A stretch of 64,000 nucleotides of DNA, from positions 675,501 to 739,500 of the forward strand of contig NZ_CP014596.1 in assembly GCF_001687105.1 (NCBI RefSeq), given 5' to 3'. The notes beneath the pieces were generated by a model. The model was not told the DNA's origin and ran no database searches. It was given only the letters and a program-made list of their open reading frames with translations. A program made the position numbers and the translations under genes. Position 1 is the stretch's first letter; each line of letters opens with the position of its first letter. The stretch is from Salipiger sp. CCB-MM3. Its GTDB lineage: Bacteria; Pseudomonadota; Alphaproteobacteria; Rhodobacterales; Rhodobacteraceae. Below are positions 1 through 64,000 of this stretch, piece after piece.

Positions 1-3000
1 CAGACCGACGGCGACGGACGGAGCTATATCTACGATCTGCCGACGCTCGACGATCCGACCCGTTCGGGCACCGAGGACAACAACGATCCCAATGGCGGCA
101 ACGACGGTCTGAACAGCGCCAAGCTGGACTACGATGGGCTGGTCTCGATTTATTCGCCCGGCTATCGCAATGCCTATGACGTCGAGGTGACCGAAGACGG
201 GCGCGTCTGGACCTACGACAATGGCGCCAACAACAGCTGGGGTGGGCGTCCGATTGGCGAGGCTGGCGATAACGGCAGCACCACAGATTACGCGCAGGAT
301 CCCGACTACATCGCGACCAACCTCAACAACGGCGACGGCAACTCCAGCGACGATATCAACGAACCGAGCGACTGGAACCCCTCGAACAACGACAACTTCC
401 ACGAGGTGACCCGCTCCGACGATCTCGACGGGCGGAGCCTGTCGGTGGGCGGCAATGGTCCTGTCACCACCTACACCGGCCCGGATGGGCTGACCTATGT
501 CTATGGCGGCCACCCCAACCCGACGCGGGCCGAGGGCGCCAAGGCGGGCCTGCTGTTCTCGCCGGGTGGCGGCACGGACAACGCCTTCCTGCTTGTGTCG
601 AACCTGTCGAGCTACGACGAGGGCACCGATGACTATGCGCAGGTCAAGGCGTGGATGGCGGAGGTGGAGTCCGCCAGCGGAGCGCTTGGTACCGGAGATC
701 TGGGTGACAAGATCATCGCCGTCACACCGGGCGTCGAATACGATATCTACGCCCTGTCAGACGGTTCGGGCGTGGCGGTTGAAACCGGCGGGGCCGCGCC
801 CTCTGGCGGCACGCTGCTGGGGCAGGCGGGGCTGCCATCGGATATCGCTGAAATCGTGGACTGGCGTAACCCGATCGAGGGCAACTACCTCGAGGCGGGC
901 AAGACCGACGGGGCGCTCGACAGCGGCAAGGGCTCGATCAACGGCCTGACCGAATACACCTCGACCATCATGGACGAGGGCGACGTCAAGATGTCCGGCG
1001 CGATCATCGCCAGCGTCTACAACGGCGGCGACCTGATCATCATGGGCCGCAATGAGGATGGCTCAATGTCCTCGACCGGCGGCACCAATGCGCAGGCCAC
1101 CGACCGCGCGGTCTATCAGGGATCTGGCGCGCCGCTTGGTCTGGCCACCATCGGTGACGATTTTGCCGAGCGCGGGCTCAGCCAGCCGTTCCAAGGCTCG
1201 ATCTGGTCAGCGGTCTACGGTCAGAACAATCAGGGCGGCTTTACCGTCTACATCGAAGTGCTGCAGCCGAACAACGGCGCGGTGCCGCTGGCGGGGTCGG
1301 AGATCGTCGATCCCGACGATTGGGACCTTGATGGCGTCGACAAATATAACGACCCCTTCGAATTCAGCGCGAGCAATGGCTTTGATCTGTCGGCAGGGCA
1401 GAAGATCGTGCTCGACTTCAACCCGCAGTCGACCGATTTCAACGGCACGCTGGCGGGCAACACAGGTCTGCTGGGGGCGGCGCTGGACGGGCCGAACTCG
1501 CTGGCCGGGCCGCTGGCGGGCAGCACCGGCACCGACAATATCCAAGAGGCTGGCGCGACCGCCAACCAAGATGCGCGCACCGGCACCTATCTGCAGAACG
1601 CCGGGGATCTGCTGAACTCTTCGGAGCAGGCTGATGGCCTCTTCGACATCGCGGGCAATATCATCCCCGGTGGCAACGCGCCGATCCTGCAGATCAAAGA
1701 GGTGGTGCCGGGCACGATGGTCGGTCAGGCCAACACGGCGCGCGATGCGCTGCAGACCGCCTTCATCCCGGATCCCGACGTTGGCCGCGTGGTGGCCACG
1801 GTGACCGCCAAGAACTGGGTTCTGGGCAGCAGCGTCGCCGCCGATCAGCTGGTGGGCATGGTCTATGGTGACGGCACGCAGTCGAATTTCCTGCGGCTGG
1901 TGTTCGGCGAGGTCGGCGGCGTGCCGGGGATCGAGGTCGGCTATGAGCTGGGCGATACCGGCTATGTTGCGCTGGCCGAGATCGCCGTGCCTGATCTGAC
2001 GGCCAACGGCAATGAGCTGATCGACCTGCGGCTTGAGATCGACATCGACGACGGTTTTGCAGTGCGCGCCTTCTACCGTCTCGGCGATGACGCCAGCCTG
2101 AGCGGCACCGCCTTCATCGAGATCGACCTTGGCAACTTCAGCCTGCCTGCGGGCGTGCTGCAGGATGTGCTGACCGGCGATCACACGATCAGCGACGGCG
2201 ACACCACGCTCAGCTCGGGCGCCGCCATCGGCGTTGTCGCCGAAACCAGCGACGGCAACCCGCTGCAGGCCATTGACTTCCACAACATCGAGATCGAAGG
2301 CTTCGGCAATGAGATCGACGCCACGACCGCGGCGGAGGTCGGGCAGGCGGGCACCACGGGATATGACCGGGTGATCTACACCGGCAGCGAGACCAACCTT
2401 GCGCTGGCCTCCGATGTCGAGGAGTTCGACGGATCCGGTTCGGGTGCCGATTACGCCATCACCGCCAATGCGCTCGACAATAAGATCGTCGTGGGCAGCG
2501 GCGCCAATACCGTGACGTCGGGCGATGGCGATGACACGATTGTCGGCACGCTGGCCGATCTCGATGGCGACGAGATCACCGACTTTACGCCCGGCGATCA
2601 GCTGGTCATTTCGGGGGCCACCACCGACGGGCTGAATGTGAGCTATGACGCGGGATCCGCGCTGGTGACGATCAACGGCAGCCAGATCGCCTTCACCGGG
2701 CCGGATTTTGTCGATTTCGATCCGGCAGACGGAAACAACATTTTCAATTTCTCCGACAGCTCTGAAGGGCTGGTGGTCAGCACCGGGCCCGCGCTCAGCC
2801 CGGTGATCGCCATCAACGCGGGCGGCCCGGCCGTCACCGGCGTGACCGTGCGCGAGCAACTGGTCGACTTCGTCGCCAATACCGCCGGTGGCGCGGGGGA
2901 TGGCTATACCTCTACCGGCGACTACAAGAGCTATTCGAATGCCACGTCGCTGTCCTACGACTTCCCCGGGACCGAACTGGATGCGGTGCATGCCTATGAG

Positions 3001-6000
3001 CGGTCTTCGGCCTCGGTAGACAACTGGGGTTATTCCATCGACGTCGAGAACGGCGAGTATCTCGTCGACCTGATCTATGCGGAGATCTACCACGGTTTCG
3101 TCAACAGCTCTGACCCGGATGACCTTCGCCAGTTCGACGTGTTCCTTGAGGGCACGCAGGTCGAGGACAATTACGACATCATCGACGACGCTGGCGGGGC
3201 CGGGGTCGAGGTCATCAAGTCCTACGCGGTGACCGTGAATGACGGCGTCCTGAACATCGAGTTCAACAAGGAGGTCGACCAAGCGAAGCTGTCGGGTCTG
3301 GTGGTCTGGCAAGTGGGCGGCACCTATGAGCCGCCCGCCGACACCACCAACCCCGAGATCGTCTCGATCGAGGTGGACAACCCGCAGAGCGTGCAGGACG
3401 GCACCCGCACCGCCACCGTCGAGTTGCAGGACAACGCGGGCTTTGACGAGGCCGATTTCGCCGGTCTGGACGGCTCGGAACTGGTGTTCTCGGGGATCGT
3501 GCCCGAGACCGTCTCGGCGCCGGAGGTCACGCTCAGCAACGGCGGCACCACCGCGACGCTGCAATACACTCTGACCGCGACCGGCAATGCATGGCCGAGC
3601 GGTGAGGGCGAGATCACCATCGCCGCCGGTGCCTATCAGGATGCGGCGGGCAACAGCACAGCTGCGTCCAGCGGCGCCTTCATCCTCGAGCCGGGGCTCG
3701 ACACGCTGGTCAAGGGCGCGCTGGCGCTGGCGATCAACGTCGGCCCGGTGACCAATGGCACCGCTGCGCTGGATGGGGATAATGACACCACCTACGGCGG
3801 CGCGATCACCGGCGATACGATCCTCGGGATCGACCTAGAGGCGGATGATCCGGCGTACTACAGCCCGAACTCGAAGACCTCGAGCAACATCGACGGTCTG
3901 CTCGGTGCGACCGGATCGAACCTCGCGCTCGACGGCTCGGCGCTGCACACCTATCGCGACTCCGCCGCCGGGTCCTTCACCGCAAGCTATCCCATCGAAA
4001 ACGGGGTCTATGTGGTCGAGCTGCACTTTGCAGAGCTTTATCACACCACGGGCGGCAACCGTCAGGGCGACTACACGATCAATGGCGAGCCGTGGGTGTC
4101 GGATTACGACGCCTTCACGGATGCGGGCGGGGCGGACACGCCGACCTTCATCACCAAGACCGTCACCGTCACCGACGGGCAGATCGTCATCGACGTGAAT
4201 GCGGATTTCGGCGAGCCGGGCTGGAACGCCATCGTGGTCTATGACGCCATCGCCGCGAACACGCCCGCCACCGTCTCGGTGGCCGACGTCTCGGTGAACG
4301 AAGGCGAGGACGCGGTGCTGACCTTCACGCGCATCGGTGACAGCAGCGAGGATGTCACCATCGCCTTCACGGTGACGCCGGGCACCGCGACGAGCGACGA
4401 TTATGGCCCGGCAAGCCCGGCCTCTCCGGTCGTCATTCCCGCAGGGCAGAACTTCCTGCAGGTGACCATTCCGACGATCAACGACAGCGACGAGGAGGGT
4501 GCCGAGAGCTTCGCCGTGACGATCACCTCGGCCACGATGACCTCGGGCGATGCGGTCATCGACGGCGGCACCGGCACGGTGACCATCGCCGCCAGCGACA
4601 GCAGCCTGCAGGTTCCTGCCGGGGGCAAGCTGCTCGATCTGGATTTCGAGACAGATGGCGCGCCGCTGGTCGAAGGTGGCTTTGACGATGCGCTGGGCGG
4701 CAGTGGCGCGCTAGATGCGACGGTGGACGTCTCGGTGAGCGGCGGCAAGCTGGTGGTAAACACGTCGAACGGCGACCTTTCGGCGGTGGATTCCACCGCC
4801 TCGAAGAACGACTTCGTCAAGACCATCGACCTGTCGGACGCGGGGCTTGAGCAGATCTACATCACCACGCAATTCGACAACCCGTTCCCGCAGGCGCTGG
4901 CCGATCAGGGCATCACCACCGGCGTGATCCCCAACTACGCGCAGTTGGGCATCGTCATCGCCACGGCGGATGGGCTGGGGCAGGATGCGGGCAAGCATCT
5001 CAAGCTGATCTTCGGCGGCAATGGCGGCAATGCCGTGCAGATGTGGTCGCACAATGTGCTCGACCAAAAACCGCTGCTGACGGATATTTCCGCAGCCGCC
5101 GCTGTGCCCTTTGCGCTGGCCGACATCGCCAAGGTCGAGCTGTCGATCCGCATCGATACGCTCACCGACGAGGCGGCGCAGATCGTGACCTTCTACGATG
5201 CTGGCGGCGCGATCCTTGGCGGCGTGCGCCCCGAGGCGACCTCGGGCTTCCTGACTGCGGCACCGGTGGCGCTGCCGCCGGATGTGCTGGCGGCCATTGA
5301 GGCCGGGAGCGCGCAGGTCGGGGTGACCTCGACCGACTACAACGACGGCTTTGCGAGCTTCGAGGCGAGCTGGGACTTCCTGCAGGTGTCCTCGCCGCAA
5401 TACACCGGCGATCCGGTGGGCGACACCACCGGGCCGAGCGCCTCTGTCACCGTGACCGCGCCGACCGCCGACACCGATCCGATGGTTGTCACGGTGGTCT
5501 ATACGGATGCGTCGGACATCGACCCGTCCAGCATCGGCGGCGAAGACATCTCGGTCAGCGGGCCGAGCGTGGCGGGCGCGATCAGCCTCAGCTCCTTCGA
5601 TGAGGCCAGCAACACGGCGATCTACAGCGTCGCCGCACCGGCCGGTGGCTGGGCAGAGGGCACCTATACCGCCAGCGTGGTGGCGGGCGAGATCGCCGAT
5701 CTGGCGGCGACGCCCAACCTCAACCCGGGCGGCGAGAGCGATGGCGTGACGCTGACCTTCGCTTCGGCTCCGCAGCCGGGCGAGGTGCTGCTGGCGATCA
5801 ACGCCGGTGGCGGCGCCGTGGACGGTGCGGCCTATGGGCTGGGCGACGTGGATTTTGTGGCTGATGATGTCGCCTTCTGGGACCTGTCCGGCGCGAGCTC
5901 CAGCGGCGCCAACAACAGCGGCAGCGGCCAGACCTTCACCGGCGCGGCGCTGCCCGACGATGTGTTCACCTCGGAACGCTGGGCGAACAGCTTCTCGCTC

Positions 6001-9000
6001 GACGTGGACCTGCCTGACGGCACCTATGTGGTCGAGCTCTACCTCGCCGAAACCTACCAAGGTGTGGCCAATGGCGACGGTATCGGCTCGCGCATCTTCG
6101 ACGTGGAGATCGAGGGCGACACGGTGCTCGACGATTATGACCTCTTCGACGATGGCGATGGGGTGCTCGGCAATGGCACCGGCGCGCCGCTGGTGAAGAT
6201 CGTCAAAACCTTTGATGCCGTGGTGTCGGATGGGCAGCTCAACGTGGTCTTCGACGCGCTTGGGGCTGACGCGGTCGACAATGCCAAGATCAGCGCCATC
6301 GTGGTGCGCGCGGCACCCAGCACGGGTGAGACACTGGTCTCGATCGAAGGGCCGGGCGAGATTGCCGAGATTGGCGATGGCGTCGATCAGGATGTCACCT
6401 TCACGCTGAGCGTGCCGGATGCCGGGTTCACCGGCGATCTCGATGTCACGCTGTCGGTGGATGGTGCCTCGACCCCGGTGACGCTGAGCTTCGTTGATGG
6501 CGCGGCCAGCTATGTGGTGCCGGTGCCGACCGACACGCGCTGGAATGGCGCCGAGACGGTGACCGTTGCCCTGCTTTCGGTGGAGACCGCGGGCTATGCG
6601 GTGAATACCGCCGCCGCCACGGGCACCGCCACGCTGACCGAGGACGATCCGGCGGACAGCCATGACCTCGACGGTGCGGGGGGTGCCGATCCGGTGGTCG
6701 TCGGCGATTTCTCGGACGACCGGCTTGCGCCGAGCGACATTGGCGCGATGCAGATCGGCGACAATATCCTTTATGCCAGCCAGCAGGGTGACGGGCAGCC
6801 GGGCGACCGCGACCGCGATTACATCACCTTCACCGTGCCCGAGGGCATGGTGCTGAGCGCGCTGGTGCTTGACGGCTACGTGTCGACCAGCACCGACAAC
6901 GCGGGCTTCATGGGGCTGCAGGAGGGCAGCGCGGTCACCGTCGATCCGGTGACCGGCGCCCCCGACGGCAGCGAGGGGCTGCTGGCGGGCATGGTCTATG
7001 GCGATGGCAACCTCAACAACGACCTGCTGCCGATCCTTGCCGCTGGCGATCCCAATGACGCGCAGGGGGCCGATTTCCCCGGCTTCACCGCGCCGCTTGG
7101 GGCCGGGACCTACACGCTTTGGCTCAACCAGGGCGGCGCGCTGACCAGCGTCACGCTGCGCGCGGTGGTGGAGAGCGATGGCTCGGATCCCACCGATATC
7201 GACGGTGACGGCATTCTCAACACCGCCGATCCCTTCGCCTATGACGGCGAGAACGGCATGGGCAAAGTGCTGGCCGAGAACGTCAGCTTCCGTCAGGACT
7301 TCGACACCGACACGGCCGATCTCTTCAGCGCCGAAGCGGGCTTTTCGGGGATCCTCGTGAATCCGGCCTTCAGCCCGGCGGGGACCTCTGCCGAGGACCC
7401 CTATGGCGACCGCACGACCGAGGCGACGAGCTATGTCGAGGGCGGCAAGCTGAAGATCGAGTCCAGCGAGACGGACATCTATGCGACCGGAACCGGCACC
7501 AACAACACGATCAAGGACAACTACCAGTCGGGCGCCGATGTTTCCGGGGTCGACAGCTTCTCGGTCGAGGGGCGGATCGAGGCCGGGTTCCTTGGCGCGA
7601 TCCCGCTGCAATACGCCTCGTTCGGCATCACCCTCGGGGCGGGGGGCACGGATGATTACATCAAGTTCGTCCTTGGCGGCGCGGGCATTGATCCGCGCAT
7701 CCAGCTGGCGCAGGAAAACAGCCTGACCGGCGGCGGGGAAGAGAACTATGTGCTCAGCGCGCAGTCGCCTCCGGTCGTCGAGGAGGACATCGCTGCAGTG
7801 GTGTTCCGGCTCGACGTGGACAAGTCGGGCAGCGTGGCGACGCTGATCGGCACGGCGATCCTGCTTGATGCCAGTGACGCGGTGATCGCGTCGATCACCA
7901 CCGCGACCCGCGATATCACCGGCTCTCTGGCGGCGGCGCTGGCGGGGCAGAACACGCTCACCGGCGGCACGGGCGGCATCGCCTATGGCGTGTCGATCAC
8001 CGACTGGGGCAATGGCGATACCAACCGCTTTACCGGCGAGTGGGACTATCTGGAGATCAGCGGCCCGGTGGCCAATGTCGCTCCGGGCGTCGCGCTGGCC
8101 AATGCACTCCCCTCAATCGACGAGAACGTCGACACCACCAGTTCGGTGAAAATCGCCGATATCGTGATCACTGACGATGGGCTGGGCAGCAACGCGCTGA
8201 GCCTGTCGGGGGCGGATGCGGCGCTCTTCGAGATCGTCGATCCGGGCACCGGGCCAGAGCTGCATCTGCAGGCTGGTGTGATGCTGGATTACGAGACGCT
8301 GGCGCAGCTGTCGGTCAGTGTGGATGTGGATGACGACACGGTCGGCGTCTCTCCCGATGCCAGCGCGGCGCTGCTCTTGGACGTGAACGACTCGACCGAG
8401 CGGCAGCAGCAGGTCGACGATCCGGGCAACCTGCCTGCGGATGACGCGGGCGGCACCGATGAGATCGACACCGTGGTCTATACCGGCAGCGGCGAGGTCG
8501 GAAGCTCCGGCACGCCCTACCAGATGCCCGGCACCGTCGAGAATTTCGACGCTACGGGCAGCGGCACGGTGCATGTCAAAGGCACCAGCGGTGACAATGT
8601 GATCGGCGTCGGTACCGGCGCTGGTGACGAGGTCGACCTCACCGATGGCGGCAACGATACCGTCACCGGCACGGGAACGGAGCTGGATGGCACCACGGTC
8701 TCGGGCTTTACCGCTGGCGATCAGCTGGTGGTCGAAGGCGCGGGCAGCACCGCCTCGGTAATCGAGGTGACCAACGGCTCGACCATCCTTGGCATCGACA
8801 GCGATGGCGACGGCGCGGTCGATACCACGGTGACGCTGGCGGAAACCTATGGCCCCGGTGAGATCCAGAGCATCGTGCAGGACGGAAGCCTGATCATCAC
8901 GGTCAACGGCGCGCCCAACACACCGCCCACCGCCACGCCTGACGAGGCGCAGGTGGTGATTGACGGCACGCTGACGCTTACGCCAGCGGTTCTTATGGAC

Positions 9001-12000
9001 AATGACAGCGACGCTGACGGTGATGCGCTGAGCTTTGCGGGCGTCGACAACCCGCAGAACGGCACGGTGCTGTTCGAAGACGGGCAGATCAACTTTACCC
9101 CGACGCCGGGGTTCACCGGCACCGCCAGCTTCGACTACACGATCACCGATGCGTTCGGCGCACCGGCGACGACGACGGTCACCGTCGAAGTGCTGCCCGA
9201 AACGCCGGATACCGGCATCACCGACATCGTGTTCGACGCGGGCGCGCTCAGCGCCTTCGATAATCAGGACCTGAACGGGGCCTATAGCATTGCAGATGCG
9301 GGCGCGACGCTGGCTCTGACCGGCAACACGTGGAAGAAGCTGCTGCTGGCCGAGCCGCTGGAAGTCACCGCGGACATGGTGATGCGCTTCACCTTCTCGG
9401 CGGGTCAGACCGGCGAGATCATGGCCATCGGTCTCGGCAACGACAACAGCTTCCTCAGCAAGGGCGATCAGGTGCTCTTCCAGCTGGGCGGCTCGCAGGG
9501 CTGGAGCGCCTACGCCGAGCAGGGCTTCCGGACCTATCAGTCCGGCGACGGCGAGGTCAGTTTCGAGATCCCGCTTGGCGCATGGGCGGGCCAGAGCTTC
9601 CAGTATCTGCATTTCATCAACGATGATGACGGCGCGGATGCGGCCACGGGCACCTTCTCGAACCTGCAGTTCGTCCGCAGCACCGCGGCCAATCTCGATC
9701 CGATCGCGGTGGATGACCCGGATGTTGCCATCGCCAGCGGCGAGACCGCGACCATCTTCCCCGCCGATCTGCTGGCCAATGACAGCGATCCCGATGGCGG
9801 CGCGCTGACGGTGACCGGGGTTTCGGCGGCGGTGAACGGCGAGGTGCTTTTCGAAGACGGGCTGATCTATTTCACCCCGACGCCGGGCTTTGCCGGTGAG
9901 GCGAGCTTTGTCTACACGATCACCGATCCCGATGGCGGCACGGATACCGCGACGGTGACGCTCAACGTCAATAGCGCGCCGGTGGCGGTGCAGGACGATT
10001 TTGTCACCGGCACGGATGAGGCGCTGCCGCTCACCGCGGCTGACCTGACCGGCAATGACACCGATGCCGACGGCGATGAGATCACCCTGACCGGTGTGAC
10101 CGCGCGCAGCGGCGGCACGGTGTCGCTGGAGGACGGGCAGGTGCTCTTCACCCCGGCGGCGGGCTTCGTCGGTACCGCGGTCTTCGACTATGAGATCACC
10201 GATGCGCGCGGCGGCACCGCCACGGGGACGGCGACGGTGGTGGTCGGCACGCCGGTCGATGACGGTATCCTCGACATCGACTTCAGCAGCTTCGAGATCA
10301 CCTCTTACGCGGGCAACGATGAGACCCCCGAGGGCATCGCGGTGACGCCGACCTCGATCGAGTTGACCGGCAACACCTGGAAGAAGGTGGCGCTGCCCGG
10401 CGGCTTCACCATCGACGCCGAGACGGTGCTGCGCTTTGAGTTCAGCGCCAGCCAGATCGGCGAAATCATGGGCATCGGGCTGGAGACCAACAACAGCTTT
10501 GGCAACTCGCAGCAGATCCTCTTCCAGCTGGCGGGGCGGCAGGACTGGTCGAACTACGCGCGGCAGGAATACGCGGGCTACAGCGCCGGTGACGGCACGG
10601 TCAGCTTTGCGATCCCGCTGGGCGAGTTCGCCGGGCAGAGCTTCTCGCATATGGTGTTCATCAATGATGACGACCGCGACGCCATCGGCAATCTGACCTT
10701 CTCGAACGTGCAGTTGACCTCGGCTCTGGCGGATCTGCCGCCGGTCTTCACCGGGGATGCTGCGCTTGAGATCGCCGAGAACGAGAGCGATCTGGGCGTC
10801 ATCCCGGCCACCGATCCCGAGGGCGGCGCGCTGACCTATGCGATTGGCGGCGGGGCCGATGCGGCGCTCTTCTCGATCGATCCGAGCAGCGGCGCTCTGG
10901 CGTTCAATACGGCGCCCGATTTCGAAAACCCGACCGACTTTGACGGCGACAACGTCTATGAGGTCACGGTCACCGCAAGCGACGGCTCTACCGTGACGCC
11001 TGCGGACCTTCTGGTCACTGTGACCGGCGTCAATGAGGCACCGACGATCAGCGGCACCATCGCGCCCGCCGCGACAGAGGAGGGCACGCCGACAAGCGTT
11101 GATCTTTCGGCGCTGGTGCTGGCGGATGTGGACCTTGGCGATGTGCCGGTGCTGCGGGTGGAACTCGCGGGCGGCGCGCCGCTGCCCGCGGGCATCACGC
11201 TCGACGGCACCACGCTGCAGGTGGCTGACACCACCGCGGCGGGCAGCTACGACATTACCGTCTATGCAAACGACGGGCTGCTCGACAGCGGGGTGCCGGT
11301 GAGCTTTGCGCTCGATGTGACGAACGGAGAGACCGGCCCGAGCGTGCTGCTGCGGATCAACGCCTTTGGCCCCGAGGTCGCCGCGCTTGACGGTGGCCCG
11401 GTCTGGAGCGGCGATGGCAATGGTGCGCCCAACAGCCCCTATCTGACCACCAGCAACGACCGGGGCGACATCCAAGGCTACAGCGGCACGCTCGCCGCGA
11501 TCCCCGAGGGTGTGCCCGAGACGGTGCTCGACACCGCGCGCTCGTCCGATGCGCCCTTCACCTACAGCGTTCCGGTGGGCGATCTGCTGGGCAATGGCAC
11601 CTACCTCGTGCGGCTCTACATGGCCGAGCTTTACGTGCCCAATCAGACAAGCGGTGCGCGGGTCTTTGACATCAGCGTCGAGGGCACGACCACGGGCGTT
11701 CTGGACAATTTCGACCCCTCGGCCAGCGGCGCTGCGGGCGATGTGACGGTGATCAGCTATCAGGCGACGGTCAGTGACGGGGTGCTCGACATCTCGTTCC
11801 TGCAGGACGCGATTGATGGTGTGGACAACCCGATCGTCAACGCCATCGAGATCCTCTCGGGCGAGCCGATCGTCGACACCGATGCGCCCAATGCAGTGAT
11901 CGCCCTGTCGAACCCGGCGGATGAGACCTCGCCGCTTCTGGTCAATGTCACGCTCAGCGATCTGAGCGGCATCGACGCCAGCACCTTGGGGGATGAGGAC

Positions 12001-15000
12001 CTGTCGCTTGCCATCGGCGGAGCGCAGGTCGCGGCGGCGGTCAGCTTCCTCGGCTTTGCGGGCGGCGTCGCCAGCTACGAGATCGCCGCGCCAAGCGGCG
12101 GCTGGGTCGATGGCAGCGCCATCGAGGTTACGCTGGGCGCAGGCGAGGTCGCGGATCTGGCGGAAACGCCGAACCTCAATGCCCAGACCGTGCAGGGGCT
12201 GACCCTGTCGCTGGGCGGCGGTGAGCCTCCGGTGGGGTATGATCCGGCCAAGGAGCTTGGCGGCAATCTCGACGGTGACGGTCTGATCAACTCGGCAGAT
12301 GGCGACATCGACGGCGATGGCATCGCCAACCTTGCCGACCGTGCCGCCTATGACGCGACCAACGCGGGTGTGGTGCTGTCGGACCTCGGCGAGGTCGTGC
12401 TCGACTTCACCACCATGGCCGATGGCACCTCGCCCTTCGCCGCCGGGTTCACCGGCGCGGCGCAGACCGCCGACGGAAGTGCCGAGCTGAACTACGCCAC
12501 CAACAACGGGGCACAGGTCAGCGGCGGGCGGCTGCAATTCCAGACCAGCGACCCCGACACCAATGACGGCCAGCAGGCCTTCACCTTCCTTGCCGATGTC
12601 GCAAGCGACTTCACCTTCGAGGGCGTCTTCGACAATCCGGTGTTAGGCGGGACAGAGCTGCAGACCTTCTCGCAATACGGGCTGATCGTCTCGCTGACCG
12701 GCGCGGCGGGCGCCTCGACCGGCGTGGATGGCGATTTCATCAAGCTTGTCACCGGCAACCCCGGTGATGGTTTCGAGATCTCCGGACGCGGCAGCTTCTC
12801 GGGCACGGATCTGAAGATCCCCTATCCGGGCAGCGTCACGGCGACCAGCTTTGCGCAGGTGAAGCTGACGCTTGCGGCGGATGTCTCGGCGGGCAATTTC
12901 ACCGGCTACTACGAGCTGCTGGATGACACTGGCGCGACGCTGGCTTCGGGGACCGTCGGAACGGTCACCCCGGATGCGGGCAGCGCCATGGCCGGAGTTC
13001 TGGCCGGAACCTCCTCGATCATCCCCGCCTTCGGGGTGACCTCGACCGACTTCGGGGCGGGCGGCGCCTTCACCATGGGCGTCGAGAGCATGAAGCTGAC
13101 CGAGGGCAGCGGCGGGCCGGTTGATCCGCCCTCCAATCCCGATGACGCCCTGTCGATCCTGCAGGCGCTGACCGATGTGGATGCAAACGGCAGCTACGGG
13201 TCCGGCGCGGTCGGCAGCGCAGAGCTGCGGATCATGGACGGCAACAACAACGTGCAGTCCTCGAACTACGGCACCGACTCGTTCCAGTTGCAGAACACCG
13301 GCGACAAGCAGATCGCCGCGGTGGTGATCGACTTCCGCAATGCGCTCTATGGGGACAGCGTGGTCGATGCCGATGGTTCGGGCGGCGACAGCGTCGCCAA
13401 GGATTTCGCCATCAACAGCGGAGGGGGTGAGACGGGTGCGTTCTTTGACACCGGCAGTGGCTATATCTTTGCCGGGGACGCGCCTTTGCCCAACACCACG
13501 GGCACCGGCCTTGCCTCCAGCGGCGGCTTCCGTGGGTTGGTGATCAAGGCCGATGGCAGTGGCTTTGACACCGGCGAGACCATCGGCTTCTCGGGCGATA
13601 TGGATCCGAACTCGGTGGCCGGTCTGACCAAGGCGTCGATCGACGCCGGGGCGGTCAACAGCTGGGACGTGGGCGGTGTATCGGGGGCCGAGCTGATCGG
13701 CTCGAGCTTCACCGTGATGTTCGATGACGGCACGTTCGCCACGGGCTTTGTCGGCGGCGAGGGCACGCAGGCCGGCAGCACCGGCTTTGCCTCGCAGGAC
13801 GTCAGCGCGGCGACAGCAACGGTTTCGGTGAATGGCACCGGCTCGTCTTCGACGGGCACCTACGGGGGCACGATCCCCGAGATCATGGTCGCGGGCACGC
13901 CGGGCGATACGGTGCGCGTCACGCTGAGCCGGGGCCTCAATCCGGTGACCAACACCTCGAACGGCATCGCGCAGCTGGTCGAAGACCGGCTGGCGGACGC
14001 GCAGCCCGAGTTCCAGGCCAGCAACGCCGCCGACTTCCAGTTCTACGACATCGTCATCGGGGCGGGCGGCACGGCCACGCTGCCGGACAATGCCTTTGAC
14101 TGGACGACGCCCGACAGCGGTCAGGACTTCGGCGGCACCGCGTACACCAACGGGTTCGACACGGCTCCGGCGGTGGTCGGCGCATCGGTCATCGACTCCG
14201 GCTCGAAAATGCCGCTGGGGGCCACCGACCGGGTCTATCTGACCAATCAGGGCGGACCGGTCGAAGGTGGCGGAGGCGGCGGCACCGGGGCCGAGGGCTA
14301 CTACCAGATCATCGGCTCGGGCAGCTCGGCGCGCTTCAAGGTGCAGATCGAGGATCCGAACGCCAATGGCGGCACCAACCCCGGCGGCCAATGGACCTAT
14401 GTCGAAGGAGATGATCCGGGCACGCAGGACAACACCCAAGGCACCGGCCACTACTTCTGGGGCTCGGAAGCGGGCAGCACCGCGATCAATGCGCCGCAGC
14501 AAGACAGCTTCCTTGTCTACGAGGTGTTCATTCCCGAGGGCGAAGAGGGCGTCTACAACTTCCGCGTCCGTTCGTCCCGCGACACCAATGATCCCAGCGA
14601 CCAGCGCAACGACATCTGGCTGCGTATCGACGACGACGCCGAGGCGCTGCAGACCAACTCGACCGACAGCGTGTCGAGCGGCGGCTTCGTGAAGCTCTAT
14701 GGCGCTTCGACGAACTGGGGCTGGGCGGGGCAGATCGACAGCGTGTCGGAGTCCGATCCCAACTTCACCGCCTCGTTCAACCTGACCGCGGGCTTCCACA
14801 CCATCACGCTGGCGGGCCGCAGCCAAGGCTTCCACGTCGACTTCTGGGAGATGTACAAGGGCAGCGCGCCCTCGGGCGGCGCGTCGAACTCGGCCTTCAT
14901 CTCCACCGGTGAGGATACCTTTGCGCCGGTCGTCACAGCGGCCAGCGCGCCGGATGTGACCGTCGAGGGCGGCACGACCACCACGGTGACGGTGACATTC

Positions 15001-16521
15001 AGCGACAATGTGGCCATTGATGCCTCGACCATCGACGCTGGCGACATCGCCGTGTCGGGGCCGGGCGGGGCGGTCTCGGTGACCGGGGTCAGCCTGAATG
15101 CGGGCAGCGACGGCACGCCGCGCAGCGCCACCTACACGCTCGCCGCCCCCGGCGGCAGCTGGGACGTGGCGGATGAGGGCAGCTACACGGTTGCGCTGCT
15201 CTCCGGCGAGGTGCTGGACACCAGCGGCAACGCGGTGGCCCCGAACGCCTCGCTGACCAGCTTCGAGGTCGCCATTGGCAGCGCCCCGGTGGGCGATCCC
15301 TTCCGGGTCGAGGCCGAAAGCCTCTCGTTGCAGGGCTTCTCGGTGCAAAGCAACGGCCACGCCTCGAACGATCAGTTCATTCAGGCGTCTGGCTCGGGAG
15401 CGCATACCGCCAGCTACACCTTTGCCGCGGCAGCGGGGACCTATGATCTGACGCTCGGCTACTACGACGAGTCCGACGGTCAGTCGCAGCTCAGCGTACT
15501 GGTGAACAATGTGCTGGTCGAAACCTTCGTCTGGGATCTGGATGCGGGCGGCACCATCGTCAACAGCACCTCTGCCGCAGAGCACACGATCTCGGATCTG
15601 GTGCTGAACGCGGGGGACGTGCTGCAACTTTCGGGCACGCCGGATGGCGGAGAGCCGCTGCGCATCGACTTCCTCGACTTCGTGCCGACAAGCGGCGGCG
15701 GAGGCGGCGGAGGCGGTGGCGATCCGACCGACAGCACCAATCCGGTAGTCACCGCGGCCAGTGCGGCCAATGTGTCGGTGGCGGGAGGCGGCAGCACCAC
15801 CGTTTCGGTCACCTTCTCCGACAACGTGGGCATCGACGTCTCGAGCATCGATCCGGGCGATCTTACGGTGACCGGACCGGGCGGGGCGCTGTCGGTGACG
15901 GGGGTCAGCCTCAGCTCTGGCAGCGATGGCGCGCCGCGCACCGCGACCTACACGGTCGAAGCGCCCGGCGGCAGCTGGGACGTGGGCGACAACGGGGTCT
16001 ACAGCGTTGCGCTGGATGGCGGAGAAGTGCTCGACACCAGCGGCAACGCGGTGGCAGCGAATGGCTCTCTGGCCAGCTTCAACGTCAGCATCGCGACCAC
16101 GCCGCCGCCCAGCTCGGATCCGGTGCGGATCGAGGCCGAAGCCATGACGCTGGAAGAGGGCTTTGTTGTGAACAGCAACAGCCACGCGTCGGAAGGGCAG
16201 CTCATCAAGGCCACCGGATCGGCGGGCCATGTGGCGAGCTTCGTCTTCGCCGAGACGGCGGGGCTCTACAACTTCACGCTGGGCCATTTCGATGAATCCG
16301 ACGGCCAGTCGCAGCTTGATCTGCTGGTGAACGATCTGCTGGTCGACAGTTTCATCTGGGATCAGGACGCCGGTTCTTCCATCGTCAACAGCACGTCCTT
16401 TGCCATGCATCAGACCTTTGGCGTGGCGCTGGAGGCGGGCGACGTGGTGTCGCTGTCGGGCAGCCCGGACGGCGGCGAGCCGCTGCGGATCGATTATCTC
16501 GACTACGTCTTCGTGTCGTGA
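1..16521 (+). CDS. Giant modular secreted/surface protein (malectin, Calx-beta, cadherin/Ig, CBM-like modules), 5' partial
   Basis: The frame is open from base 1 to TGA at 16519-16521, at least 5,506 residues; the true start lies to the left, and GTG 187 is only an internal codon. Modules by nucleotide position: propeller-like tail 1-600; lectin-like 1690-2320, 4630-5400, 7290-8070 and 12400-13110; degenerate RTX-end (SGDGDDTIVG then DFTPGDQLV) 2380-2700 and 8460-8760; malectin-like 2800-3321, 3720-4250, 5785-6320 and 11340-11870; Calx-beta 4260-4600 and 6340-6655; Asp-rich Ca-type loops near 7195 and 12270; tandem cadherin/VCBS-like 8075-8390, 8920-9200, 9690-10250 and 10740-11320; paired beta-sandwich CBM-like (GNTWKK) 9225-9690 and 10265-10720; Ig-like plus CBM6-like pair 14920-15690, duplicated at 15725-16515 after a poly-Gly linker. 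It is very acidic and Cys-poor, as in type I secreted giant adhesins. The substrate is unknown; a glycan-binding or adhesive role is inferred from the module types. Confidence 0.9.
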   Translation, partial: QTDGDGRSYIYDLPTLDDPTRSGTEDNNDPNGGNDGLNSAKLDYDGLVSIYSPGYRNAYDVEVTEDGRVWTYDNGANNSWGGRPIGEAGDNGSTTDYAQDPDYIATNLNNGDGNSSDDINEPSDWNPSNNDNFHEVTRSDDLDGRSLSVGGNGPVTTYTGPDGLTYVYGGHPNPTRAEGAKAGLLFSPGGGTDNAFLLVSNLSSYDEGTDDYAQVKAWMAEVESASGALGTGDLGDKIIAVTPGVEYDIYALSDGSGVAVETGGAAPSGGTLLGQAGLPSDIAEIVDWRNPIEGNYLEAGKTDGALDSGKGSINGLTEYTSTIMDEGDVKMSGAIIASVYNGGDLIIMGRNEDGSMSSTGGTNAQATDRAVYQGSGAPLGLATIGDDFAERGLSQPFQGSIWSAVYGQNNQGGFTVYIEVLQPNNGAVPLAGSEIVDPDDWDLDGVDKYNDPFEFSASNGFDLSAGQKIVLDFNPQSTDFNGTLAGNTGLLGAALDGPNSLAGPLAGSTGTDNIQEAGATANQDARTGTYLQNAGDLLNSSEQADGLFDIAGNIIPGGNAPILQIKEVVPGTMVGQANTARDALQTAFIPDPDVGRVVATVTAKNWVLGSSVAADQLVGMVYGDGTQSNFLRLVFGEVGGVPGIEVGYELGDTGYVALAEIAVPDLTANGNELIDLRLEIDIDDGFAVRAFYRLGDDASLSGTAFIEIDLGNFSLPAGVLQDVLTGDHTISDGDTTLSSGAAIGVVAETSDGNPLQAIDFHNIEIEGFGNEIDATTAAEVGQAGTTGYDRVIYTGSETNLALASDVEEFDGSGSGADYAITANALDNKIVVGSGANTVTSGDGDDTIVGTLADLDGDEITDFTPGDQLVISGATTDGLNVSYDAGSALVTINGSQIAFTGPDFVDFDPADGNNIFNFSDSSEGLVVSTGPALSPVIAINAGGPAVTGVTVREQLVDFVANTAGGAGDGYTSTGDYKSYSNATSLSYDFPGTELDAVHAYERSSASVDNWGYSIDVENGEYLVDLIYAEIYHGFVNSSDPDDLRQFDVFLEGTQVEDNYDIIDDAGGAGVEVIKSYAVTVNDGVLNIEFNKEVDQAKLSGLVVWQVGGTYEPPADTTNPEIVSIEVDNPQSVQDGTRTATVELQDNAGFDEADFAGLDGSELVFSGIVPETVSAPEVTLSNGGTTATLQYTLTATGNAWPSGEGEITIAAGAYQDAAGNSTAASSGAFILEPGLDTLVKGALALAINVGPVTNGTAALDGDNDTTYGGAITGDTILGIDLEADDPAYYSPNSKTSSNIDGLLGATGSNLALDGSALHTYRDSAAGSFTASYPIENGVYVVELHFAELYHTTGGNRQGDYTINGEPWVSDYDAFTDAGGADTPTFITKTVTVTDGQIVIDVNADFGEPGWNAIVVYDAIAANTPATVSVADVSVNEGEDAVLTFTRIGDSSEDVTIAFTVTPGTATSDDYGPASPASPVVIPAGQNFLQVTIPTINDSDEEGAESFAVTITSATMTSGDAVIDGGTGTVTIAASDSSLQVPAGGKLLDLDFETDGAPLVEGGFDDALGGSGALDATVDVSVSGGKLVVNTSNGDLSAVDSTASKNDFVKTIDLSDAGLEQIYITTQFDNPFPQALADQGITTGVIPNYAQLGIVIATADGLGQDAGKHLKLIFGGNGGNAVQMWSHNVLDQKPLLTDISAAAAVPFALADIAKVELSIRIDTLTDEAAQIVTFYDAGGAILGGVRPEATSGFLTAAPVALPPDVLAAIEAGSAQVGVTSTDYNDGFASFEASWDFLQVSSPQYTGDPVGDTTGPSASVTVTAPTADTDPMVVTVVYTDASDIDPSSIGGEDISVSGPSVAGAISLSSFDEASNTAIYSVAAPAGGWAEGTYTASVVAGEIADLAATPNLNPGGESDGVTLTFASAPQPGEVLLAINAGGGAVDGAAYGLGDVDFVADDVAFWDLSGASSSGANNSGSGQTFTGAALPDDVFTSERWANSFSLDVDLPDGTYVVELYLAETYQGVANGDGIGSRIFDVEIEGDTVLDDYDLFDDGDGVLGNGTGAPLVKIVKTFDAVVSDGQLNVVFDALGADAVDNAKISAIVVRAAPSTGETLVSIEGPGEIAEIGDGVDQDVTFTLSVPDAGFTGDLDVTLSVDGASTPVTLSFVDGAASYVVPVPTDTRWNGAETVTVALLSVETAGYAVNTAAATGTATLTEDDPADSHDLDGAGGADPVVVGDFSDDRLAPSDIGAMQIGDNILYASQQGDGQPGDRDRDYITFTVPEGMVLSALVLDGYVSTSTDNAGFMGLQEGSAVTVDPVTGAPDGSEGLLAGMVYGDGNLNNDLLPILAAGDPNDAQGADFPGFTAPLGAGTYTLWLNQGGALTSVTLRAVVESDGSDPTDIDGDGILNTADPFAYDGENGMGKVLAENVSFRQDFDTDTADLFSAEAGFSGILVNPAFSPAGTSAEDPYGDRTTEATSYVEGGKLKIESSETDIYATGTGTNNTIKDNYQSGADVSGVDSFSVEGRIEAGFLGAIPLQYASFGITLGAGGTDDYIKFVLGGAGIDPRIQLAQENSLTGGGEENYVLSAQSPPVVEEDIAAVVFRLDVDKSGSVATLIGTAILLDASDAVIASITTATRDITGSLAAALAGQNTLTGGTGGIAYGVSITDWGNGDTNRFTGEWDYLEISGPVANVAPGVALANALPSIDENVDTTSSVKIADIVITDDGLGSNALSLSGADAALFEIVDPGTGPELHLQAGVMLDYETLAQLSVSVDVDDDTVGVSPDASAALLLDVNDSTERQQQVDDPGNLPADDAGGTDEIDTVVYTGSGEVGSSGTPYQMPGTVENFDATGSGTVHVKGTSGDNVIGVGTGAGDEVDLTDGGNDTVTGTGTELDGTTVSGFTAGDQLVVEGAGSTASVIEVTNGSTILGIDSDGDGAVDTTVTLAETYGPGEIQSIVQDGSLIITVNGAPNTPPTATPDEAQVVIDGTLTLTPAVLMDNDSDADGDALSFAGVDNPQNGTVLFEDGQINFTPTPGFTGTASFDYTITDAFGAPATTTVTVEVLPETPDTGITDIVFDAGALSAFDNQDLNGAYSIADAGATLALTGNTWKKLLLAEPLEVTADMVMRFTFSAGQTGEIMAIGLGNDNSFLSKGDQVLFQLGGSQGWSAYAEQGFRTYQSGDGEVSFEIPLGAWAGQSFQYLHFINDDDGADAATGTFSNLQFVRSTAANLDPIAVDDPDVAIASGETATIFPADLLANDSDPDGGALTVTGVSAAVNGEVLFEDGLIYFTPTPGFAGEASFVYTITDPDGGTDTATVTLNVNSAPVAVQDDFVTGTDEALPLTAADLTGNDTDADGDEITLTGVTARSGGTVSLEDGQVLFTPAAGFVGTAVFDYEITDARGGTATGTATVVVGTPVDDGILDIDFSSFEITSYAGNDETPEGIAVTPTSIELTGNTWKKVALPGGFTIDAETVLRFEFSASQIGEIMGIGLETNNSFGNSQQILFQLAGRQDWSNYARQEYAGYSAGDGTVSFAIPLGEFAGQSFSHMVFINDDDRDAIGNLTFSNVQLTSALADLPPVFTGDAALEIAENESDLGVIPATDPEGGALTYAIGGGADAALFSIDPSSGALAFNTAPDFENPTDFDGDNVYEVTVTASDGSTVTPADLLVTVTGVNEAPTISGTIAPAATEEGTPTSVDLSALVLADVDLGDVPVLRVELAGGAPLPAGITLDGTTLQVADTTAAGSYDITVYANDGLLDSGVPVSFALDVTNGETGPSVLLRINAFGPEVAALDGGPVWSGDGNGAPNSPYLTTSNDRGDIQGYSGTLAAIPEGVPETVLDTARSSDAPFTYSVPVGDLLGNGTYLVRLYMAELYVPNQTSGARVFDISVEGTTTGVLDNFDPSASGAAGDVTVISYQATVSDGVLDISFLQDAIDGVDNPIVNAIEILSGEPIVDTDAPNAVIALSNPADETSPLLVNVTLSDLSGIDASTLGDEDLSLAIGGAQVAAAVSFLGFAGGVASYEIAAPSGGWVDGSAIEVTLGAGEVADLAETPNLNAQTVQGLTLSLGGGEPPVGYDPAKELGGNLDGDGLINSADGDIDGDGIANLADRAAYDATNAGVVLSDLGEVVLDFTTMADGTSPFAAGFTGAAQTADGSAELNYATNNGAQVSGGRLQFQTSDPDTNDGQQAFTFLADVASDFTFEGVFDNPVLGGTELQTFSQYGLIVSLTGAAGASTGVDGDFIKLVTGNPGDGFEISGRGSFSGTDLKIPYPGSVTATSFAQVKLTLAADVSAGNFTGYYELLDDTGATLASGTVGTVTPDAGSAMAGVLAGTSSIIPAFGVTSTDFGAGGAFTMGVESMKLTEGSGGPVDPPSNPDDALSILQALTDVDANGSYGSGAVGSAELRIMDGNNNVQSSNYGTDSFQLQNTGDKQIAAVVIDFRNALYGDSVVDADGSGGDSVAKDFAINSGGGETGAFFDTGSGYIFAGDAPLPNTTGTGLASSGGFRGLVIKADGSGFDTGETIGFSGDMDPNSVAGLTKASIDAGAVNSWDVGGVSGAELIGSSFTVMFDDGTFATGFVGGEGTQAGSTGFASQDVSAATATVSVNGTGSSSTGTYGGTIPEIMVAGTPGDTVRVTLSRGLNPVTNTSNGIAQLVEDRLADAQPEFQASNAADFQFYDIVIGAGGTATLPDNAFDWTTPDSGQDFGGTAYTNGFDTAPAVVGASVIDSGSKMPLGATDRVYLTNQGGPVEGGGGGGTGAEGYYQIIGSGSSARFKVQIEDPNANGGTNPGGQWTYVEGDDPGTQDNTQGTGHYFWGSEAGSTAINAPQQDSFLVYEVFIPEGEEGVYNFRVRSSRDTNDPSDQRNDIWLRIDDDAEALQTNSTDSVSSGGFVKLYGASTNWGWAGQIDSVSESDPNFTASFNLTAGFHTITLAGRSQGFHVDFWEMYKGSAPSGGASNSAFISTGEDTFAPVVTAASAPDVTVEGGTTTTVTVTFSDNVAIDASTIDAGDIAVSGPGGAVSVTGVSLNAGSDGTPRSATYTLAAPGGSWDVADEGSYTVALLSGEVLDTSGNAVAPNASLTSFEVAIGSAPVGDPFRVEAESLSLQGFSVQSNGHASNDQFIQASGSGAHTASYTFAAAAGTYDLTLGYYDESDGQSQLSVLVNNVLVETFVWDLDAGGTIVNSTSAAEHTISDLVLNAGDVLQLSGTPDGGEPLRIDFLDFVPTSGGGGGGGGGDPTDSTNPVVTAASAANVSVAGGGSTTVSVTFSDNVGIDVSSIDPGDLTVTGPGGALSVTGVSLSSGSDGAPRTATYTVEAPGGSWDVGDNGVYSVALDGGEVLDTSGNAVAANGSLASFNVSIATTPPPSSDPVRIEAEAMTLEEGFVVNSNSHASEGQLIKATGSAGHVASFVFAETAGLYNFTLGHFDESDGQSQLDLLVNDLLVDSFIWDQDAGSSIVNSTSFAMHQTFGVALEAGDVVSLSGSPDGGEPLRIDYLDYVFVS

Positions 16522-16542
16522 GCTAAGTTACCCTCGCCAAGT

Positions 16543-16581
16543 GCGCCTCCGGGGGAAACCTCGGGGGCGCGCAGCCTTTTT
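16543..16581 (+). terminator. Rho-independent terminator of the giant gene
   Basis: A GC stem (GCGCCTCCG pairing with CGGGGGCGC through one G-U wobble) closes over a short loop and is followed by five T residues at 16577-16581. It starts 22 bases after the giant gene's stop and just before the converging lysR stop. Confidence 0.6.
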
Positions 16582-16598
16582 GGGACTACCGTTTTGAC

Positions 16599-17498
16599 CT
16601 AGCGCGCGGCAGTCTTCACGTGGTCGACAAAGGCACGCAGCGCGGGCGGCATCAGGCGCCGCTCGGTGAAATAGAGCGAAGGGCCGGGGAAGGGCGGGGT
16701 CCACTCATCCAGAACCTGCACCAGCGTTCCGGCCTGCAGATCCGGCTGAAGATAGTCGTCGAAGCCATAGATCAGCCCATGTCCGGCGCGGGCCGGGATC
16801 AGGGCCGCAATGGTGGAATTCACCGCAAGCCGACCCTTGGGAAACCGCTCGAAGGCTTTGCCGTCTTTCTCGAACGACCAAGGCAGCGTGTTGCCGCCGC
16901 CGAAGACGTGGGTGATGCAGCTGTGACGCTCCAGATCGTCGGGATGCTGCGGCACGCCGTGGCGCTTCAGGTAGTCCGGTGCTCCGGCGACGATCATGCG
17001 CTGATCCGGCCCCAGACGCACGGCGATCATATCCTGCGCCAAGCTCTCGTCGTAGCGCAGCCCTGCGTCGAAGCCGCGCCCGATCACATCGACCAGATCG
17101 CCCTCGCTCACCACTTCGACGCGCACGCCGGGATGCTTCTCGAGAAACGAGCTCACCAGTGGCATCAGCCGCAGTTCAAGCGCCGGGGCGGGACCGTTGA
17201 TGCGGATGCGCCCGGTCAGAACCTCGCGGTTTCCGGCCGATGTGACCGAGGCCGCCGCTTCATCGAGCACGGCGATCGCGTCGCGGGTGCGCTCCAGAAG
17301 CCGCTCGCCCTCCTCGGTCAGCGAGGTGCTGCGCGTGGTCCGGTTGAGCAGCCGCACGCCGAGCCGCGCCTCAAGCTCGCGAATGCGCTCGCTCAGCGTC
17401 GAGGGAGAGATCGCCAGTTCCGCTGCGGCGCGACGGAAGTTGAGATGCCGCGCGACCGCCACGAATTGCGCGAGTGTGTTGAGGTCTATCTGCTGCAT
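16599..17498 (-). CDS. LysR-family transcriptional regulator
   Basis: This is a 299-residue LysR protein. An N-terminal winged HTH (about residues 3-60, with the AAAELAISPSTLSERIRELE recognition region) is followed by a LysR substrate domain (about 90-297). It is divergent from the SDR gene at 17619, the classic arrangement for a LysR that controls its neighbour and itself. The start is the ATG encoding MQQIDLNTL, the normal LysR N-terminus; the frame stays open 165 codons upstream but that stretch has no LysR similarity. There is no good Shine-Dalgarno; the region just upstream of the ATG is instead filled by the palindrome at 17501-17514, so repressor binding would directly mask initiation. 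The effector is unknown. Confidence 0.9.
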   Translation of the reverse strand: MQQIDLNTLAQFVAVARHLNFRRAAAELAISPSTLSERIRELEARLGVRLLNRTTRSTSLTEEGERLLERTRDAIAVLDEAAASVTSAGNREVLTGRIRINGPAPALELRLMPLVSSFLEKHPGVRVEVVSEGDLVDVIGRGFDAGLRYDESLAQDMIAVRLGPDQRMIVAGAPDYLKRHGVPQHPDDLERHSCITHVFGGGNTLPWSFEKDGKAFERFPKGRLAVNSTIAALIPARAGHGLIYGFDDYLQPDLQAGTLVQVLDEWTPPFPGPSLYFTERRLMPPALRAFVDHVKTAAR

Positions 17499-17500
17499 TG

Positions 17501-17514
17501 TTCGGTTATCCGAA
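17501..17514. promoter_or_regulatory. LysR-type operator palindrome TTCGG-N4-CCGAA
   Basis: A perfect 5-bp inverted repeat with a 4-bp centre fits the LysR T-N11-A rule (T at 17502, A at 17514). It lies 3 bp from the lysR start codon and about 105 bp upstream of the divergent SDR start. It is probably the autoregulatory site; any activation site for the SDR gene would lie further right. Confidence 0.5.
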
Positions 17515-17618
17515 TAGCCTATGGGGATGTGTACTATTCTCCGGATGCCGGGGGCAACGTATCTCTTGCGCCAGAGGCGGCCGGACCGGCTGGCCGCCAA
17601 AGCGCAAAGGACCCTCTC

Positions 17619-18398
17619 ATGACTGGTACGATTTCTGAGACTACGTCGGGAAAGATCGCTCTCATCACTGGCGCGAGCCGCGGCCTCGGCCGATCCGCCG
17701 CGCTGCATCTCGCCCGCGCGGGTGTCCATGTGATCGGCACCTACAACAGCTCGAAGACGGCTGCCGACGAAGTGGCGCGCGAGATCGAGGCGGAAGGTGT
17801 CAGCGCGGTGATGCTGCCCTTCGATGCCGAGGCCGAAGACTTCGGCGCTTTCGCGGCGAGCCTCGCCGAGGCGCTGCAGCAGACCTTCGGGCGCGAGAGT
17901 TTCGACTTCCTGCTGAACAACGCGGGGATCGGCTACAACCGCGCCATTGCCGAGACCGAGGCGGCGCAGCTTGACCTTCTCTACCGCGTGCACCTGCGCA
18001 CGCCCTTCCTGCTGACGCAGGCGCTGCTGCCGATGATCACGGATGGCGGGGCGGTGCTCTTCGTCTCCTCGGGGCTCGCCCGGTTCACCCTGCCGGGCTA
18101 TGGGGCCTATGCCTCGATGAAGGGCGCGGTGGAGGTGCTGACCCGCTACGCCGCGCAGGAACTGGGGCCGCGTGGCATCCGGGTGAACTGCCTTGCGCCG
18201 GGCGCCATCGCCACCGATTTCAGCGGCGGCGTCGTGCGTGACAACGCCGAGGTCAACGCCAAGGTGGCGGGCATGATCGCCCTTGGCCGCGTTGGCCAGC
18301 CCGAGGACATCGGTGCCGGTGTCGCGGCGCTGCTGTCGGACGGGATGGGCTGGATGTCAGGGCAGCGGGTCGAACTGTCGGGCGGTCAGGGGCTCTGA
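17619..18398 (+). CDS. SDR-family oxidoreductase
   Basis: This is a 259-residue classical short-chain dehydrogenase/reductase. It has the nucleotide-binding TGASRGLG at residues 17-24, NNAG at 100-103, and the catalytic Ser150/151, Tyr164 and Lys168 in a YxxxK motif. The C-terminus (PGAIATDF, then a SGQRVELSGG-type end) is typical of FabG-like members. The ATG at 17619 was chosen because it gives the usual short lead before the Rossmann motif; the frame stays open far upstream through the antisense of lysR. The substrate cannot be read from sequence. Being divergent from a LysR gene, it is probably that regulator's main target. Confidence 0.9.
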   Translation: MTGTISETTSGKIALITGASRGLGRSAALHLARAGVHVIGTYNSSKTAADEVAREIEAEGVSAVMLPFDAEAEDFGAFAASLAEALQQTFGRESFDFLLNNAGIGYNRAIAETEAAQLDLLYRVHLRTPFLLTQALLPMITDGGAVLFVSSGLARFTLPGYGAYASMKGAVEVLTRYAAQELGPRGIRVNCLAPGAIATDFSGGVVRDNAEVNAKVAGMIALGRVGQPEDIGAGVAALLSDGMGWMSGQRVELSGGQGL

Positions 18399-18416
18399 GC
18401 CTTCCCTGAAAGCACA

Positions 18417-18448
18417 GGGCCGGCCACGCGCTGAGCGCAGGCCGGCCC
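18417..18448. terminator. Bidirectional hairpin between convergent genes
   Basis: GGGCCGGCC pairs perfectly with GGCCGGCCC across a 14-nt loop that itself can pair (GCGCTGAGCGC). It lies between the SDR stop and the converging binding-protein stop. A second small hairpin (about 18455-18479) follows. There is no clear T-run, so it may be a weak or Rho-assisted terminator. Confidence 0.45.
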
Positions 18449-18481
18449 CTTGGTTGCGGTCCCCCCAAAGGGGCCGCGGCC

Positions 18482-19462
18482 TTACTGCAGAACGGCTGCC
18501 AGACGCTCGCGCGCGGCATCATCCAGCCAGGTCGCCCAGACGTCGGGCTGCGAGGTCAGGAAGTAGACCGCGCCTTCCTCGCCCGAGGCCGAGTTTTCGT
18601 CCATCCAGCGCAGGATGTCGTTCATGTCGTCCACCGGGAAGGACATTTTCGACAGGAAATCCGCCAGTTCGGGGTGCTCTTCCTGAAAACTGTCGGTGAC
18701 GGCGGTCTTCACCGGGGCGGGCGGGTAGGAGCTGCGCACGAGGCCGGTCGCACCTTCGTCCTGTGCCGCCTCATAGGACTCCTCGACGAATTCGCCCATG
18801 TCGACGCGCACCATGTCGTATTTGCCCAGCACGGCGGTCGGCGCCCAGTAATAGCCGAACCACGGTTCGTGATCCTCGTAGGCCGCCGCGATGGAGGTCG
18901 CCAGCGTCTCGCCCGAGCCGTGGTCAAAGATCTCGATCCCCGCCTCCTCGACGCCGAAGACCGGCAGCATGTTGTCGTTGATGGTGCGGCAGCCCCAGCC
19001 CTCGGGGCAGTTGTGGAAGCGACCGCCGACCAGTTCGGGGTTCTCGAGGATGCCGTCGATCGTGGCAAGCTCGGGGTGCTCTTCGACCAGATAGGCGGGC
19101 ACATACCAGCCGTCGATCCCACCCGGTTCCAGCACCGAGCCAAGCTCGATCAGATTGCCCTCGCCGGTGAGCCGGTCATAGGCCGCGCCCGCGCCGTTGA
19201 TCCAAAGCTCGGTGACAATGTCCGGATCGCCGTTCTCGGCCACCGAGGTCATCGCGGGGATGGTGTCGGAGGGCACGACGGTCACGTCGCAGCCGTAGCC
19301 TTGGGTGAGAATGAAATCGGCGACATTGGTCACCACCGAGGCCGACGCCCAGCCCATCTCGGTGATCGAGACCTCGCCGCAGCTGTCATCCTGCGCCTGT
19401 GCGGCGGTCGAGAGGGTGAGGGCGGTGAGGGTGAGGGCGGTGGTCGTAAGGTATTTCTTCAT
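18482..19462 (-). CDS. Glycine betaine/proline-type ABC substrate-binding protein (OpuAC/ProX family), orphan
   Basis: This 326-residue periplasmic binding protein has a Sec signal peptide (MKKYLTTTALTLTALTLS..AQA, cleavage about residue 23). The mature part looks like the OpuAC/ProX family of quaternary-amine binding proteins, with Trp/Tyr-rich stretches such as EPWFGYYWAPTAV and IDGWYVPAY that could form an aromatic cage for the cation. No permease or ATPase gene is adjacent, so it must work with a transporter encoded elsewhere. The ATG has an AGGGGA Shine-Dalgarno. The signal-peptide coding stretch contains a GAGGGTGAGGGCG direct repeat on the plus strand. The exact ligand (betaine, choline, carnitine or proline betaine) is not determined. 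Confidence 0.87.
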   Translation of the reverse strand: MKKYLTTTALTLTALTLSTAAQAQDDSCGEVSITEMGWASASVVTNVADFILTQGYGCDVTVVPSDTIPAMTSVAENGDPDIVTELWINGAGAAYDRLTGEGNLIELGSVLEPGGIDGWYVPAYLVEEHPELATIDGILENPELVGGRFHNCPEGWGCRTINDNMLPVFGVEEAGIEIFDHGSGETLATSIAAAYEDHEPWFGYYWAPTAVLGKYDMVRVDMGEFVEESYEAAQDEGATGLVRSSYPPAPVKTAVTDSFQEEHPELADFLSKMSFPVDDMNDILRWMDENSASGEEGAVYFLTSQPDVWATWLDDAARERLAAVLQ

Positions 19463-19906
19463 AAGTCCCCTGTTGGGTCAGGTCACGATGCGTCGCACCC
19501 CGGCGAGGCGTCAGGCCGTCACCGGGGGCTCCGGCATCGCCAGAGTTTGATGTTATGGGTTGTAGGGCAGCTACATAGAGTGTTTCGCGGGGAATGACAC
19601 CCCCGGCGCCGGACTGGGTTCGGAACTGGTAAAGACGCAGTCGCGGGGCCCCCGGACTAATAAGCCCGGCAGGCGCGGGGCCATGCCGGGCTGAGCTATG
19701 AAAATCGCCAATCGAAATGATCGGCCCCCCGGGCCAGCGAAATGGCTGGACGGATCCGAGGGGCAGGGTCAACCAAACTACCGTTTACACACACGCGAAC
19801 CCTGCCCAGACCCTAGAAGATGAGGGGTGAATTTTTCGCAAAAAGCGCAGTTGCGCCTTATTTCGTGGGGCTCTCTGAAGGGGAATCGGGCCCGCTCAGC
19901 GTAACG
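19463..19906. other. Long intergenic region with inverted repeats; no gene seen
   Basis: About 440 bp upstream of the betaine-type binding protein without a convincing coding frame. It contains a 9-bp perfect inverted repeat GGGCAGGGT (19761-19769) and ACCCTGCCC (19799-19807) enclosing AAAC-TACC-GTTT. On the minus strand it also has a terminator-like hairpin with a T-run (GCGC-AACT-GCGC-TTTTT, about 19841-19859) and several GC-rich stems around 19640-19680. This is likely promoter/leader sequence for the binding protein plus read-through protection behind the sulfur operon. Confidence 0.5.
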
Positions 19907-19969
19907 AAAAAAGGCGCGCCCCTGCGGAGAGGGACGCGCCTTCATGTGCTCGCCGGGCTTGCGCCCGGC
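19907..19969 (-). terminator. Tandem terminator of the sulfur operon
   Basis: On the minus strand, a perfect 7-bp stem with a GCAA tetraloop (GCCGGGC-GCAA-GCCCGGC, 19952-19969) is followed by a second stem (AAGGCGCG with CGCGCCTT, 19911-19942) and six T residues (19907-19912). It sits directly after the last gene of the yeeE operon. Confidence 0.85.
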
Positions 19970-19982
19970 GGTTGAGGCAGGC

Positions 19983-20147
19983 TCAGTTGGGAAGTGCGCC
20001 GCAGAAGCCGCCGCTGGCGACGCTGCCCGAGCCGAAGGCCAGCATGGCCGGGGCCTGATAGGGGTTGGGCGCCCAGTTTGCGAGATCGAAGGCCAGCAGC
20101 GCGGCCAGCAGCAGCAGGGCGAGCGAGGCGGTGAAAGCGCGGGTCAT
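19983..20147 (-). CDS. 54-residue single-pass membrane peptide, last gene of the sulfur operon
   Basis: A small gene read from ATG 20147, overlapping the YeeE stop codon by four bases (ATGA), so it is translationally coupled. The product starts MTRAF, has one hydrophobic helix (about residues 5-21: ASLALLLLAALLAFDL) and a short exported or cytosolic tail ending GGFCGALPN with a single Cys. The strong terminator follows directly. I do not recognise a family. Position suggests an accessory subunit of the YeeE transporter, perhaps a sulfur-handling or assembly peptide; the lone Cys fits but does not prove this. Confidence 0.6.
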   Translation of the reverse strand: MTRAFTASLALLLLAALLAFDLANWAPNPYQAPAMLAFGSGSVASGGFCGALPN

Positions 20148-21283
20148 GAGCGCGCCTCCAGTCCCAGCAGCGGCCGCAGCCGGATGCCAAGGAAGGCGCC
20201 CGCGAAGGCCGCCACGAACCACACCCAGCCGTGCAGGCTGCCGGTGGAGATGCCCGAGAAGAACGCCCCGACGTTGCAGCCAAAGGCCAGACGCGACGAG
20301 TAGCCCAGCAGGAAGCCCGCGACGATGGTCGCGATCCATGCCCGCGCGGGGTAGCTGGGCAGCTTGGCCGCCAGCGCGCCGCGCCGCCATGCGGCGACAC
20401 CGAAGGCGCCCGCGATGATACCGATGTCGGTGAGCGAGGTATAGTCGGTCAGCACGCTCGACTGCACCCGCTCCATCGAGCCCGGCGCCGCCCAGAAGGC
20501 CGAGGCCGAAAGGTCTCCGCCAAGCGCGGCATAGCCTTTCGCGACCCAGAGCCCGAGCCCATAGACCACGCCCCACGGCTGCCCCGCGACCAGCAGGTTG
20601 CCAATGGCGAGCAGCGCCAGCACCACGGCGGCGATGGCATGGCGGCGGCTCAGTTTCACCGTGCCCGGTGCCGCGCGCCGCAGGAAGATCGCGGCGGCGA
20701 TGGCCAGCAGCACCAGCGTGACGCCAAGGCCCGAGGTGCCCGACAGCGTGAGGATGGGCAGCGAGCCGAGGCCGGTCCACCAGATCAAGTTGTAAGCGCC
20801 GGCAAAGCTGCCAAGGGCAAAGAAGGGCAGGGCCAGCAGACTGACGGGGTTGCCGCTGCCCGCGTTGACCAGCGTGCCCGAGCCGCAGCCCAGCACGATT
20901 TGCATACACGCGCCAAAGACGAAGGCGCCGCCGACCATGGCAAAGCCGATGGGCGCCTGCGCGCCCATGAGTTCCCCGGCGTGGCTGGTCAGCAGCGGGA
21001 TGGCGACCACCGAAACCAGCGCGATCGACAGCAGCTGCGCCAGCACGCCCGAGGGTTCACGGCGCAGGATCATCGCCCGCCACGGCCCGGCAAAGCCGAA
21101 GCGCATGCCTTCGAGCGCGATGCCGAAGCCCAGCCCGATGGCCAGCAGCAGCCCGTAACGCGCCCCGGCGAACAGCGAGACCAGCGCCACGAGCACAAGC
21201 GCGCCGAGGATCAGCCCGGCGCGCTTTCCGATGGCGCTTGCAGGGGCGGTCTGCGCCGCCCCCGAAATGCTTGCTTGGCTCAT
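20144..21283 (-). CDS. YeeE/YedE (TsuA-type) sulfur-compound transporter
   Basis: This 379-residue polytopic membrane protein carries the two YeeE signatures: LGCGSGTLVNAGSGN (Cys133; a further Cys at 126) and RLAFGCNVGAFFSGI near the C-terminus. The family imports thiosulfate or related sulfur compounds by handing the substrate along conserved cysteines. The equivalent of the first family motif (usually Arg..Phe-Cys) reads MRFGFAGPWR here, residues 60-69, with Gly63 where a Cys is expected. The start overlaps the rhodanese stop by one base (TGATG), and the stop overlaps the 54-residue peptide. The N-terminal 20 residues are a polar lead before the first helix. The substrate is inferred from family and neighbours. 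Confidence 0.88.
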   Translation of the reverse strand: MSQASISGAAQTAPASAIGKRAGLILGALVLVALVSLFAGARYGLLLAIGLGFGIALEGMRFGFAGPWRAMILRREPSGVLAQLLSIALVSVVAIPLLTSHAGELMGAQAPIGFAMVGGAFVFGACMQIVLGCGSGTLVNAGSGNPVSLLALPFFALGSFAGAYNLIWWTGLGSLPILTLSGTSGLGVTLVLLAIAAAIFLRRAAPGTVKLSRRHAIAAVVLALLAIGNLLVAGQPWGVVYGLGLWVAKGYAALGGDLSASAFWAAPGSMERVQSSVLTDYTSLTDIGIIAGAFGVAAWRRGALAAKLPSYPARAWIATIVAGFLLGYSSRLAFGCNVGAFFSGISTGSLHGWVWFVAAFAGAFLGIRLRPLLGLEARS

Positions 21284-22221
21284 CAGTTGCCCCCGGTGAC
21301 TTGGTTCAGGAGGTTACGGAAGAGGCCCGGCGAGTTCTGCATCTCACCGCCGGTCTTGGAGTATTCCACCATCGATCCGGGGTAGAGCTTCACGTTCTCG
21401 AGGCCCGCCATCTCGCTCAGCGCGAACCAGTTGGTCGCCGCCCAGTGGCCGGTGTTGCAGAACGAGACGATCTCTTGCCCGTCGCTGACGCCGAGCGAGG
21501 CTTTGAGTTCCTGCACGTCCGAGATCTGGCCGATGGCGGTGGCGCCGCTCTGGAAGAAGCGGGTGTAGGGGTAGTTCTCGGCGCCGGGCAGGGTGCCGGG
21601 CTTTTCGGCGGCACCATGCGCCTTCTTGCCTTCGTAGAAGGCCTCGGGGCGGGCGTCGAGCAGCAGCGCCTGCTGCTCGCCTGCCACCACATCGGCGACC
21701 TCGGGGGTCTCGGCGGTCCATGCGTCGTTCCAGCTGATGTCCAGCTCGGTCGGCTCGGGCGTCACGGCGTCCTTGCTCACCGGCAGCCCGGCGTTGACCC
21801 ACGCCTGCGCGCCACCGTTGAGGATCGACAGCTCGGTGAAGCCAGAGCTTTTCAGCGTCCAGTAGACGCGGGCAGCGGCGCCGAACTCGGTGTCGGTGGC
21901 GCCCTGCGCGACGATCACGATGGGCGCGTCGGTCTCAAGCCCGAGCTCTTCGTAGGTGGTTTCCAGCCGGTCGACGGGAACCGTCGCGCCGGGGTTCTCG
22001 GACGGGCCGCGGAACAGGCCGTAGGGTGCGGCGACCGCGCCTTCGATGTGGCCATCGGCATAGGCATCGCCGCGGATGTCGAGCACGGTGGGCGCATCGG
22101 CATCGGCAAGGGCGGTCTCAAGCTCGGAGGCCGAGACCAGCGGGCCGAGAGTGGCGGCCAGCGCGGTGGATGCGCAAAGACCGGTGATCGCGGCACTGAG
22201 GGCAAATGCTTTGTACATCAT
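21283..22221 (-). CDS. Periplasmic two-domain rhodanese-type sulfurtransferase
   Basis: This 312-residue protein has a Sec signal peptide (MMYKAFALSAAITGLCASTALA) and two rhodanese domains (about residues 28-155 and 165-300). The second carries the active-site loop SFCNTGHWA with catalytic Cys255; the first lacks a Cys at the loop (IVAQGATDTEF), as in other tandem rhodaneses. It is first in an operon with YeeE and a small membrane peptide, so it probably releases or transfers sulfane sulfur in the periplasm for YeeE uptake. In the better-known systems the partner is a cytoplasmic TusA-like protein, so a periplasmic rhodanese is a variant arrangement. Confidence 0.88.
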   Translation of the reverse strand: MMYKAFALSAAITGLCASTALAATLGPLVSASELETALADADAPTVLDIRGDAYADGHIEGAVAAPYGLFRGPSENPGATVPVDRLETTYEELGLETDAPIVIVAQGATDTEFGAAARVYWTLKSSGFTELSILNGGAQAWVNAGLPVSKDAVTPEPTELDISWNDAWTAETPEVADVVAGEQQALLLDARPEAFYEGKKAHGAAEKPGTLPGAENYPYTRFFQSGATAIGQISDVQELKASLGVSDGQEIVSFCNTGHWAATNWFALSEMAGLENVKLYPGSMVEYSKTGGEMQNSPGLFRNLLNQVTGGN

Positions 22222-22432
22222 GGGAGTGGCCTTTCGGAATGTCTTCTGATTTGGGCCTTATTTCGTCCCGCAGGCGGCGGGCGGCAAGGGCTCGGCCGCG
22301 CCGCGCCCGCGCCGAAGGAGGGACAGCGCTCCGGCATGCAAGCCTAGCATGGACCGGTGATTTGGCAGAGCGCCAAGCCCGGGAAACCCTCCCACTTGCA
22401 GCGGGCCGTGCAAGACGGTGTTCTTATTTCAC

Positions 22433-22500
22433 GGAACAAGGCAGAGCGCACGGCTGAGCCTGTTCCGGTGCGCTGCCCGGCAAAGCGCGCTCTGCCGGGC
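22433..22500 (-). terminator. Hairpins downstream of the MFS gene
   Basis: On the minus strand, GCCCGGC pairs with GCCGGGC over a 12-nt loop just after the MFS stop. A second imperfect stem (CGGAACA..GGC with GCC.TGTTCCG) follows. There is no long T-run, so efficiency is uncertain. The rest of 22222-22507 holds the sulfur-operon promoter region and no gene. Confidence 0.45.
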
Positions 22501-22507
22501 GTGTCGC

Positions 22508-23725
22508 TCACTCGAGACCGCTGCGGCGGGCGTCCCAGAGGGTGATGGCAAAAAGCACGAAGCCGCTCGCGCTCAGCGCCGCGCCGACATAGCCCGAGGA
22601 CGGGAAATCATGCCCGGCGGCAATCACCCGCGCGGCAAGGAACGGGCCCACCGCATTGGCGACGTTGAAGGCGGCGTGGTGCAGTGCGGCGGCCAGCTGC
22701 TGCGCCTCGCCAGCGACGTTCATCAGCCGCGTCTGCATCACCGTCGACACGCCGCCCAGCACACTGATGCACAGCACCGCGATGCCCATGGTCCAGAGCC
22801 CGCCAGCCACGGCGGTGGGAAATAGCGCCAGCACCACCGCGCCGCCGCCAAACGCCGCATAGGCGGTGAGGTTGAGGTTGCGGTCGGCCAAGGCCCCCAT
22901 CGCGAGGTTGAAGATGATCATGCCGAACCCGGCCACCATCAGCATCAGCGCCACCATGTCGTCCGAGGCGCCCAGCGTGGTTTTCACCGTCGAGGCGATA
23001 TAGGTATAGACCGAAAAGAACCCGCCAAAGCCCACCGCGCCGGTGGCCAGCGTCAGCCAGACCTGCCGGTTCTTGAGAGCGCCCAACTCGCGCAGCGGGT
23101 TGGCGTTGGGGTCCGCCGGGGTGCGGGGGGCTTTCAGATAGACCGCCAGCGCGGTCGCCAGCGACAGCGCTCCGACCACCGCAAAGCCCGAGCGCCAGCC
23201 GATGTATTGGCTCATCCAGCTTGCTGCGGGCACGCCGATGGTGGTGGCGATGCTGAGCCCGAGAAACACCCGCGAGACCGCTGTGGCCCGCTTGTTGCGC
23301 GGCACGATCGAGGCGGCGACCAGCGCGGCGACCCCGAAGTAGGCGCCATGCGGCAGTCCCGAGAAAAAGCGCGAGACGGTGAACAGCCCGAAGCTTGGGG
23401 CAATCGCCGAGAGCGTGTTGAAGAGGGCGAAGGCGAGCATCAGCCAGATCAGCAACATGCGCTTGCGCATCTTGGCACCGGCGACGGCCAGCACCGGCGC
23501 GCCGACGACGACGCCGAGCGCATAGGCGCTGATCGCATCGGCGGCGCGCGCCTCGCTGACGCCGAGATCGCTGGCAAAGCTGGGCAGAAGCGCCATCGAG
23601 GCGAACTCGGTGGTGCCGATGGCGAAGCCGCCCAAGGACAGCGCGAAGAGCACCATGCGTGCCGACGATTCCTTCGCGACGCGCGCCGTATGGCCAGCGG
23701 CGTGTTCGGCCGTTGTATCGGTCAT
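22508..23725 (-). CDS. MFS transporter, DHA1 drug/sugar efflux type
   Basis: This 405-residue protein has 12 predicted helices and a short polar N-terminus (about 22 residues). The [12 protein letters not shown] segment in helix 1 and LPHGAYFG in helix 4 are characteristic of the DHA1 group that includes AraJ/SotB and chloramphenicol- and purine-efflux pumps. It stands alone on the minus strand, divergent from aroA. The substrate cannot be predicted. The ATG has a weak AGTAGG Shine-Dalgarno. Confidence 0.88.
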
Positions 23726-24001
23726 GCAAACCTACTTCGTGTTCTGGGAATCGGAAAAGGGATCCCGGGTGTACCCCTCCCTGCGTCCACACCTAGGGCG
23801 GTCGCATGGGGCGGGCAACCCGGCGAGCAAGTGGGATCGCGGAAATTTGTGTTGGCCGCCGGGGATTTGCGCAAGGTCGGGTGCGAATGTGCGCGGGTTT
23901 ATCGCGGCTCCGGTGCCGCAGCGCCTCGGCAGGACCGCTCGTACGGGTCACGGGCGATGGACGCAGGCGCATCGCGCTGCTATCAGGCGCGCGAGCGATA
24001 A

Positions 24002-24010
24002 CAGGAGAGG
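24002..24010 (+). promoter_or_regulatory. Shine-Dalgarno fixing the aroA start
   Basis: A strong CAGGAGAGG lies five bases before ATG 24015. It supports this start over in-frame codons further upstream, where the frame stays open to about 23610. Confidence 0.75.
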
Positions 24011-24014
24011 CGCC

Positions 24015-25361
24015 ATGTCGAGCCACGGGGACCCCATTCCGATGATTGCCCGCAAGTCTGCGGGACTTAAGGGCGAGGCCAACGTGCCCGGCGACAAGTC
24101 GATCTCGCACCGGTCGCTGATCCTAGGCGCGATGGCGGTGGGCGAGACCAAGGTGACCGGCCTGCTCGAAGGGCAGGACGTGCTCGACACCGCCAAGGCG
24201 ATGCAGGCCTTCGGCGCCGAAGTCGAAAAGCGCGGCGACACATGGCATGTGCATGGCGTCGGCGTCGGCGGCTTTGCCGAGCCGGGCAATGTCATCGATT
24301 GCGGCAACTCCGGCACCGGCGTGCGGCTGATCATGGGCGCCATGGCCACGACGCCGATCACCGCCACATTTACCGGCGATGCGTCGCTGAACAAGCGGCC
24401 CATGGCCCGCGTCACCGATCCGCTGGCGCTGTTCGGCGCGCGCGCCTACGGGCGTTCGGGCGGGCGGCTGCCGATGACCATCGTCGGCGCTGCCGATGCG
24501 ATCCCGGTGCGCTACGCCACCCCGGTGCCCTCGGCGCAGGTGAAATCGGCGGTGCTGCTGGCCGGGCTCAACGCCCCCGGCGAGACCGTGGTGATCGAGC
24601 GCGAGGCGACCCGCGACCACTCCGAGCGGATGCTTACCGGTTTTGGCGCGCAGGTCACCACCGAAGAGACCGACGAGGGCCGGGTGATCACGCTTGTGGG
24701 TCAGCCCGAGCTGAAGCCGCAGACCATCATCGTGCCGCGCGATCCCTCGTCGGCGGCCTTCCCGGTCTGCGCCGCGCTGATCACCGAGGGGTCGGACGTG
24801 CTGGTGCCCAACATCGGCCTCAACCCGACCCGTGCGGGGCTGTTCTTTACCCTGCAGGAGATGGGCGCCGATCTGACCTTCGAAAACATGCGCGAAGAGG
24901 GCGGCGAGCCCGTCGCCGATCTGCGCGCCAAATTCTCGCCCGATCTCAAGGGCATCGAGGTGCCCGCCGAGCGCGCCGCCAGCATGATCGACGAATACCC
25001 GGTGCTGTCGGTGGTCGCGGCCTTCGCGCAGGGCAAGACCCATATGCCCGGCGTCAAGGAACTGCGGGTGAAGGAAAGCGACCGGATCGACGCCATGGCC
25101 ACCGGCCTGCGCCTCAACGGCGTGGAGGTCGACGAGGGCGAGGATTGGTGGACGGTGCATGGCCGCGGCTTCGGCGACGTGAAGGGCGGCGCCACGGCGC
25201 AGAGCCATCTCGACCACCGCATCGCAATGTCCTTCCTCGTGATGGGGCTGGCCACCGAAGAGCCGGTGCGCGTCGATGACGGCGGTCCGATCGCCACCTC
25301 TTTCCCGATCTTCGAAAACCTGATGACCTCGCTGGGGGCCGATCTGGGCCGCGAGGCGTGA
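24015..25361 (+). CDS. aroA: 3-phosphoshikimate 1-carboxyvinyltransferase (EPSP synthase), class II-like
   Basis: This 448-residue EPSP synthase catalyses the sixth shikimate-pathway step, joining shikimate-3-phosphate and PEP. Motifs: [10 protein letters not shown] (25-34), [32 protein letters not shown], and [14 protein letters not shown] near the end. These match the class II (Agrobacterium CP4-like) enzymes closely. At the glyphosate-contact position the loop reads CGNSGTG (96-102) with Gly100, whereas CP4 has Ala100 (NAATG). The start is fixed by the upstream CAGGAGAGG. It heads a coupled cluster with a membrane protein, cmk and an aldo/keto reductase. Confidence 0.96.
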
Positions 25362-25861
25362 GCCGCCTGCTGCCGGTCGTCGCGGCGCTGGCCGCCGCGC
25401 TGCTGCTGTGCATGGGGTATTATGCCGCCACCGTGCTCTGGCCCGGTGCTAGCGGGCTGCTGCCCTTCGATCTGCGCGCGCTCGGCTATTCCGCCCTCGA
25501 TGCGCAGCAATATCTGCTGGCGCTGAGCGAGCGCGCCCGTGCGGTCTATCTGCTCGAGATGCGCTGGCTGGGCATGGCCTTCCGCGTGGCCTTCGGCATT
25601 ACACTGATCCTCGGGGCCATCGCGCTGTCGCGTGGGCGCGCGTGGTGGCGGCGCGGGGTCTTCGTGCTGCTGGCGCTGGCGTGGATCGGCGCGGACGCCG
25701 CCGAGAACCTGCTGATCAACGAGATGCTGCTGCGCGGGCCTGTCGCGCTTGACCATGCGTTGGTGGATTGGGCGAGCCTCTTCACCCGGCTGAAGTTCGT
25801 CCTGCTGGCAATCTGCGGCGTGATGCTGTTCAGCCTCTGGCGGCAGGGGCCGAAACGCTGA
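25358..25861 (+). CDS. Conserved-looking membrane protein between aroA and cmk
   Basis: This 167-residue protein starts at GTG 25358, overlapping the aroA stop (GTGA), so it is translationally coupled. It has about four hydrophobic segments (residues about 5-27, 72-90, 98-115 and 143-160) and charged loops, and ends in a short basic tail. I do not recognise the family. Position between aroA and cmk suggests only co-expression. Confidence 0.75.
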
Positions 25862-25951
25862 GCGGGGCGCGCCGGGTGTCTGGCCGGGCATCTGCTTGAA
25901 GGGCGGCGGGCAGCGGGCGATAAAGACCGCGATCTGACGAAAGGACACCTC

Positions 25952-26581
25952 ATGGCCTTTACCATCGCCATCGACGGGCCGGCGGCTGCCGGCAAGGGCA
26001 CGATCAGCCGTGCCGTGGCGGCGCATTTCGGCTTTGCGCATCTCGACACCGGTCTGCTCTATCGCGCCGTGGGGCGCAAGATGCTGGACGGCACCGATCC
26101 GATCGAGGCCGCGCTGGCGCTGGTGCCCGAGGACCTGCAGGCCGAGGGGCTGCGCACCGCCGATGTGGGCATCGCCGCCTCGCGGGTTGCGGTGATCCCC
26201 GAGGTGCGGGCGGCCCTGCTCGACTTCCAGCGCGCCTTCGCCCGCCGCGACGGCGGCGCGGTGCTCGACGGGCGCGACATCGGCACGGTGATCTGCCCCG
26301 AGGCCGAGGCCAAGCTCTTTGTCACCGCCAGCGCCGAGGTGCGCGCCCGGCGGCGGTTCGAGGAACTGGTCGCGGGCGGCGCCGAGACCGATTACCAGAC
26401 GGTGCTGAACGACACCCGCGAGCGCGACCACCGCGACGCCACCCGCGCCGACGCGCCGCTGAAACCGGCGGAGGACGCGGTGATGATCGACACTTCTAAA
26501 ATGGATATCGACGCGGCGGTCGCCGCGGCCATCGCCGCGATCGTATCCCGCGGCGCCACCGCAGGGGAGGGCACGGCATGA
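25952..26581 (+). CDS. cmk: Cytidylate kinase
   Basis: This 209-residue CMP/dCMP kinase has the P-loop GPAAAGKG at residues 9-16, an [25 protein letters not shown] substrate helix (in parts), DGRDIGTV, and RARRRFEEL in the lid region. It phosphorylates CMP and dCMP, feeding pyrimidine nucleotide pools. The Shine-Dalgarno is GAAAGGA. Its stop overlaps the downstream aldo/keto reductase start by four bases (ATGA). An aroA-x-cmk arrangement is common in alphaproteobacteria. Confidence 0.95.
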
Positions 26582-27576
26582 AGACGATGCGTATGGGGCA
26601 AGGCGGGCCGGAGCTTCCCGCCTTCGGCATCGGGGCGATGTCCTTCGCCGATTTCTATGGCGAGACCACCGAGGCCAATTCGCATGCCGTGCTCGACGCG
26701 GCGGTCGAGGCCGGGGTGCGCCATGTGGACACCTCCAACGTCTACGGCATGGGGCGCTCGGAAAAGGCCATCGGCAGTTGGCTCAAGGCGCGCTCGGGCG
26801 GGCGCGAGATGCTGCATATCGCCACCAAGGCTGGGATCACCAAGGATGCGGCGGGCAAGCGCTGCTACGACAATTCGCCCGAGCATCTGGAGGCCGAGCT
26901 TGATGGCTCGCTGAAGCGGCTCGGCGTCGAGCAGGTCGATCTGTTCTACGTGCACCGGCGCGAGCAGGCGCGGCCCATCGAGGAGGTGACGCAGACGCTC
27001 GCCGGCCTCGTGAAGAAGGGCAAGATCGCCGCCTTCGGCTTTTCCGAGATCGCGCCGTCGTCGCTGCGTCGCGCCGCCGCCGTGCATCCCGTTGCGGCGG
27101 TGCAATCGGAGTATTCGCTGCAGACGCGGATCGTCGAACTGGGGTTGGTGCAGGCCTGCGCCGAGCTTGGCACCGCGCTGGTCGCCTTTTCGCCGGTCGG
27201 GCGCTCGCTACTGACCGATCACCCGCTGTCGCGCGAGGCGGTGGCCGCAAGCGCCTTCATGTCGGTGAACCCGCGGTTTGTGGAACCGAACCTGACGGCC
27301 AATCTCGCCATCACCGACAAGTTCCGCGCGCTGGCCGCCGAGATGAGGGTGCCCGCGGCGGGCCTGTCGATCGCATGGCTGCTGAGCCGCGGCGAGCACA
27401 TCATCCCGATCCCCGGCACGCGGTCGGTCGATCACCTCAGGGAGTTGCTCGCGGGCACGAAGATCACCCTCTCGGCAACGGATCTGGCGCGGATCGAAGA
27501 GGTGCTGCCGGTGGGCTGGGCGCATGGCGACCGCTACTCGGCGGCGCAGGCCAACGGGCCGGAGAGCTATAGCTGA
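26578..27576 (+). CDS. Aldo/keto reductase
   Basis: This 332-residue TIM-barrel NADPH-dependent reductase of the AKR superfamily has a complete catalytic tetrad: Asp51, Tyr56, Lys84 and His126 (in [14 protein letters not shown] and YVHRRE). The C-terminal [12 protein letters not shown] segment binds the NADPH 2'-phosphate in this family. It begins inside the cmk stop codon. The sequence resembles the AKR13/YajO-like group; the physiological aldehyde or ketone is unknown. Confidence 0.92.
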
Positions 27577-27589
27577 GGTTTGCTGGGCG

Positions 27590-27665
27590 GTGAGCGTGGC
27601 AGGGGGCGCGGCCCCCTCGCCGCTCCGCGGCTCACCACCGGCGTATTTTTGGAACAATGAAAGGG
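27590..27665 (+). repeat. Intergenic composite repeat, copy a
   Basis: Two hairpins (AGGGGGC-GCG-GCCCCCT at 27601-27617 and GCCGC-TCC-GCGGC at about 27620-27632) precede the core GGCGTATTTTTGG and a purine-rich tail ending AATGAAAGG. The tail doubles as the Shine-Dalgarno region of the histidine phosphatase gene. Confidence 0.7.
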
Positions 27666-27671
27666 GCTGGC

Positions 27672-28325
27672 ATGTCGCATGTCACCCTCGTGCGGCACGG
27701 GCAGGCCAATACCCATGCCAAGGACGAGATCAATTACGACCGGCTGAGCGATCTTGGCAAGCAGCAGGCGCGCTGGCTGGGGGCGCATATGCGCGGCAGC
27801 GGCGAGGTCTTTGCCCGCGCCTATAGTGGCACGCTGCGGCGCCACCAAGAGACGGCGGCCGAGATGGAGCTGGGTCTTGAGGTGGTGGAAGACGCGCGGC
27901 TCAACGAGCTGGAATATTTCACCATGGCGCAGCTCATGCAGCAACAGCACGGCATTGCGCTGCCGCCCGATCGCGAAGGTTTCATCCTGCATCTGCCGCA
28001 GCTCTTCACCTATTGGCGCGAGGGCAGACTCGAGGGCGTACCCGAGAGTTTTGCCGATTTCGAGGCGCGGGTGGATGACGTGCTGGCCGAGATCAGCGCC
28101 GGATCCGGCCGCGCAGTCGTCGTCACCTCGGGCGGGCTCATCGGCATGGCGATGCGGGTGACCATGGGGCTTGAGATGAAAGCGCTGGCGCATGCCTGCC
28201 TTGCCATCGAGAACACTTCGGTGCACCGCTTCCAGCCGATTTCCACCGGGCTGTGCCTGACGCTGTTCAACGCCGTGCCGCATCTTGAAGGCGCCGAGCG
28301 GGCGCTGTCGCGGACGCATATCTGA
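27672..28325 (+). CDS. Histidine phosphatase (phosphoglycerate mutase-like) family protein
   Basis: This 217-residue protein has the LVRHGQA motif with catalytic His9 and a second conserved-type GGLIGMAM region. Such proteins dephosphorylate small metabolites or phosphoproteins; the substrate is unknown. ATG 27672 (MSHVTLVRHG) is preferred to ATG 27657 because an AAAGGGG Shine-Dalgarno lies between them; the longer form would add only five residues. It is separated from the aldo/keto reductase by a composite repeat. Confidence 0.88.
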   Translation: MSHVTLVRHGQANTHAKDEINYDRLSDLGKQQARWLGAHMRGSGEVFARAYSGTLRRHQETAAEMELGLEVVEDARLNELEYFTMAQLMQQQHGIALPPDREGFILHLPQLFTYWREGRLEGVPESFADFEARVDDVLAEISAGSGRAVVVTSGGLIGMAMRVTMGLEMKALAHACLAIENTSVHRFQPISTGLCLTLFNAVPHLEGAERALSRTHI

Positions 28326-28400
28326 GGCGCGCCTCTCTGCGGCTTTCACCCCGGCCCGCTTTTCTATAGGCAGGCGGGGAAGATGGCTGTGGAGAGAAAC

Positions 28401-29462
28401 ATGACACATCTGTGGGTGCGCGCCGAGCAACGGGCGAACGAGGACCGGGTGGCCGTCACGCCCGAGGGTGTGAAGGCGCTGGTCGCGGCGGGGCTGCGGG
28501 TCACTGTCGAGGAAAGCCGCGCGCGGGTGATCGGCATCGAAGGCTATCGCGCCGCGGGCGCCGAGATTGCCCCCGAGAACAGCTGGCCCGAGGCGCCCGA
28601 GGATGCGTTGATTTTCGGCCTCAAGGAATTGCCCGAGGACGGCACGCCGCTGCGCCACCGCCACATCATGTTCGGCCATGCCTTCAAGGGCCAGCCCTCG
28701 GGGCAGCTGCTGCTGAAGCGCTTCGTCGCGGGTGGCGGGGCGCTTTATGACCTTGAGTATCTTGTGGATGATCAGGGCCGCCGCGTCGCCGCCTTTGGCT
28801 ATTGGGCGGGCTATGCGGGCGCGGCGGTGACGCTGCTGTCCTATGCCGCGCAGCAGCAGGGCGGGCTCTGCGCGCCGGTCTCGGTCTGGCCGAGCGCCGG
28901 GGCGATGGAAGCCTCGGTGCGCGACGCGCTGGACGCAGCGGGCGGGGCGCGGCCCAAGGCCCTGGTCATCGGCGCGCTGGGGCGCGTCGGCACCGGCGCC
29001 AGCGATCTTTGCGAGAAGCTCGGGCTGCAGGTCACCAAATGGGATATGGCCGAGACCGCTCATGGCGGGCCGTTCCCGCAGCTGCTGGAGCATGAGGTCT
29101 TCTTCAACTGTATCCTCGCGCGGCCCGGCACGCCGGTCTTTGTGCCCGCTGCGGCAAGCCTCGAGCCGCGCAAGCTGCGCGCGATCGGCGACATCGCCTG
29201 CGACCCCGACAGTGACTTCTCGCCGGTGAAGGTCTATGACCGCGTCACCGACTGGCAGGCGCCGGCGCTGCGGGTCCATGACGATCCGCCGCTCGACGTG
29301 ATGGCCATCGACAACCTTCCCTCGCTCTTGCCCCGCGAGAGCTCGGAGGATTTTGCCGCGCAGCTGCTGCCGCATCTTCTGGCGCTTCCGGCGCTGGATG
29401 CGGGTGTGTGGGGCCGCGCGGCCGACACTTACACGACGTATATTACGGAGGAACTTGCATGA
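28401..29462 (+). CDS. Saccharopine dehydrogenase (NAD+, L-lysine-forming type), LYS1-like
   Basis: This 353-residue enzyme has the alanine-dehydrogenase-like fold: N-terminal RAEQRANEDRVAVTPEGV, FGHAFKGQPSG, a Rossmann segment VIGALGRVGTGA, and a terminal GRAADTYTTYI. It interconverts lysine plus 2-oxoglutarate and saccharopine. ATG 28401 is chosen for its GGAGAG Shine-Dalgarno; an in-frame ATG at 28383 would add six residues. The next gene, starting inside its stop codon, is the partner saccharopine dehydrogenase that releases glutamate, so the two enzymes form a complete saccharopine route for lysine, here probably degradative. Confidence 0.9.
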   Translation: MTHLWVRAEQRANEDRVAVTPEGVKALVAAGLRVTVEESRARVIGIEGYRAAGAEIAPENSWPEAPEDALIFGLKELPEDGTPLRHRHIMFGHAFKGQPSGQLLLKRFVAGGGALYDLEYLVDDQGRRVAAFGYWAGYAGAAVTLLSYAAQQQGGLCAPVSVWPSAGAMEASVRDALDAAGGARPKALVIGALGRVGTGASDLCEKLGLQVTKWDMAETAHGGPFPQLLEHEVFFNCILARPGTPVFVPAAASLEPRKLRAIGDIACDPDSDFSPVKVYDRVTDWQAPALRVHDDPPLDVMAIDNLPSLLPRESSEDFAAQLLPHLLALPALDAGVWGRAADTYTTYITEELA

Positions 29463-30586
29463 TCCATTGGTGCGGAACGGGACTTTCATCCATCCCGGGG
29501 CTGCGGCGGCTGATCGAAGCCGGGCATGACGTCATGGTGTGGAACCGCACCGAGACAAAGGCGCGCGAAGCGGTCGGCGAGCTGACCAACCGCATCCTCG
29601 CCTTCGCGCCCGAAGCGGTCGAGTCGGCGGTGCAGCCGGGCGACGTGATTGTCTCGATGCTGCCCGGGGATTGGCACGTGATGCTGGCCGAGATCGCCAT
29701 CAAGAAGGGCGCGCATTTCGTCTCGTCCTCCTATATCTCGCCGGAAATGAAGGGGCTCGACGCCAAGGCCAAGGAGGCCGGTGTTGCGCTGGTCAATGAG
29801 GTCGGGCTCGACCCGGGCATCGACCATCTGATGGCGCATGATCTTGTGGCCGCCTATCGCGCGTCCGACGCGTTTGATCCGGCCAATGAGATCAGCTTCC
29901 TGAGCTATTGCGGCGGCGTGCCGAAAGAGGCCAACGCCTTCCGCTACAAGTTCTCCTGGGCGCCGGTCGGCGTGCTGAAGGCGCTGCGGTCGCCCTCGCG
30001 CTCGATCCGCCACTTCGAAGAGCTGAACGTGCAGCGCCCGTGGGACGCGCTGTCGCGCTACGACGCGCCGCTCGATCCGCCAGAGAGCTTCGAGGTCTAT
30101 CCCAACCGCGACTCGCTGCCGTTCATCGCGCAGTATGAGTTCGGCGAGGACTGGAAGGTGAAGGACTTCGTGCGCGGCACGCTGCGCCTCAACGGCTGGT
30201 CCGAGGCGTGGAAGGACGTCTTCGCCGAGGTCGAGACCGCCGATGATGCGCGGCTTTCGGCGCTGGCGGGCGAATTGCTGGCCGAGAACAAATACGCCGA
30301 GGGCGAGCCCGACCGGGTGGTGCTTTGCGTTACGCTGAAGGCCGAGAAGGCGGGCGAGACCGTCTGGCACAAGACTTGGGTGATGGACGCCTGGGGCGAC
30401 GCGCGCGGCTCGGCCATGGCGCGGCTGGTGTCGATGCCGGTCTCGTGGGCGATCGAGGCGGTGCTGAACCGCGAGATCAAGCCGGGTGTCTCGGCGGCGC
30501 CCTCGGATCCCAAGCTGGTCACGCGCTGGCTGGGCGGGGTCGAAAGCCTTGCGCAGCGGATGATGCGCGTCGACGAGGCGGGCTGA
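29459..30586 (+). CDS. Saccharopine dehydrogenase (L-glutamate-forming), LYS9-like
   Basis: This 375-residue protein has an N-terminal Rossmann domain (residues 1-100, WCGTGLSSIPGLRRL then VWNRT) and the family's EVGLDPGIDHLMAH motif, followed by the YCGGVPKEANAFRYKFSW region of the saccharopine dehydrogenase C-terminal domain. It oxidises saccharopine to 2-aminoadipate semialdehyde and glutamate, or the reverse. ATG 29459 overlaps the upstream stop (ATGA) and has a strong GGAGGAAC Shine-Dalgarno. The nucleotide-binding Gly motif is unusual (GTGLSS instead of GAGxVG). Confidence 0.9.
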   Translation: MIHWCGTGLSSIPGLRRLIEAGHDVMVWNRTETKAREAVGELTNRILAFAPEAVESAVQPGDVIVSMLPGDWHVMLAEIAIKKGAHFVSSSYISPEMKGLDAKAKEAGVALVNEVGLDPGIDHLMAHDLVAAYRASDAFDPANEISFLSYCGGVPKEANAFRYKFSWAPVGVLKALRSPSRSIRHFEELNVQRPWDALSRYDAPLDPPESFEVYPNRDSLPFIAQYEFGEDWKVKDFVRGTLRLNGWSEAWKDVFAEVETADDARLSALAGELLAENKYAEGEPDRVVLCVTLKAEKAGETVWHKTWVMDAWGDARGSAMARLVSMPVSWAIEAVLNREIKPGVSAAPSDPKLVTRWLGGVESLAQRMMRVDEAG

Positions 30587-30611
30587 GGCAGCGCGGCTCC
30601 GGTCGTTTTCC

Positions 30612-30648
30612 AAACGCGCCCTCGCAGCTTGCTGCGGGGGCGTTTTTC
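30612..30648 (+). terminator. Terminator of the saccharopine operon
   Basis: CGCCCTCGCAGC pairs with GCTGCGGGGGCG through one G-U wobble over a TT turn, followed by TTTTT. It lies 30 bases after the stop codon of the second saccharopine gene. Confidence 0.85.
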
Positions 30649-30672
30649 TAAGCGCCGGGGCGTGGCTGGCGC

Positions 30673-31368
30673 TTACATCCGGCGCGCGCGGGCCAGTTCG
30701 CAGAGCGCGATCAGCAGCAGCGCCGCGGCGGCGATGACGAAGAGCCAGTTGCCGACATATCCAAAGAGCAGCGCCCCCGCGATGCCGCCGAGCGCGAAAC
30801 AGCCCAGCGTCAGCCCGTGCAGCGTGAGTTTCGGCAGTGCCTCGCGTCTTGCCGTTTCGCCGCCGAGCAGCGCGGCCAGTCCGATGCCGATATCTGTGGC
30901 CATGCCCGAGACATGCGTGGTGCGCACGCGGGCGCTTGAGATCATCGTCGTGACGGCGTTCTGCAGGCCCATCACGAAGCTCAGCCCCAAGACAAGCAGG
31001 GGCTCCGATCCGTCGCCGGGCGCATCGATCAGGGCGGCACCGAGAGCCAGGAGCAATGCGGCCTCTGCGGCGATCGCCAGAGCGTAGATCGCACCGATCC
31101 GCCGCCGCGTCCCCCATTGCACGCCGAGCGCGGCAAGCCAGGCGCCGCAGACGAAGGCCGCGGTGAGCGCGGCGAAGGCCAGAGCGGGAAGCAACTCGCC
31201 GTGGGCCAGGTGATCGGCGAGGGCCGAGACGTTGCCGGTCATATTGGCGGTGAAAGAGCCGGCGATCAAAAAGCCCACCGCGTTGAGCGCCCCGGCGATC
31301 GACGACAGCAGCCCCGCGAGGAGCAGGTCCACGCGCCTCGTGCGGTCATCTCCGGTGCGGATCAGCAT
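30673..31368 (-). CDS. YoaK/DUF1275-family membrane protein
   Basis: This 231-residue polytopic inner-membrane protein has the DUF1275 hallmarks: [36 protein letters not shown] and [11 protein letters not shown]. The family's function is unknown. It is minus-strand, converging on the saccharopine terminator, with a GGGGAA Shine-Dalgarno before ATG. Confidence 0.9.
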
Positions 31369-31468
31369 GTCGGTTCCCCGTCGCGGCGCATCCCAATGGC
31401 GCTTGGTGCCGGGGGCGGCAGGCGCAGGGGCGCGGCGTCGGAACTGTTGCGCCGCCGGGCACCCAGCG

Positions 31469-31954
31469 TCAAGCGCTGCGGAGGCTGTCGCGCGCGGCGC
31501 GGCGGGCGCGGACCATGTTGATCTTGCGATATTCTTGCAGCCCGGTGACCTCGCGCCCGACCCAGGTCGGCAGCGTCAGAGGCGTGTCCACCTGCGGCAG
31601 TTCCACCTCGGCGACGATGATCCCCGCCAGAAGGCCGCTGTAGACGTCGACCATCCAGACAAGATCGCCGTGCGGCACGTAGTGGCGGGTCTTCTCGACC
31701 ACCTCGCCATCGCAATGCGAGGCCAGCATCTCTTCGGCGTCTTGCGCCGGGATCGGGTATTCGAACTCATCGCGTGCGAGGCCGACGCGGGCACCTTTGA
31801 TGCACAGCGTGGCGCGGTCGTCATAGAAACGGACCCGTGCCTTGCGCCCGCCCGCGGCCGCGATCAGCCCGTCCCGCAAACGCTCGCTCTTGGTCACCGA
31901 GGCTTTCCAACCCTCATGGGTCACGAGGAACTTGCGTTCGATTTCTTTCGCCAC
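31469..31954 (-). CDS. CYTH domain protein (triphosphate tunnel metalloenzyme family)
   Basis: This 161-residue single CYTH domain starts with the EIERKFLV signature (ExExK) at residues 4-11, with alternating charged residues on beta strands (RKARVRF, CIKGAR, EFEYPIP, VAEVELP) that line the tunnel. Members hydrolyse or transfer triphosphate groups; the bacterial role is mostly unknown. It starts at GTG 31954. Confidence 0.88.
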
Positions 31955-32099
31955 GCCGGGGGTGCCTTCGATGAATTACTGGGCGGTTTACAAACGATGG
32001 ATTAGCGGCGCTTTTTGGGAAAGGCCACAGACAAAGACGCCGCACCGATGCGGTTGCAAAGTTTTCTGAGTGTTTTCATCTGAATTCCGTCGCGGCACC

Positions 32100-32126
32100 A
32101 AAAAGGCGCGCCTCGATGGGCGCGCC
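32100..32126 (-). terminator. Terminator of the DsbA-like gene
   Basis: On the minus strand GGCGCGCC pairs perfectly with GGCGCGCC over a 6-nt loop and is followed by five T residues. An additional small stem (CCGGG..CCCGG, 32140-32156) lies between it and the stop codon. Confidence 0.85.
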
Positions 32127-32159
32127 TCACGTTGCTTTGCCGGGTTGTTTTCCCGGTGG

Positions 32160-32849
32160 TTACTGCGCCGCTTCATAGTGCTCGTCGAGCACTTCGGCGA
32201 AGTCATCATAGGACATGTTCGAGTAGGGCTTGCCGTCGATGATGAACGAAGGCGTCGCCGAGATATCGTCGCGCGTGGCGTTTTCCTGATACCATTCGAC
32301 CAGCGCCTTGAGCTTGGCGCCGTCGTTCATGCAGGCGTCGAGCTTGTCCTTGCCGATGCCAGCCATCAGGCCGATCTTGCGCAGCTCGTCGGCGATGCCC
32401 TGATCCGAGCCCGCTTTGACCCACGAAGATTGCGTCTCATAGATCATGTCGGAGATGCCAAAGAACTTCTCGGGGCCGCCGCAGCGTGCGACCATGGCCG
32501 CCCACATGCCGTATTTGTCGAAATAGACATCGCGGTACACCAGTTTGACCTTGCCGGTCTTGATGTAGTTCTCTTCGATCTGCGGCAGCACCTCGTTCGA
32601 GAAGCGCGCGCAATGCGGGCAGGTGAAGGAGGCGTATTCGACGATCTCGACGGGGGCGTCGGCATCGCCCTTCACCATCTCGATGATCTCGGGCGCTTCA
32701 TCGGAGCTGGCCTCGCTGCTTGCCTCCTGTGCAGCGGCCGCGCCGGGCAGGGCGATCCCCGTGGGCGTGACGCGGGGCGCCTCGAGCAGCCAGCCGCCAC
32801 CAAGGGCGAAGGCGGTCGCAAGCGCGGCGACGGGAAGAATGCGGGTCAT
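32160..32849 (-). CDS. DsbA-family thiol:disulfide oxidoreductase
   Basis: This 229-residue exported thioredoxin-fold protein has an N-terminal signal or anchor helix (residues 3-22), a low-complexity Glu/Ser linker (about 42-55) and the active site CPHC at residues 77-80, with the cis-Pro loop SATPSFIIDG. It probably forms or isomerises disulfides of periplasmic proteins. An additional Cys pair (RCGG and DACMND) may form a structural disulfide. It lies next to the DUF721 and mutY genes, a neighbourhood I associate with Rhodobacteraceae. Confidence 0.9.
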   Translation of the reverse strand: MTRILPVAALATAFALGGGWLLEAPRVTPTGIALPGAAAAQEASSEASSDEAPEIIEMVKGDADAPVEIVEYASFTCPHCARFSNEVLPQIEENYIKTGKVKLVYRDVYFDKYGMWAAMVARCGGPEKFFGISDMIYETQSSWVKAGSDQGIADELRKIGLMAGIGKDKLDACMNDGAKLKALVEWYQENATRDDISATPSFIIDGKPYSNMSYDDFAEVLDEHYEAAQ

Positions 32850-32885
32850 GTAAGGTCCTCTTGTGGTTGCCTTGTCACGGCGTGT

Positions 32886-33392
32886 TCAGCGCCGCGATTT
32901 CGAAATGACGTTGCCAGCCAGACGCTCCAGCGCCTGCCGCAGCCCGTCGTCGTGAATGTCTCCGGCCACCTGATGGGCCTCGGCTTTGATCTCGGGAGAG
33001 GGCTCTGGCTTATCAACCTTTTGCGCGTGACCAAAGGCGACGCGGCCCTCGGCAAAGCCGGTGCTGGCGGTCTGGGTGATGCGGATGCGGGCGATGGCAT
33101 TGTAGCCGTAGAGCGCGTTGACCTTGTCGCGCAGCTGCTCTTTCTGCATCTCCAGCAGCGGCGCGTTGGCACCGGTCGTCAGCAGCGTCAGCGTCGCGCC
33201 AAAGGCCTTGCGGCCATAGCTCACCTCGACCGGGCGAGCGATGGCGGCCACATCGGCGCCGACGATCTCTTCCCAATGGGTCAGCAGGCGCGACTGCGCA
33301 AAGCCGCGGCTCTCGCTCGCCTTGCGGATCTGCGCGTTCAGCAGCCCCGATGTCTTGGCGAAGCCATATGTGGTGGTGTTGCGCCGTGCCAT
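32886..33392 (-). CDS. DUF721/DciA-type protein
   Basis: This 168-residue protein has the DUF721 core (residues about 25-115, SRLLTHWEEIVGADVAAIA then a beta-rich TLTLLTTGANAPLLEMQKE segment). In bacteria lacking DnaC this family (DciA) loads or assists the replicative helicase DnaB. The C-terminal tail (about 120-168) is charged and variable. It is divergent from mutY with about 95 bp between starts. Confidence 0.82.
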   Translation of the reverse strand: MARRNTTTYGFAKTSGLLNAQIRKASESRGFAQSRLLTHWEEIVGADVAAIARPVEVSYGRKAFGATLTLLTTGANAPLLEMQKEQLRDKVNALYGYNAIARIRITQTASTGFAEGRVAFGHAQKVDKPEPSPEIKAEAHQVAGDIHDDGLRQALERLAGNVISKSRR

Positions 33393-33487
33393 CTTGAATC
33401 CCTCTCTGCGGACCTATTCTAGTGACCCCGCATTCACGTGCCAGCAAGGAATCGCTTTTGTCGTCGATGATCAAGGGAATGTCAGCC

Positions 33488-34534
33488 ATGCGTGACAGCG
33501 CGCGGGCCGAAGATCTGCTCACCTGGTATGACCGCCACGCGCGCGAGTTGCCGTGGCGGGTGAGCCCTGCCGCGCATGCGGCAGGCGTGCGGCCCGATCC
33601 CTACCGCGTGTGGATGTCCGAGATCATGCTGCAGCAAACCACTGTGGCGGCGGTGAAAAGCTATTTCGAAACATTTACATCGCGCTGGCCGATGGTCAGC
33701 GATCTTGCTGCTGCCGAGGATGCCGACGTGATGGCGGCATGGGCTGGGCTGGGCTATTACGCCCGCGCCCGCAACCTGCTGAAGTGCGCGCGGGTGGTGG
33801 CGGATCAGCATGGCGGCGTCTTTCCGCAAAGCCTCGACGGGCTGCGCGCGCTGCCCGGTGTCGGGCCCTATACCGCCGCGGCGGTGGCGGCGATCGCTTT
33901 TGATCTGCCCGAGACGGTGGTGGACGGCAACGTCGAGCGGGTCATGGCGCGGCTGCACGACGAGCATATGCCGCTGCCGCAGTCGAAGCCGGTGCTGACG
34001 GAATATGCCGCTGCGCTGACGCCGCAGCAGCGGCCCGGCGACTATGCGCAGGCGGTGATGGACCTTGGTGCCACCATCTGCACGCCGCGCAACCCGGCCT
34101 GCGGCCTCTGCCCGTGGCGCACCGCCTGCGCCGCATGGGATCACGGCACGCAGGCAGAGCTGCCGAAAAAGGCCCCCAAGAAGCGCAAGCCGACGCGCCA
34201 CGGCATCGCCTATCTGGTGAAGCGGGTGGATGGCGCGTGGCTGCTGGAGCGCCGCCCCGACAGCGGGCTTTTGGGCGGGATGCTGGGCTGGCCGGGCTCG
34301 GATTGGGGCGAGGAGGCACCCGCCGACGCGCCGCCGATCCGCGCCGAGTGGAAGACGCTCAACGCCGAGGCGCGTCACACCTTCACCCATTTCCACCTGC
34401 GCCTGACGGTAAAGACCGCGCTGGTGCCGATGGAGCGCCAGCCCGAGCGCGGGGCCTTCGTCGAGGCGGAGGTGTTTGACCCCGAAGACCTGCCCACGGT
34501 GATGCGCAAGGCCTTCGCCCTGACCTCCAATTGA
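33488..34534 (+). CDS. mutY: A/G-specific adenine glycosylase
   Basis: This 348-residue base-excision enzyme removes A opposite 8-oxoG. The catalytic Glu45 lies in SEIMLQQT, the HhH motif is LPGVGPYTAA (122-131), the catalytic Asp146 is in VDGNVERV, and the 4Fe-4S cluster ligands are Cys198, Cys205, Cys208 and Cys214 (C-x6-C-x2-C-x5-C). A C-terminal MutT-like domain (about 230-345) recognises 8-oxoG. ATG 33488 fits an AAGGGA Shine-Dalgarno at 33473-33478; in-frame ATGs at 33467 and 33479 are alternatives. Confidence 0.95.
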   Translation: MRDSARAEDLLTWYDRHARELPWRVSPAAHAAGVRPDPYRVWMSEIMLQQTTVAAVKSYFETFTSRWPMVSDLAAAEDADVMAAWAGLGYYARARNLLKCARVVADQHGGVFPQSLDGLRALPGVGPYTAAAVAAIAFDLPETVVDGNVERVMARLHDEHMPLPQSKPVLTEYAAALTPQQRPGDYAQAVMDLGATICTPRNPACGLCPWRTACAAWDHGTQAELPKKAPKKRKPTRHGIAYLVKRVDGAWLLERRPDSGLLGGMLGWPGSDWGEEAPADAPPIRAEWKTLNAEARHTFTHFHLRLTVKTALVPMERQPERGAFVEAEVFDPEDLPTVMRKAFALTSN

Positions 34535-34714
34535 CCCCGACCTCTGTCTGAGGCTGCCCTTTGGCTGAGGCTGTGCGGCAACGTCACGCCGCCCCGGCCC
34601 TTGGGTCGCATTGACCGGAGCCGCCGGATCGGGACAAGCTGCGGCGCAAGACCCTCAGCACGCGACCTGCGCCAGCCAGAGGCGATGTTTGGGGCAGACG
34701 TTGGGGACGAGTGC

Positions 34715-35857
34715 ATGATCGCTGCAGAGAAATTCGCGCGCTGGACGGCCGCCGCGCCGTTCTGGCTGGTCTATATCCTGCCTGTTCTGGTCTGGCTGGG
34801 CGCGCTGAACGGCGGGCTTTGGGTGCTGCTGCCGCCCTTGGCCACATGGTATCTCTTCTCGGCGCTGGATGCGGCGCTGGGGCTGAACACCGAGAACGCC
34901 GATCCGCAGACCGAAGAGCGGGCGCTGCTTTGGTACCGCGCCGGCGTGATGCTCTGGGCGCCGGTGCAATTCGTCACGTTGTTTGCGCTGATCTGGTACG
35001 TCTCGGGCAACGACGCGCTGACCACCTTGGAGAAATTCGGCGTCTTCTTCGGCACCGGGGTGATGACCGGCACGGTGGGGATCGTCTACTCGCATGAGCT
35101 TTTGCACCAGCGCAACAACCTCGAGCGGCGGCTCGGGGACTGGCTGCTGGCCATGGTGCTTTATTCGCATTTCCGCTCGGAGCACCTGTTGGTGCATCAC
35201 GTCTGGGTCGGCACGCCGCGCGATCCGGTCACCGCGCGCTACAACGAGGGCTTTCACCGCTACTACCCGCGGGTGCTGCGCGAATGCCCGGTTTCGGCCT
35301 TCCGCGCCGAGAAGAAACTGCTGGCCCGCCGCGGCCTGCCGTGGTGGCACCGGCGCAACCCGTTCTGGCTCTATCTCGGGCTGCAGCTTGCCATGCTAGC
35401 GCTGGCGCTGATCGTCGGCGGTTGGGGCGGGCTGGCGCTGTTCCTCGTGCAGGCGGGCGTGGCGATCTGGCAGCTGGAGCTGACCAATTACGTCGAGCAT
35501 TACGCGCTGACCCGCGAGTACCTCGGGGGCGGGCGCTACGAGCACGTGAAGCCGCACCATTCGTGGAACTCGGCGCATACGGCGACCAACTGGCTGCTGA
35601 TCAACCTGCAGCGCCACTCGGACCACCACTACAAGCCCGACCGGCGCTTTCCGTTGCTGCAGAACTACGCCGAGACCGAGGCGCCGCAGCTGCCCTACGG
35701 CTATCCGGTGATGACCATGGCGGCGATGGTGCCTCCGGTCTGGCGGCGGGTGATGAACCCCAAAGTAAAGGCGTGGCGGCGGCAATGGTATCCGCAGATC
35801 GAGGATTGGTCGGACTACAACAAGGCGCGCACGCCCTTGCCGAAAGGTTCGGCCTGA
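34715..35857 (+). CDS. alkB: AlkB-type alkane 1-monooxygenase (membrane di-iron hydroxylase)
   Basis: This 380-residue integral membrane protein has the AlkB His boxes: HELLH (127-131), EHLLVHH (156-162), NYVEHY (258-263) and LQRHSDHH (298-305), with about six helices. It hydroxylates terminal carbons of medium-chain alkanes or related substrates using electrons from rubredoxin. No rubredoxin or rubredoxin reductase gene is adjacent, so partners must be elsewhere. The usual NYxEHYGL motif reads NYVEHYAL. ATG 34715 follows a GGGGAC Shine-Dalgarno; an in-frame ATG at 34685 is possible. Related xylene monooxygenases cannot be fully excluded. Confidence 0.88.
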   Translation: MIAAEKFARWTAAAPFWLVYILPVLVWLGALNGGLWVLLPPLATWYLFSALDAALGLNTENADPQTEERALLWYRAGVMLWAPVQFVTLFALIWYVSGNDALTTLEKFGVFFGTGVMTGTVGIVYSHELLHQRNNLERRLGDWLLAMVLYSHFRSEHLLVHHVWVGTPRDPVTARYNEGFHRYYPRVLRECPVSAFRAEKKLLARRGLPWWHRRNPFWLYLGLQLAMLALALIVGGWGGLALFLVQAGVAIWQLELTNYVEHYALTREYLGGGRYEHVKPHHSWNSAHTATNWLLINLQRHSDHHYKPDRRFPLLQNYAETEAPQLPYGYPVMTMAAMVPPVWRRVMNPKVKAWRRQWYPQIEDWSDYNKARTPLPKGSA

Positions 35858-35873
35858 CCGGGTTGTAGCGCCG

Positions 35874-35927
35874 CCGGGGGTTTCACACCCCCGGACCCCC
35901 GTGGGATATTTTTCTCTAGACGAAGGG
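35874..35927 (+). repeat. Intergenic composite repeat, copy b
   Basis: A perfect hairpin CCGGGGG-TTTCACA-CCCCCGG (35874-35894) precedes GACCCCCGTGGGATATTTTT and the tail CTCTAGACGAAGG. It lies between alkB and cdd and may also terminate alkB. Confidence 0.65.
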
Positions 35928-36003
35928 GGCGGGCAGGCGCGGGGATTGCAATCGCTCCGGGCGGCCCGCAACATGGGCGGCGAAAGACCACAAGAGGTGC
36001 GAT

Positions 36004-36396
36004 ATGTCGCTCGAGAAAGCCGCCCGCGCGGTGCGTGAAAACGCCTATGTTCCCTATTCGAAATTCAAGGTGGGGGCGGCGATGCTGGCACCCTCGGGGA
36101 AAATCTACGCCGGCTGCAACGTCGAGAATGTCGCCTATCCCGAGGGCACCTGCGCCGAGGCCGGGGCGATCGCGGCCATGGTCGCGGCGGGCGAGACGGA
36201 GATCGTCGAGGCCTATGTCATCGCCGATTGCGAACACCCGCTGCCGCCCTGTGGCGGCTGCCGGCAGAAACTGGCCGAGTTTGGCAAGACCCACGCCAAG
36301 GTGACGCTGGCCACCACCGATGGCGCAACGCTGGAGACCACCGTGGGTGAACTGCTGCCCGGCGCCTTCGGCACGGGGCATATGGACCGCGCCTGA
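36004..36396 (+). CDS. cdd: Cytidine deaminase
   Basis: This 130-residue short-type cytidine deaminase has the zinc site TCAE (Cys50, Glu52) and PPCGGC (Cys83, Cys86). It converts (deoxy)cytidine to (deoxy)uridine. It is the first gene of a five-gene nucleoside-salvage operon, with an AGAGGTG Shine-Dalgarno and a one-base overlap with deoA. Confidence 0.95.
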   Translation: MSLEKAARAVRENAYVPYSKFKVGAAMLAPSGKIYAGCNVENVAYPEGTCAEAGAIAAMVAAGETEIVEAYVIADCEHPLPPCGGCRQKLAEFGKTHAKVTLATTDGATLETTVGELLPGAFGTGHMDRA

Positions 36397-37684
36397 TGGA
36401 CGCGCGGACGGTCATCGCGGCACTGCGACGCGGAGAAGAGCCCTCTGGCGCAGCGCTGCGCTGGTTCGCCGAAGGGCTGGCGAGCGGCGCGGTGAGCGAT
36501 GCGCAGGCCGGGGCCTTTGCCATGGGGGTCTGCCTGCGCGGGCTGTCGGAGGAGGCGCGCGCGGCGCTGACGCTGGCGATGCGCGACAGCGGCCATGTGC
36601 TGCGCTGGGATCTGCCGGGGCCGGTGCTCGACAAGCATTCCACCGGCGGCGTGGGCGATTGCGTCAGCCTCGTGCTGGCGCCGATTCTGGCGGCCTGCGG
36701 GGTCTATGTGCCGATGATCTCGGGGCGTGGGCTGGGCCATACCGGCGGCACGCTCGACAAGCTCGAGGCGATCCCCGGCTATGACACCGCGCCTTCGGAG
36801 GAGCGGCTGCGCGGGGTGCTGCGCGAGGCCGGCTGCGCCATCGTCTCGGCCTCGGAAGGCATCGCGCCCGCCGACAAGCGGCTCTACGCCATCCGCGACG
36901 TGAGCGCGACGGTGGAGAGCCTCGATCTCATCACCGCCTCGATCCTGTCGAAGAAGCTGGCGGCGGGGCTCGAGGGCTTGGTGCTCGACGTGAAAGTCGG
37001 TTCGGGCGCCTTCATGAAGACCATGGAGGAGGCGCGGGCGCTGGCACGCTCACTGGTCGGCACCGCGAATGCGGCGGGTTGCCCGACCACGGCGCTGATC
37101 ACCGATATGGATCAGCCACTGGCCGATGCGCTTGGCAATGCGCTGGAAGTGCGCTGCGTCATGCAGGTGCTGACCGAGGGCGCGGGCGGGCCGCTGCTCG
37201 ATCTGTCGGTGGCGCTGGGGGCCGAGCTCTTGGCCAGCGCCGGGATCGAGGGCGGCGCGGCGCGCCTGCGCGAGACCGTAACGAGCGGCGCGGCGGCAGA
37301 GCGCTTTGGGCGCATGATCGCGGGGCTGGGCGGGCCTTCGGATTTTGTCGAGCACTGGCGCGATCTGCTTCCGGCAGCGCCGGTGGTGCTGGATGTGCCC
37401 GCGCCCGAGACGGGCCATGTTGCGGCGATGGATGGTGAGGCGCTGGGGCTTGCCGTGGTGCATCTTGGCGGTGGGCGCGAGGTTGAGACGGACCGCGTCG
37501 ATCCCGCCGTCGGCCTGTCGGATGTGCTGCGGCTCGGCCAGCGGGTCGAGACGGGGCAGCCCTTGGCGCGGGTCCATGCCGCCAGCCGCGCGGCGGCAGA
37601 GGCGGCGGCTGCGGCGGTGACGGCGGCGATCCGTCTTGGCGATGCGCCGGACGTGGCGCCTATGGTGCGGGAAAGGATCGCCTG

Positions 37685-37685
<1 letters not shown>
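36396..37685 (+). CDS. deoA: Thymidine phosphorylase
   Basis: This 429-residue enzyme is close to the usual length of about 440. It carries KHSTGGVGD for phosphate binding and the family signature SGRGLGHTGGTLDKLE. It cleaves thymidine or deoxyuridine to base and deoxyribose-1-phosphate, which DeoB then uses. The TGATG overlap with cdd and the overlap with deoB show translational coupling. Confidence 0.95.
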
Positions 37686-38886
<1,201 letters not shown>

Positions 38887-38890
<4 letters not shown>

Positions 38891-39909
38891 GAGACCCCAG
38901 AGACCACGACGAGGAGAGCCTGCACCGGATCAAGGCGCTGCCGAAGGTGGAGTTGCACCTGCATATCGAGGGCGCCGCGCCGCCAGCCTTCATCCGCGGG
39001 CTGGCGCAGGAAAAGAAGGTGCGCCTCGACGGGGTCTTTGCCGAGGATGGCACCTATGAGTACCGCGACTTCGTGCATTTCCTGCAGACCTATGAGGCCG
39101 CGACCTCGGTGCTCCGATCGCCCGAGGATTACGCCCGGCTGACCCGCGCCGTGCTAGAGGAATGCGCGCAGAACGGGGTGATCTACGCCGAGACCTTCAT
39201 CTCGCCCGACTTTTGCGGCGGCGGCGATCTGGGCGCATGGCGCGAGTATCTGCACGCCATGCAGGAAGCGGCGGATGCAGCCGAGCGCGACATGGGCATC
39301 ACCCTGCGCGGCATCGTCACCTGCGTGCGCCACTTCGGGCCGGAGGTTGCCAAGAAATCCGCGCTCTGCGCGGCCGAGACGGCGGGCGAGTGGATCACCG
39401 GCTTTGGCATGGGCGGCGACGAGAACAAAGGCGAGCAGCGCGACTTTGCCTATAGTTTCGACATGGCGCGCGAGGCGGGGCTGCGGCTCACCACCCACGC
39501 GGGCGAATGGCGCGGCCCGCAAGAGGTGCGCAACGCCATCGAGCATCTTGGGGTCGAGCGCATCGGCCATGGGGTGCGCGCCATCGAGGATCTGGCGCTG
39601 GTCGATTTGATCGCCGAAAAGGGCATCACGCTGGAGGTCTGCCCGGGCTCGAACGTCCAGCTTGGCGTTTACCCCAAGCTCTCGGCGCATCCGATCCAGA
39701 AGCTGCGCGCGCGCGGCGCCAAGGTGACCATTTCCACCGACGATCCACCCTTTTTTCATTCCACCATGGTGCAGGAGTATGAAAACCTTGCACGCACCTT
39801 CGGTTGGGAGGAAGAGGACTTCACCGAGATTGCCAAGACCTCTGCCAATGCGGCCTTCTGCTCGGCCGACACGCGCGAGGCGCTGCTGAAAAGACTGGAG
39901 AGCGCATGA
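38887..39909 (+). CDS. add: Adenosine deaminase
   Basis: This 340-residue zinc hydrolase has HLHIEG (metal His pair), a TTHAGEWRG loop, RIGHGVRA and STDDPPFF motifs in the standard order. It deaminates (deoxy)adenosine to (deoxy)inosine. Translation starts at TTG 38887, overlapping the deoB stop, with a strong GGAAGGAG Shine-Dalgarno at 38873-38880. The rare start codon in the middle of a coupled operon may set a lower level for this subunit. Confidence 0.93.
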
Positions 39910-40535
39910 AACACCTGACCGTTGTCGATCACCCGCTGGTGCAGCACAAACTGACCCTGATGCGCGAGAAGGATACGTCGACCGCCTCTTTCCGCCAGCT
40001 GCTGCGCGAGATTTCCCTGCTGCTGGCCTATGAGGTCACCCGCGAGCTGCCAGTGACCACCAAGCAGATCGAAACCCCGATGTGCGAGATGGCCGCCCCC
40101 ACGATCGAGGGCAAGAAACTGGCGCTGGTGTCGATCCTGCGCGCCGGCAACGGCCTGCTCGACGGCATTCTCGAGCTGATCCCTGCGGCCCGCGTCGGCT
40201 TTGTCGGGCTCTACCGCGACGAGGAAACGCTCGAGCCGGTGCAATATTACTTCAAGGTGCCCAAGAACCTCGAAGACCGCACGGTGATCGCCGTCGATCC
40301 GATGCTGGCCACGGGCAATTCCTCGGTCGCCGCGATCGACCTTTTGAAGCAGGCGGGTGCCAAGAATGTCATCTTCCTGTGCCTTCTGGCCTCGCCCGAA
40401 GGCGTCAAGCGGATGGAAGAGGCGCATCCCGATGTGCCGATCATCACCGCGGCCTTGGACGAGAAGCTCAACGAGAAGGGCTATATCGTTCCGGGACTAG
40501 GGGATGCGGGCGATCGCATGTTCGGCACAAAATAA
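39906..40535 (+). CDS. upp: Uracil phosphoribosyltransferase
   Basis: This 209-residue enzyme has the PRPP-binding [10 protein letters not shown] loop and the uracil-binding [17 protein letters not shown] end. It makes UMP from uracil released by the upstream salvage steps. ATG 39906 overlaps the add stop (ATGA). It is the last gene of the cdd-deoA-deoB-add-upp operon. Confidence 0.96.
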
Positions 40536-40537
40536 GC

Positions 40538-40583
40538 CCTCTCAACGCTTTACAGCTTTGGGGGCTTCATGCAAAGCTGAGGG
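40538..40583 (+). terminator. Hairpin after upp
   Basis: A perfect 8-bp stem CAGCTTTG (40553-40560) with CAAAGCTG (40572-40579) lies inside a weaker outer CCCTC/GAGGG pairing. There is no T-run, so it may be an RNA-processing or Rho-linked end rather than an intrinsic terminator. Confidence 0.45.
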
Positions 40584-40603
40584 GGTAGTTTCCGGGGGAC
40601 GAC

Positions 40604-41917
40604 ATGCGTTTCAAAGTGCTGGCCAACATTCTGGCGGGTCCCGCCACCCTAGCTCTCAGCGCCCTGTCCGCCGCGCCCACGCTGGCGCAGCGGATCGATA
40701 CCATCAGCGAGCCGGCGGAGGTGCCGCCGGCCAGCTATGAGGCCGCGCAATATGTGGACAGCAAGGGCTGTGTCTTCGTGCGCGCGGGCTTTGATGATGC
40801 GGTGATCTGGGTGCCACGGGTCAGCCGCGCTGGCGATCCGGTCTGCGGCTACGCGCCGAGCCTCGGGGCCAGCGCCCGCACCGCGACACGCACCGTCGAA
40901 GCGCCTGCAGCCCAATCGGCCCCCGAACCCGCGCCGGTCACAAAGCCTGCCGCAAAGCCGGTCGCGACGGCGGCTGCCCCGACCCCCGCTCCGGTCCGCA
41001 CCACCCGCACCACCTCGGCGCAGCCCATGGCCACGGTCGCCTCGAAACCCGCCAGCGCCCCGGCTCCCGTGGTCAAGGCCCCGGCCTCGAAGCCGCCCGC
41101 CGCGCCCGCGCCGCGCGTGGTTGCCACCGTACCTGCGCCGAGCCGTGCTCCGGCGCCGGTGGCCCCCGGCAGCAAGCTGGTCGGCGGGGCCTGCCCGTCG
41201 GGCTTCTCGGGCGAGATCACAAGCAATGGACGGCGCGTGCGCTGTGGCCCGCAGACCGCACCCTATGTCACCGAGGTGCGCCGCGGCGAGGCGCCCGGAC
41301 CGGGCAAGAACGTCTATTACAACCACGGCGGCGGCAGGGGCAGCTGGGAAGAGGGCGCTCTGATGGTGCCCGGCAGCACCCGCATCGTGCCGCGCCACGT
41401 CTATGAGGAAGGCCCGGCAGAGCGCACCGTGCTGCCCGCGGGCTACCGCCCGGCGTGGGAGGATGACCGGCTCAACCCTCATCGCGCGCTGCAGACCGTC
41501 GAGGGCTATTATGACAGCCAGCGCATCTGGACCCAGACCGTGCCGCGCGCCTCGACCGCCGGAACCCGCGTGACGGCGCGCGCGCCGCGCGTGCGCTTCG
41601 AAGGCGATCCCGATCTTGTTCTGGTGCAGGCCCCGCGCAGCAGCGGCGCAACCACACTCACCGCCGCAGCCTCCGACAGCGCTTCCGCGACTGCCGCGAG
41701 CCCCAAGTTTGTCGAGATCGGCGCCTTCACCACCGGCGACAAGGCCGCCGAGGCGCGCCGCCGCCTGCAGGCTGCTGGCCTGCCGGTGCAGATGCTCCAG
41801 CGCGGCTCGGACGAGATGCGCCGCCTGCGCGTCGGTCCCTACAGCGATGCCCGCGCCGCCAGCCGCGCGCTGGCGCAAGTCCACGCCACCGGCTACCGCG
41901 AGGCCTATCTGCGCTGA
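40604..41917 (+). CDS. Secreted SPOR-domain protein
   Basis: This 437-residue protein has a signal peptide (residues 1-28, ending TLAQ), a small Cys-bearing N-terminal part, a long Pro/Ala/Lys linker (about 95-190), a middle region with two Cys, and a C-terminal SPOR domain (about 365-437, FVEIGAFTTGDKAAEARRRL then LRVGPYSDARAASRAL). SPOR domains bind denuded peptidoglycan at septa, so a role at the division site or cell wall is likely. It stands alone behind the upp operon. Confidence 0.85.
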   Translation: MRFKVLANILAGPATLALSALSAAPTLAQRIDTISEPAEVPPASYEAAQYVDSKGCVFVRAGFDDAVIWVPRVSRAGDPVCGYAPSLGASARTATRTVEAPAAQSAPEPAPVTKPAAKPVATAAAPTPAPVRTTRTTSAQPMATVASKPASAPAPVVKAPASKPPAAPAPRVVATVPAPSRAPAPVAPGSKLVGGACPSGFSGEITSNGRRVRCGPQTAPYVTEVRRGEAPGPGKNVYYNHGGGRGSWEEGALMVPGSTRIVPRHVYEEGPAERTVLPAGYRPAWEDDRLNPHRALQTVEGYYDSQRIWTQTVPRASTAGTRVTARAPRVRFEGDPDLVLVQAPRSSGATTLTAAASDSASATAASPKFVEIGAFTTGDKAAEARRRLQAAGLPVQMLQRGSDEMRRLRVGPYSDARAASRALAQVHATGYREAYLR

Positions 41918-41924
41918 GCCCCGC

Positions 41925-41965
41925 CTCTTCTTCTCTTTAAAAATACGCAAAAAGACCCGCCGGGG
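41925..41965 (-). repeat. Intergenic composite repeat, copy c (short form)
   Basis: On the minus strand CCCCGGCGGG is followed by TTTTTGCGTATTTTT and the purine tail AAAGAGAAGAAGAGG. It lies between the converging SPOR and 42012 genes. Confidence 0.6.
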
Positions 41966-42011
41966 ATCCCTGCCCAAGCGCCGGAGGGAACAGCGCCGCT
42001 TTGCCGCCTGC

Positions 42012-43037
42012 TCAGCCGCCGCAGATGCCCTGCAGGCGCACCCAGTCGGCGTCGCTGACCACTGGCGCGCTGCCTTCCTTGGCGCGCGGATCGGCCTCGA
42101 CCAGCCCCAGAACGCTCTCGCCGGTGATGTCCTGCGCATAGGCGTAGGGCGAGCTGCGCAGCTCGATCTTCGCGAAGCCGTCGAGCAGCACGTTTTGCGG
42201 CAGCGGGGCGTGCGGGCGGGTCAGCAGGTCTTCGGCGTAGCTTTCCAGCGCGCCTTCGGGCATCGAGCCGGTGGTTAGCAGGCGCAGGCTCGGCCAGAGC
42301 CCGGCGTGACCCAGCAATTCACCCAGCGGATCGGTCTGCTTGGCGCGCAGCGACTCGGCGAGGATATAGCCCGCCGCCACGTCCGGGTCCTCATAGTCTT
42401 CGAGCAGACTGCCAGAGACGAGGATCAGCCCGCCGGGCAGATGCGCCGTGTCGCGCACACCGTCGCGCAGCACCACCAGATCGTTGCGGCGGGCATCTCC
42501 CAGCACGCGTGCGGCCAGATGGCGCAGCGGGCGCGCCGCCTCGGCGCTGGTGCAGGGGCGGCCCGAGACGCGGGCGATCTGCGTCAGCAGCGCCTGACCG
42601 ATCTCGACCCGCTTGGCGCGGGGCACCACGCGTTCGGCATGGTTGAGCAAAGCGCCGGGCAGCCACAGCAGCGCACCGGCCAGCACCAGAACCGCCACGC
42701 CGCCGATCAACCGCAGCCGCAGCTTGCCGGGTTTCGGGCGGCGCCGTTCGATGTCACGCAGCACCCGGTCGATGGCGTCAATCATCGTCGCCTCGTCCTC
42801 GGCCAGCTCCAGCGTCTCGCCGGGATCGCCATCGGGGTGGTAGAGCGCCGGAGAGCGGCCCTTGTTGGCGCGCACCACAGCGGCCATCGACCAATGCGAC
42901 AGCGCCCGCCCGGAGATATCCGACACGGTCAGCGTGGCATCGCCCATCGACAGGATCACCTCGCGCCGCTGAGCCTCTGGCTCGGGCCGCCAAAGCGCGG
43001 TGGCTTCGAGGCGTTGATACTCCTTGAGGGCGGTCAT
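42012..43037 (-). CDS. Membrane-anchored protein resembling a degenerate M48 peptidase
   Basis: This 341-residue protein has a cytoplasmic N-terminal part (1-105), one membrane helix (about 109-127) and an exported domain. Residues 200-214 (LPGGLILVSGSLLED) look like the M48 strand-helix that precedes the catalytic helix, but where HExxH is expected the sequence reads AGYILAESLRAK (222-233), so zinc and catalysis should be lost. Two Cys (162 and near the C-terminus) may pair. Function unknown; a pseudoprotease role is an inference from this local resemblance only. Confidence 0.65.
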   Translation of the reverse strand: MTALKEYQRLEATALWRPEPEAQRREVILSMGDATLTVSDISGRALSHWSMAAVVRANKGRSPALYHPDGDPGETLELAEDEATMIDAIDRVLRDIERRRPKPGKLRLRLIGGVAVLVLAGALLWLPGALLNHAERVVPRAKRVEIGQALLTQIARVSGRPCTSAEAARPLRHLAARVLGDARRNDLVVLRDGVRDTAHLPGGLILVSGSLLEDYEDPDVAAGYILAESLRAKQTDPLGELLGHAGLWPSLRLLTTGSMPEGALESYAEDLLTRPHAPLPQNVLLDGFAKIELRSSPYAYAQDITGESVLGLVEADPRAKEGSAPVVSDADWVRLQGICGG

Positions 43038-43161
43038 GCGTGGGGCGGTCTCGGGCGCGGTCTTCTCAAAAGGTTTTTCTCGCGGGCTTTCTCTGGGCCG
43101 TCTCGGGGCTGCTCAGCCTCGGGTTCGCATCTGATTACCAAGCTCCCCGCTCAGGGGCAAT

Positions 43162-43197
43162 CGCCTGCGCGCGCCAAGGCCTTCGCAAGCGCAGGCG
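43162..43197. other. Inverted repeat in the 43038-43280 intergenic gap
   Basis: CGCCTGCGC pairs perfectly with GCGCAGGCG across an 18-nt loop that contains the palindrome AAGGCCTT. It lies upstream of the sulfotransferase gene and of the divergent 42012 gene. There is no T-run, so it is more likely a regulatory or structural element than a terminator. Confidence 0.35.
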
Positions 43198-43280
43198 GCG
43201 CGGCCACGGTGGCGAAAAAGACGCGCTGTGAGGGGCGCTTGCGAATGGTCCTGCGCGGCGGGCGGCGCTAGGGTCGGGGC

Positions 43281-43928
43281 ATGATCATCTCGCGTGGCCG
43301 TGGCTATATTTTCGTGCATATCCCCAAGACCGGGGGCACCTCTCTGGCGCGGGCGCTGGAGGCGCGGGCGCATCGCGACGATATCCTGATCGGCGACACG
43401 CCGAAGGCGCAGAAACGCCGCGGGCGGCTGCGCGGGCTGGTGGCGCGCGGGCGGCTCTGGAAGCATTCCACGCTGGCCGATATCGACGGCATCGTGACCC
43501 CGGAAGAGATCGCCCAGATGCGGCGCGTTGCGCTGGTGCGCAATCCGTGGGACCGGATGGTGAGCTATTATCACTGGCTGCAGACGCAGGCGTTCGCGCA
43601 TCCGGCGGTGGCGCTGGCGCAGGGCTTGGACTTCCCGGCGTTCCTGCTGCATCCGCAGACCAGCGCCAGCCTGCGCGGCTGGCCCAGCTCGCGCTATCTG
43701 CGCGACGCGGCGGGCACCGATCGCGGCGATATCTGGATACGGCTGGAGCATCTTGGCGAGGACCTCGCGCCCTTCGAGGCGCATCTGGGCTTCGCGCTCG
43801 ATCTGCCGTGGGACAATGCCTCGGACCGGCGGCGCGACTATCGCGGTTACTACTCGGATCAGCTGGCGCAGCATGTTGCGGAAAGCTGTGCCGAAGACAT
43901 CGCGCGCTTTGGCTATCGCTTCGACTGA
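43281..43928 (+). CDS. Sulfotransferase-family protein
   Basis: This 215-residue protein has the PAPS-binding P-loop HIPKTGGTSL (residues 13-22) and the 3'-phosphate motif RNPWDRMVSYYHW. It likely transfers sulfate from PAPS to a glycan or other surface molecule; the acceptor is unknown. It is monocistronic. Confidence 0.85.
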   Translation: MIISRGRGYIFVHIPKTGGTSLARALEARAHRDDILIGDTPKAQKRRGRLRGLVARGRLWKHSTLADIDGIVTPEEIAQMRRVALVRNPWDRMVSYYHWLQTQAFAHPAVALAQGLDFPAFLLHPQTSASLRGWPSSRYLRDAAGTDRGDIWIRLEHLGEDLAPFEAHLGFALDLPWDNASDRRRDYRGYYSDQLAQHVAESCAEDIARFGYRFD

Positions 43929-44009
43929 CGGGGACCAAGCGATGGAATTTCGGCCAATCCGCCGCCTTCGAGAAAAATAATGTCCATTAATGGGCAGGGG
44001 GCGGTTTTG

Positions 44010-44024
44010 TTAACCTTTTCTTAA
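44010..44024. promoter_or_regulatory. Perfect CtrA box (TTAA-N7-TTAA)
   Basis: The plus strand reads GTTAACCTTTTCTTAA, which on the minus strand is TTAA-GAAAAGG-TTAAC, the full CtrA consensus. It lies in a gap with no protein gene downstream on the plus strand, about 70 bp before the stem of the putative sRNA. TTAA is rare in this GC-rich DNA, so a chance full match is unlikely. Confidence 0.6.
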
Positions 44025-44042
44025 TTCCGGCAGGATTTGACT

Positions 44043-44054
44043 GGCCACGTGGCC
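44043..44054. promoter_or_regulatory. 12-bp palindrome GGCCACGTGGCC
   Basis: A perfect palindrome directly after a TTGACT hexamer (44037-44042) and 18 bp after the CtrA box. It could be an operator or the 5' hairpin of the putative sRNA. Confidence 0.35.
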
Positions 44055-44174
44055 CGGAGCGGAAGCATGTATGGGCCGCGCCAGAGGGTGGGTCTTACTG
44101 ACGGTCGTTTCCGTTTTCTGTATGCTGGCAAGCATTTGATCGCAGTATTCCCGGCCCGCCCTCTGGTTTTTTTT
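44050..44174 (+). ncRNA. Putative CtrA-linked small RNA with intrinsic terminator
   Basis: CCAGAGGGTGGG (44081-44092) pairs over 12 bp with CCCGCCCTCTGG (44155-44166) with one G-U pair and is followed by eight T residues (44167-44174). The 62-nt loop contains nested pairings TACTG/CAGTA and TGCT-GGCA-AGCA. No convincing protein is encoded, and the next plus-strand gene begins 800 bp away beyond a converging gene. The 5' end is a guess from the CtrA box position. An alternative is that this is only a distant 3' end of the sulfotransferase transcript. Confidence 0.45.
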
Positions 44175-44189
44175 GGCCCGCGTCCGGCT

Positions 44190-44831
44190 TTAGCGGATCG
44201 GGTCGAGCAAAGCGTCCTTCAGGCTGCAATCCTTAACGACATCGCGGCCGCAGGGCACGGGATCGAGGTCTTTTGACAGGCACAGCCGCGCTTCTTGGAT
44301 GCGCCCCGCTTGGCAGGTGATGGTCAGCATGTCGGGCTCCAGCCCCGGGTTGGCCTTCAGGAATGCCTCTTCGATCACCTGCGCGGGCAGGGTGACCGGA
44401 TCTTCCAGACGCCGCAGAACCTCGGGACGTTTGACCGCCTCATAAGCGCGGCGGGCGAGGGCGAAATACGCCTCGGCGGGCAGCCCGGCGCAGGACCCGT
44501 GCTTTTTCCACTGGTACCAAGCCAGACCGGGCGTGCCCATGATGTCGGCCATGGCAGCGGTCTCGGCGCGGCTCGGGGCGCGCACCGATGTGTCGCAATA
44601 AGAGGGGTAGCCGCGCTCGTATTGCGGCCAGAGCCCGTGCAGCACCCAGCCAAGCGCGCGGTCGCATTGCGGTGAGTTGCGCGCTTCGCCCTCGAGCGCG
44701 CACCACGTCGGCGACCAGCTCAGCGACAGCACGTAATAGTCGAAACGGCCCGCGCGTTCGCCATCCGCACGGGCGGGGCTGGCGGCTCCGGCGAGAACGG
44801 CACAGGCGAGCAGGATCAGCAGGGCACGCAT
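44190..44831 (-). CDS. RNase T2-family ribonuclease, secreted
   Basis: This 213-residue protein has a signal peptide (1-22). The CAS I motif WVLHGLWPQ is present with His65. The CAS II region reads WYQWKKHGSC with His111, but the His-Glu pair normally found just before (HEWxKHG) is Tyr-Gln here. Six to eight Cys suggest disulfides. It cleaves RNA in the periplasm or outside the cell; activity may be altered by the changed CAS II. The Shine-Dalgarno is AGAGGAAAGAG. Confidence 0.85.
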   Translation of the reverse strand: MRALLILLACAVLAGAASPARADGERAGRFDYYVLSLSWSPTWCALEGEARNSPQCDRALGWVLHGLWPQYERGYPSYCDTSVRAPSRAETAAMADIMGTPGLAWYQWKKHGSCAGLPAEAYFALARRAYEAVKRPEVLRRLEDPVTLPAQVIEEAFLKANPGLEPDMLTITCQAGRIQEARLCLSKDLDPVPCGRDVVKDCSLKDALLDPIR

Positions 44832-44972
44832 TTTCTCTTTCCTCTTGGGTTGCGCGCGACTATATAGGCCCGAAGTTCCCCGACAACGGAAACCCGTCCT
44901 GGAGAAGTAATCCGGGACCTCCCGAGGCCAACGCCTTGGGGGAGGGGAGAAGATTTACGTAGGAGATGACCC

Positions 44973-45743
44973 ATGGCAAAACTGCTGCATCCCAAGGCGA
45001 CCGCTGTCTGGCTCGTCGACAACACCACCCTGACTTTCAAGCAGATTGCCGATTTCACCGGCATGCACGAACTGGAAATCCAAGGCATCGCCGACGGTGA
45101 CGTGGCCGGCGGCGTGAAGGGCTTTGACCCGGTCGCCAACAACCAGATCGAGCAGATCGACATCGACAAAGCCGAGAAGAATCCGCTCGCCAAGCTGAAG
45201 CTGAAGTACAACCCCGCCGCTGTCGACGAAGACAAGCGCCGTGGCCCGCGCTACACCCCGCTGTCGAAGCGTCAGGACCGTCCGAACGCGATCCTGTGGC
45301 TGGTGAAGTTCCACCCCGAGCTGACCGACGGCCAGATCTCCAAGCTGGTGGGCACCACCAAGCCGACGATCCAGTCGATCCGCGAGCGCACTCACTGGAA
45401 CATCCAGAACATGCAGCCGATCGACCCGGTTGCTCTGGGTCTGTGCCGCCAGTCCGAGCTTGATGCCGCCGTTGCCAAGGCCGCGAAGAACCGCGACGAG
45501 GTGATGACCGACGACGAGCGCCGCAAGCTGGTGTCGACCGAGCAGAGCCTCGGCATGGACGCCGAGCCGCGCCTGCCCTCGGCGATCGAAGGTCTCGAGA
45601 CCTTCACGCTCTCCGATCCGCGCGGCGAGGACGACGAGGAAGAAGACAAGGGCCCGAGCGATTTCTCGGATGCCGACAGTTTCTTCAACCTGCCGTCGAA
45701 CGATGACGACGACGAGGATGACAGCGAGGACCCGCGCGGCTGA
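44973..45743 (+). CDS. trcR: DUF1013 cell-cycle transcriptional regulator TrcR
   Basis: This 256-residue protein is alphaproteobacteria-specific. The DUF1013 core (residues 1-175) contains two HTH-like segments, LTFKQIADFTGMHELEIQGI and LTDGQISKLVGTTKPTIQSI. The C-terminal 60 residues are highly acidic (DDEEEDKGP, DDDDEDDSED). The family member in Caulobacter is annotated as the cell-cycle regulator TrcR. The gene is monocistronic with a GGAGATG Shine-Dalgarno and a strong terminator, and it lies close to the CtrA box at 44010. Confidence 0.87.
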   Translation: MAKLLHPKATAVWLVDNTTLTFKQIADFTGMHELEIQGIADGDVAGGVKGFDPVANNQIEQIDIDKAEKNPLAKLKLKYNPAAVDEDKRRGPRYTPLSKRQDRPNAILWLVKFHPELTDGQISKLVGTTKPTIQSIRERTHWNIQNMQPIDPVALGLCRQSELDAAVAKAAKNRDEVMTDDERRKLVSTEQSLGMDAEPRLPSAIEGLETFTLSDPRGEDDEEEDKGPSDFSDADSFFNLPSNDDDDEDDSEDPRG

Positions 45744-45768
45744 TCCGCGTCTCGCGAGGATTTTGAAA

Positions 45769-45805
45769 GGCCCGCCGCAAGTGATTGCGGCGGGCCTTTT
45801 CTTTT
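45769..45805 (+). terminator. Strong terminator of trcR
   Basis: GGCCCGCCGCAA pairs perfectly with TTGCGGCGGGCC over a GTGA loop and is followed by TTTTCTTTT. Confidence 0.95.
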
Positions 45806-45961
45806 GCGGTGGTGGGCGGTCGCGCGGCCCTCACGGCAGCGATTGACGCCGCCTTGTCCGAGGCGTATCGCCCGCGGCGATGCACCCTTCAGAGGTGCAG
45901 CGTGTCGCCCGCCGCGTGGCCATTTCCGGCAAATGAGCGGGCCCCTTGGAACAGACAAGTG

Positions 45962-46231
45962 ATGCTGGGAACCGCTTTTCCCTGTGGTGATCCCGCGGCC
46001 GAGCGCCGCGCGGGCTTTGCCGAGACACTCGCGCATCTCGGCGATATGGCCGGTGCGGTCGAGGTGCTGATGGGCGTGATGCAGATCGTGCCGGGCTGGG
46101 CTGCGGGCTGGTTCCGCCTGGGCGAATGGCTGGAAGGCTGCGGCGCTGTCGACGCGGCGGCGGAGGCCTCGGACTACGCGGTGGCACGGGTGCAGGACCG
46201 GGAAGGGGGCGCCGCCGAAGCCTTGGCGTAA
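45962..46231 (+). pseudogene. Short TPR-like protein, probably a truncated methyltransferase N-terminus
   Basis: The 89 residues (AERRAGFAETLAHLGDMAGA then VPGWAAGWFRLGEWLEGCG) resemble the N-terminal TPR-type lead of SAM-dependent methyltransferases found in Rhodobacteraceae, but the methyltransferase domain is missing and the end (VQDREGGAAEALA) departs from a TPR. The frame starts at ATG 45962 or the adjacent GTG 45959 with little Shine-Dalgarno. It could be a remnant or a small stand-alone protein. Identification is from memory of similar sequences and is tentative. Confidence 0.4.
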
Positions 46232-46245
46232 GCACCCGGCGCGGC

Positions 46246-47169
46246 TCAGAAGCGATAGGTGAGCCGCGCGTTCAGCGCCTCGGTGCCGTCGAAGTCCGAG
46301 GCCGCCTCGATGCGCGCGCCAAAGCCGCAGCCGCCCTCGAAGCCAAGCCCGACGGCCACTTGATCCTCGCTCAGCAGATCGGTGGCGCCAAGGCTGCCGC
46401 CCGCGGCGAAATCGAGGTCTGGCTGGTCGCCGCCGTTCACCACATAGGCAGCGTAGGGGCGCAGCAGGCCGCCCTTGGCCCGCATCGGCGCGCCCATCTC
46501 AAGGCGCATCGAGGTGGCATAGGTGACGCGGTTCTCCACCTCTGCATCGATGTGGTGCAGCGTGTAATTGCCTGTGGCATGGCGCAGCACGTCGCCGGAC
46601 ACCACGAGGTCGATGCCGGTGCCCGGTGCTTCGCCCTGTTTCAGCATCGTCTCGCCGCGCAGGCTCAGCCCCAGCAGGCGGCCATTGTGGTCGGTGCTGC
46701 CGCTGACCGAGGACGGGCTGGACAGCTTGTTGTGCGTGCGCCCCATGTAGAGCGCCGCAGCATAGTAGACGCCATGCGTCGCCCCGGCATAGCCCGCACC
46801 AAGGAAATACGAACGGATGCGCGCCTCGCCAAGATCGCCATCCACCTCCGAAGCGCCCTGCGCGTAGCCCATGAAGGCCGACAGGCTGCTGCCGAACCCA
46901 TAGCCCAGCACGGCGCCACGACTGTTGTAATCCGAGCCCTGCGCATCGTCGGGGTTGGTGCTGCCACCGGCGGCATAGCCCGAGGTGAACGCGCCGGGCT
47001 GCTGCGCATCGAGCGCGCTATGGCCGATGCCAAGGCCGATCTCGCGCGACAGCAGGTCCATCTGCGACAGCGAGGCGGTTTCCTGCGCCTGTGCGGCGGG
47101 CAGGGCGAGCATGAGGCTGGAGACGAAAGCGAGGGGAAGGGCGAGCGGGAGGGAGGATGCGCGGGTCAT
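46246..47169 (-). CDS. Outer-membrane beta-barrel (autotransporter-barrel-like) protein
   Basis: This 307-residue protein has a signal peptide (1-28) and alternating beta-strand pattern throughout, ending in the C-terminal LTYRF with terminal Phe typical of BAM substrates. Segments such as SAFMGYAQGASEVDG and YFLGAGYAGATHGVYYAAALYMGR are like autotransporter barrels, but no long passenger is present. It is a probable stand-alone outer-membrane barrel of unknown function. Confidence 0.72.
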   Translation of the reverse strand: MTRASSLPLALPLAFVSSLMLALPAAQAQETASLSQMDLLSREIGLGIGHSALDAQQPGAFTSGYAAGGSTNPDDAQGSDYNSRGAVLGYGFGSSLSAFMGYAQGASEVDGDLGEARIRSYFLGAGYAGATHGVYYAAALYMGRTHNKLSSPSSVSGSTDHNGRLLGLSLRGETMLKQGEAPGTGIDLVVSGDVLRHATGNYTLHHIDAEVENRVTYATSMRLEMGAPMRAKGGLLRPYAAYVVNGGDQPDLDFAAGGSLGATDLLSEDQVAVGLGFEGGCGFGARIEAASDFDGTEALNARLTYRF

Positions 47170-47248
47170 GGCAGCGCTGTAGCGCCAAAGCGGGCGCCCG
47201 CCCAGATGGCAGCTTTCACAGACGCGTTACGCTGGGGTGGGCAGGCAC

Positions 47249-47842
47249 TCAGAGCTTGCGACGGGCGTTGAGCGCTGCGGTGATCGTGCCGTCGTCGAGA
47301 TAATCGAGCTCGCCACCGATCGGCACGCCCTGCGCCAGCGAGCTGAGCGCGACGCGGGTCTCAAGCTGGTCGGCGATGTAATGGGCGGTGGTCTGTCCAT
47401 CGACGGTGGCGTTGAGCGCGAGGATCACCTCGGTAATCCCTTCGCTCTCCACCCGCGCCACAAGCTGCGGGATGCGCAGCTCCTCGGGGCCGACGCGGTC
47501 GAGCGCCGAGAGCGTGCCACCCAGCACGTGATAGCGCCCCTTGAAGCTGCCGCCGCGCTCCATGGCCCAAAGATCGCCCACGTCCTCGACCACGCAAAGC
47601 TGGCCGTTGCCGCGGCGCTCGTCGGCGCAGATCGGGCAGATCTCTTCGGTGCCGACATTGCCGCAGTTGAGGCACTCGCGGGCGGTGGCGGCGACCCGGC
47701 TCATCAGCTCGGCCAGCGGCGTCAGCTGCAGCTCGCGTTTGCGGATGAGATGCAACACCGTGCGCCGCGCCGAACGCGGCCCGAGGCCTGGCAGGCGGGC
47801 CATCATCTCGATCAGCGCGTCGATCTCGCTGCGGTCGGGCAT
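47249..47842 (-). CDS. recR: Recombination protein RecR
   Basis: This 197-residue RecR has an N-terminal HhH ([11 protein letters not shown]), a zinc finger with Cys57, Cys60, Cys69 and Cys72, and a Toprim domain (about 80-175). With RecO/RecF it loads RecA at gaps. It lies downstream of ybaB in the usual dnaX-ybaB-recR order. ATG 47842 gives the standard [14 protein letters not shown] start; the frame is open far upstream without similarity. Confidence 0.95.
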
Positions 47843-47946
47843 GGGGGAGGGACCTTCTGTGCCGCGGCCCGCATCTGATGGATATCGCAAAGCGCCTTGC
47901 GGCGCTCCACTCTGTCCGGCCAGACGCGGAGCCTGCGGCAGGCGCC

Positions 47947-48291
47947 TTAGAACGGCATCTTCATGTCGGCGGGCAGGCCCATCTCTTCGGTGAGCTTGCG
48001 CATCTCCTGCTCGGCGCGCTCCTGCGCCTTGGCTTGCGCGTCCTTGACCGCGGCAAGGATGAGGTCCTCGACCACTTCCTTGTCGTCGCTGTTGAAGATC
48101 GAGGGATCGATGTCGAGCCCCTTGAGCTCGCCCTTGGCGGTGGCGGTCGCCTTGACGAGGCCCGCGCCAGATTCGCCGGTGACCATCGTGGTGTGCAGGC
48201 CTTCCTGCAGCTCGGCCATCTTGCCCTGCATCTCCTGCGCGGCCTTCATCATCTTGGTCATATCGCCAAGACCGCCCAATCCTTTGAACAT
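47947..48291 (-). CDS. YbaB/EbfC-family nucleoid-associated protein
   Basis: This 114-residue small DNA-binding protein has the family's N-terminal [20 protein letters not shown] and helical ends with a central beta sheet. It acts in nucleoid organisation and is normally encoded between dnaX and recR, as here. ATG 48291 follows an AGGAGAG-like Shine-Dalgarno. Confidence 0.93.
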
Positions 48292-48352
48292 CTGATCTCT
48301 CCTGTCTGAGGCTTGGTTCTCTAGATACGGATGACACCGGCAGGCGACAAGG

Positions 48353-48436
48353 GCGGGGCTTGCGTATTTGCGGAACAATGAAGGGCGGGCGCGGGCTCGA
48401 GACATCGCGCCGTGAGTATTTGCGGAAAGATGAAAG
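48353..48436 (+). repeat. Intergenic composite repeat, two short tandem copies (d1, d2)
   Basis: TTGCGTATTTGCGGAACAATGAAGG (48360-48384, in parts) and GTGAGTATTTGCGGAAAGATGAAAG (48412-48436, in parts) are two related cores 50 bp apart. They run antisense to the flanking minus-strand genes and separate ybaB from the small membrane gene. Confidence 0.65.
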
Positions 48437-48469
48437 CATCTTGGCAACCGGCGTGGCGGGCGCCGATCC

Positions 48470-48850
48470 TTACTTGCCGTCGCGGCCCGCGGCCTCGTCG
48501 AGCAGCCGGGTGAGCAGCAGCGCGGCGCCGCCGATCATCAGCGAGCGACCGAGCGAGTCGGTGACATTGGTGGGCGCGAAGGCGGCCACGTGATCACGAC
48601 TGGTGAGCGCCGCGCGGCGGGCCTTCGAGCGGCGCGGCAGGTCGCCGAACTGGCGCGGCTCGGGCACATGGCCGATGCGCGGCTTGGCCTTCAGCAGAGC
48701 CGCGCCAATCGCCAGCAGGCCGCCGGCAAAGAGCATCGGGGCAAGGCGCTCGCGGCGGCTGGCGGGCAGCGCGTCGTTCACGCGCGCGCGTAGAGCGGGC
48801 AGGCTGGCCTTATGGGCGAGGTCAGTGGCTTTGCTGGTGTCGAAATTCAT
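48470..48850 (-). CDS. Small membrane protein inserted between dnaX and ybaB
   Basis: This 126-residue protein from ATG 48850 has a good GGAGGACC Shine-Dalgarno. It has two hydrophobic segments (about residues 38-54 and 106-120) and a basic stretch (LPRRSKARRAALTSR). I do not recognise a family. It separates dnaX from ybaB-recR, which are usually contiguous. Confidence 0.7.
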   Translation of the reverse strand: MNFDTSKATDLAHKASLPALRARVNDALPASRRERLAPMLFAGGLLAIGAALLKAKPRIGHVPEPRQFGDLPRRSKARRAALTSRDHVAAFAPTNVTDSLGRSLMIGGAALLLTRLLDEAAGRDGK

Positions 48851-48908
48851 CGCGGGTCCTCCGGGTGTGACAAAGGTCAAACCCGGAAGCGCCGCGGATG
48901 TTCCCGGC

Positions 48909-50738
48909 TCAGTCTTCCTCGAAGGGATCCCATTCGTCCTCGACCTCGGGCAGAGCCTCGACGGCGGCCTGCTGCTGCTCGGCCTCCGGGGTGCGGATCT
49001 CGACGATTTTGGCCTTGGGGAAGGCGGCAATGGCGGCTTGCACCAGCGGGTGCTGCTCGGCCTCCGCGCGCAGCGCCAGCTCGGCGGCATCGCGTTTCTC
49101 GACAATGGTCGGCGTCTCGCAGCCATTGACCAGCGAGACCCCCCAGCGCGCCCCGGTGAAGCGCTGCAGCGCGGTGCCGAGCCGCTGCGCCAGATCGGGC
49201 GACGCCTTGGCGGCGGGGGTGAACTCGATGCGCCCCGGCTGATAGGCGGCAAGGCGCACGCCGCCCTCGACCTCGACCAGCAGCTTCACGTCGCGGTTGG
49301 CGCGGATCAGCTCGAGCACATGCTCGAAGGTGGGATAGCGGGCGAGTGCATTGTTCTGGGCCACGGCGGGGACGGCGTTGCCGTAACTCGTGCCAGACAT
49401 GGCGCCGGACATCGCACCCGACATTGCGCCGGAAATCGCACTGGGGCCGGCGGGGCCGGGATGGGTGGGCTGCGCCGCGCTGCCATAGGCCTGCGTGCTG
49501 CCGCCCTGCGCGGGAGAGCCGCCCGCGGGCGCATGGGCATAGCCACCACCGCCGGGGCCCGGAGGCGGCGGCGGGGGCGTGTCCTGCAGCTTGCGCAGCA
49601 GTTCCTCGGGCGAAGGCAACTCGGCCACATGGGTCAGCCGGATCACCGCCATCTCGGCAGCCATCATCGCGTTGGGCGCCTGCGCCACCTCTTCGAGCGC
49701 TTTCAGCAGCATTTGCCACATGCGGGTGAGCGGGCGCATCCCGAGGTTTTGCGCCAGCGCCGCGCCGCGGGCGCGCTCGTCGGGGCCGACGGTGGGGTCC
49801 TCGGCGGCCTCGGGGGTGATCTTCACCACCGAGATCCAATGGGTCAGCTCTGCCAGATCGCGCAGCACCGCCATCGGGTCGGCGCCTTCGGCATATTGCT
49901 CGGACAGTTCGGTCAGCGCGCCCGGCGCGTCGCCATGCATGATCTTCTCGAAGAGATCCATCACGCGGCCACGGTCGGCGAGGCCGAGCATGGCGCGGAC
50001 CTGATCGGCGGTGGTCTCGCCCGCGCCGTGGCTGATCGCCTGATCGAGCAGGGACGTGGCGTCGCGCGCCGAGCCTTCGGCGGCACGGGTGATCAGCGCC
50101 AGCGCATCATCGGTGATCTCGGCGCTTTCACGGCTGGCGATCTTGCGGAGCAGGTCGATCATCACCTCGGGCTCGATGCGGCGCAGATCGAACCGCTGGC
50201 AGCGCGAGAGCACCGTCACCGGCACCTTGCGGATCTCGGTGGTGGCGAAGATGAATTTCACATGCGCGGGCGGCTCTTCCAGCGTCTTGAGCAGCGCGTT
50301 GAACGCGCTGTTCGAGAGCATGTGCACCTCGTCGATAATGTAAATCTTGTAGCGCGCCGAGGCCGCCCGGTAGTGCACGCTGTCGATGATCTCGCGGATG
50401 TCGCCGACGCCGGTGTTGGAGGCCGCGTCCATCTCCAGCACGTCCACATGGCGGCCTTCCATGATCGCGCGGCAATGCTCGCACTGGCCGCAGGGCTCTG
50501 TGGTGGGGCCGCCGGTGCCGTCGGGGCCGACGCAGTTCATGCCCTTGGCGATGATCCGGGCGGTGGTGGTCTTCCCGGTGCCGCGGATGCCGGTCATGAT
50601 GAAGGCCTGCGCGATGCGGTCGGCCTTGAAGGCGTTTTTCAGGGTGCGCACCATGGCATCCTGCCCGACGAGATCGGCAAAGGTCTCGGGGCGGTACTTG
50701 CGGGCGAGAACCTGATACTTGGGGCTGTCGTCAGTCAT
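48909..50738 (-). CDS. dnaX: DNA polymerase III subunit tau (DnaX)
   Basis: This 609-residue clamp-loader ATPase has P-loop TGIRGTGKTTTA (49-60), zinc Cys69, Cys83, Cys86 and Cys89, Walker B IIDEVHML, and sensor SRCQRFDLRRI. After the AAA+ and collar domains (to about 360) comes a Pro/Gly linker (about 410-470) with the tandem tetrapeptide SGAMSGAMSGAMSGTS, then a C-terminal tau domain (about 480-609). No A-rich slippery site like that of E. coli is visible, so a frameshifted gamma form is not evident. ATG 50738 is at the normal MTDDSPKYQVLARKYRP start. Confidence 0.95.
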   Translation of the reverse strand: MTDDSPKYQVLARKYRPETFADLVGQDAMVRTLKNAFKADRIAQAFIMTGIRGTGKTTTARIIAKGMNCVGPDGTGGPTTEPCGQCEHCRAIMEGRHVDVLEMDAASNTGVGDIREIIDSVHYRAASARYKIYIIDEVHMLSNSAFNALLKTLEEPPAHVKFIFATTEIRKVPVTVLSRCQRFDLRRIEPEVMIDLLRKIASRESAEITDDALALITRAAEGSARDATSLLDQAISHGAGETTADQVRAMLGLADRGRVMDLFEKIMHGDAPGALTELSEQYAEGADPMAVLRDLAELTHWISVVKITPEAAEDPTVGPDERARGAALAQNLGMRPLTRMWQMLLKALEEVAQAPNAMMAAEMAVIRLTHVAELPSPEELLRKLQDTPPPPPPGPGGGGYAHAPAGGSPAQGGSTQAYGSAAQPTHPGPAGPSAISGAMSGAMSGAMSGTSYGNAVPAVAQNNALARYPTFEHVLELIRANRDVKLLVEVEGGVRLAAYQPGRIEFTPAAKASPDLAQRLGTALQRFTGARWGVSLVNGCETPTIVEKRDAAELALRAEAEQHPLVQAAIAAFPKAKIVEIRTPEAEQQQAAVEALPEVEDEWDPFEED

Positions 50739-51069
50739 GGAATCCGTGGCGCTCCTTCGGTCGCGGCCAAGGTAAGGCGGGGGAGGGAGGAGGTAAAGCG
50801 GGCCGTCGGGGATGGGCGTCCACAAGGCCGCGATCCGTCGGACCCGCGCCACAGTTCCTTGCACAGTCCTTTGCCACCCAAACTTGCCGCCCGTAGTGCC
50901 CACTTCCCCAAACCCCACCGCTCTGCTATGACCGCGGCAGGCCCGCCGGCAGGGGGCCGCCCGGTCCGCGGAAAGCGCCCGCACCTGCCTTTGCGAGCCG
51001 ATCTCAAATCATTCGGTTTCACTCCTGCCCGGACCAGCGGACCATCGGGCGATGACGGAGGACACCGGC
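50739..51069. other. Divergent promoter region of dnaX and the ankyrin gene; no gene seen
   Basis: About 330 bp. The dnaX-proximal half is GC-rich with no obvious motif. The plus-strand half ends with the GGAGG Shine-Dalgarno at 51057-51061 used by the ankyrin gene. The frame of the ankyrin gene opens at 51052. Confidence 0.5.
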
Positions 51070-52593
51070 ATGCTCTTTCCCGACCCCTTTTCTGGGCCGA
51101 CCCCATCCATCGACGATCTGCGCCGCGAGGCGCGCCGCCTGCATAAATCCTATGAAGCGGGCGACCGCGCCGCGCGCGAACGGTTGCGCGACGCACCGCC
51201 GCGCGGCGACGACCGGCTGCTCAAACGCGCCGATTTCCTGCAGGTCGTGGCGCGTGAGCGCGGCTTTGAAAGCTGGCCCAAGCTCAAGCTTGCGGCGGAA
51301 ACCCAAGGGCTGGACCGCGCGGCGCGTATCCAGCGGCTGAAGATCGCGCTCTATCACGGGCAGATGCCGGTGGTGGAGAGGCTGTTGGCCGAGACGCCGG
51401 ACCTTGCGGAGGGGCATTTCGGCCTGAAGTGCGCGCTGTGCGATCTGCCCTCTGTCGAGGCGGCACTGGCGGGGCGCCCGGACTTGGCGACCGCGCGTTT
51501 CGGTCCGCGCAGCGCGCTGCTGCATCTGGCCTTTTCACGCTGGCAGACGCGCCAGCCCGAGGCCAAGGCTGCCGCGCTGCAGATCGCCCGGCTGCTGGTC
51601 GCTCAGGGTGCCGATGTCAACGATGCCGAAGAAGTGCCGGGCGGCGCACGCCATTCGGCGCTCTACGGGGCGCTCTGCCACGGGCGGAACATCGAATTGG
51701 CGGGCTGGCTGCTGGAGCAGGGGGCCTCGGCCAATGATGGCGAGTCGCTCTATCACTCGGTGGAGCCGGGGGGCGGCGAAGGGCTGGCGCTGCTGCTGGA
51801 CCATGGTGCCGATCCTCGGGGCACAAACGCGCTGCTGCGGGCGCTGGATTTTCACGACCACGGGGCGGTGCAGCTGTTGCTTGCGCATGGGGCCGACCCG
51901 AATGACACCGCCGCGCCGATCCCGGCCCTGCACCACGGCGCGCGGCGCGGCTGCGACCGCCGGATGATCGATCTGCTGCTGGAGGCGGGGGCCGATCCGG
52001 CGCGCGAGTGGCGCTGGAGCACGCCCTACGCCTATGCGCGGGTGATGGGCTGCGCGCCCTTGGCCGAGGCGCTGGAGGCGCGCGGGCTGCAAAGGCCGCT
52101 GTCTCGCGAAGAGGCGTTGATGGCTGAGGCGGCGCAGGGGCGCACCACCCCCGGTGCCTTCATCGACCCTGCCGCGCTGCCGCCCGCCTATGACGGGCTG
52201 ATGCGCGATCTGGCGGACCGTCCGGAGCGGCTGGGACAGATCAAGGCGTTGGTTGCGCTTGGCCTGCCCTATGACGCGCCGGATGCGCTGGATGGTGTGC
52301 CGCCGGTTCAGGCCGCGGCATGGGGCGGTCACCCAGAGCTGCTTGGCTATTTCCTGTCGCTGCGGCCCGACCTCGGCCATGTGAACCACCACGGCGGCAC
52401 GCTGCTCGGCGCGCTGCTGCATGGTGCGGACCATGCGCCGGAAGGGCCGGGACGGGATCACCTCGCCTGCCTGACGCTGCTGCTGGACCATGGCGTCGCG
52501 CTGCCGCGCAAGGCGCTGGCGATGGTCGGGCGGAGCGATCTGGCTGCGGCGCTGGCCGCGTGGGCCGAGGCGCATCCCGGGCAGCTCGTCTGA
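51070..52593 (+). CDS. Ankyrin-repeat protein
   Basis: This 507-residue cytoplasmic protein starts at ATG 51070, eight bases after GGAGG; an ATG at 51052 would add six residues. An N-terminal helical lead (about 1-75, DDLRREARRLHKSY then ADFLQVVARERGFESWPKLK) precedes ankyrin-type repeats (about 90-330 and 400-490; LLVAQGADVND, LLLDHGADPRG, LLLAHGADPNDT, LLLEAGADP). No enzymatic domain is seen. It probably mediates protein-protein contacts; partner unknown. Confidence 0.88.
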   Translation: MLFPDPFSGPTPSIDDLRREARRLHKSYEAGDRAARERLRDAPPRGDDRLLKRADFLQVVARERGFESWPKLKLAAETQGLDRAARIQRLKIALYHGQMPVVERLLAETPDLAEGHFGLKCALCDLPSVEAALAGRPDLATARFGPRSALLHLAFSRWQTRQPEAKAAALQIARLLVAQGADVNDAEEVPGGARHSALYGALCHGRNIELAGWLLEQGASANDGESLYHSVEPGGGEGLALLLDHGADPRGTNALLRALDFHDHGAVQLLLAHGADPNDTAAPIPALHHGARRGCDRRMIDLLLEAGADPAREWRWSTPYAYARVMGCAPLAEALEARGLQRPLSREEALMAEAAQGRTTPGAFIDPAALPPAYDGLMRDLADRPERLGQIKALVALGLPYDAPDALDGVPPVQAAAWGGHPELLGYFLSLRPDLGHVNHHGGTLLGALLHGADHAPEGPGRDHLACLTLLLDHGVALPRKALAMVGRSDLAAALAAWAEAHPGQLV

Positions 52594-52649
52594 ACTGAAA
52601 GGTCGGCCTTTAGGGCTCGCCATATGCGGGAAATTTGTTCCCTAAAGCC

Positions 52650-52690
52650 CCGGCAGCGCCTATCATCGGCGCTGCCGGCAGGCATTTTTT
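52650..52690 (+). terminator. Strong terminator of the ankyrin gene
   Basis: CCGGCAGCGCC pairs perfectly over 11 bp with GGCGCTGCCGG across a 7-nt loop, then a short spacer and six T residues. Confidence 0.92.
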
Positions 52691-52708
52691 CATACAAGGA
52701 ATTTTATC

Positions 52709-53554
52709 ATGCGACTGAGAGGTGTGCGCCGCAGCAGCAATGTCGAAGACCGCCGCCGGTCCGGCGGCGGGCGCGTTGCCGTAGGCGGCGGGCTTGGCGG
52801 TATTGCGCTGCTCGTGGTTCTGGCGATCGGCTATTTCGCCGGTGTCGACGTCACGCCGCTGCTCAACGACAGCACGATGCAGACCTCGTCCGAACCGCGC
52901 GAGCTTACGCCGCAGGAACAGCTGGCCGGGGAGTTTGCCGCGCAGGTGCTCGCCACCACCGAGCAGGTCTGGGGACAGGTTCTGCCAGAGCAGGCGGGGA
53001 TCGACTACCGCCCGCCGGTGTTGGTGCTGTTCTCGGGCCAGACCGCCTCGCCCTGCGGCGGTGCAAGCGGGGCCACCGGGCCGTTCTACTGCCCGCTGGA
53101 TCAGCAGGCCTATCTCGACACCGAGTTTTTCGCCACGATGGAACAGCGGCTTGGCGCCGAGGGCGATTTCGCCGCCGCCTATGTGATCGCCCATGAGGTG
53201 GCGCACCATGTGCAGAACCTTCTGGGGATCCTGCCCGAGGTCGAAAAGCTGCGCCAACGGGCCAGTGAGGTGCAGGCCAAAGCGCTGACCGTGCGGCTGG
53301 AGTTGCAGGCCGACTGCCTGTCGGGGGTCTGGGGCAGCCATGTGGATGGCATCCTCGAGCCGGGCGACGTGGAGGAGGCGCTGAACGCCGCGCGGATGAT
53401 CGGCGACGATCTGTTGCAGAAGCGCGCCGGGCGGGTGCCGCAGCCGCATACGTTCACCCATGGCACCAGCGCGCAGCGCTCGGGCTGGTTCGCGCGCGGC
53501 TATGAGGCCGGGAACATCGCGGCCTGCGACACATTCTCGAGCGATGACATCTGA
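52709..53554 (+). CDS. YpfJ-family neutral zinc metallopeptidase
   Basis: This 281-residue membrane-anchored protein has a basic Gly-rich N-terminus, one helix (about 28-47) and an exported metalloprotease domain with HEVAHH (His162, Glu163, His166). The family's RR..GGG lead and C-terminal SAQRSGWFARGYEAG are present. The physiological substrate is unknown. The Shine-Dalgarno is AAGGA, and it overlaps the next gene. Confidence 0.9.
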   Translation: MRLRGVRRSSNVEDRRRSGGGRVAVGGGLGGIALLVVLAIGYFAGVDVTPLLNDSTMQTSSEPRELTPQEQLAGEFAAQVLATTEQVWGQVLPEQAGIDYRPPVLVLFSGQTASPCGGASGATGPFYCPLDQQAYLDTEFFATMEQRLGAEGDFAAAYVIAHEVAHHVQNLLGILPEVEKLRQRASEVQAKALTVRLELQADCLSGVWGSHVDGILEPGDVEEALNAARMIGDDLLQKRAGRVPQPHTFTHGTSAQRSGWFARGYEAGNIAACDTFSSDDI

Positions 53555-54068
53555 GCCGATGATCATCTACGCGCTCCCGGTCTCGGAGGGCATCCTTGCC
53601 ATCTCGCCGATGCCGGGGGCGGGGGGCAATTTGCCGGGGGATGTGGCGCATGTGACCGAATGGCGCCCGGCGATGGTGATCACCCTCGTCACCGAGGCCG
53701 AACTGCAGGCCGCGGGCGCGGGCCTGCTCGGCACGCAGGTGCAGGATCACGGCACGCGCTGGGTGCATCTGCCGATCCCCGACTTCGGCACGCCGCCCGA
53801 GGGCATGCGCGCCCGCTGGCCGGAGGTCAGCGCGCAGGTGCTGCGGGCGCTGGCGGGGGGCGGGCGCGTGCTGGTGCATTGCCGCGGTGGCTGCGGCCGC
53901 TCGGGGATGGTGGCGCTGCGGCTGATGATCGAGGCGGGCGAGGCCCCGGACGAGGCGCTGGCACGGCTGCGCCACCTGCGGCCCTGCGCGGTGGAGACCG
54001 AGGCGCAGATGGACTGGGCCATGCAGGCGCCGCGCGGCGCGGCGCTCTTCCTGCGCCATATGGACTGA
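53544..54068 (+). CDS. Protein-tyrosine phosphatase-like (dual-specificity fold)
   Basis: This 174-residue protein has the PTP loop VHCRGGCGRSG with nucleophile Cys113, Arg119 and general acid Asp80 (PIPDFGTP). The start at ATG 53544 overlaps the protease gene by 11 bases; ATG 53559 is equally possible and would remove five residues. Coupling suggests co-expression with the protease. The substrate (phosphotyrosine or phosphoinositide) is unknown. Confidence 0.85.
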   Translation: MTSEPMIIYALPVSEGILAISPMPGAGGNLPGDVAHVTEWRPAMVITLVTEAELQAAGAGLLGTQVQDHGTRWVHLPIPDFGTPPEGMRARWPEVSAQVLRALAGGGRVLVHCRGGCGRSGMVALRLMIEAGEAPDEALARLRHLRPCAVETEAQMDWAMQAPRGAALFLRHMD

Positions 54069-54186
54069 AGCTGCAGAGCGCCGCTGCGCCAGCGCATTGC
54101 AACGCCGTCCGCGCCCGGCTACATCGCAGGTAAAGGAGCCAGCCCACGCCAGCCCGACCCTTCCCGGATCGTTCAGGAGATGGCGC

Positions 54187-55068
54187 ATGGACCTCAGCCG
54201 CAGACGCTTTACCACATCATTGACCGCCCTTGCGGGGCTCGCTGCGACCCCCGCGCTGGCGCAGCGGCGGCAGCCCCCGGTCAGCTTTCCGCTTTTCGAC
54301 GCGCCGCCAAACAGCCACGCGCTTGCACAATTTGACGTCACCGCCGAAGGGCTGGGATATCGCCTGTTCATCGCGGCGCCGCGCGGCGCGGCGCCCTCGG
54401 GTGGCTGGCCCTCGCTGTGGATGCTCGACGGCAACGCCGCCTTCAGCCGCTTGAGCGCGGCGCAGCTGACAGCGCATCCGGGGCTGGCGGTGGTCGGCAT
54501 CGGATATCCCATCGAAGAAGGTTTCGACGGCGCGGCGCGCGCCCGGGACTACACGCCCACACCTCTCGAGACGCCAAAACATGGCCGCGGGCGAGATTGG
54601 GAGTTTGGCGGGCAGGCGGCGTTCCGCGCCCGCCTGCTGGGGCCGCTGGCCGCGGCGCTTGCGGCGCATGCCCCGCTCGATCCGGCGCGGCGCTCTTTGT
54701 GGGGGCACTCCTATGGCGGTGTTTTCGCGCTGGCGACGCTGCTGTCTGCGCCCGGGGCTTTCCGCGCCTACATGCCGATCAGCCCATCCACCGGCTTCGG
54801 CGGAGGCGCATTGCAGGCGATGGCCGCCGAGGCGCCGCAATTGGAGCGTGGCAGGGCGGAGGTTCTCATGATGCTCGGCGACAATGAGCACCGCTCGGGA
54901 ACGCCCGATCTGCCCGAGCCGCGGCCCAATCCCGACACGATGGCGATGGCCGAGCGGTTGGCGCAGCGGCCCGACCTGCGCGTGCAACTGGAGGTGCTGA
55001 AAGGGCTGGGCCACGGCGCGACCTTCGCGGCGTCCTTCCCGCGCTGTTGCGCGCTGGCGGAGGCGTGA
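54187..55068 (+). CDS. Tat-exported alpha/beta-hydrolase (IroE/Fes-like esterase)
   Basis: This 293-residue protein has a twin-arginine signal (DLSRRRFTTSLTALAGLAA, residues 2-20) with cleavage near ALAQ (26). The catalytic Ser175 lies in GHSYGG, a putative His is in GLGHGATFA, and SLWMLDGNAAF (residues 76-86) forms the oxyanion region as in siderophore esterases and the esterase D superfamily. It probably hydrolyses a siderophore or other ester in the periplasm; no siderophore genes are adjacent. The Shine-Dalgarno is GGAGA. Confidence 0.87.
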   Translation: MDLSRRRFTTSLTALAGLAATPALAQRRQPPVSFPLFDAPPNSHALAQFDVTAEGLGYRLFIAAPRGAAPSGGWPSLWMLDGNAAFSRLSAAQLTAHPGLAVVGIGYPIEEGFDGAARARDYTPTPLETPKHGRGRDWEFGGQAAFRARLLGPLAAALAAHAPLDPARRSLWGHSYGGVFALATLLSAPGAFRAYMPISPSTGFGGGALQAMAAEAPQLERGRAEVLMMLGDNEHRSGTPDLPEPRPNPDTMAMAERLAQRPDLRVQLEVLKGLGHGATFAASFPRCCALAEA

Positions 55069-55078
55069 GCGGTCTTGC

Positions 55079-55834
55079 TCAGGGAAACACCAGATACCCT
55101 CCGCGCCCGCCGTCGAGCGTGAAGCTGGCACTGCTGCCGGTGCCTTCCTCGGGCGTGGCGAAGAGCGCGTTGCCCTGCGCCCCGTCGGTGCAGGCCAGCG
55201 CCGAGCCCATGCTCGGGAAGATCGCGGGCGGGCCGTCGAGTTGGCCGAGACAGGTGACGCGGGTCTCGGGCAGGGTCAGCAGCAGCACGTAATTCTCGCC
55301 GTCGGAACTGAGCACCTGCCCCAAGGCCGCGCCGCCGCCATTCATCTCGCCCACGCCCTGAAGGGCTTGGCCGGGCGCGGTACTCGGCGTCGCCACGGGG
55401 GCGCGCTCGACCATCGGCGGCTGCGTGACGCGGGAGGCGGTGGCGGGCGGCGCACTGACGACTGGCGCGCCGGGAGAGTTGCGGATCTGCCGGGTTCCGG
55501 CCGGGCTGCCCCGCTCGATGGTCATCACCGGCTCGCGCACCGATCCATCGGCGCCGGGCAGGTTGGCGCCAAGATCGAGCGACAGCCCAAAGCCCCCGCC
55601 ATAGGCTGGGCCGTAGCCGCCGCCGGACCATCCGGGGCGCTGCGGCCAGTCGGGTCGGCCCGGGCGATGGGGCCGGTCCGGGGTCCAGCCGGGACGTGAG
55701 GGCCAGCGGAAAGGCCGCTCGGCGCTTTGCGCGGCGTCGATGTTCTGCGGCGAGACCTGCGCCGCGACGGGCGCAGCGCCGCCGGGTAGCAGCGGCAGGG
55801 TCAGCAGGGCAACAAGGCAGGCGATCCGGTGCAT
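55079..55834 (-). CDS. Secreted Pro/Gly-rich protein of unknown function
   Basis: This 251-residue protein has a signal peptide (MHRIACLVALLTLPLLPGG..VAAQ). A Trp/Arg/Pro-rich segment (FRWPSRPGWTPDRPHRPGRP), a Gly/Tyr stretch and a C-terminal compact domain with two Cys (about 170-251) follow. A GTG at 55870 could extend it by 12 residues. No family is recognised. It converges with the esterase gene, leaving only 10 bp between the stops. Confidence 0.7.
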   Translation of the reverse strand: MHRIACLVALLTLPLLPGGAAPVAAQVSPQNIDAAQSAERPFRWPSRPGWTPDRPHRPGRPDWPQRPGWSGGGYGPAYGGGFGLSLDLGANLPGADGSVREPVMTIERGSPAGTRQIRNSPGAPVVSAPPATASRVTQPPMVERAPVATPSTAPGQALQGVGEMNGGGAALGQVLSSDGENYVLLLTLPETRVTCLGQLDGPPAIFPSMGSALACTDGAQGNALFATPEEGTGSSASFTLDGGRGGYLVFP

Positions 55835-55940
55835 CGGCGCGGCTTTCGGCTGGAATGGCTCTTTGCTCACAATGACATGGAAGGCGCGGTCGTGGAAGGG
55901 GAGGGCCCGCGCACCCCCCTCCTTTGCACGGCGTGGCCAT

Positions 55941-56006
55941 AGGGTGGGGGCGCTGCCCCCGCCGCGCGATGCGCGACTCCCCCGGCGTATTTTGAAAGAG
56001 AAGAAG
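55941..56006 (+). repeat. Intergenic composite repeat, copy e (full form)
   Basis: Hairpins GGGGGC-GCT-GCCCCC (55946-55960) and CGCGC-GAT-GCGCG (55963-55975) precede CTCCCCCGGCGTATTTTG and the purine tail AAAGAGAAGAAGC. The architecture is the same as copies a and f. Confidence 0.75.
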
Positions 56007-56014
56007 CGGGCGGC

Positions 56015-57040
<1,026 letters not shown>

Positions 57041-57100
57041 GTCAGTCCTTTCCAAACCTGCGCGCGGGCGATGCCGCCGCGCCTGCGCCCTGCGGCGCGA

Positions 57101-58321
57101 TCATCCTTTCACCGACCCGGCGGTGAGCCCCTTGGTCATGAAGCGTTCGAGCCCGAGGAACAGCACCATGATCGGCACGGTGGCGATCACCGAGCCCGCC
57201 ATCAGATGCTGGCGCGGCACCTCGGAAGAGTTCAGCGAGGCGATGCCACGGGTCAGGGTGAATTTGTTCGGGTCATCGAGCAGCATGAAGGCCAGCAGGA
57301 ACTCGTTCCATGCGATCATGAAGACATAAAGCGACACCGAGGCCAGCGCCGGCAGCGACAGCGGCAGGGTGATCTTCCAGATCACCTTGAGCCGCGACAG
57401 CCCGTCCATCAGCCCGGCCTCCTCGACCTCCGAAGGCAGGCCGCGGAAGTAGCCCTGCAGCATGTAGAGCGCCACGGGGATGGTGGTGACCGGGTAGATC
57501 AGCACGATGCCAAAGATGGTGTTGCGCAGCCCGGTCATCGAAAAGGCGATGTAGATCGGCAGCGCCAGCACGATCATCGGCACCATGTAGATCAGCAGGA
57601 TCGAGCGCGAGAACAGCTTTTGCCCGCGGAAGCGCAGCCGCGCCACGGCATAGGCACCGGGGATGGCGAAGGCGAGGGTGATCAGCACCGTCAGCACCGA
57701 GACGTAGAAAGACGTCCAGAGATACGAGCCGAAATTATAATCCCGCATCAGTTCGACGTAAGACCGGAAGAGGCCCCAGCCCTGGCTCAGGTCGAGTGAG
57801 AAATCGAGCGGGTTCTGCACCAGCGCGGCTTGGTTCTTCAGCGAGGTCATCACCATCACGTAGAACGGGATGAGCACGATCGCGGTGAAGAAGATATAGC
57901 CAAAGCCAGTGAGGAACCGGATCACCGCCGCCTCGAAGACATGGCGGGTGAGCGCGCCCTCGGGGGTCTTGTCGAGGATCTTCCACAGCCCCAGCGCGGT
58001 AAAGAGAACCGCCGCCAAGAGCCCGGTCCAGCGCGCCGCGGCCGAGGCTTCTGGCGCGATGGCGAGCGGCGCGAGCCCGGTTAGCGCCGCCAGCGCCAGC
58101 ATCGCCGCGCCGAGCGCCGCGGGCAGCACGGGCCGCGCCACACCGCCCCAGCGCAGACAGGCCAGCCCCATCAGCGCCCCCAGCGGCAGCGAAAGCCAGA
58201 CCGGGCGGAACCCGGCGCCGGTGGCAAAGCTCATGGCGACCGCCACGGTGGTGGCGATGACGAAGCACCAGAGCGCTCCCAGCACGGGCCCGGTCACATA
58301 TCCAAAGCGCATCGCTTTCAT
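57101..58321 (-). CDS. Carbohydrate ABC transporter permease (MalG-type) with extended N-terminus
   Basis: This 406-residue permease has the EAA loop EVEEAGLMDGLSRLKVIWKITLPL (in parts) near the C-terminus. About 115 extra N-terminal residues with three to four hydrophobic stretches precede the usual MalG start (FGYIFFTAIVLIPFYVMVMTS). This extra hydrophobic lead makes it like AglG-type permeases. It forms the channel together with the 58419 permease. Confidence 0.9.
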   Translation of the reverse strand: MKAMRFGYVTGPVLGALWCFVIATTVAVAMSFATGAGFRPVWLSLPLGALMGLACLRWGGVARPVLPAALGAAMLALAALTGLAPLAIAPEASAAARWTGLLAAVLFTALGLWKILDKTPEGALTRHVFEAAVIRFLTGFGYIFFTAIVLIPFYVMVMTSLKNQAALVQNPLDFSLDLSQGWGLFRSYVELMRDYNFGSYLWTSFYVSVLTVLITLAFAIPGAYAVARLRFRGQKLFSRSILLIYMVPMIVLALPIYIAFSMTGLRNTIFGIVLIYPVTTIPVALYMLQGYFRGLPSEVEEAGLMDGLSRLKVIWKITLPLSLPALASVSLYVFMIAWNEFLLAFMLLDDPNKFTLTRGIASLNSSEVPRQHLMAGSVIATVPIMVLFLGLERFMTKGLTAGSVKG

Positions 58322-58332
58322 GGCGTCCCCCT

Positions 58333-58396
58333 GCTTCCTCTTGGCGTAAATATCCCGGGGTGAATTGGCCGAAGGCCAAGAGGGGCAGCGCCCCTT
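58333..58396 (-). repeat. Intergenic composite repeat, copy f (full form), between permeases
   Basis: On the minus strand: AGGGGC-GCT-GCCCCT (58381-58395) and TTGGCC-TTC-GGCCAA (58365-58379) hairpins, then CACCCCGGGATATTTACGCC and the purine tail AAGAGGAAGC. It lies in the 97-bp gap between two permease genes of one operon. Confidence 0.7.
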
Positions 58397-58418
58397 CGCA
58401 TGGGCGTTTTACGACACA

Positions 58419-59681
58419 TCACAGCCCTTCCTCCCGGCTCATCACGCGGAAGAAGAACAGCGAGAAGAGGATCAGCGACAGGAAGATCACCACCGCCACC
58501 GCAGCCCCCGCGCCGATGTTCGACAGGGCAAAGGCCTGCTCGTAGACGTTGACCGTCAGCACCCGGGTCCCGGCGTTGCCGCCGGTGAGCAGGAAGATGT
58601 CGTCGAACTTGTTGAAGGTCCAGATGAAGCGCAGCAGGAACAGCACCGACAGGATGCCCAGAAGCTGCGGCAGCGACAGGTAGCGGAACTTCTGGAAGGG
58701 TGAGGCGCCGTCCATATCGGCGGCCTCATACATGTCGGTGTCGATCGACTGCATCCGCGCGAGGATGAAGAGGAACGACAGCGGGAAGTAGCGCCAGATC
58801 TCGAAGAGCGTCACCATGATCAGCGCCAAGGGCCGCTCGCCGAAGAAGTTGATCGCCTGCGAGGTCACGCCCATCTGCATCAAAAGCGCATTGGCCGAGC
58901 CCGAGTAAGGGTCGAACAGCAGGATCCACGCGAAGGCCACGGCGATCACCGGCGCGACATAGGGAAAGAGGTAGAGCCCGCGCAGGATGCCTTGCCCGCG
59001 AAAGCTCTTGTCGAGCAGCATCGCCGCGAAGAGCCCGAGGATCAGCGCGCCGGCGGTGCCGAAGACGGTGTAGAAAAGCGTGACGCCAAGCACCGACCAG
59101 AACTCCGAGCCTTGGAAGATGCGGGCGAAGTTTTCCAGCGTGAAGCTGGAGAAGGAGGTCAGCACGTTGTTCGCGCGGCCGGTGATGACGGGCTCGCTGG
59201 CTTCCACGTCGGGGCCGTCGAAATAGGAGGGCTCGGCGGCGACGGGAATGCGGATCTGGTCGCGGAAGCCGCCCTCCCAGTCGCCGAGATCGCAGGTCAG
59301 CGTGCTGCCCTCGAGCGTGCAGCGCGGGTCCATCTCGGTGGCATTCAGGCCTTCGGGCCATGTGTCGGTCAGGGTGACGCCGGTGATCGCCTGATCCTGC
59401 GAGGAGTTGCGCAGCCGGTAGCGCAGGTACGCGTCCGGATCGCCCTCGTCGAGATCGCCGCGGATGTCCTCGCGCACCACCGGCGCGGGTGGGCGCAGCT
59501 CGGCGAGGCCGATGGGCTTGAAGGCAATCCAGAACACCGCAAGCAGCGGCAGGATGACCACCAGCGCCACTGCGGCGAGCGTCGGGAACAGCAGGCCCCA
59601 GGCCAGCCGCGCCTCGCGGCGGGCGAGGGGGCCCATGCCCTTGGGCGGGCGGGCCATGTCAGGTGGAACGGGTTCCGTCAT
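58419..59681 (-). CDS. Sugar ABC transporter permease (MalF-type) with DUF11-like periplasmic insert
   Basis: This 420-residue permease has TM1 at about 33-55 and the remaining five helices after about residue 200, with the EAA-type segment around DMDGASPFQKFRYLSLP. Between TM1 and TM2 is a periplasmic insert of about 130 residues in which AITGVTLTDTWPEGLNA, a Cys, STLTCDLGDWEGG and a beta-rich end match the DUF11 pattern (D-x-x-P-x-G-L, C, C-x-L-G). Two Cys there may pair. Its partner is the 57101 permease. Confidence 0.88.
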   Translation of the reverse strand: MTEPVPPDMARPPKGMGPLARREARLAWGLLFPTLAAVALVVILPLLAVFWIAFKPIGLAELRPPAPVVREDIRGDLDEGDPDAYLRYRLRNSSQDQAITGVTLTDTWPEGLNATEMDPRCTLEGSTLTCDLGDWEGGFRDQIRIPVAAEPSYFDGPDVEASEPVITGRANNVLTSFSSFTLENFARIFQGSEFWSVLGVTLFYTVFGTAGALILGLFAAMLLDKSFRGQGILRGLYLFPYVAPVIAVAFAWILLFDPYSGSANALLMQMGVTSQAINFFGERPLALIMVTLFEIWRYFPLSFLFILARMQSIDTDMYEAADMDGASPFQKFRYLSLPQLLGILSVLFLLRFIWTFNKFDDIFLLTGGNAGTRVLTVNVYEQAFALSNIGAGAAVAVVIFLSLILFSLFFFRVMSREEGL

Positions 59682-59704
59682 GGCACCCTCCGGTCTTGCA
59701 CGTC

Positions 59705-59739
59705 GGAAAAGGAAGCGGGGCGCCGGAAGGGCGCCCCGC
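59705..59739 (-). terminator. Intra-operon hairpin between SBP and permease genes
   Basis: GCGGGGCGCC pairs perfectly over 10 bp with GGCGCCCCGC across a 5-nt loop, followed on the minus strand by TTCCTTTTCC. It lies in the 70-bp gap just after the SBP stop and probably stabilises or partly terminates the SBP message, giving excess binding protein. Confidence 0.75.
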
Positions 59740-59751
59740 CATATGGGATGT

Positions 59752-61101
59752 TTACTGGATCGCGCTCAGCTCGTCGTTGAGCTGGCTGACCGCCTCGGCG
59801 GCGTCGATCTCATCGTCGATATAGGCGCGGACCACGCGGTTCACCGCTTGGCTGTTGACCATCTTCGAGGCCAGCGCCATCTGGCCCACATCGGCCCCCC
59901 AGCGCTGCGCCACGTCGAGGCCGGCAACAAGCTCGTCCACGGTCTCTTCACCGTAAAGATCGACAAGCGAGGCCTGACGGTCGACGCCGACGGGCAGTTT
60001 CGACCATTCGGTGACGAACATCTCGGGGTCGTCGTCGGTGCCGCGGCGGACGGGGAATTTGCCCTCTGGCGCGATCGCCAGCGTGTCGAGATAGCCCGCG
60101 TCCATCGAGAATCTGACGAATTCCTCGGCGACATCGGTGTTGGCATCGCCGGTCACGCCAAGGAAGTTCAGCTCGGCAAAGGCGGCGCCATCGGGGTTCG
60201 AGGGGCCCGAGAAGTTGGTGACGATGCCGGTCTTGCCAGCGAGTTCCGCCGAGGTCGGATCATCGGTGATCGTCGGCGGCGCGCTGTCGCGCAGCCCCGC
60301 AAGCTCGTCGAGGATGAAGGGCGACCAGATGGTCATCGCGGTGTTGCCCGAGAAATAGATCGTGCGGGCCTGATCCCAGTAGAGATCGCCCGGCGGCGAG
60401 GCCTTGGCGATCGCCTTGTAGAAATCCAGAACTTCGGTGGTTGCCGCTTCATCAAGCTCGGCAAAGCCGTCGGAGCCCACCGGAGAGACGCCATTGGCGA
60501 GGAAGACATGCTCCAGCACCTGGCTCATGAAGGCCTCGTCGACCTTGGTGGCGGCGACGAAACCGTACATCTCGGGCGGGTTGTGCAGCTTTTCGATCGC
60601 CGCTTCCACTGCGGCATAGCTGGTCGGCGGCTCGAGCCCGGCCTCTTCGAAGAGGTCCTTGCGGTAGATGATCATCTGCGTCCAGCCGTCGGCGGGGACC
60701 GAGGCGAAACCGCCGTCGAACTCGGCCATCTGCAGCGCGCCGGGGGCGAAAGTGGCGCCGCCCAGCTCCTCGATGATGTCTGTGGCGGCGTCGGGATCGA
60801 GAATGCCCGCTTCGGCCCAGGGCAGGGCGTAGGACAGCGGGTGGTAGATCACATCGGGCATGTCACCGGCGGCATAGGCAGCGGTGGCGCGGGTGCCCAT
60901 TTCGCTTTCGGTGACCGGGATGACCTCGACCTCATGGCCGGTCTCTTCGGTGAAGGCTTTTGCCATGGCTTCCTGCTTGGCAAGGCGTTCGGGCTGTTCT
61001 TCGATGGTCCAGAACCGGATCGTGTCGGCCTGTGCCATTCCGGCGGTCAGCACCATCGCCAAAGCGGTGCCGCCGAGAATCCGGCGTTTGATGGATGTCA
61101 T
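59752..61101 (-). CDS. Sugar ABC transporter substrate-binding protein (AglE/family 1-like)
   Basis: This 449-residue protein has a signal peptide (MTSIKRRILGG..GMAQA, about 24 residues) and the family 1 solute-binding fold. The start is ATG 61101 with an AGGAGGA Shine-Dalgarno; the frame opens further up without signal. It is followed by two MalF/MalG-type permeases and an ATPase. The permease features (long N-terminus, large insert) recall alpha-glucoside (Agl) systems, but the exact sugar is not known. Confidence 0.9.
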   Translation of the reverse strand: MTSIKRRILGGTALAMVLTAGMAQADTIRFWTIEEQPERLAKQEAMAKAFTEETGHEVEVIPVTESEMGTRATAAYAAGDMPDVIYHPLSYALPWAEAGILDPDAATDIIEELGGATFAPGALQMAEFDGGFASVPADGWTQMIIYRKDLFEEAGLEPPTSYAAVEAAIEKLHNPPEMYGFVAATKVDEAFMSQVLEHVFLANGVSPVGSDGFAELDEAATTEVLDFYKAIAKASPPGDLYWDQARTIYFSGNTAMTIWSPFILDELAGLRDSAPPTITDDPTSAELAGKTGIVTNFSGPSNPDGAAFAELNFLGVTGDANTDVAEEFVRFSMDAGYLDTLAIAPEGKFPVRRGTDDDPEMFVTEWSKLPVGVDRQASLVDLYGEETVDELVAGLDVAQRWGADVGQMALASKMVNSQAVNRVVRAYIDDEIDAAEAVSQLNDELSAIQ

Positions 61102-61297
61102 GGTGTCCTCCTGTTGTCGGTTTTTAACCCGCGGGCAGAAGGGGCGGCCCGAAAAAGTGAGCCGGGCATATGGTTTGCAATCTTTGGGAGAGCCGTTCGC
61201 GCGCAATCGCGCCGCGGCGCAGCAGATGCTCCTCCCTCAAAAACCCCTTCACCAACGTATGCATGTCAACAATCTCCTGCCCGGAGACTTGGCGCTC

Positions 61298-61307
61298 AAA
61301 GCGCTTT
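61298..61307. promoter_or_regulatory. LacI-family operator candidate AAAGCGCTTT
   Basis: A perfect 10-bp palindrome centred on CG, the hallmark of LacI-family operators, about 195 bp upstream of the SBP start. It is flanked by a GCGCT-CAA-AGCGC stem and, about 30 bp downstream in the direction of the sugar operon, by TTGACA (minus strand, 61264-61269). No regulator gene is present in the window. Confidence 0.45.
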
Positions 61308-61315
61308 AGGCAAGG

Positions 61316-61340
61316 AAAAAAGACGCCGCAACGCAGCAAC
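61316..61340 (-). terminator. Terminator of the urt operon
   Basis: On the minus strand a short stem (TGCTGC-GTT-GCGGCG with G-U pairs) is followed by six T residues (61316-61321), starting about 16 bases after the urtE stop codon. Confidence 0.55.
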
Positions 61341-61356
61341 TTAGGGGGGTTTTGGG

Positions 61357-62052
61357 TCAGATAGAGACTTTTTCGAGCAATGCCTCGCGATCGATCTCGC
61401 CGGACTGTCCAGAGAGCGACACTTCGCCCCGGGTGACCGCATAGAAACTGTCGGCCAGCCCCCAGGTGAAATCGAAATACTGCTCGACCAGAACCACCGC
61501 CATGTCGCCCTGATCGCGCAGCTGCGCGATGACACGGCCGATCTGCTGGATGATATTGGGCTGGATGCCCTCGGTCGGCTCGTCGAGAAGCAGCACGCGG
61601 GGCCGGGTGATCAGCGCGCGGGCGATGGCGAGCTGCTGCTGCTGGCCGCCCGACAGATCGCCGCCGCGCCGCTGTAGGAAGTCCTTGAGGATCGGGAACA
61701 GCTCGAAGATATGCGCCGGCACGCCGCGCTCGGAGCGGTCGAGACAGGCAAAGCCCGACTCGAGGTTCTCCTGCACGGTCATCAGCGGGAAGATCTCGCG
61801 CCCCTGCGGCACATAGGCGATGCCCGCGCGCGCCGCCTGATAGGCGTTGAGGTGATCGAGCGGCTTGCCGTCGAGGCTGATCGCGCCGCCCGAGTAGGGG
61901 TGGCGCCCGGCGATGGCCTTAAGCAGCGAGGTCTTGCCCACGCCATTGGTGCCCATCACCGCGGTGACCTTGCCCGGCTCTGCCGCGAGGCTGATGCCGT
62001 GGAGGATCTGGCTCTGCCCATAATGCAGGGTGAGGTTGTCGACTTTCAGCAT
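61357..62052 (-). CDS. urtE: Urea ABC transporter ATP-binding subunit UrtE
   Basis: This 231-residue branched-chain/urea-type ATPase has Walker A GTNGVGKTS, signature LSGGQQQQLA, Walker B VLLLDEPTEGIQPNII and the UrtE-type EQYFDF end. It is the last gene of the urt operon, 46 bp after urtD. Confidence 0.94.
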   Translation of the reverse strand: MLKVDNLTLHYGQSQILHGISLAAEPGKVTAVMGTNGVGKTSLLKAIAGRHPYSGGAISLDGKPLDHLNAYQAARAGIAYVPQGREIFPLMTVQENLESGFACLDRSERGVPAHIFELFPILKDFLQRRGGDLSGGQQQQLAIARALITRPRVLLLDEPTEGIQPNIIQQIGRVIAQLRDQGDMAVVLVEQYFDFTWGLADSFYAVTRGEVSLSGQSGEIDREALLEKVSI

Positions 62053-62098
62053 GGCATCTCACTCCATCCGCAAATCTCTCGCAGGTCTGCGAGCGTCT

Positions 62099-62839
62099 TC
62101 ATCGTCCCAGATAAACGTCGATGACGTCCTGATTGGCGGTCACATGGTCCAGCGAGCCCTCGGCCAGCACCGAGCCTTCACAAAGCACCGTCACCTTGCA
62201 ATCCAGCCGCCGCACGAATTCCATGTCGTGCTCGACCACCACCACCGCATGTTTCTGCGCGGCGCGGCGCAGCAGGTCGGTGGTGTGCTCGCGCTCGGCG
62301 GGGGTCATCCCCGCCGCGGGCTCGTCAACCAGCAGCAGCCGCGGGTCCTGCGCCAGCAGCATGCCGATCTCGAGCCATTGTTTCTGTCCGTGGCTGAGCT
62401 CGCCCGAGACCCGGCCAAGCTGGTCGGTGAGGCCGATCTCCTCGGCGATGCTCTCGATCCGCTCCGCTCCGGCTTTGGTCTTGCTGTAGAACAGCACATC
62501 GAAAGGCCCGCGCTTATTCTTCAGCGCCATGGCGAGGTTCTCGCGCACGGTCTGCGCCTCGAACACCGTGGGCTTCTGAAACTTGCGTCCCACGCCCGAG
62601 CGGGCGATCTGGCTTTCGCTCATCTTCAGCAGCGACACGGATTTCTCGCCCCAGAGCACGCGGCCCTCGTCGGGGCGGGTCTTGCCGGTAATGATGTCCA
62701 TGAAGGTGGTCTTGCCAGCCCCATTGGGGCCGATGATGGCGCGCAGTTCCGGCTCGCCGATGCGGAAGCTGAGGTTGTTGATCGCCTTGAAGCCGTCGAA
62801 GCTGACGGAGACGCCGGACATCTCGAGCAGGGTCTTCAT
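62099..62839 (-). CDS. urtD: Urea ABC transporter ATP-binding subunit UrtD
   Basis: This 246-residue ATPase has Walker A GPNGAGKTT, KFQKPTVFEAQTVREN, signature ELSHGQKQWLEIG (LSHGQ, typical of UrtD) and Walker B LLLVDEPAAGMTP. ATG overlaps the urtC stop (ATGA). It pairs with UrtE on the cytoplasmic face. Confidence 0.95.
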   Translation of the reverse strand: MKTLLEMSGVSVSFDGFKAINNLSFRIGEPELRAIIGPNGAGKTTFMDIITGKTRPDEGRVLWGEKSVSLLKMSESQIARSGVGRKFQKPTVFEAQTVRENLAMALKNKRGPFDVLFYSKTKAGAERIESIAEEIGLTDQLGRVSGELSHGQKQWLEIGMLLAQDPRLLLVDEPAAGMTPAEREHTTDLLRRAAQKHAVVVVEHDMEFVRRLDCKVTVLCEGSVLAEGSLDHVTANQDVIDVYLGR

Positions 62840-64000
62840 TTCTCTTCCTCCCCCTCGACGGTGCGATGCGCGCCCATGTCGGGCCCGAAGTCACCAACCC
62901 GTTCGGGCACCGGATGGCGGCGGGTGAACAGGTCGAACAGCCCGCCGATGCCCTTGGGCGCCAGCAGTGTGACCGCCACGAAGCTGAGCCCCAGCAGCAC
63001 CAGCCACCAGTCGGTCCAGTTGATCGTGTAGAAGCCGAGATTGATGTTGGGCGCGCCGCCGCCGGTGAACCAGCTCGACAGCAGCGACACCACAGCCGCG
63101 CCAAGCGCCGCGCCGTAGAGCCGCCCGCGCCCGCCGATGGCGACCCAGACCGCGAGGTAGATCGAGGCGATGGGGGCGATCTCGGCGGGGTTGATGATGC
63201 CCGCCTGCGGATAATAGAGCGCGCCCGCGAGCCCCGAGACGATGCCGGTGAGCGTGAAGATGAAGAGCTTGTAGCTCTCCACATGGTAGCCGAGGAAGCG
63301 CACCCGGTTCTCATTGTCGCGGATGCCGCGGATCACCGATCCCATCTTGCCCGAGACCACCCAGGCAAAGAGCAGATAGCCAAACCCGAGCGCCGCCGCC
63401 GAGGCCCAGAAGAACCAGATCGAGATGGTCGACTGCGGCACCGCGTCGAGTCCCGGCAGGTTCTGCAGGCCCGATAGCCCGTTGTTGCCGCGCAGCCCGG
63501 CCTCGTTCTGGAAGAGATAAAGCGACAGCGCCAGCGTCATGGCCTGCGTCAGGATCGACAGGTAAACCCCGGTGACCCGGCTGCGGAACGCCAGCCAGCC
63601 AAAGACCAGCGCCAGCACGCCCGGCACCAGCACCACGAGCAGCAGTTGCAGCGTCAGACTATGGGCAAAACCCCAGAGCCACGGGAAATCGGCGCTGCCC
63701 ACCACGCCGAAAATCTGCTGGCCGATGGCGTCATGGATCTCTTCGGGGGTGGGCGGGATCGGCGCGGCGCGGAGGCTTTCAGCGATGATCAGCTCGGTCC
63801 GGGCGTACATCAGCCACATGCCGATCATGTAACCGCCGAGCCCGAAGAACGCCATATGCCCAAGGCTTAGGATGCCGGTGTAGCCCCAGACCACATCCAT
63901 CGCCACGGCGACGAGCATCAGGCACAGCGTCTTGCCCAGCGTCTTGACGAAAGAGGTCGACAGGAACCCGGTGCCGGTTGCAGGTGCCAGCACGGTCACC
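62836..64000 (-). CDS. urtC: Urea ABC transporter permease UrtC, 5' partial
   Basis: At least 388 residues, open through the right window edge; the GTG at 63999 is probably internal because a usual UrtC has further residues before DVVWGYTGILSLGH. Motifs: GYTGILSLGHMAFFGLGGY, RSRVTGVYLSILTQAMTLAL, DNENRVRFLGYHVE and the Livm-type permease fold with about ten helices. The C-terminal tail is charged. urtA and urtB are presumably to the right. Confidence 0.93.
   Translation of the reverse strand, partial: VTVLAPATGTGFLSTSFVKTLGKTLCLMLVAVAMDVVWGYTGILSLGHMAFFGLGGYMIGMWLMYARTELIIAESLRAAPIPPTPEEIHDAIGQQIFGVVGSADFPWLWGFAHSLTLQLLLVVLVPGVLALVFGWLAFRSRVTGVYLSILTQAMTLALSLYLFQNEAGLRGNNGLSGLQNLPGLDAVPQSTISIWFFWASAAALGFGYLLFAWVVSGKMGSVIRGIRDNENRVRFLGYHVESYKLFIFTLTGIVSGLAGALYYPQAGIINPAEIAPIASIYLAVWVAIGGRGRLYGAALGAAVVSLLSSWFTGGGAPNINLGFYTINWTDWWLVLLGLSFVAVTLLAPKGIGGLFDLFTRRHPVPERVGDFGPDMGAHRTVEGEEEK

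Follow-up and report, generated by a model that had tools for sequence, protein, structure and literature searches.

In Salipiger sp. CCB-MM3, the intergenic region that separates a sulfotransferase-like gene from the convergent gene for RNase T2 contains a conserved predicted CtrA box followed by a conserved, predicted two-hairpin RNA whose nearly invariant core exposes a 14-nt seed (Table 1; coordinates refer to the window, that is, the whole stretch of 64,000 nucleotides that was analyzed). CtrA is the master regulator of the alphaproteobacterial cell cycle and motility. The reading that we favor, with somewhat more confidence than doubt, is that this element encodes a CtrA-activated, trans-acting RNA of about 125 nt that represses the mRNA of an H-NS-like protein in a DsrA-like manner and perhaps feeds back on ctrA. 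Under this model, CtrA bound at the box would switch on an RNA that extends from approximately 44046-44051 to 44174, and the core of this RNA would cover the Shine-Dalgarno sequence and the start codon of the H-NS-like mRNA and block its translation. When CtrA is active, the level of the H-NS-like protein would then fall and the genes silenced by this protein would open; negative feedback may be added by a weaker pairing of the RNA around the start of ctrA.

Table 1. Features of the small RNA locus and its surroundings (window coordinates unless a genome or locus is named).
Feature	Position	Strand	Evidence or remark
Sulfotransferase-like gene	43281..43928	+	Upstream of the RNA element; Pfam PF03567, 6.2e-05
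CtrA box (predicted), TTAA-N7-TTAAC on the minus strand	44009..44024	.	TTAA-N7-TTAA at the aligned place in 7/7 carriers
Invariant GATTTGACT, probable core-promoter element	44034..44042	+	Identical in 7/7 carriers; role suggested by the position of the box
5' hairpin, 44049-44056 with 44072-44079	44049..44079	+	8 pairs, 96.4% of cells paired
Terminator-type stem, 44080-44094 with 44153-44167, around the conserved core	44080..44167	+	14 pairs, 99.0% of cells paired
Core GGTCGTTTCCGTTTTCTGTATGCTGGCAAGCATTTGATC, nearly invariant	44103..44141	+	Closed by 44103-44107/44137-44141
Seed GTTTCCGTTTTCTGT	44107..44121	+	Unpaired at 14 of its 15 positions in the fold; complement of the Shine-Dalgarno region of the H-NS-like gene
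Small hairpin ATGCT-GGCA-AGCAT inside the core	44122..44135	+	Invariant in 7/7 carriers
T-tract, end of the predicted RNA	44167..44174	+	Sequence
RNase T2 gene, convergent	44190..44831	-	Pfam PF00445, 1.3e-13; present in 20/20 genus genomes
trcR, neighbor without a shown link to the element	44973..45743	+	Pfam PF06242, 5.9e-62
Element B	L024-L031 and L033, downstream of RNase T2; G000:C1:913355-913380 (L052)

The initial annotation had proposed a CtrA-controlled small RNA at this place, a reading that is supported as far as sequence can say, with the box present in all seven genomes that carry the element and the stems kept through changes. The layout of the locus is as described there: eight T residues close the element, the RNase T2 gene is convergent, and the claim of some 800 bp without a protein gene on this strand is borne out, the next plus-strand gene after the T-run being trcR, which starts at 44973. 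In six of the seven carriers, the element lies 3' of the sulfotransferase-like gene on the same strand, an arrangement compatible with another explanation, namely that it is only the 3' UTR or terminator of that gene, or else the terminator of the RNase T2 gene. This appears very unlikely. In the carrier G010, the sulfotransferase-like gene is reduced to a 7-codon remnant, MIISGFG-stop, in which its start and end are fused (L007 1318-1341), and despite this loss the box, GATTTGACT, both hairpins and the core (with one base different) are all retained, so that the element is not merely a terminator of the upstream gene and the 3' UTR reading was rejected. Read on the strand of RNase T2, the hairpin lacks a following U-tract, and a nearly invariant 39-nt core would be needless for a terminator. 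By its own promoter-type site and its terminator-type end, the element qualifies as a putative intergenic small RNA gene that is independent of its neighbors. Of the features relevant to binding by Hfq or ProQ, it shows the U-tract. The end is atypical: unlike a classic terminator, the stem encloses a loop of nearly 60 nt, and a simple terminator scan, which allows only loops of 3-8 bases, does not list it. Farther upstream in the window, the minus strand encodes a 341-residue protein (42012-43037) with no Pfam or NCBIfam match at E 0.001; a similar reading frame occupies the corresponding position in L003 and in L005.

The box is a perfect TTAA-N7-TTAA (TTAACCTTTTCTTAA, 44010-44024), as had been stated, and the final C of the consensus is indeed on the minus strand, which reads TTAAGAAAAGGTTAAC over 44009-44024. 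Within the 64 kb, this pattern is unique to the box and does not occur in 100 shuffles; across the 5.5 Mb genome, TTAA-N7-TTAAC has 20 matches (16 distinct places), this box among them, versus 7 for the reversed-pattern control. The box, whose lack of conservation would have spoken against the initial proposal, is conserved in 7/7 carriers, and the box of G009 has the exact Rhodobacter form, TTAAC-N5-GTTAAC, the Rhodobacter-type CtrA consensus quoted in PMC7232146. The CtrA gene itself scores above the family cut-off in six of the seven carriers; the exception is G009, where the gene is broken in two and the best piece reaches 326.6 bits. The proteins beside 11 of the 16 distinct places were scanned (9 with NCBIfam and 10 with Pfam, in overlapping sets), and the sites were found to adjoin genes for a CckA-like kinase, LexA and CsgF (L065, L056 and L066), standing before the cckA-like and lexA genes, with no family match for several other neighbors. 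The sites beside cckA-like, lexA and csgF are likely to be part of the CtrA regulon of this genome, and the conserved full site at its promoter makes the RNA element a putative member of the same regulon.

In Caulobacter, activating CtrA sites lie near -35, and sites over the -10 region repress, as summarized in PMC6180460. By analogy with the activating sites, transcription of the RNA would start near 44046-44051, a placement deduced from the box. The opposite polarity, in which the box would shut the promoter while CtrA is active so that the RNA would be made at low CtrA, is compatible with the repressing sites over -10 in the account of PMC6180460, given that the distance between the box and the start is itself deduced. 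We consider this arrangement improbable, since the box precedes the deduced start by 22-42 bases, where activating sites lie (near -35, according to the same summary), and since a simple sigma-70 scan of 43200-45000 on the strand of the element finds no site, as expected for an activator-dependent promoter.

The RNA is predicted to be structured. The fold of 44040-44180 has a z of -4.59, with none of 200 shuffles as stable, and in the alignment of the seven sequences 98.7% of the 237 pair cells form standard pairs, a level reached by none of 500 shuffles; control structures that were slid along the alignment pair in only 34.6-43.1% of the cells. The 12-bp stem described initially, 44081-44092 with 44155-44166, exists, one of its pairs being G-U, and is lengthened in the consensus to the terminator-type stem of Table 1. 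The palindrome reported in front of this stem fared differently: GGCCACGTGGCC is present at 44043-44054 but is not conserved as a palindrome among the aligned relatives, in which the stretch is the 5' arm of the longer 5' hairpin. Compensatory changes, which the initial annotation had suggested looking for, are present: 6 of the 34 pairs are changed on both sides with the pair kept, again a value that none of 500 shuffles reaches. Three of these are among the 8 pairs of the 5' hairpin, all in the sequence of the window; two are among the 14 pairs of the terminator stem, one in the window and one in G011; and one is in a 2-pair helix. Every both-side change affects one cell only: five occur in the window, whose sequence is the most divergent, and the sixth occurs in G011. 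The change events are thus few and mostly in one lineage, which makes the structure argument slightly weaker. A search of Rfam (4227 families) yields no match at the gathering score in the window and none at E up to 10 in 43929-44200.

A BLASTN search of 101 genomes and a covariance model run against 20 genus genomes identify the same seven carriers with one match each, namely, G000 (the genome of the window), G005, G009, G010, G011, G014 and G015, which include Alloyangia mangrovi, two strains of A. pacifica and Salipiger mangrovisoli. The covariance search in relatives, a kind of check that had been proposed, finds the element in 7 of the 20 genus genomes; the other 13 have the RNase T2 gene and no match to the RNA. 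Among 394 family genomes, the core with up to 3 mismatches is found in the window's own genome only, and the covariance model, which was run there with stricter filters that may miss weak kin, returns the own match and three weak ones (E 0.001, 0.045 and 0.084). The best of the weak matches is at a contig end, near a gene that by eye appears to encode histidinol-phosphate aminotransferase, and given that position and that E is per genome, all three are read as chance matches. An exact scan of the genome contigs for the core detects 4 loci, none of them on a contig outside the seven carriers. The RNA appears to be limited to one group of related species, and because the carriers are close relatives, shared ancestry accounts for part of the conservation.

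Across the seven genomes, the core differs only by an A-to-G change near its start in the window and one G-to-T in G010. In 6/7 carriers it is spanned by an ATG...TGA frame of 12 codons, so that the RNA might encode the peptide MIVSVFCMLASI, which is identical in five relatives and differs by one residue in G010, either as its sole product or as part of a dual-function RNA. There is little to recommend such a peptide, which we consider highly improbable: in the window, the start codon is replaced by ACG, with no alternative ATG, GTG or TTG in frame shortly before it, and third codon positions of the core hardly change even though RNase T2 identity in the six other carriers is only 81-84%. The coding interpretation was rejected on these two grounds. 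With the core nearly unchanged at any codon position next to a diverged RNase T2, the constraint looks like one of nucleotide pairing.

The core is complementary to the Shine-Dalgarno sequence and the start codon of a gene at a separate locus (G000:C1:919870-920178), whose 103-residue product contains the C-terminal domain of H-NS (PF00816, 2.9e-17) and presumably has Rhodobacter HvrA as its named relative. This predicted complementarity is a new element of the present analysis. In G011, the pairing is unbroken over 21 bases, from -19 to +2 of the H-NS-like gene; in the window's genome, it comprises 17 bases, one mismatch and then 3 more, with the A-to-G mismatch giving a G-U pair. The small hairpin inside the core also pairs, with the 5' UTR of the mRNA, in the predicted duplex.

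A search of the seven carrier genomes for the complement of a 13-base seed with at most one mismatch yields 31 matches compared with 40 for the reversed control, that is, no general excess. The RNA gene itself accounts for seven of the 31; the 24 non-self matches consist of 5 at the H-NS-like start site, 2 in one repA-like leader and 17 each in a different place. The genome of the window has only two non-self matches, one of which is the H-NS-like start site, and in G009 and G015 the site is present with one more change, so that it exists in all seven carriers. A search for sequences complementary to the 3' half of the core gives 13 matches in the seven genomes; 7 fall on the RNA gene, and the remaining 6 all differ from one another in sequence.

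The energies of the H-NS-like duplex range from -29.6 to -44.3 kcal/mol in the seven carriers, and in six of these the duplex is stronger than any obtained with 500 shuffles of the core or with 500 shuffles of the target; the weakest carrier, G010 (-29.6), fails to beat the shuffles (best -29.8 and -32.7). For comparison, 74 sets of orthologous start regions, anchored on the aligned start, were taken in all seven genomes from three 20-kb neighborhoods, the remaining sets being dropped from the energy table by a length filter; the neighborhoods were deliberately those of H-NS, the RNA and ctrA, which makes this a comparison set rather than a random sample. The H-NS-like start region is the first of the 74, with a mean of -38.1, the other 73 having a mean of -21.7 and a standard deviation of 3.0. 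This rank is sensitive to the choice of the start codon: with the H-NS starts placed too far upstream in some genomes (75 sets), ctrA comes first, at -31.6 versus -31.1. In the H-NS-like set, the best Watson-Crick run drops no lower than 10 in any of the seven genomes, and the corresponding minimum is at most 6 in every other set. When G-U pairs are counted freely, other sites have equal or longer runs and the lead is lost. From -80 to +312 of the H-NS-like gene, 3 of 380 windows of 13 nt are invariant, namely, AGAAAACGGAGAC, which is the block complementary to the RNA, and two overlapping ones at codons 5-9. Against the consensus core, the 13 non-carriers give -16.2 to -29.8, with G006 the nearest, compared with -30.9 to -44.2 for the carriers in the same run. 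Over 464 kb sampled from the window's own genome, the H-NS-like site is first narrowly, both as a duplex (-42.0 versus -41.6) and as a single helix (-30.7 versus -30.0 for the next site), and with so narrow a lead the energy in one genome is not decisive. Four H-NS paralogs that were checked give -32.3, -26.9, -18.1 and -25.5, each weaker than the main H-NS site of its own genome.

The covariation of the RNA does not extend to its proposed target: no paired change joins the two, as the core change of the window and the G/T/A position of the target stay mismatched. A Shine-Dalgarno sequence is conserved anyway, and the better conservation of the core compared with this site hints at more targets. 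We infer that the core would pair with the H-NS-like mRNA and block its translation. The 5' UTR of the H-NS-like gene (G000:C1:919790-919900, L116) can by itself fold CUCCG onto the Shine-Dalgarno CGGAG, if weakly (z 0.48 in the window's genome); the CTCC and GGAG are invariant in the seven carriers, as are, at the nucleotide level, most of codons 5-9.

The second of the 74 start regions is that of ctrA (mean -31.6), with -28.7 to -33.6 in 7/7 carriers versus -23.5 in the single non-carrier compared. The pairing covers the Shine-Dalgarno sequence and the start codon of ctrA but is interrupted by mismatches and bulges. In G005 and G014 (L097 and L101), the seed has a further pairing site shortly before the start codon of a gene identified by eye as RepA/ParA-like, and the pairing with this repA-like leader reaches -34.5 and -38.0 kcal/mol in the two carriers. 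These pairings, together with a core more conserved than the H-NS-like site, lend some weight to a different view of a real CtrA-controlled small RNA, in which the RNA would act mainly on ctrA or on several mRNAs, with the H-NS-like match as one of many or a by-product of a Shine-Dalgarno-like sequence, and would be a feedback arm of the CtrA circuit, like CcnA in Caulobacter. We regard this as rather unlikely, although the strongest of the competing explanations: the ctrA pairing is broken and its Watson-Crick run is outside the six best sets listed, ctrA entered the comparison because it was already a favored candidate, and the H-NS-like site is stronger both in mean energy and in run length. 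The initial annotation had also pointed to the nearby trcR as another cell-cycle regulator. The proximity is real, but no further link was found, and trcR was rejected as a target because the pairing energies of its start region, -22.8 to -27.7 kcal/mol, are near background; the trcR energies and the contexts of the seed matches fit the model of repression at the H-NS-like start site.

A distinct element, denoted element B, consists of GGTACAGGCGGGGACGCCGATGACCG in a hairpin that is followed by a terminator-like stem in many loci. Allowing up to 3 mismatches, it is present in 28 of 61 genomes with 1-3 copies each (the reversed pattern has 0), and in 16/16 loci checked a TTAA half site ends 19-26 nt upstream. 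In 8 of the 13 non-carriers, element B occupies the slot of the RNA on the opposite strand, and in one more it is partly masked. The element B loci searched gave no Rfam match worth the name. Element B looks like a second, wider small-RNA family that is perhaps also CtrA-linked.

In the open-licence literature, the titles and abstract beginnings that were searched contain no CtrA-controlled small RNA in Rhodobacteraceae, no small RNA acting on an H-NS-like gene in this family, and no link between CtrA, a small RNA and H-NS. If the preferred model of an RNA that represses the H-NS-like mRNA is true, this would be a direct small-RNA link from CtrA to an H-NS-type gene silencer, and a short, testable seed and target are defined. 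A more tentative proposal, which we consider possible rather than probable, is a full lineage-specific circuit in which phosphorylated CtrA would induce the RNA, the H-NS-like protein would be silenced at its start site, and ctrA would be damped as well; if true, it would tie the cell-cycle and motility regulator to the relief of silencing at foreign or surface genes in a marine lineage of Rhodobacteraceae.

In E. coli, DsrA represses the translation of hns by pairing at the start region. The present system is alike in that the predicted pairing of a small RNA with the start region of an H-NS-family mRNA would reduce translation of that mRNA; it is unlike in that no Rfam family matches here and in the CtrA box at the promoter. 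The closest parallel on the side of CtrA is CcnA of Caulobacter, a 182-nt RNA encoded at the replication origin whose CCCC loop acts on ctrA and gcrA, as summarized in PMC8959179. CcnA shares with the element described here a non-coding nature, a CtrA box at the promoter and an action at the ribosome-binding site of mRNAs, those of the cell cycle in the case of CcnA and only predicted in ours; the present RNA differs in its length of about 125 nt, its position between the sulfotransferase-like and RNase T2 genes and its UUUCCGUUUUCUGU seed, and a search for the features of CcnA found no CCCC in the core or the seed and a locus between those two genes. IhtA of Chlamydia (PMC8343073), as outlined there, is similarly a small RNA that regulates a small basic DNA-binding protein, in an unrelated bacterium and with an unrelated target. 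EcpR1 of Sinorhizobium (PMC4414408) is likewise an alphaproteobacterial trans-acting RNA that modulates the cell cycle, unlike the present one in being stress-induced, according to its title, and in that its summary relates it neither to a CtrA box nor to H-NS. No kinship to DsrA or CcnA was seen; if the model is right, the likeness to the DsrA-hns pair would be one of convergence.
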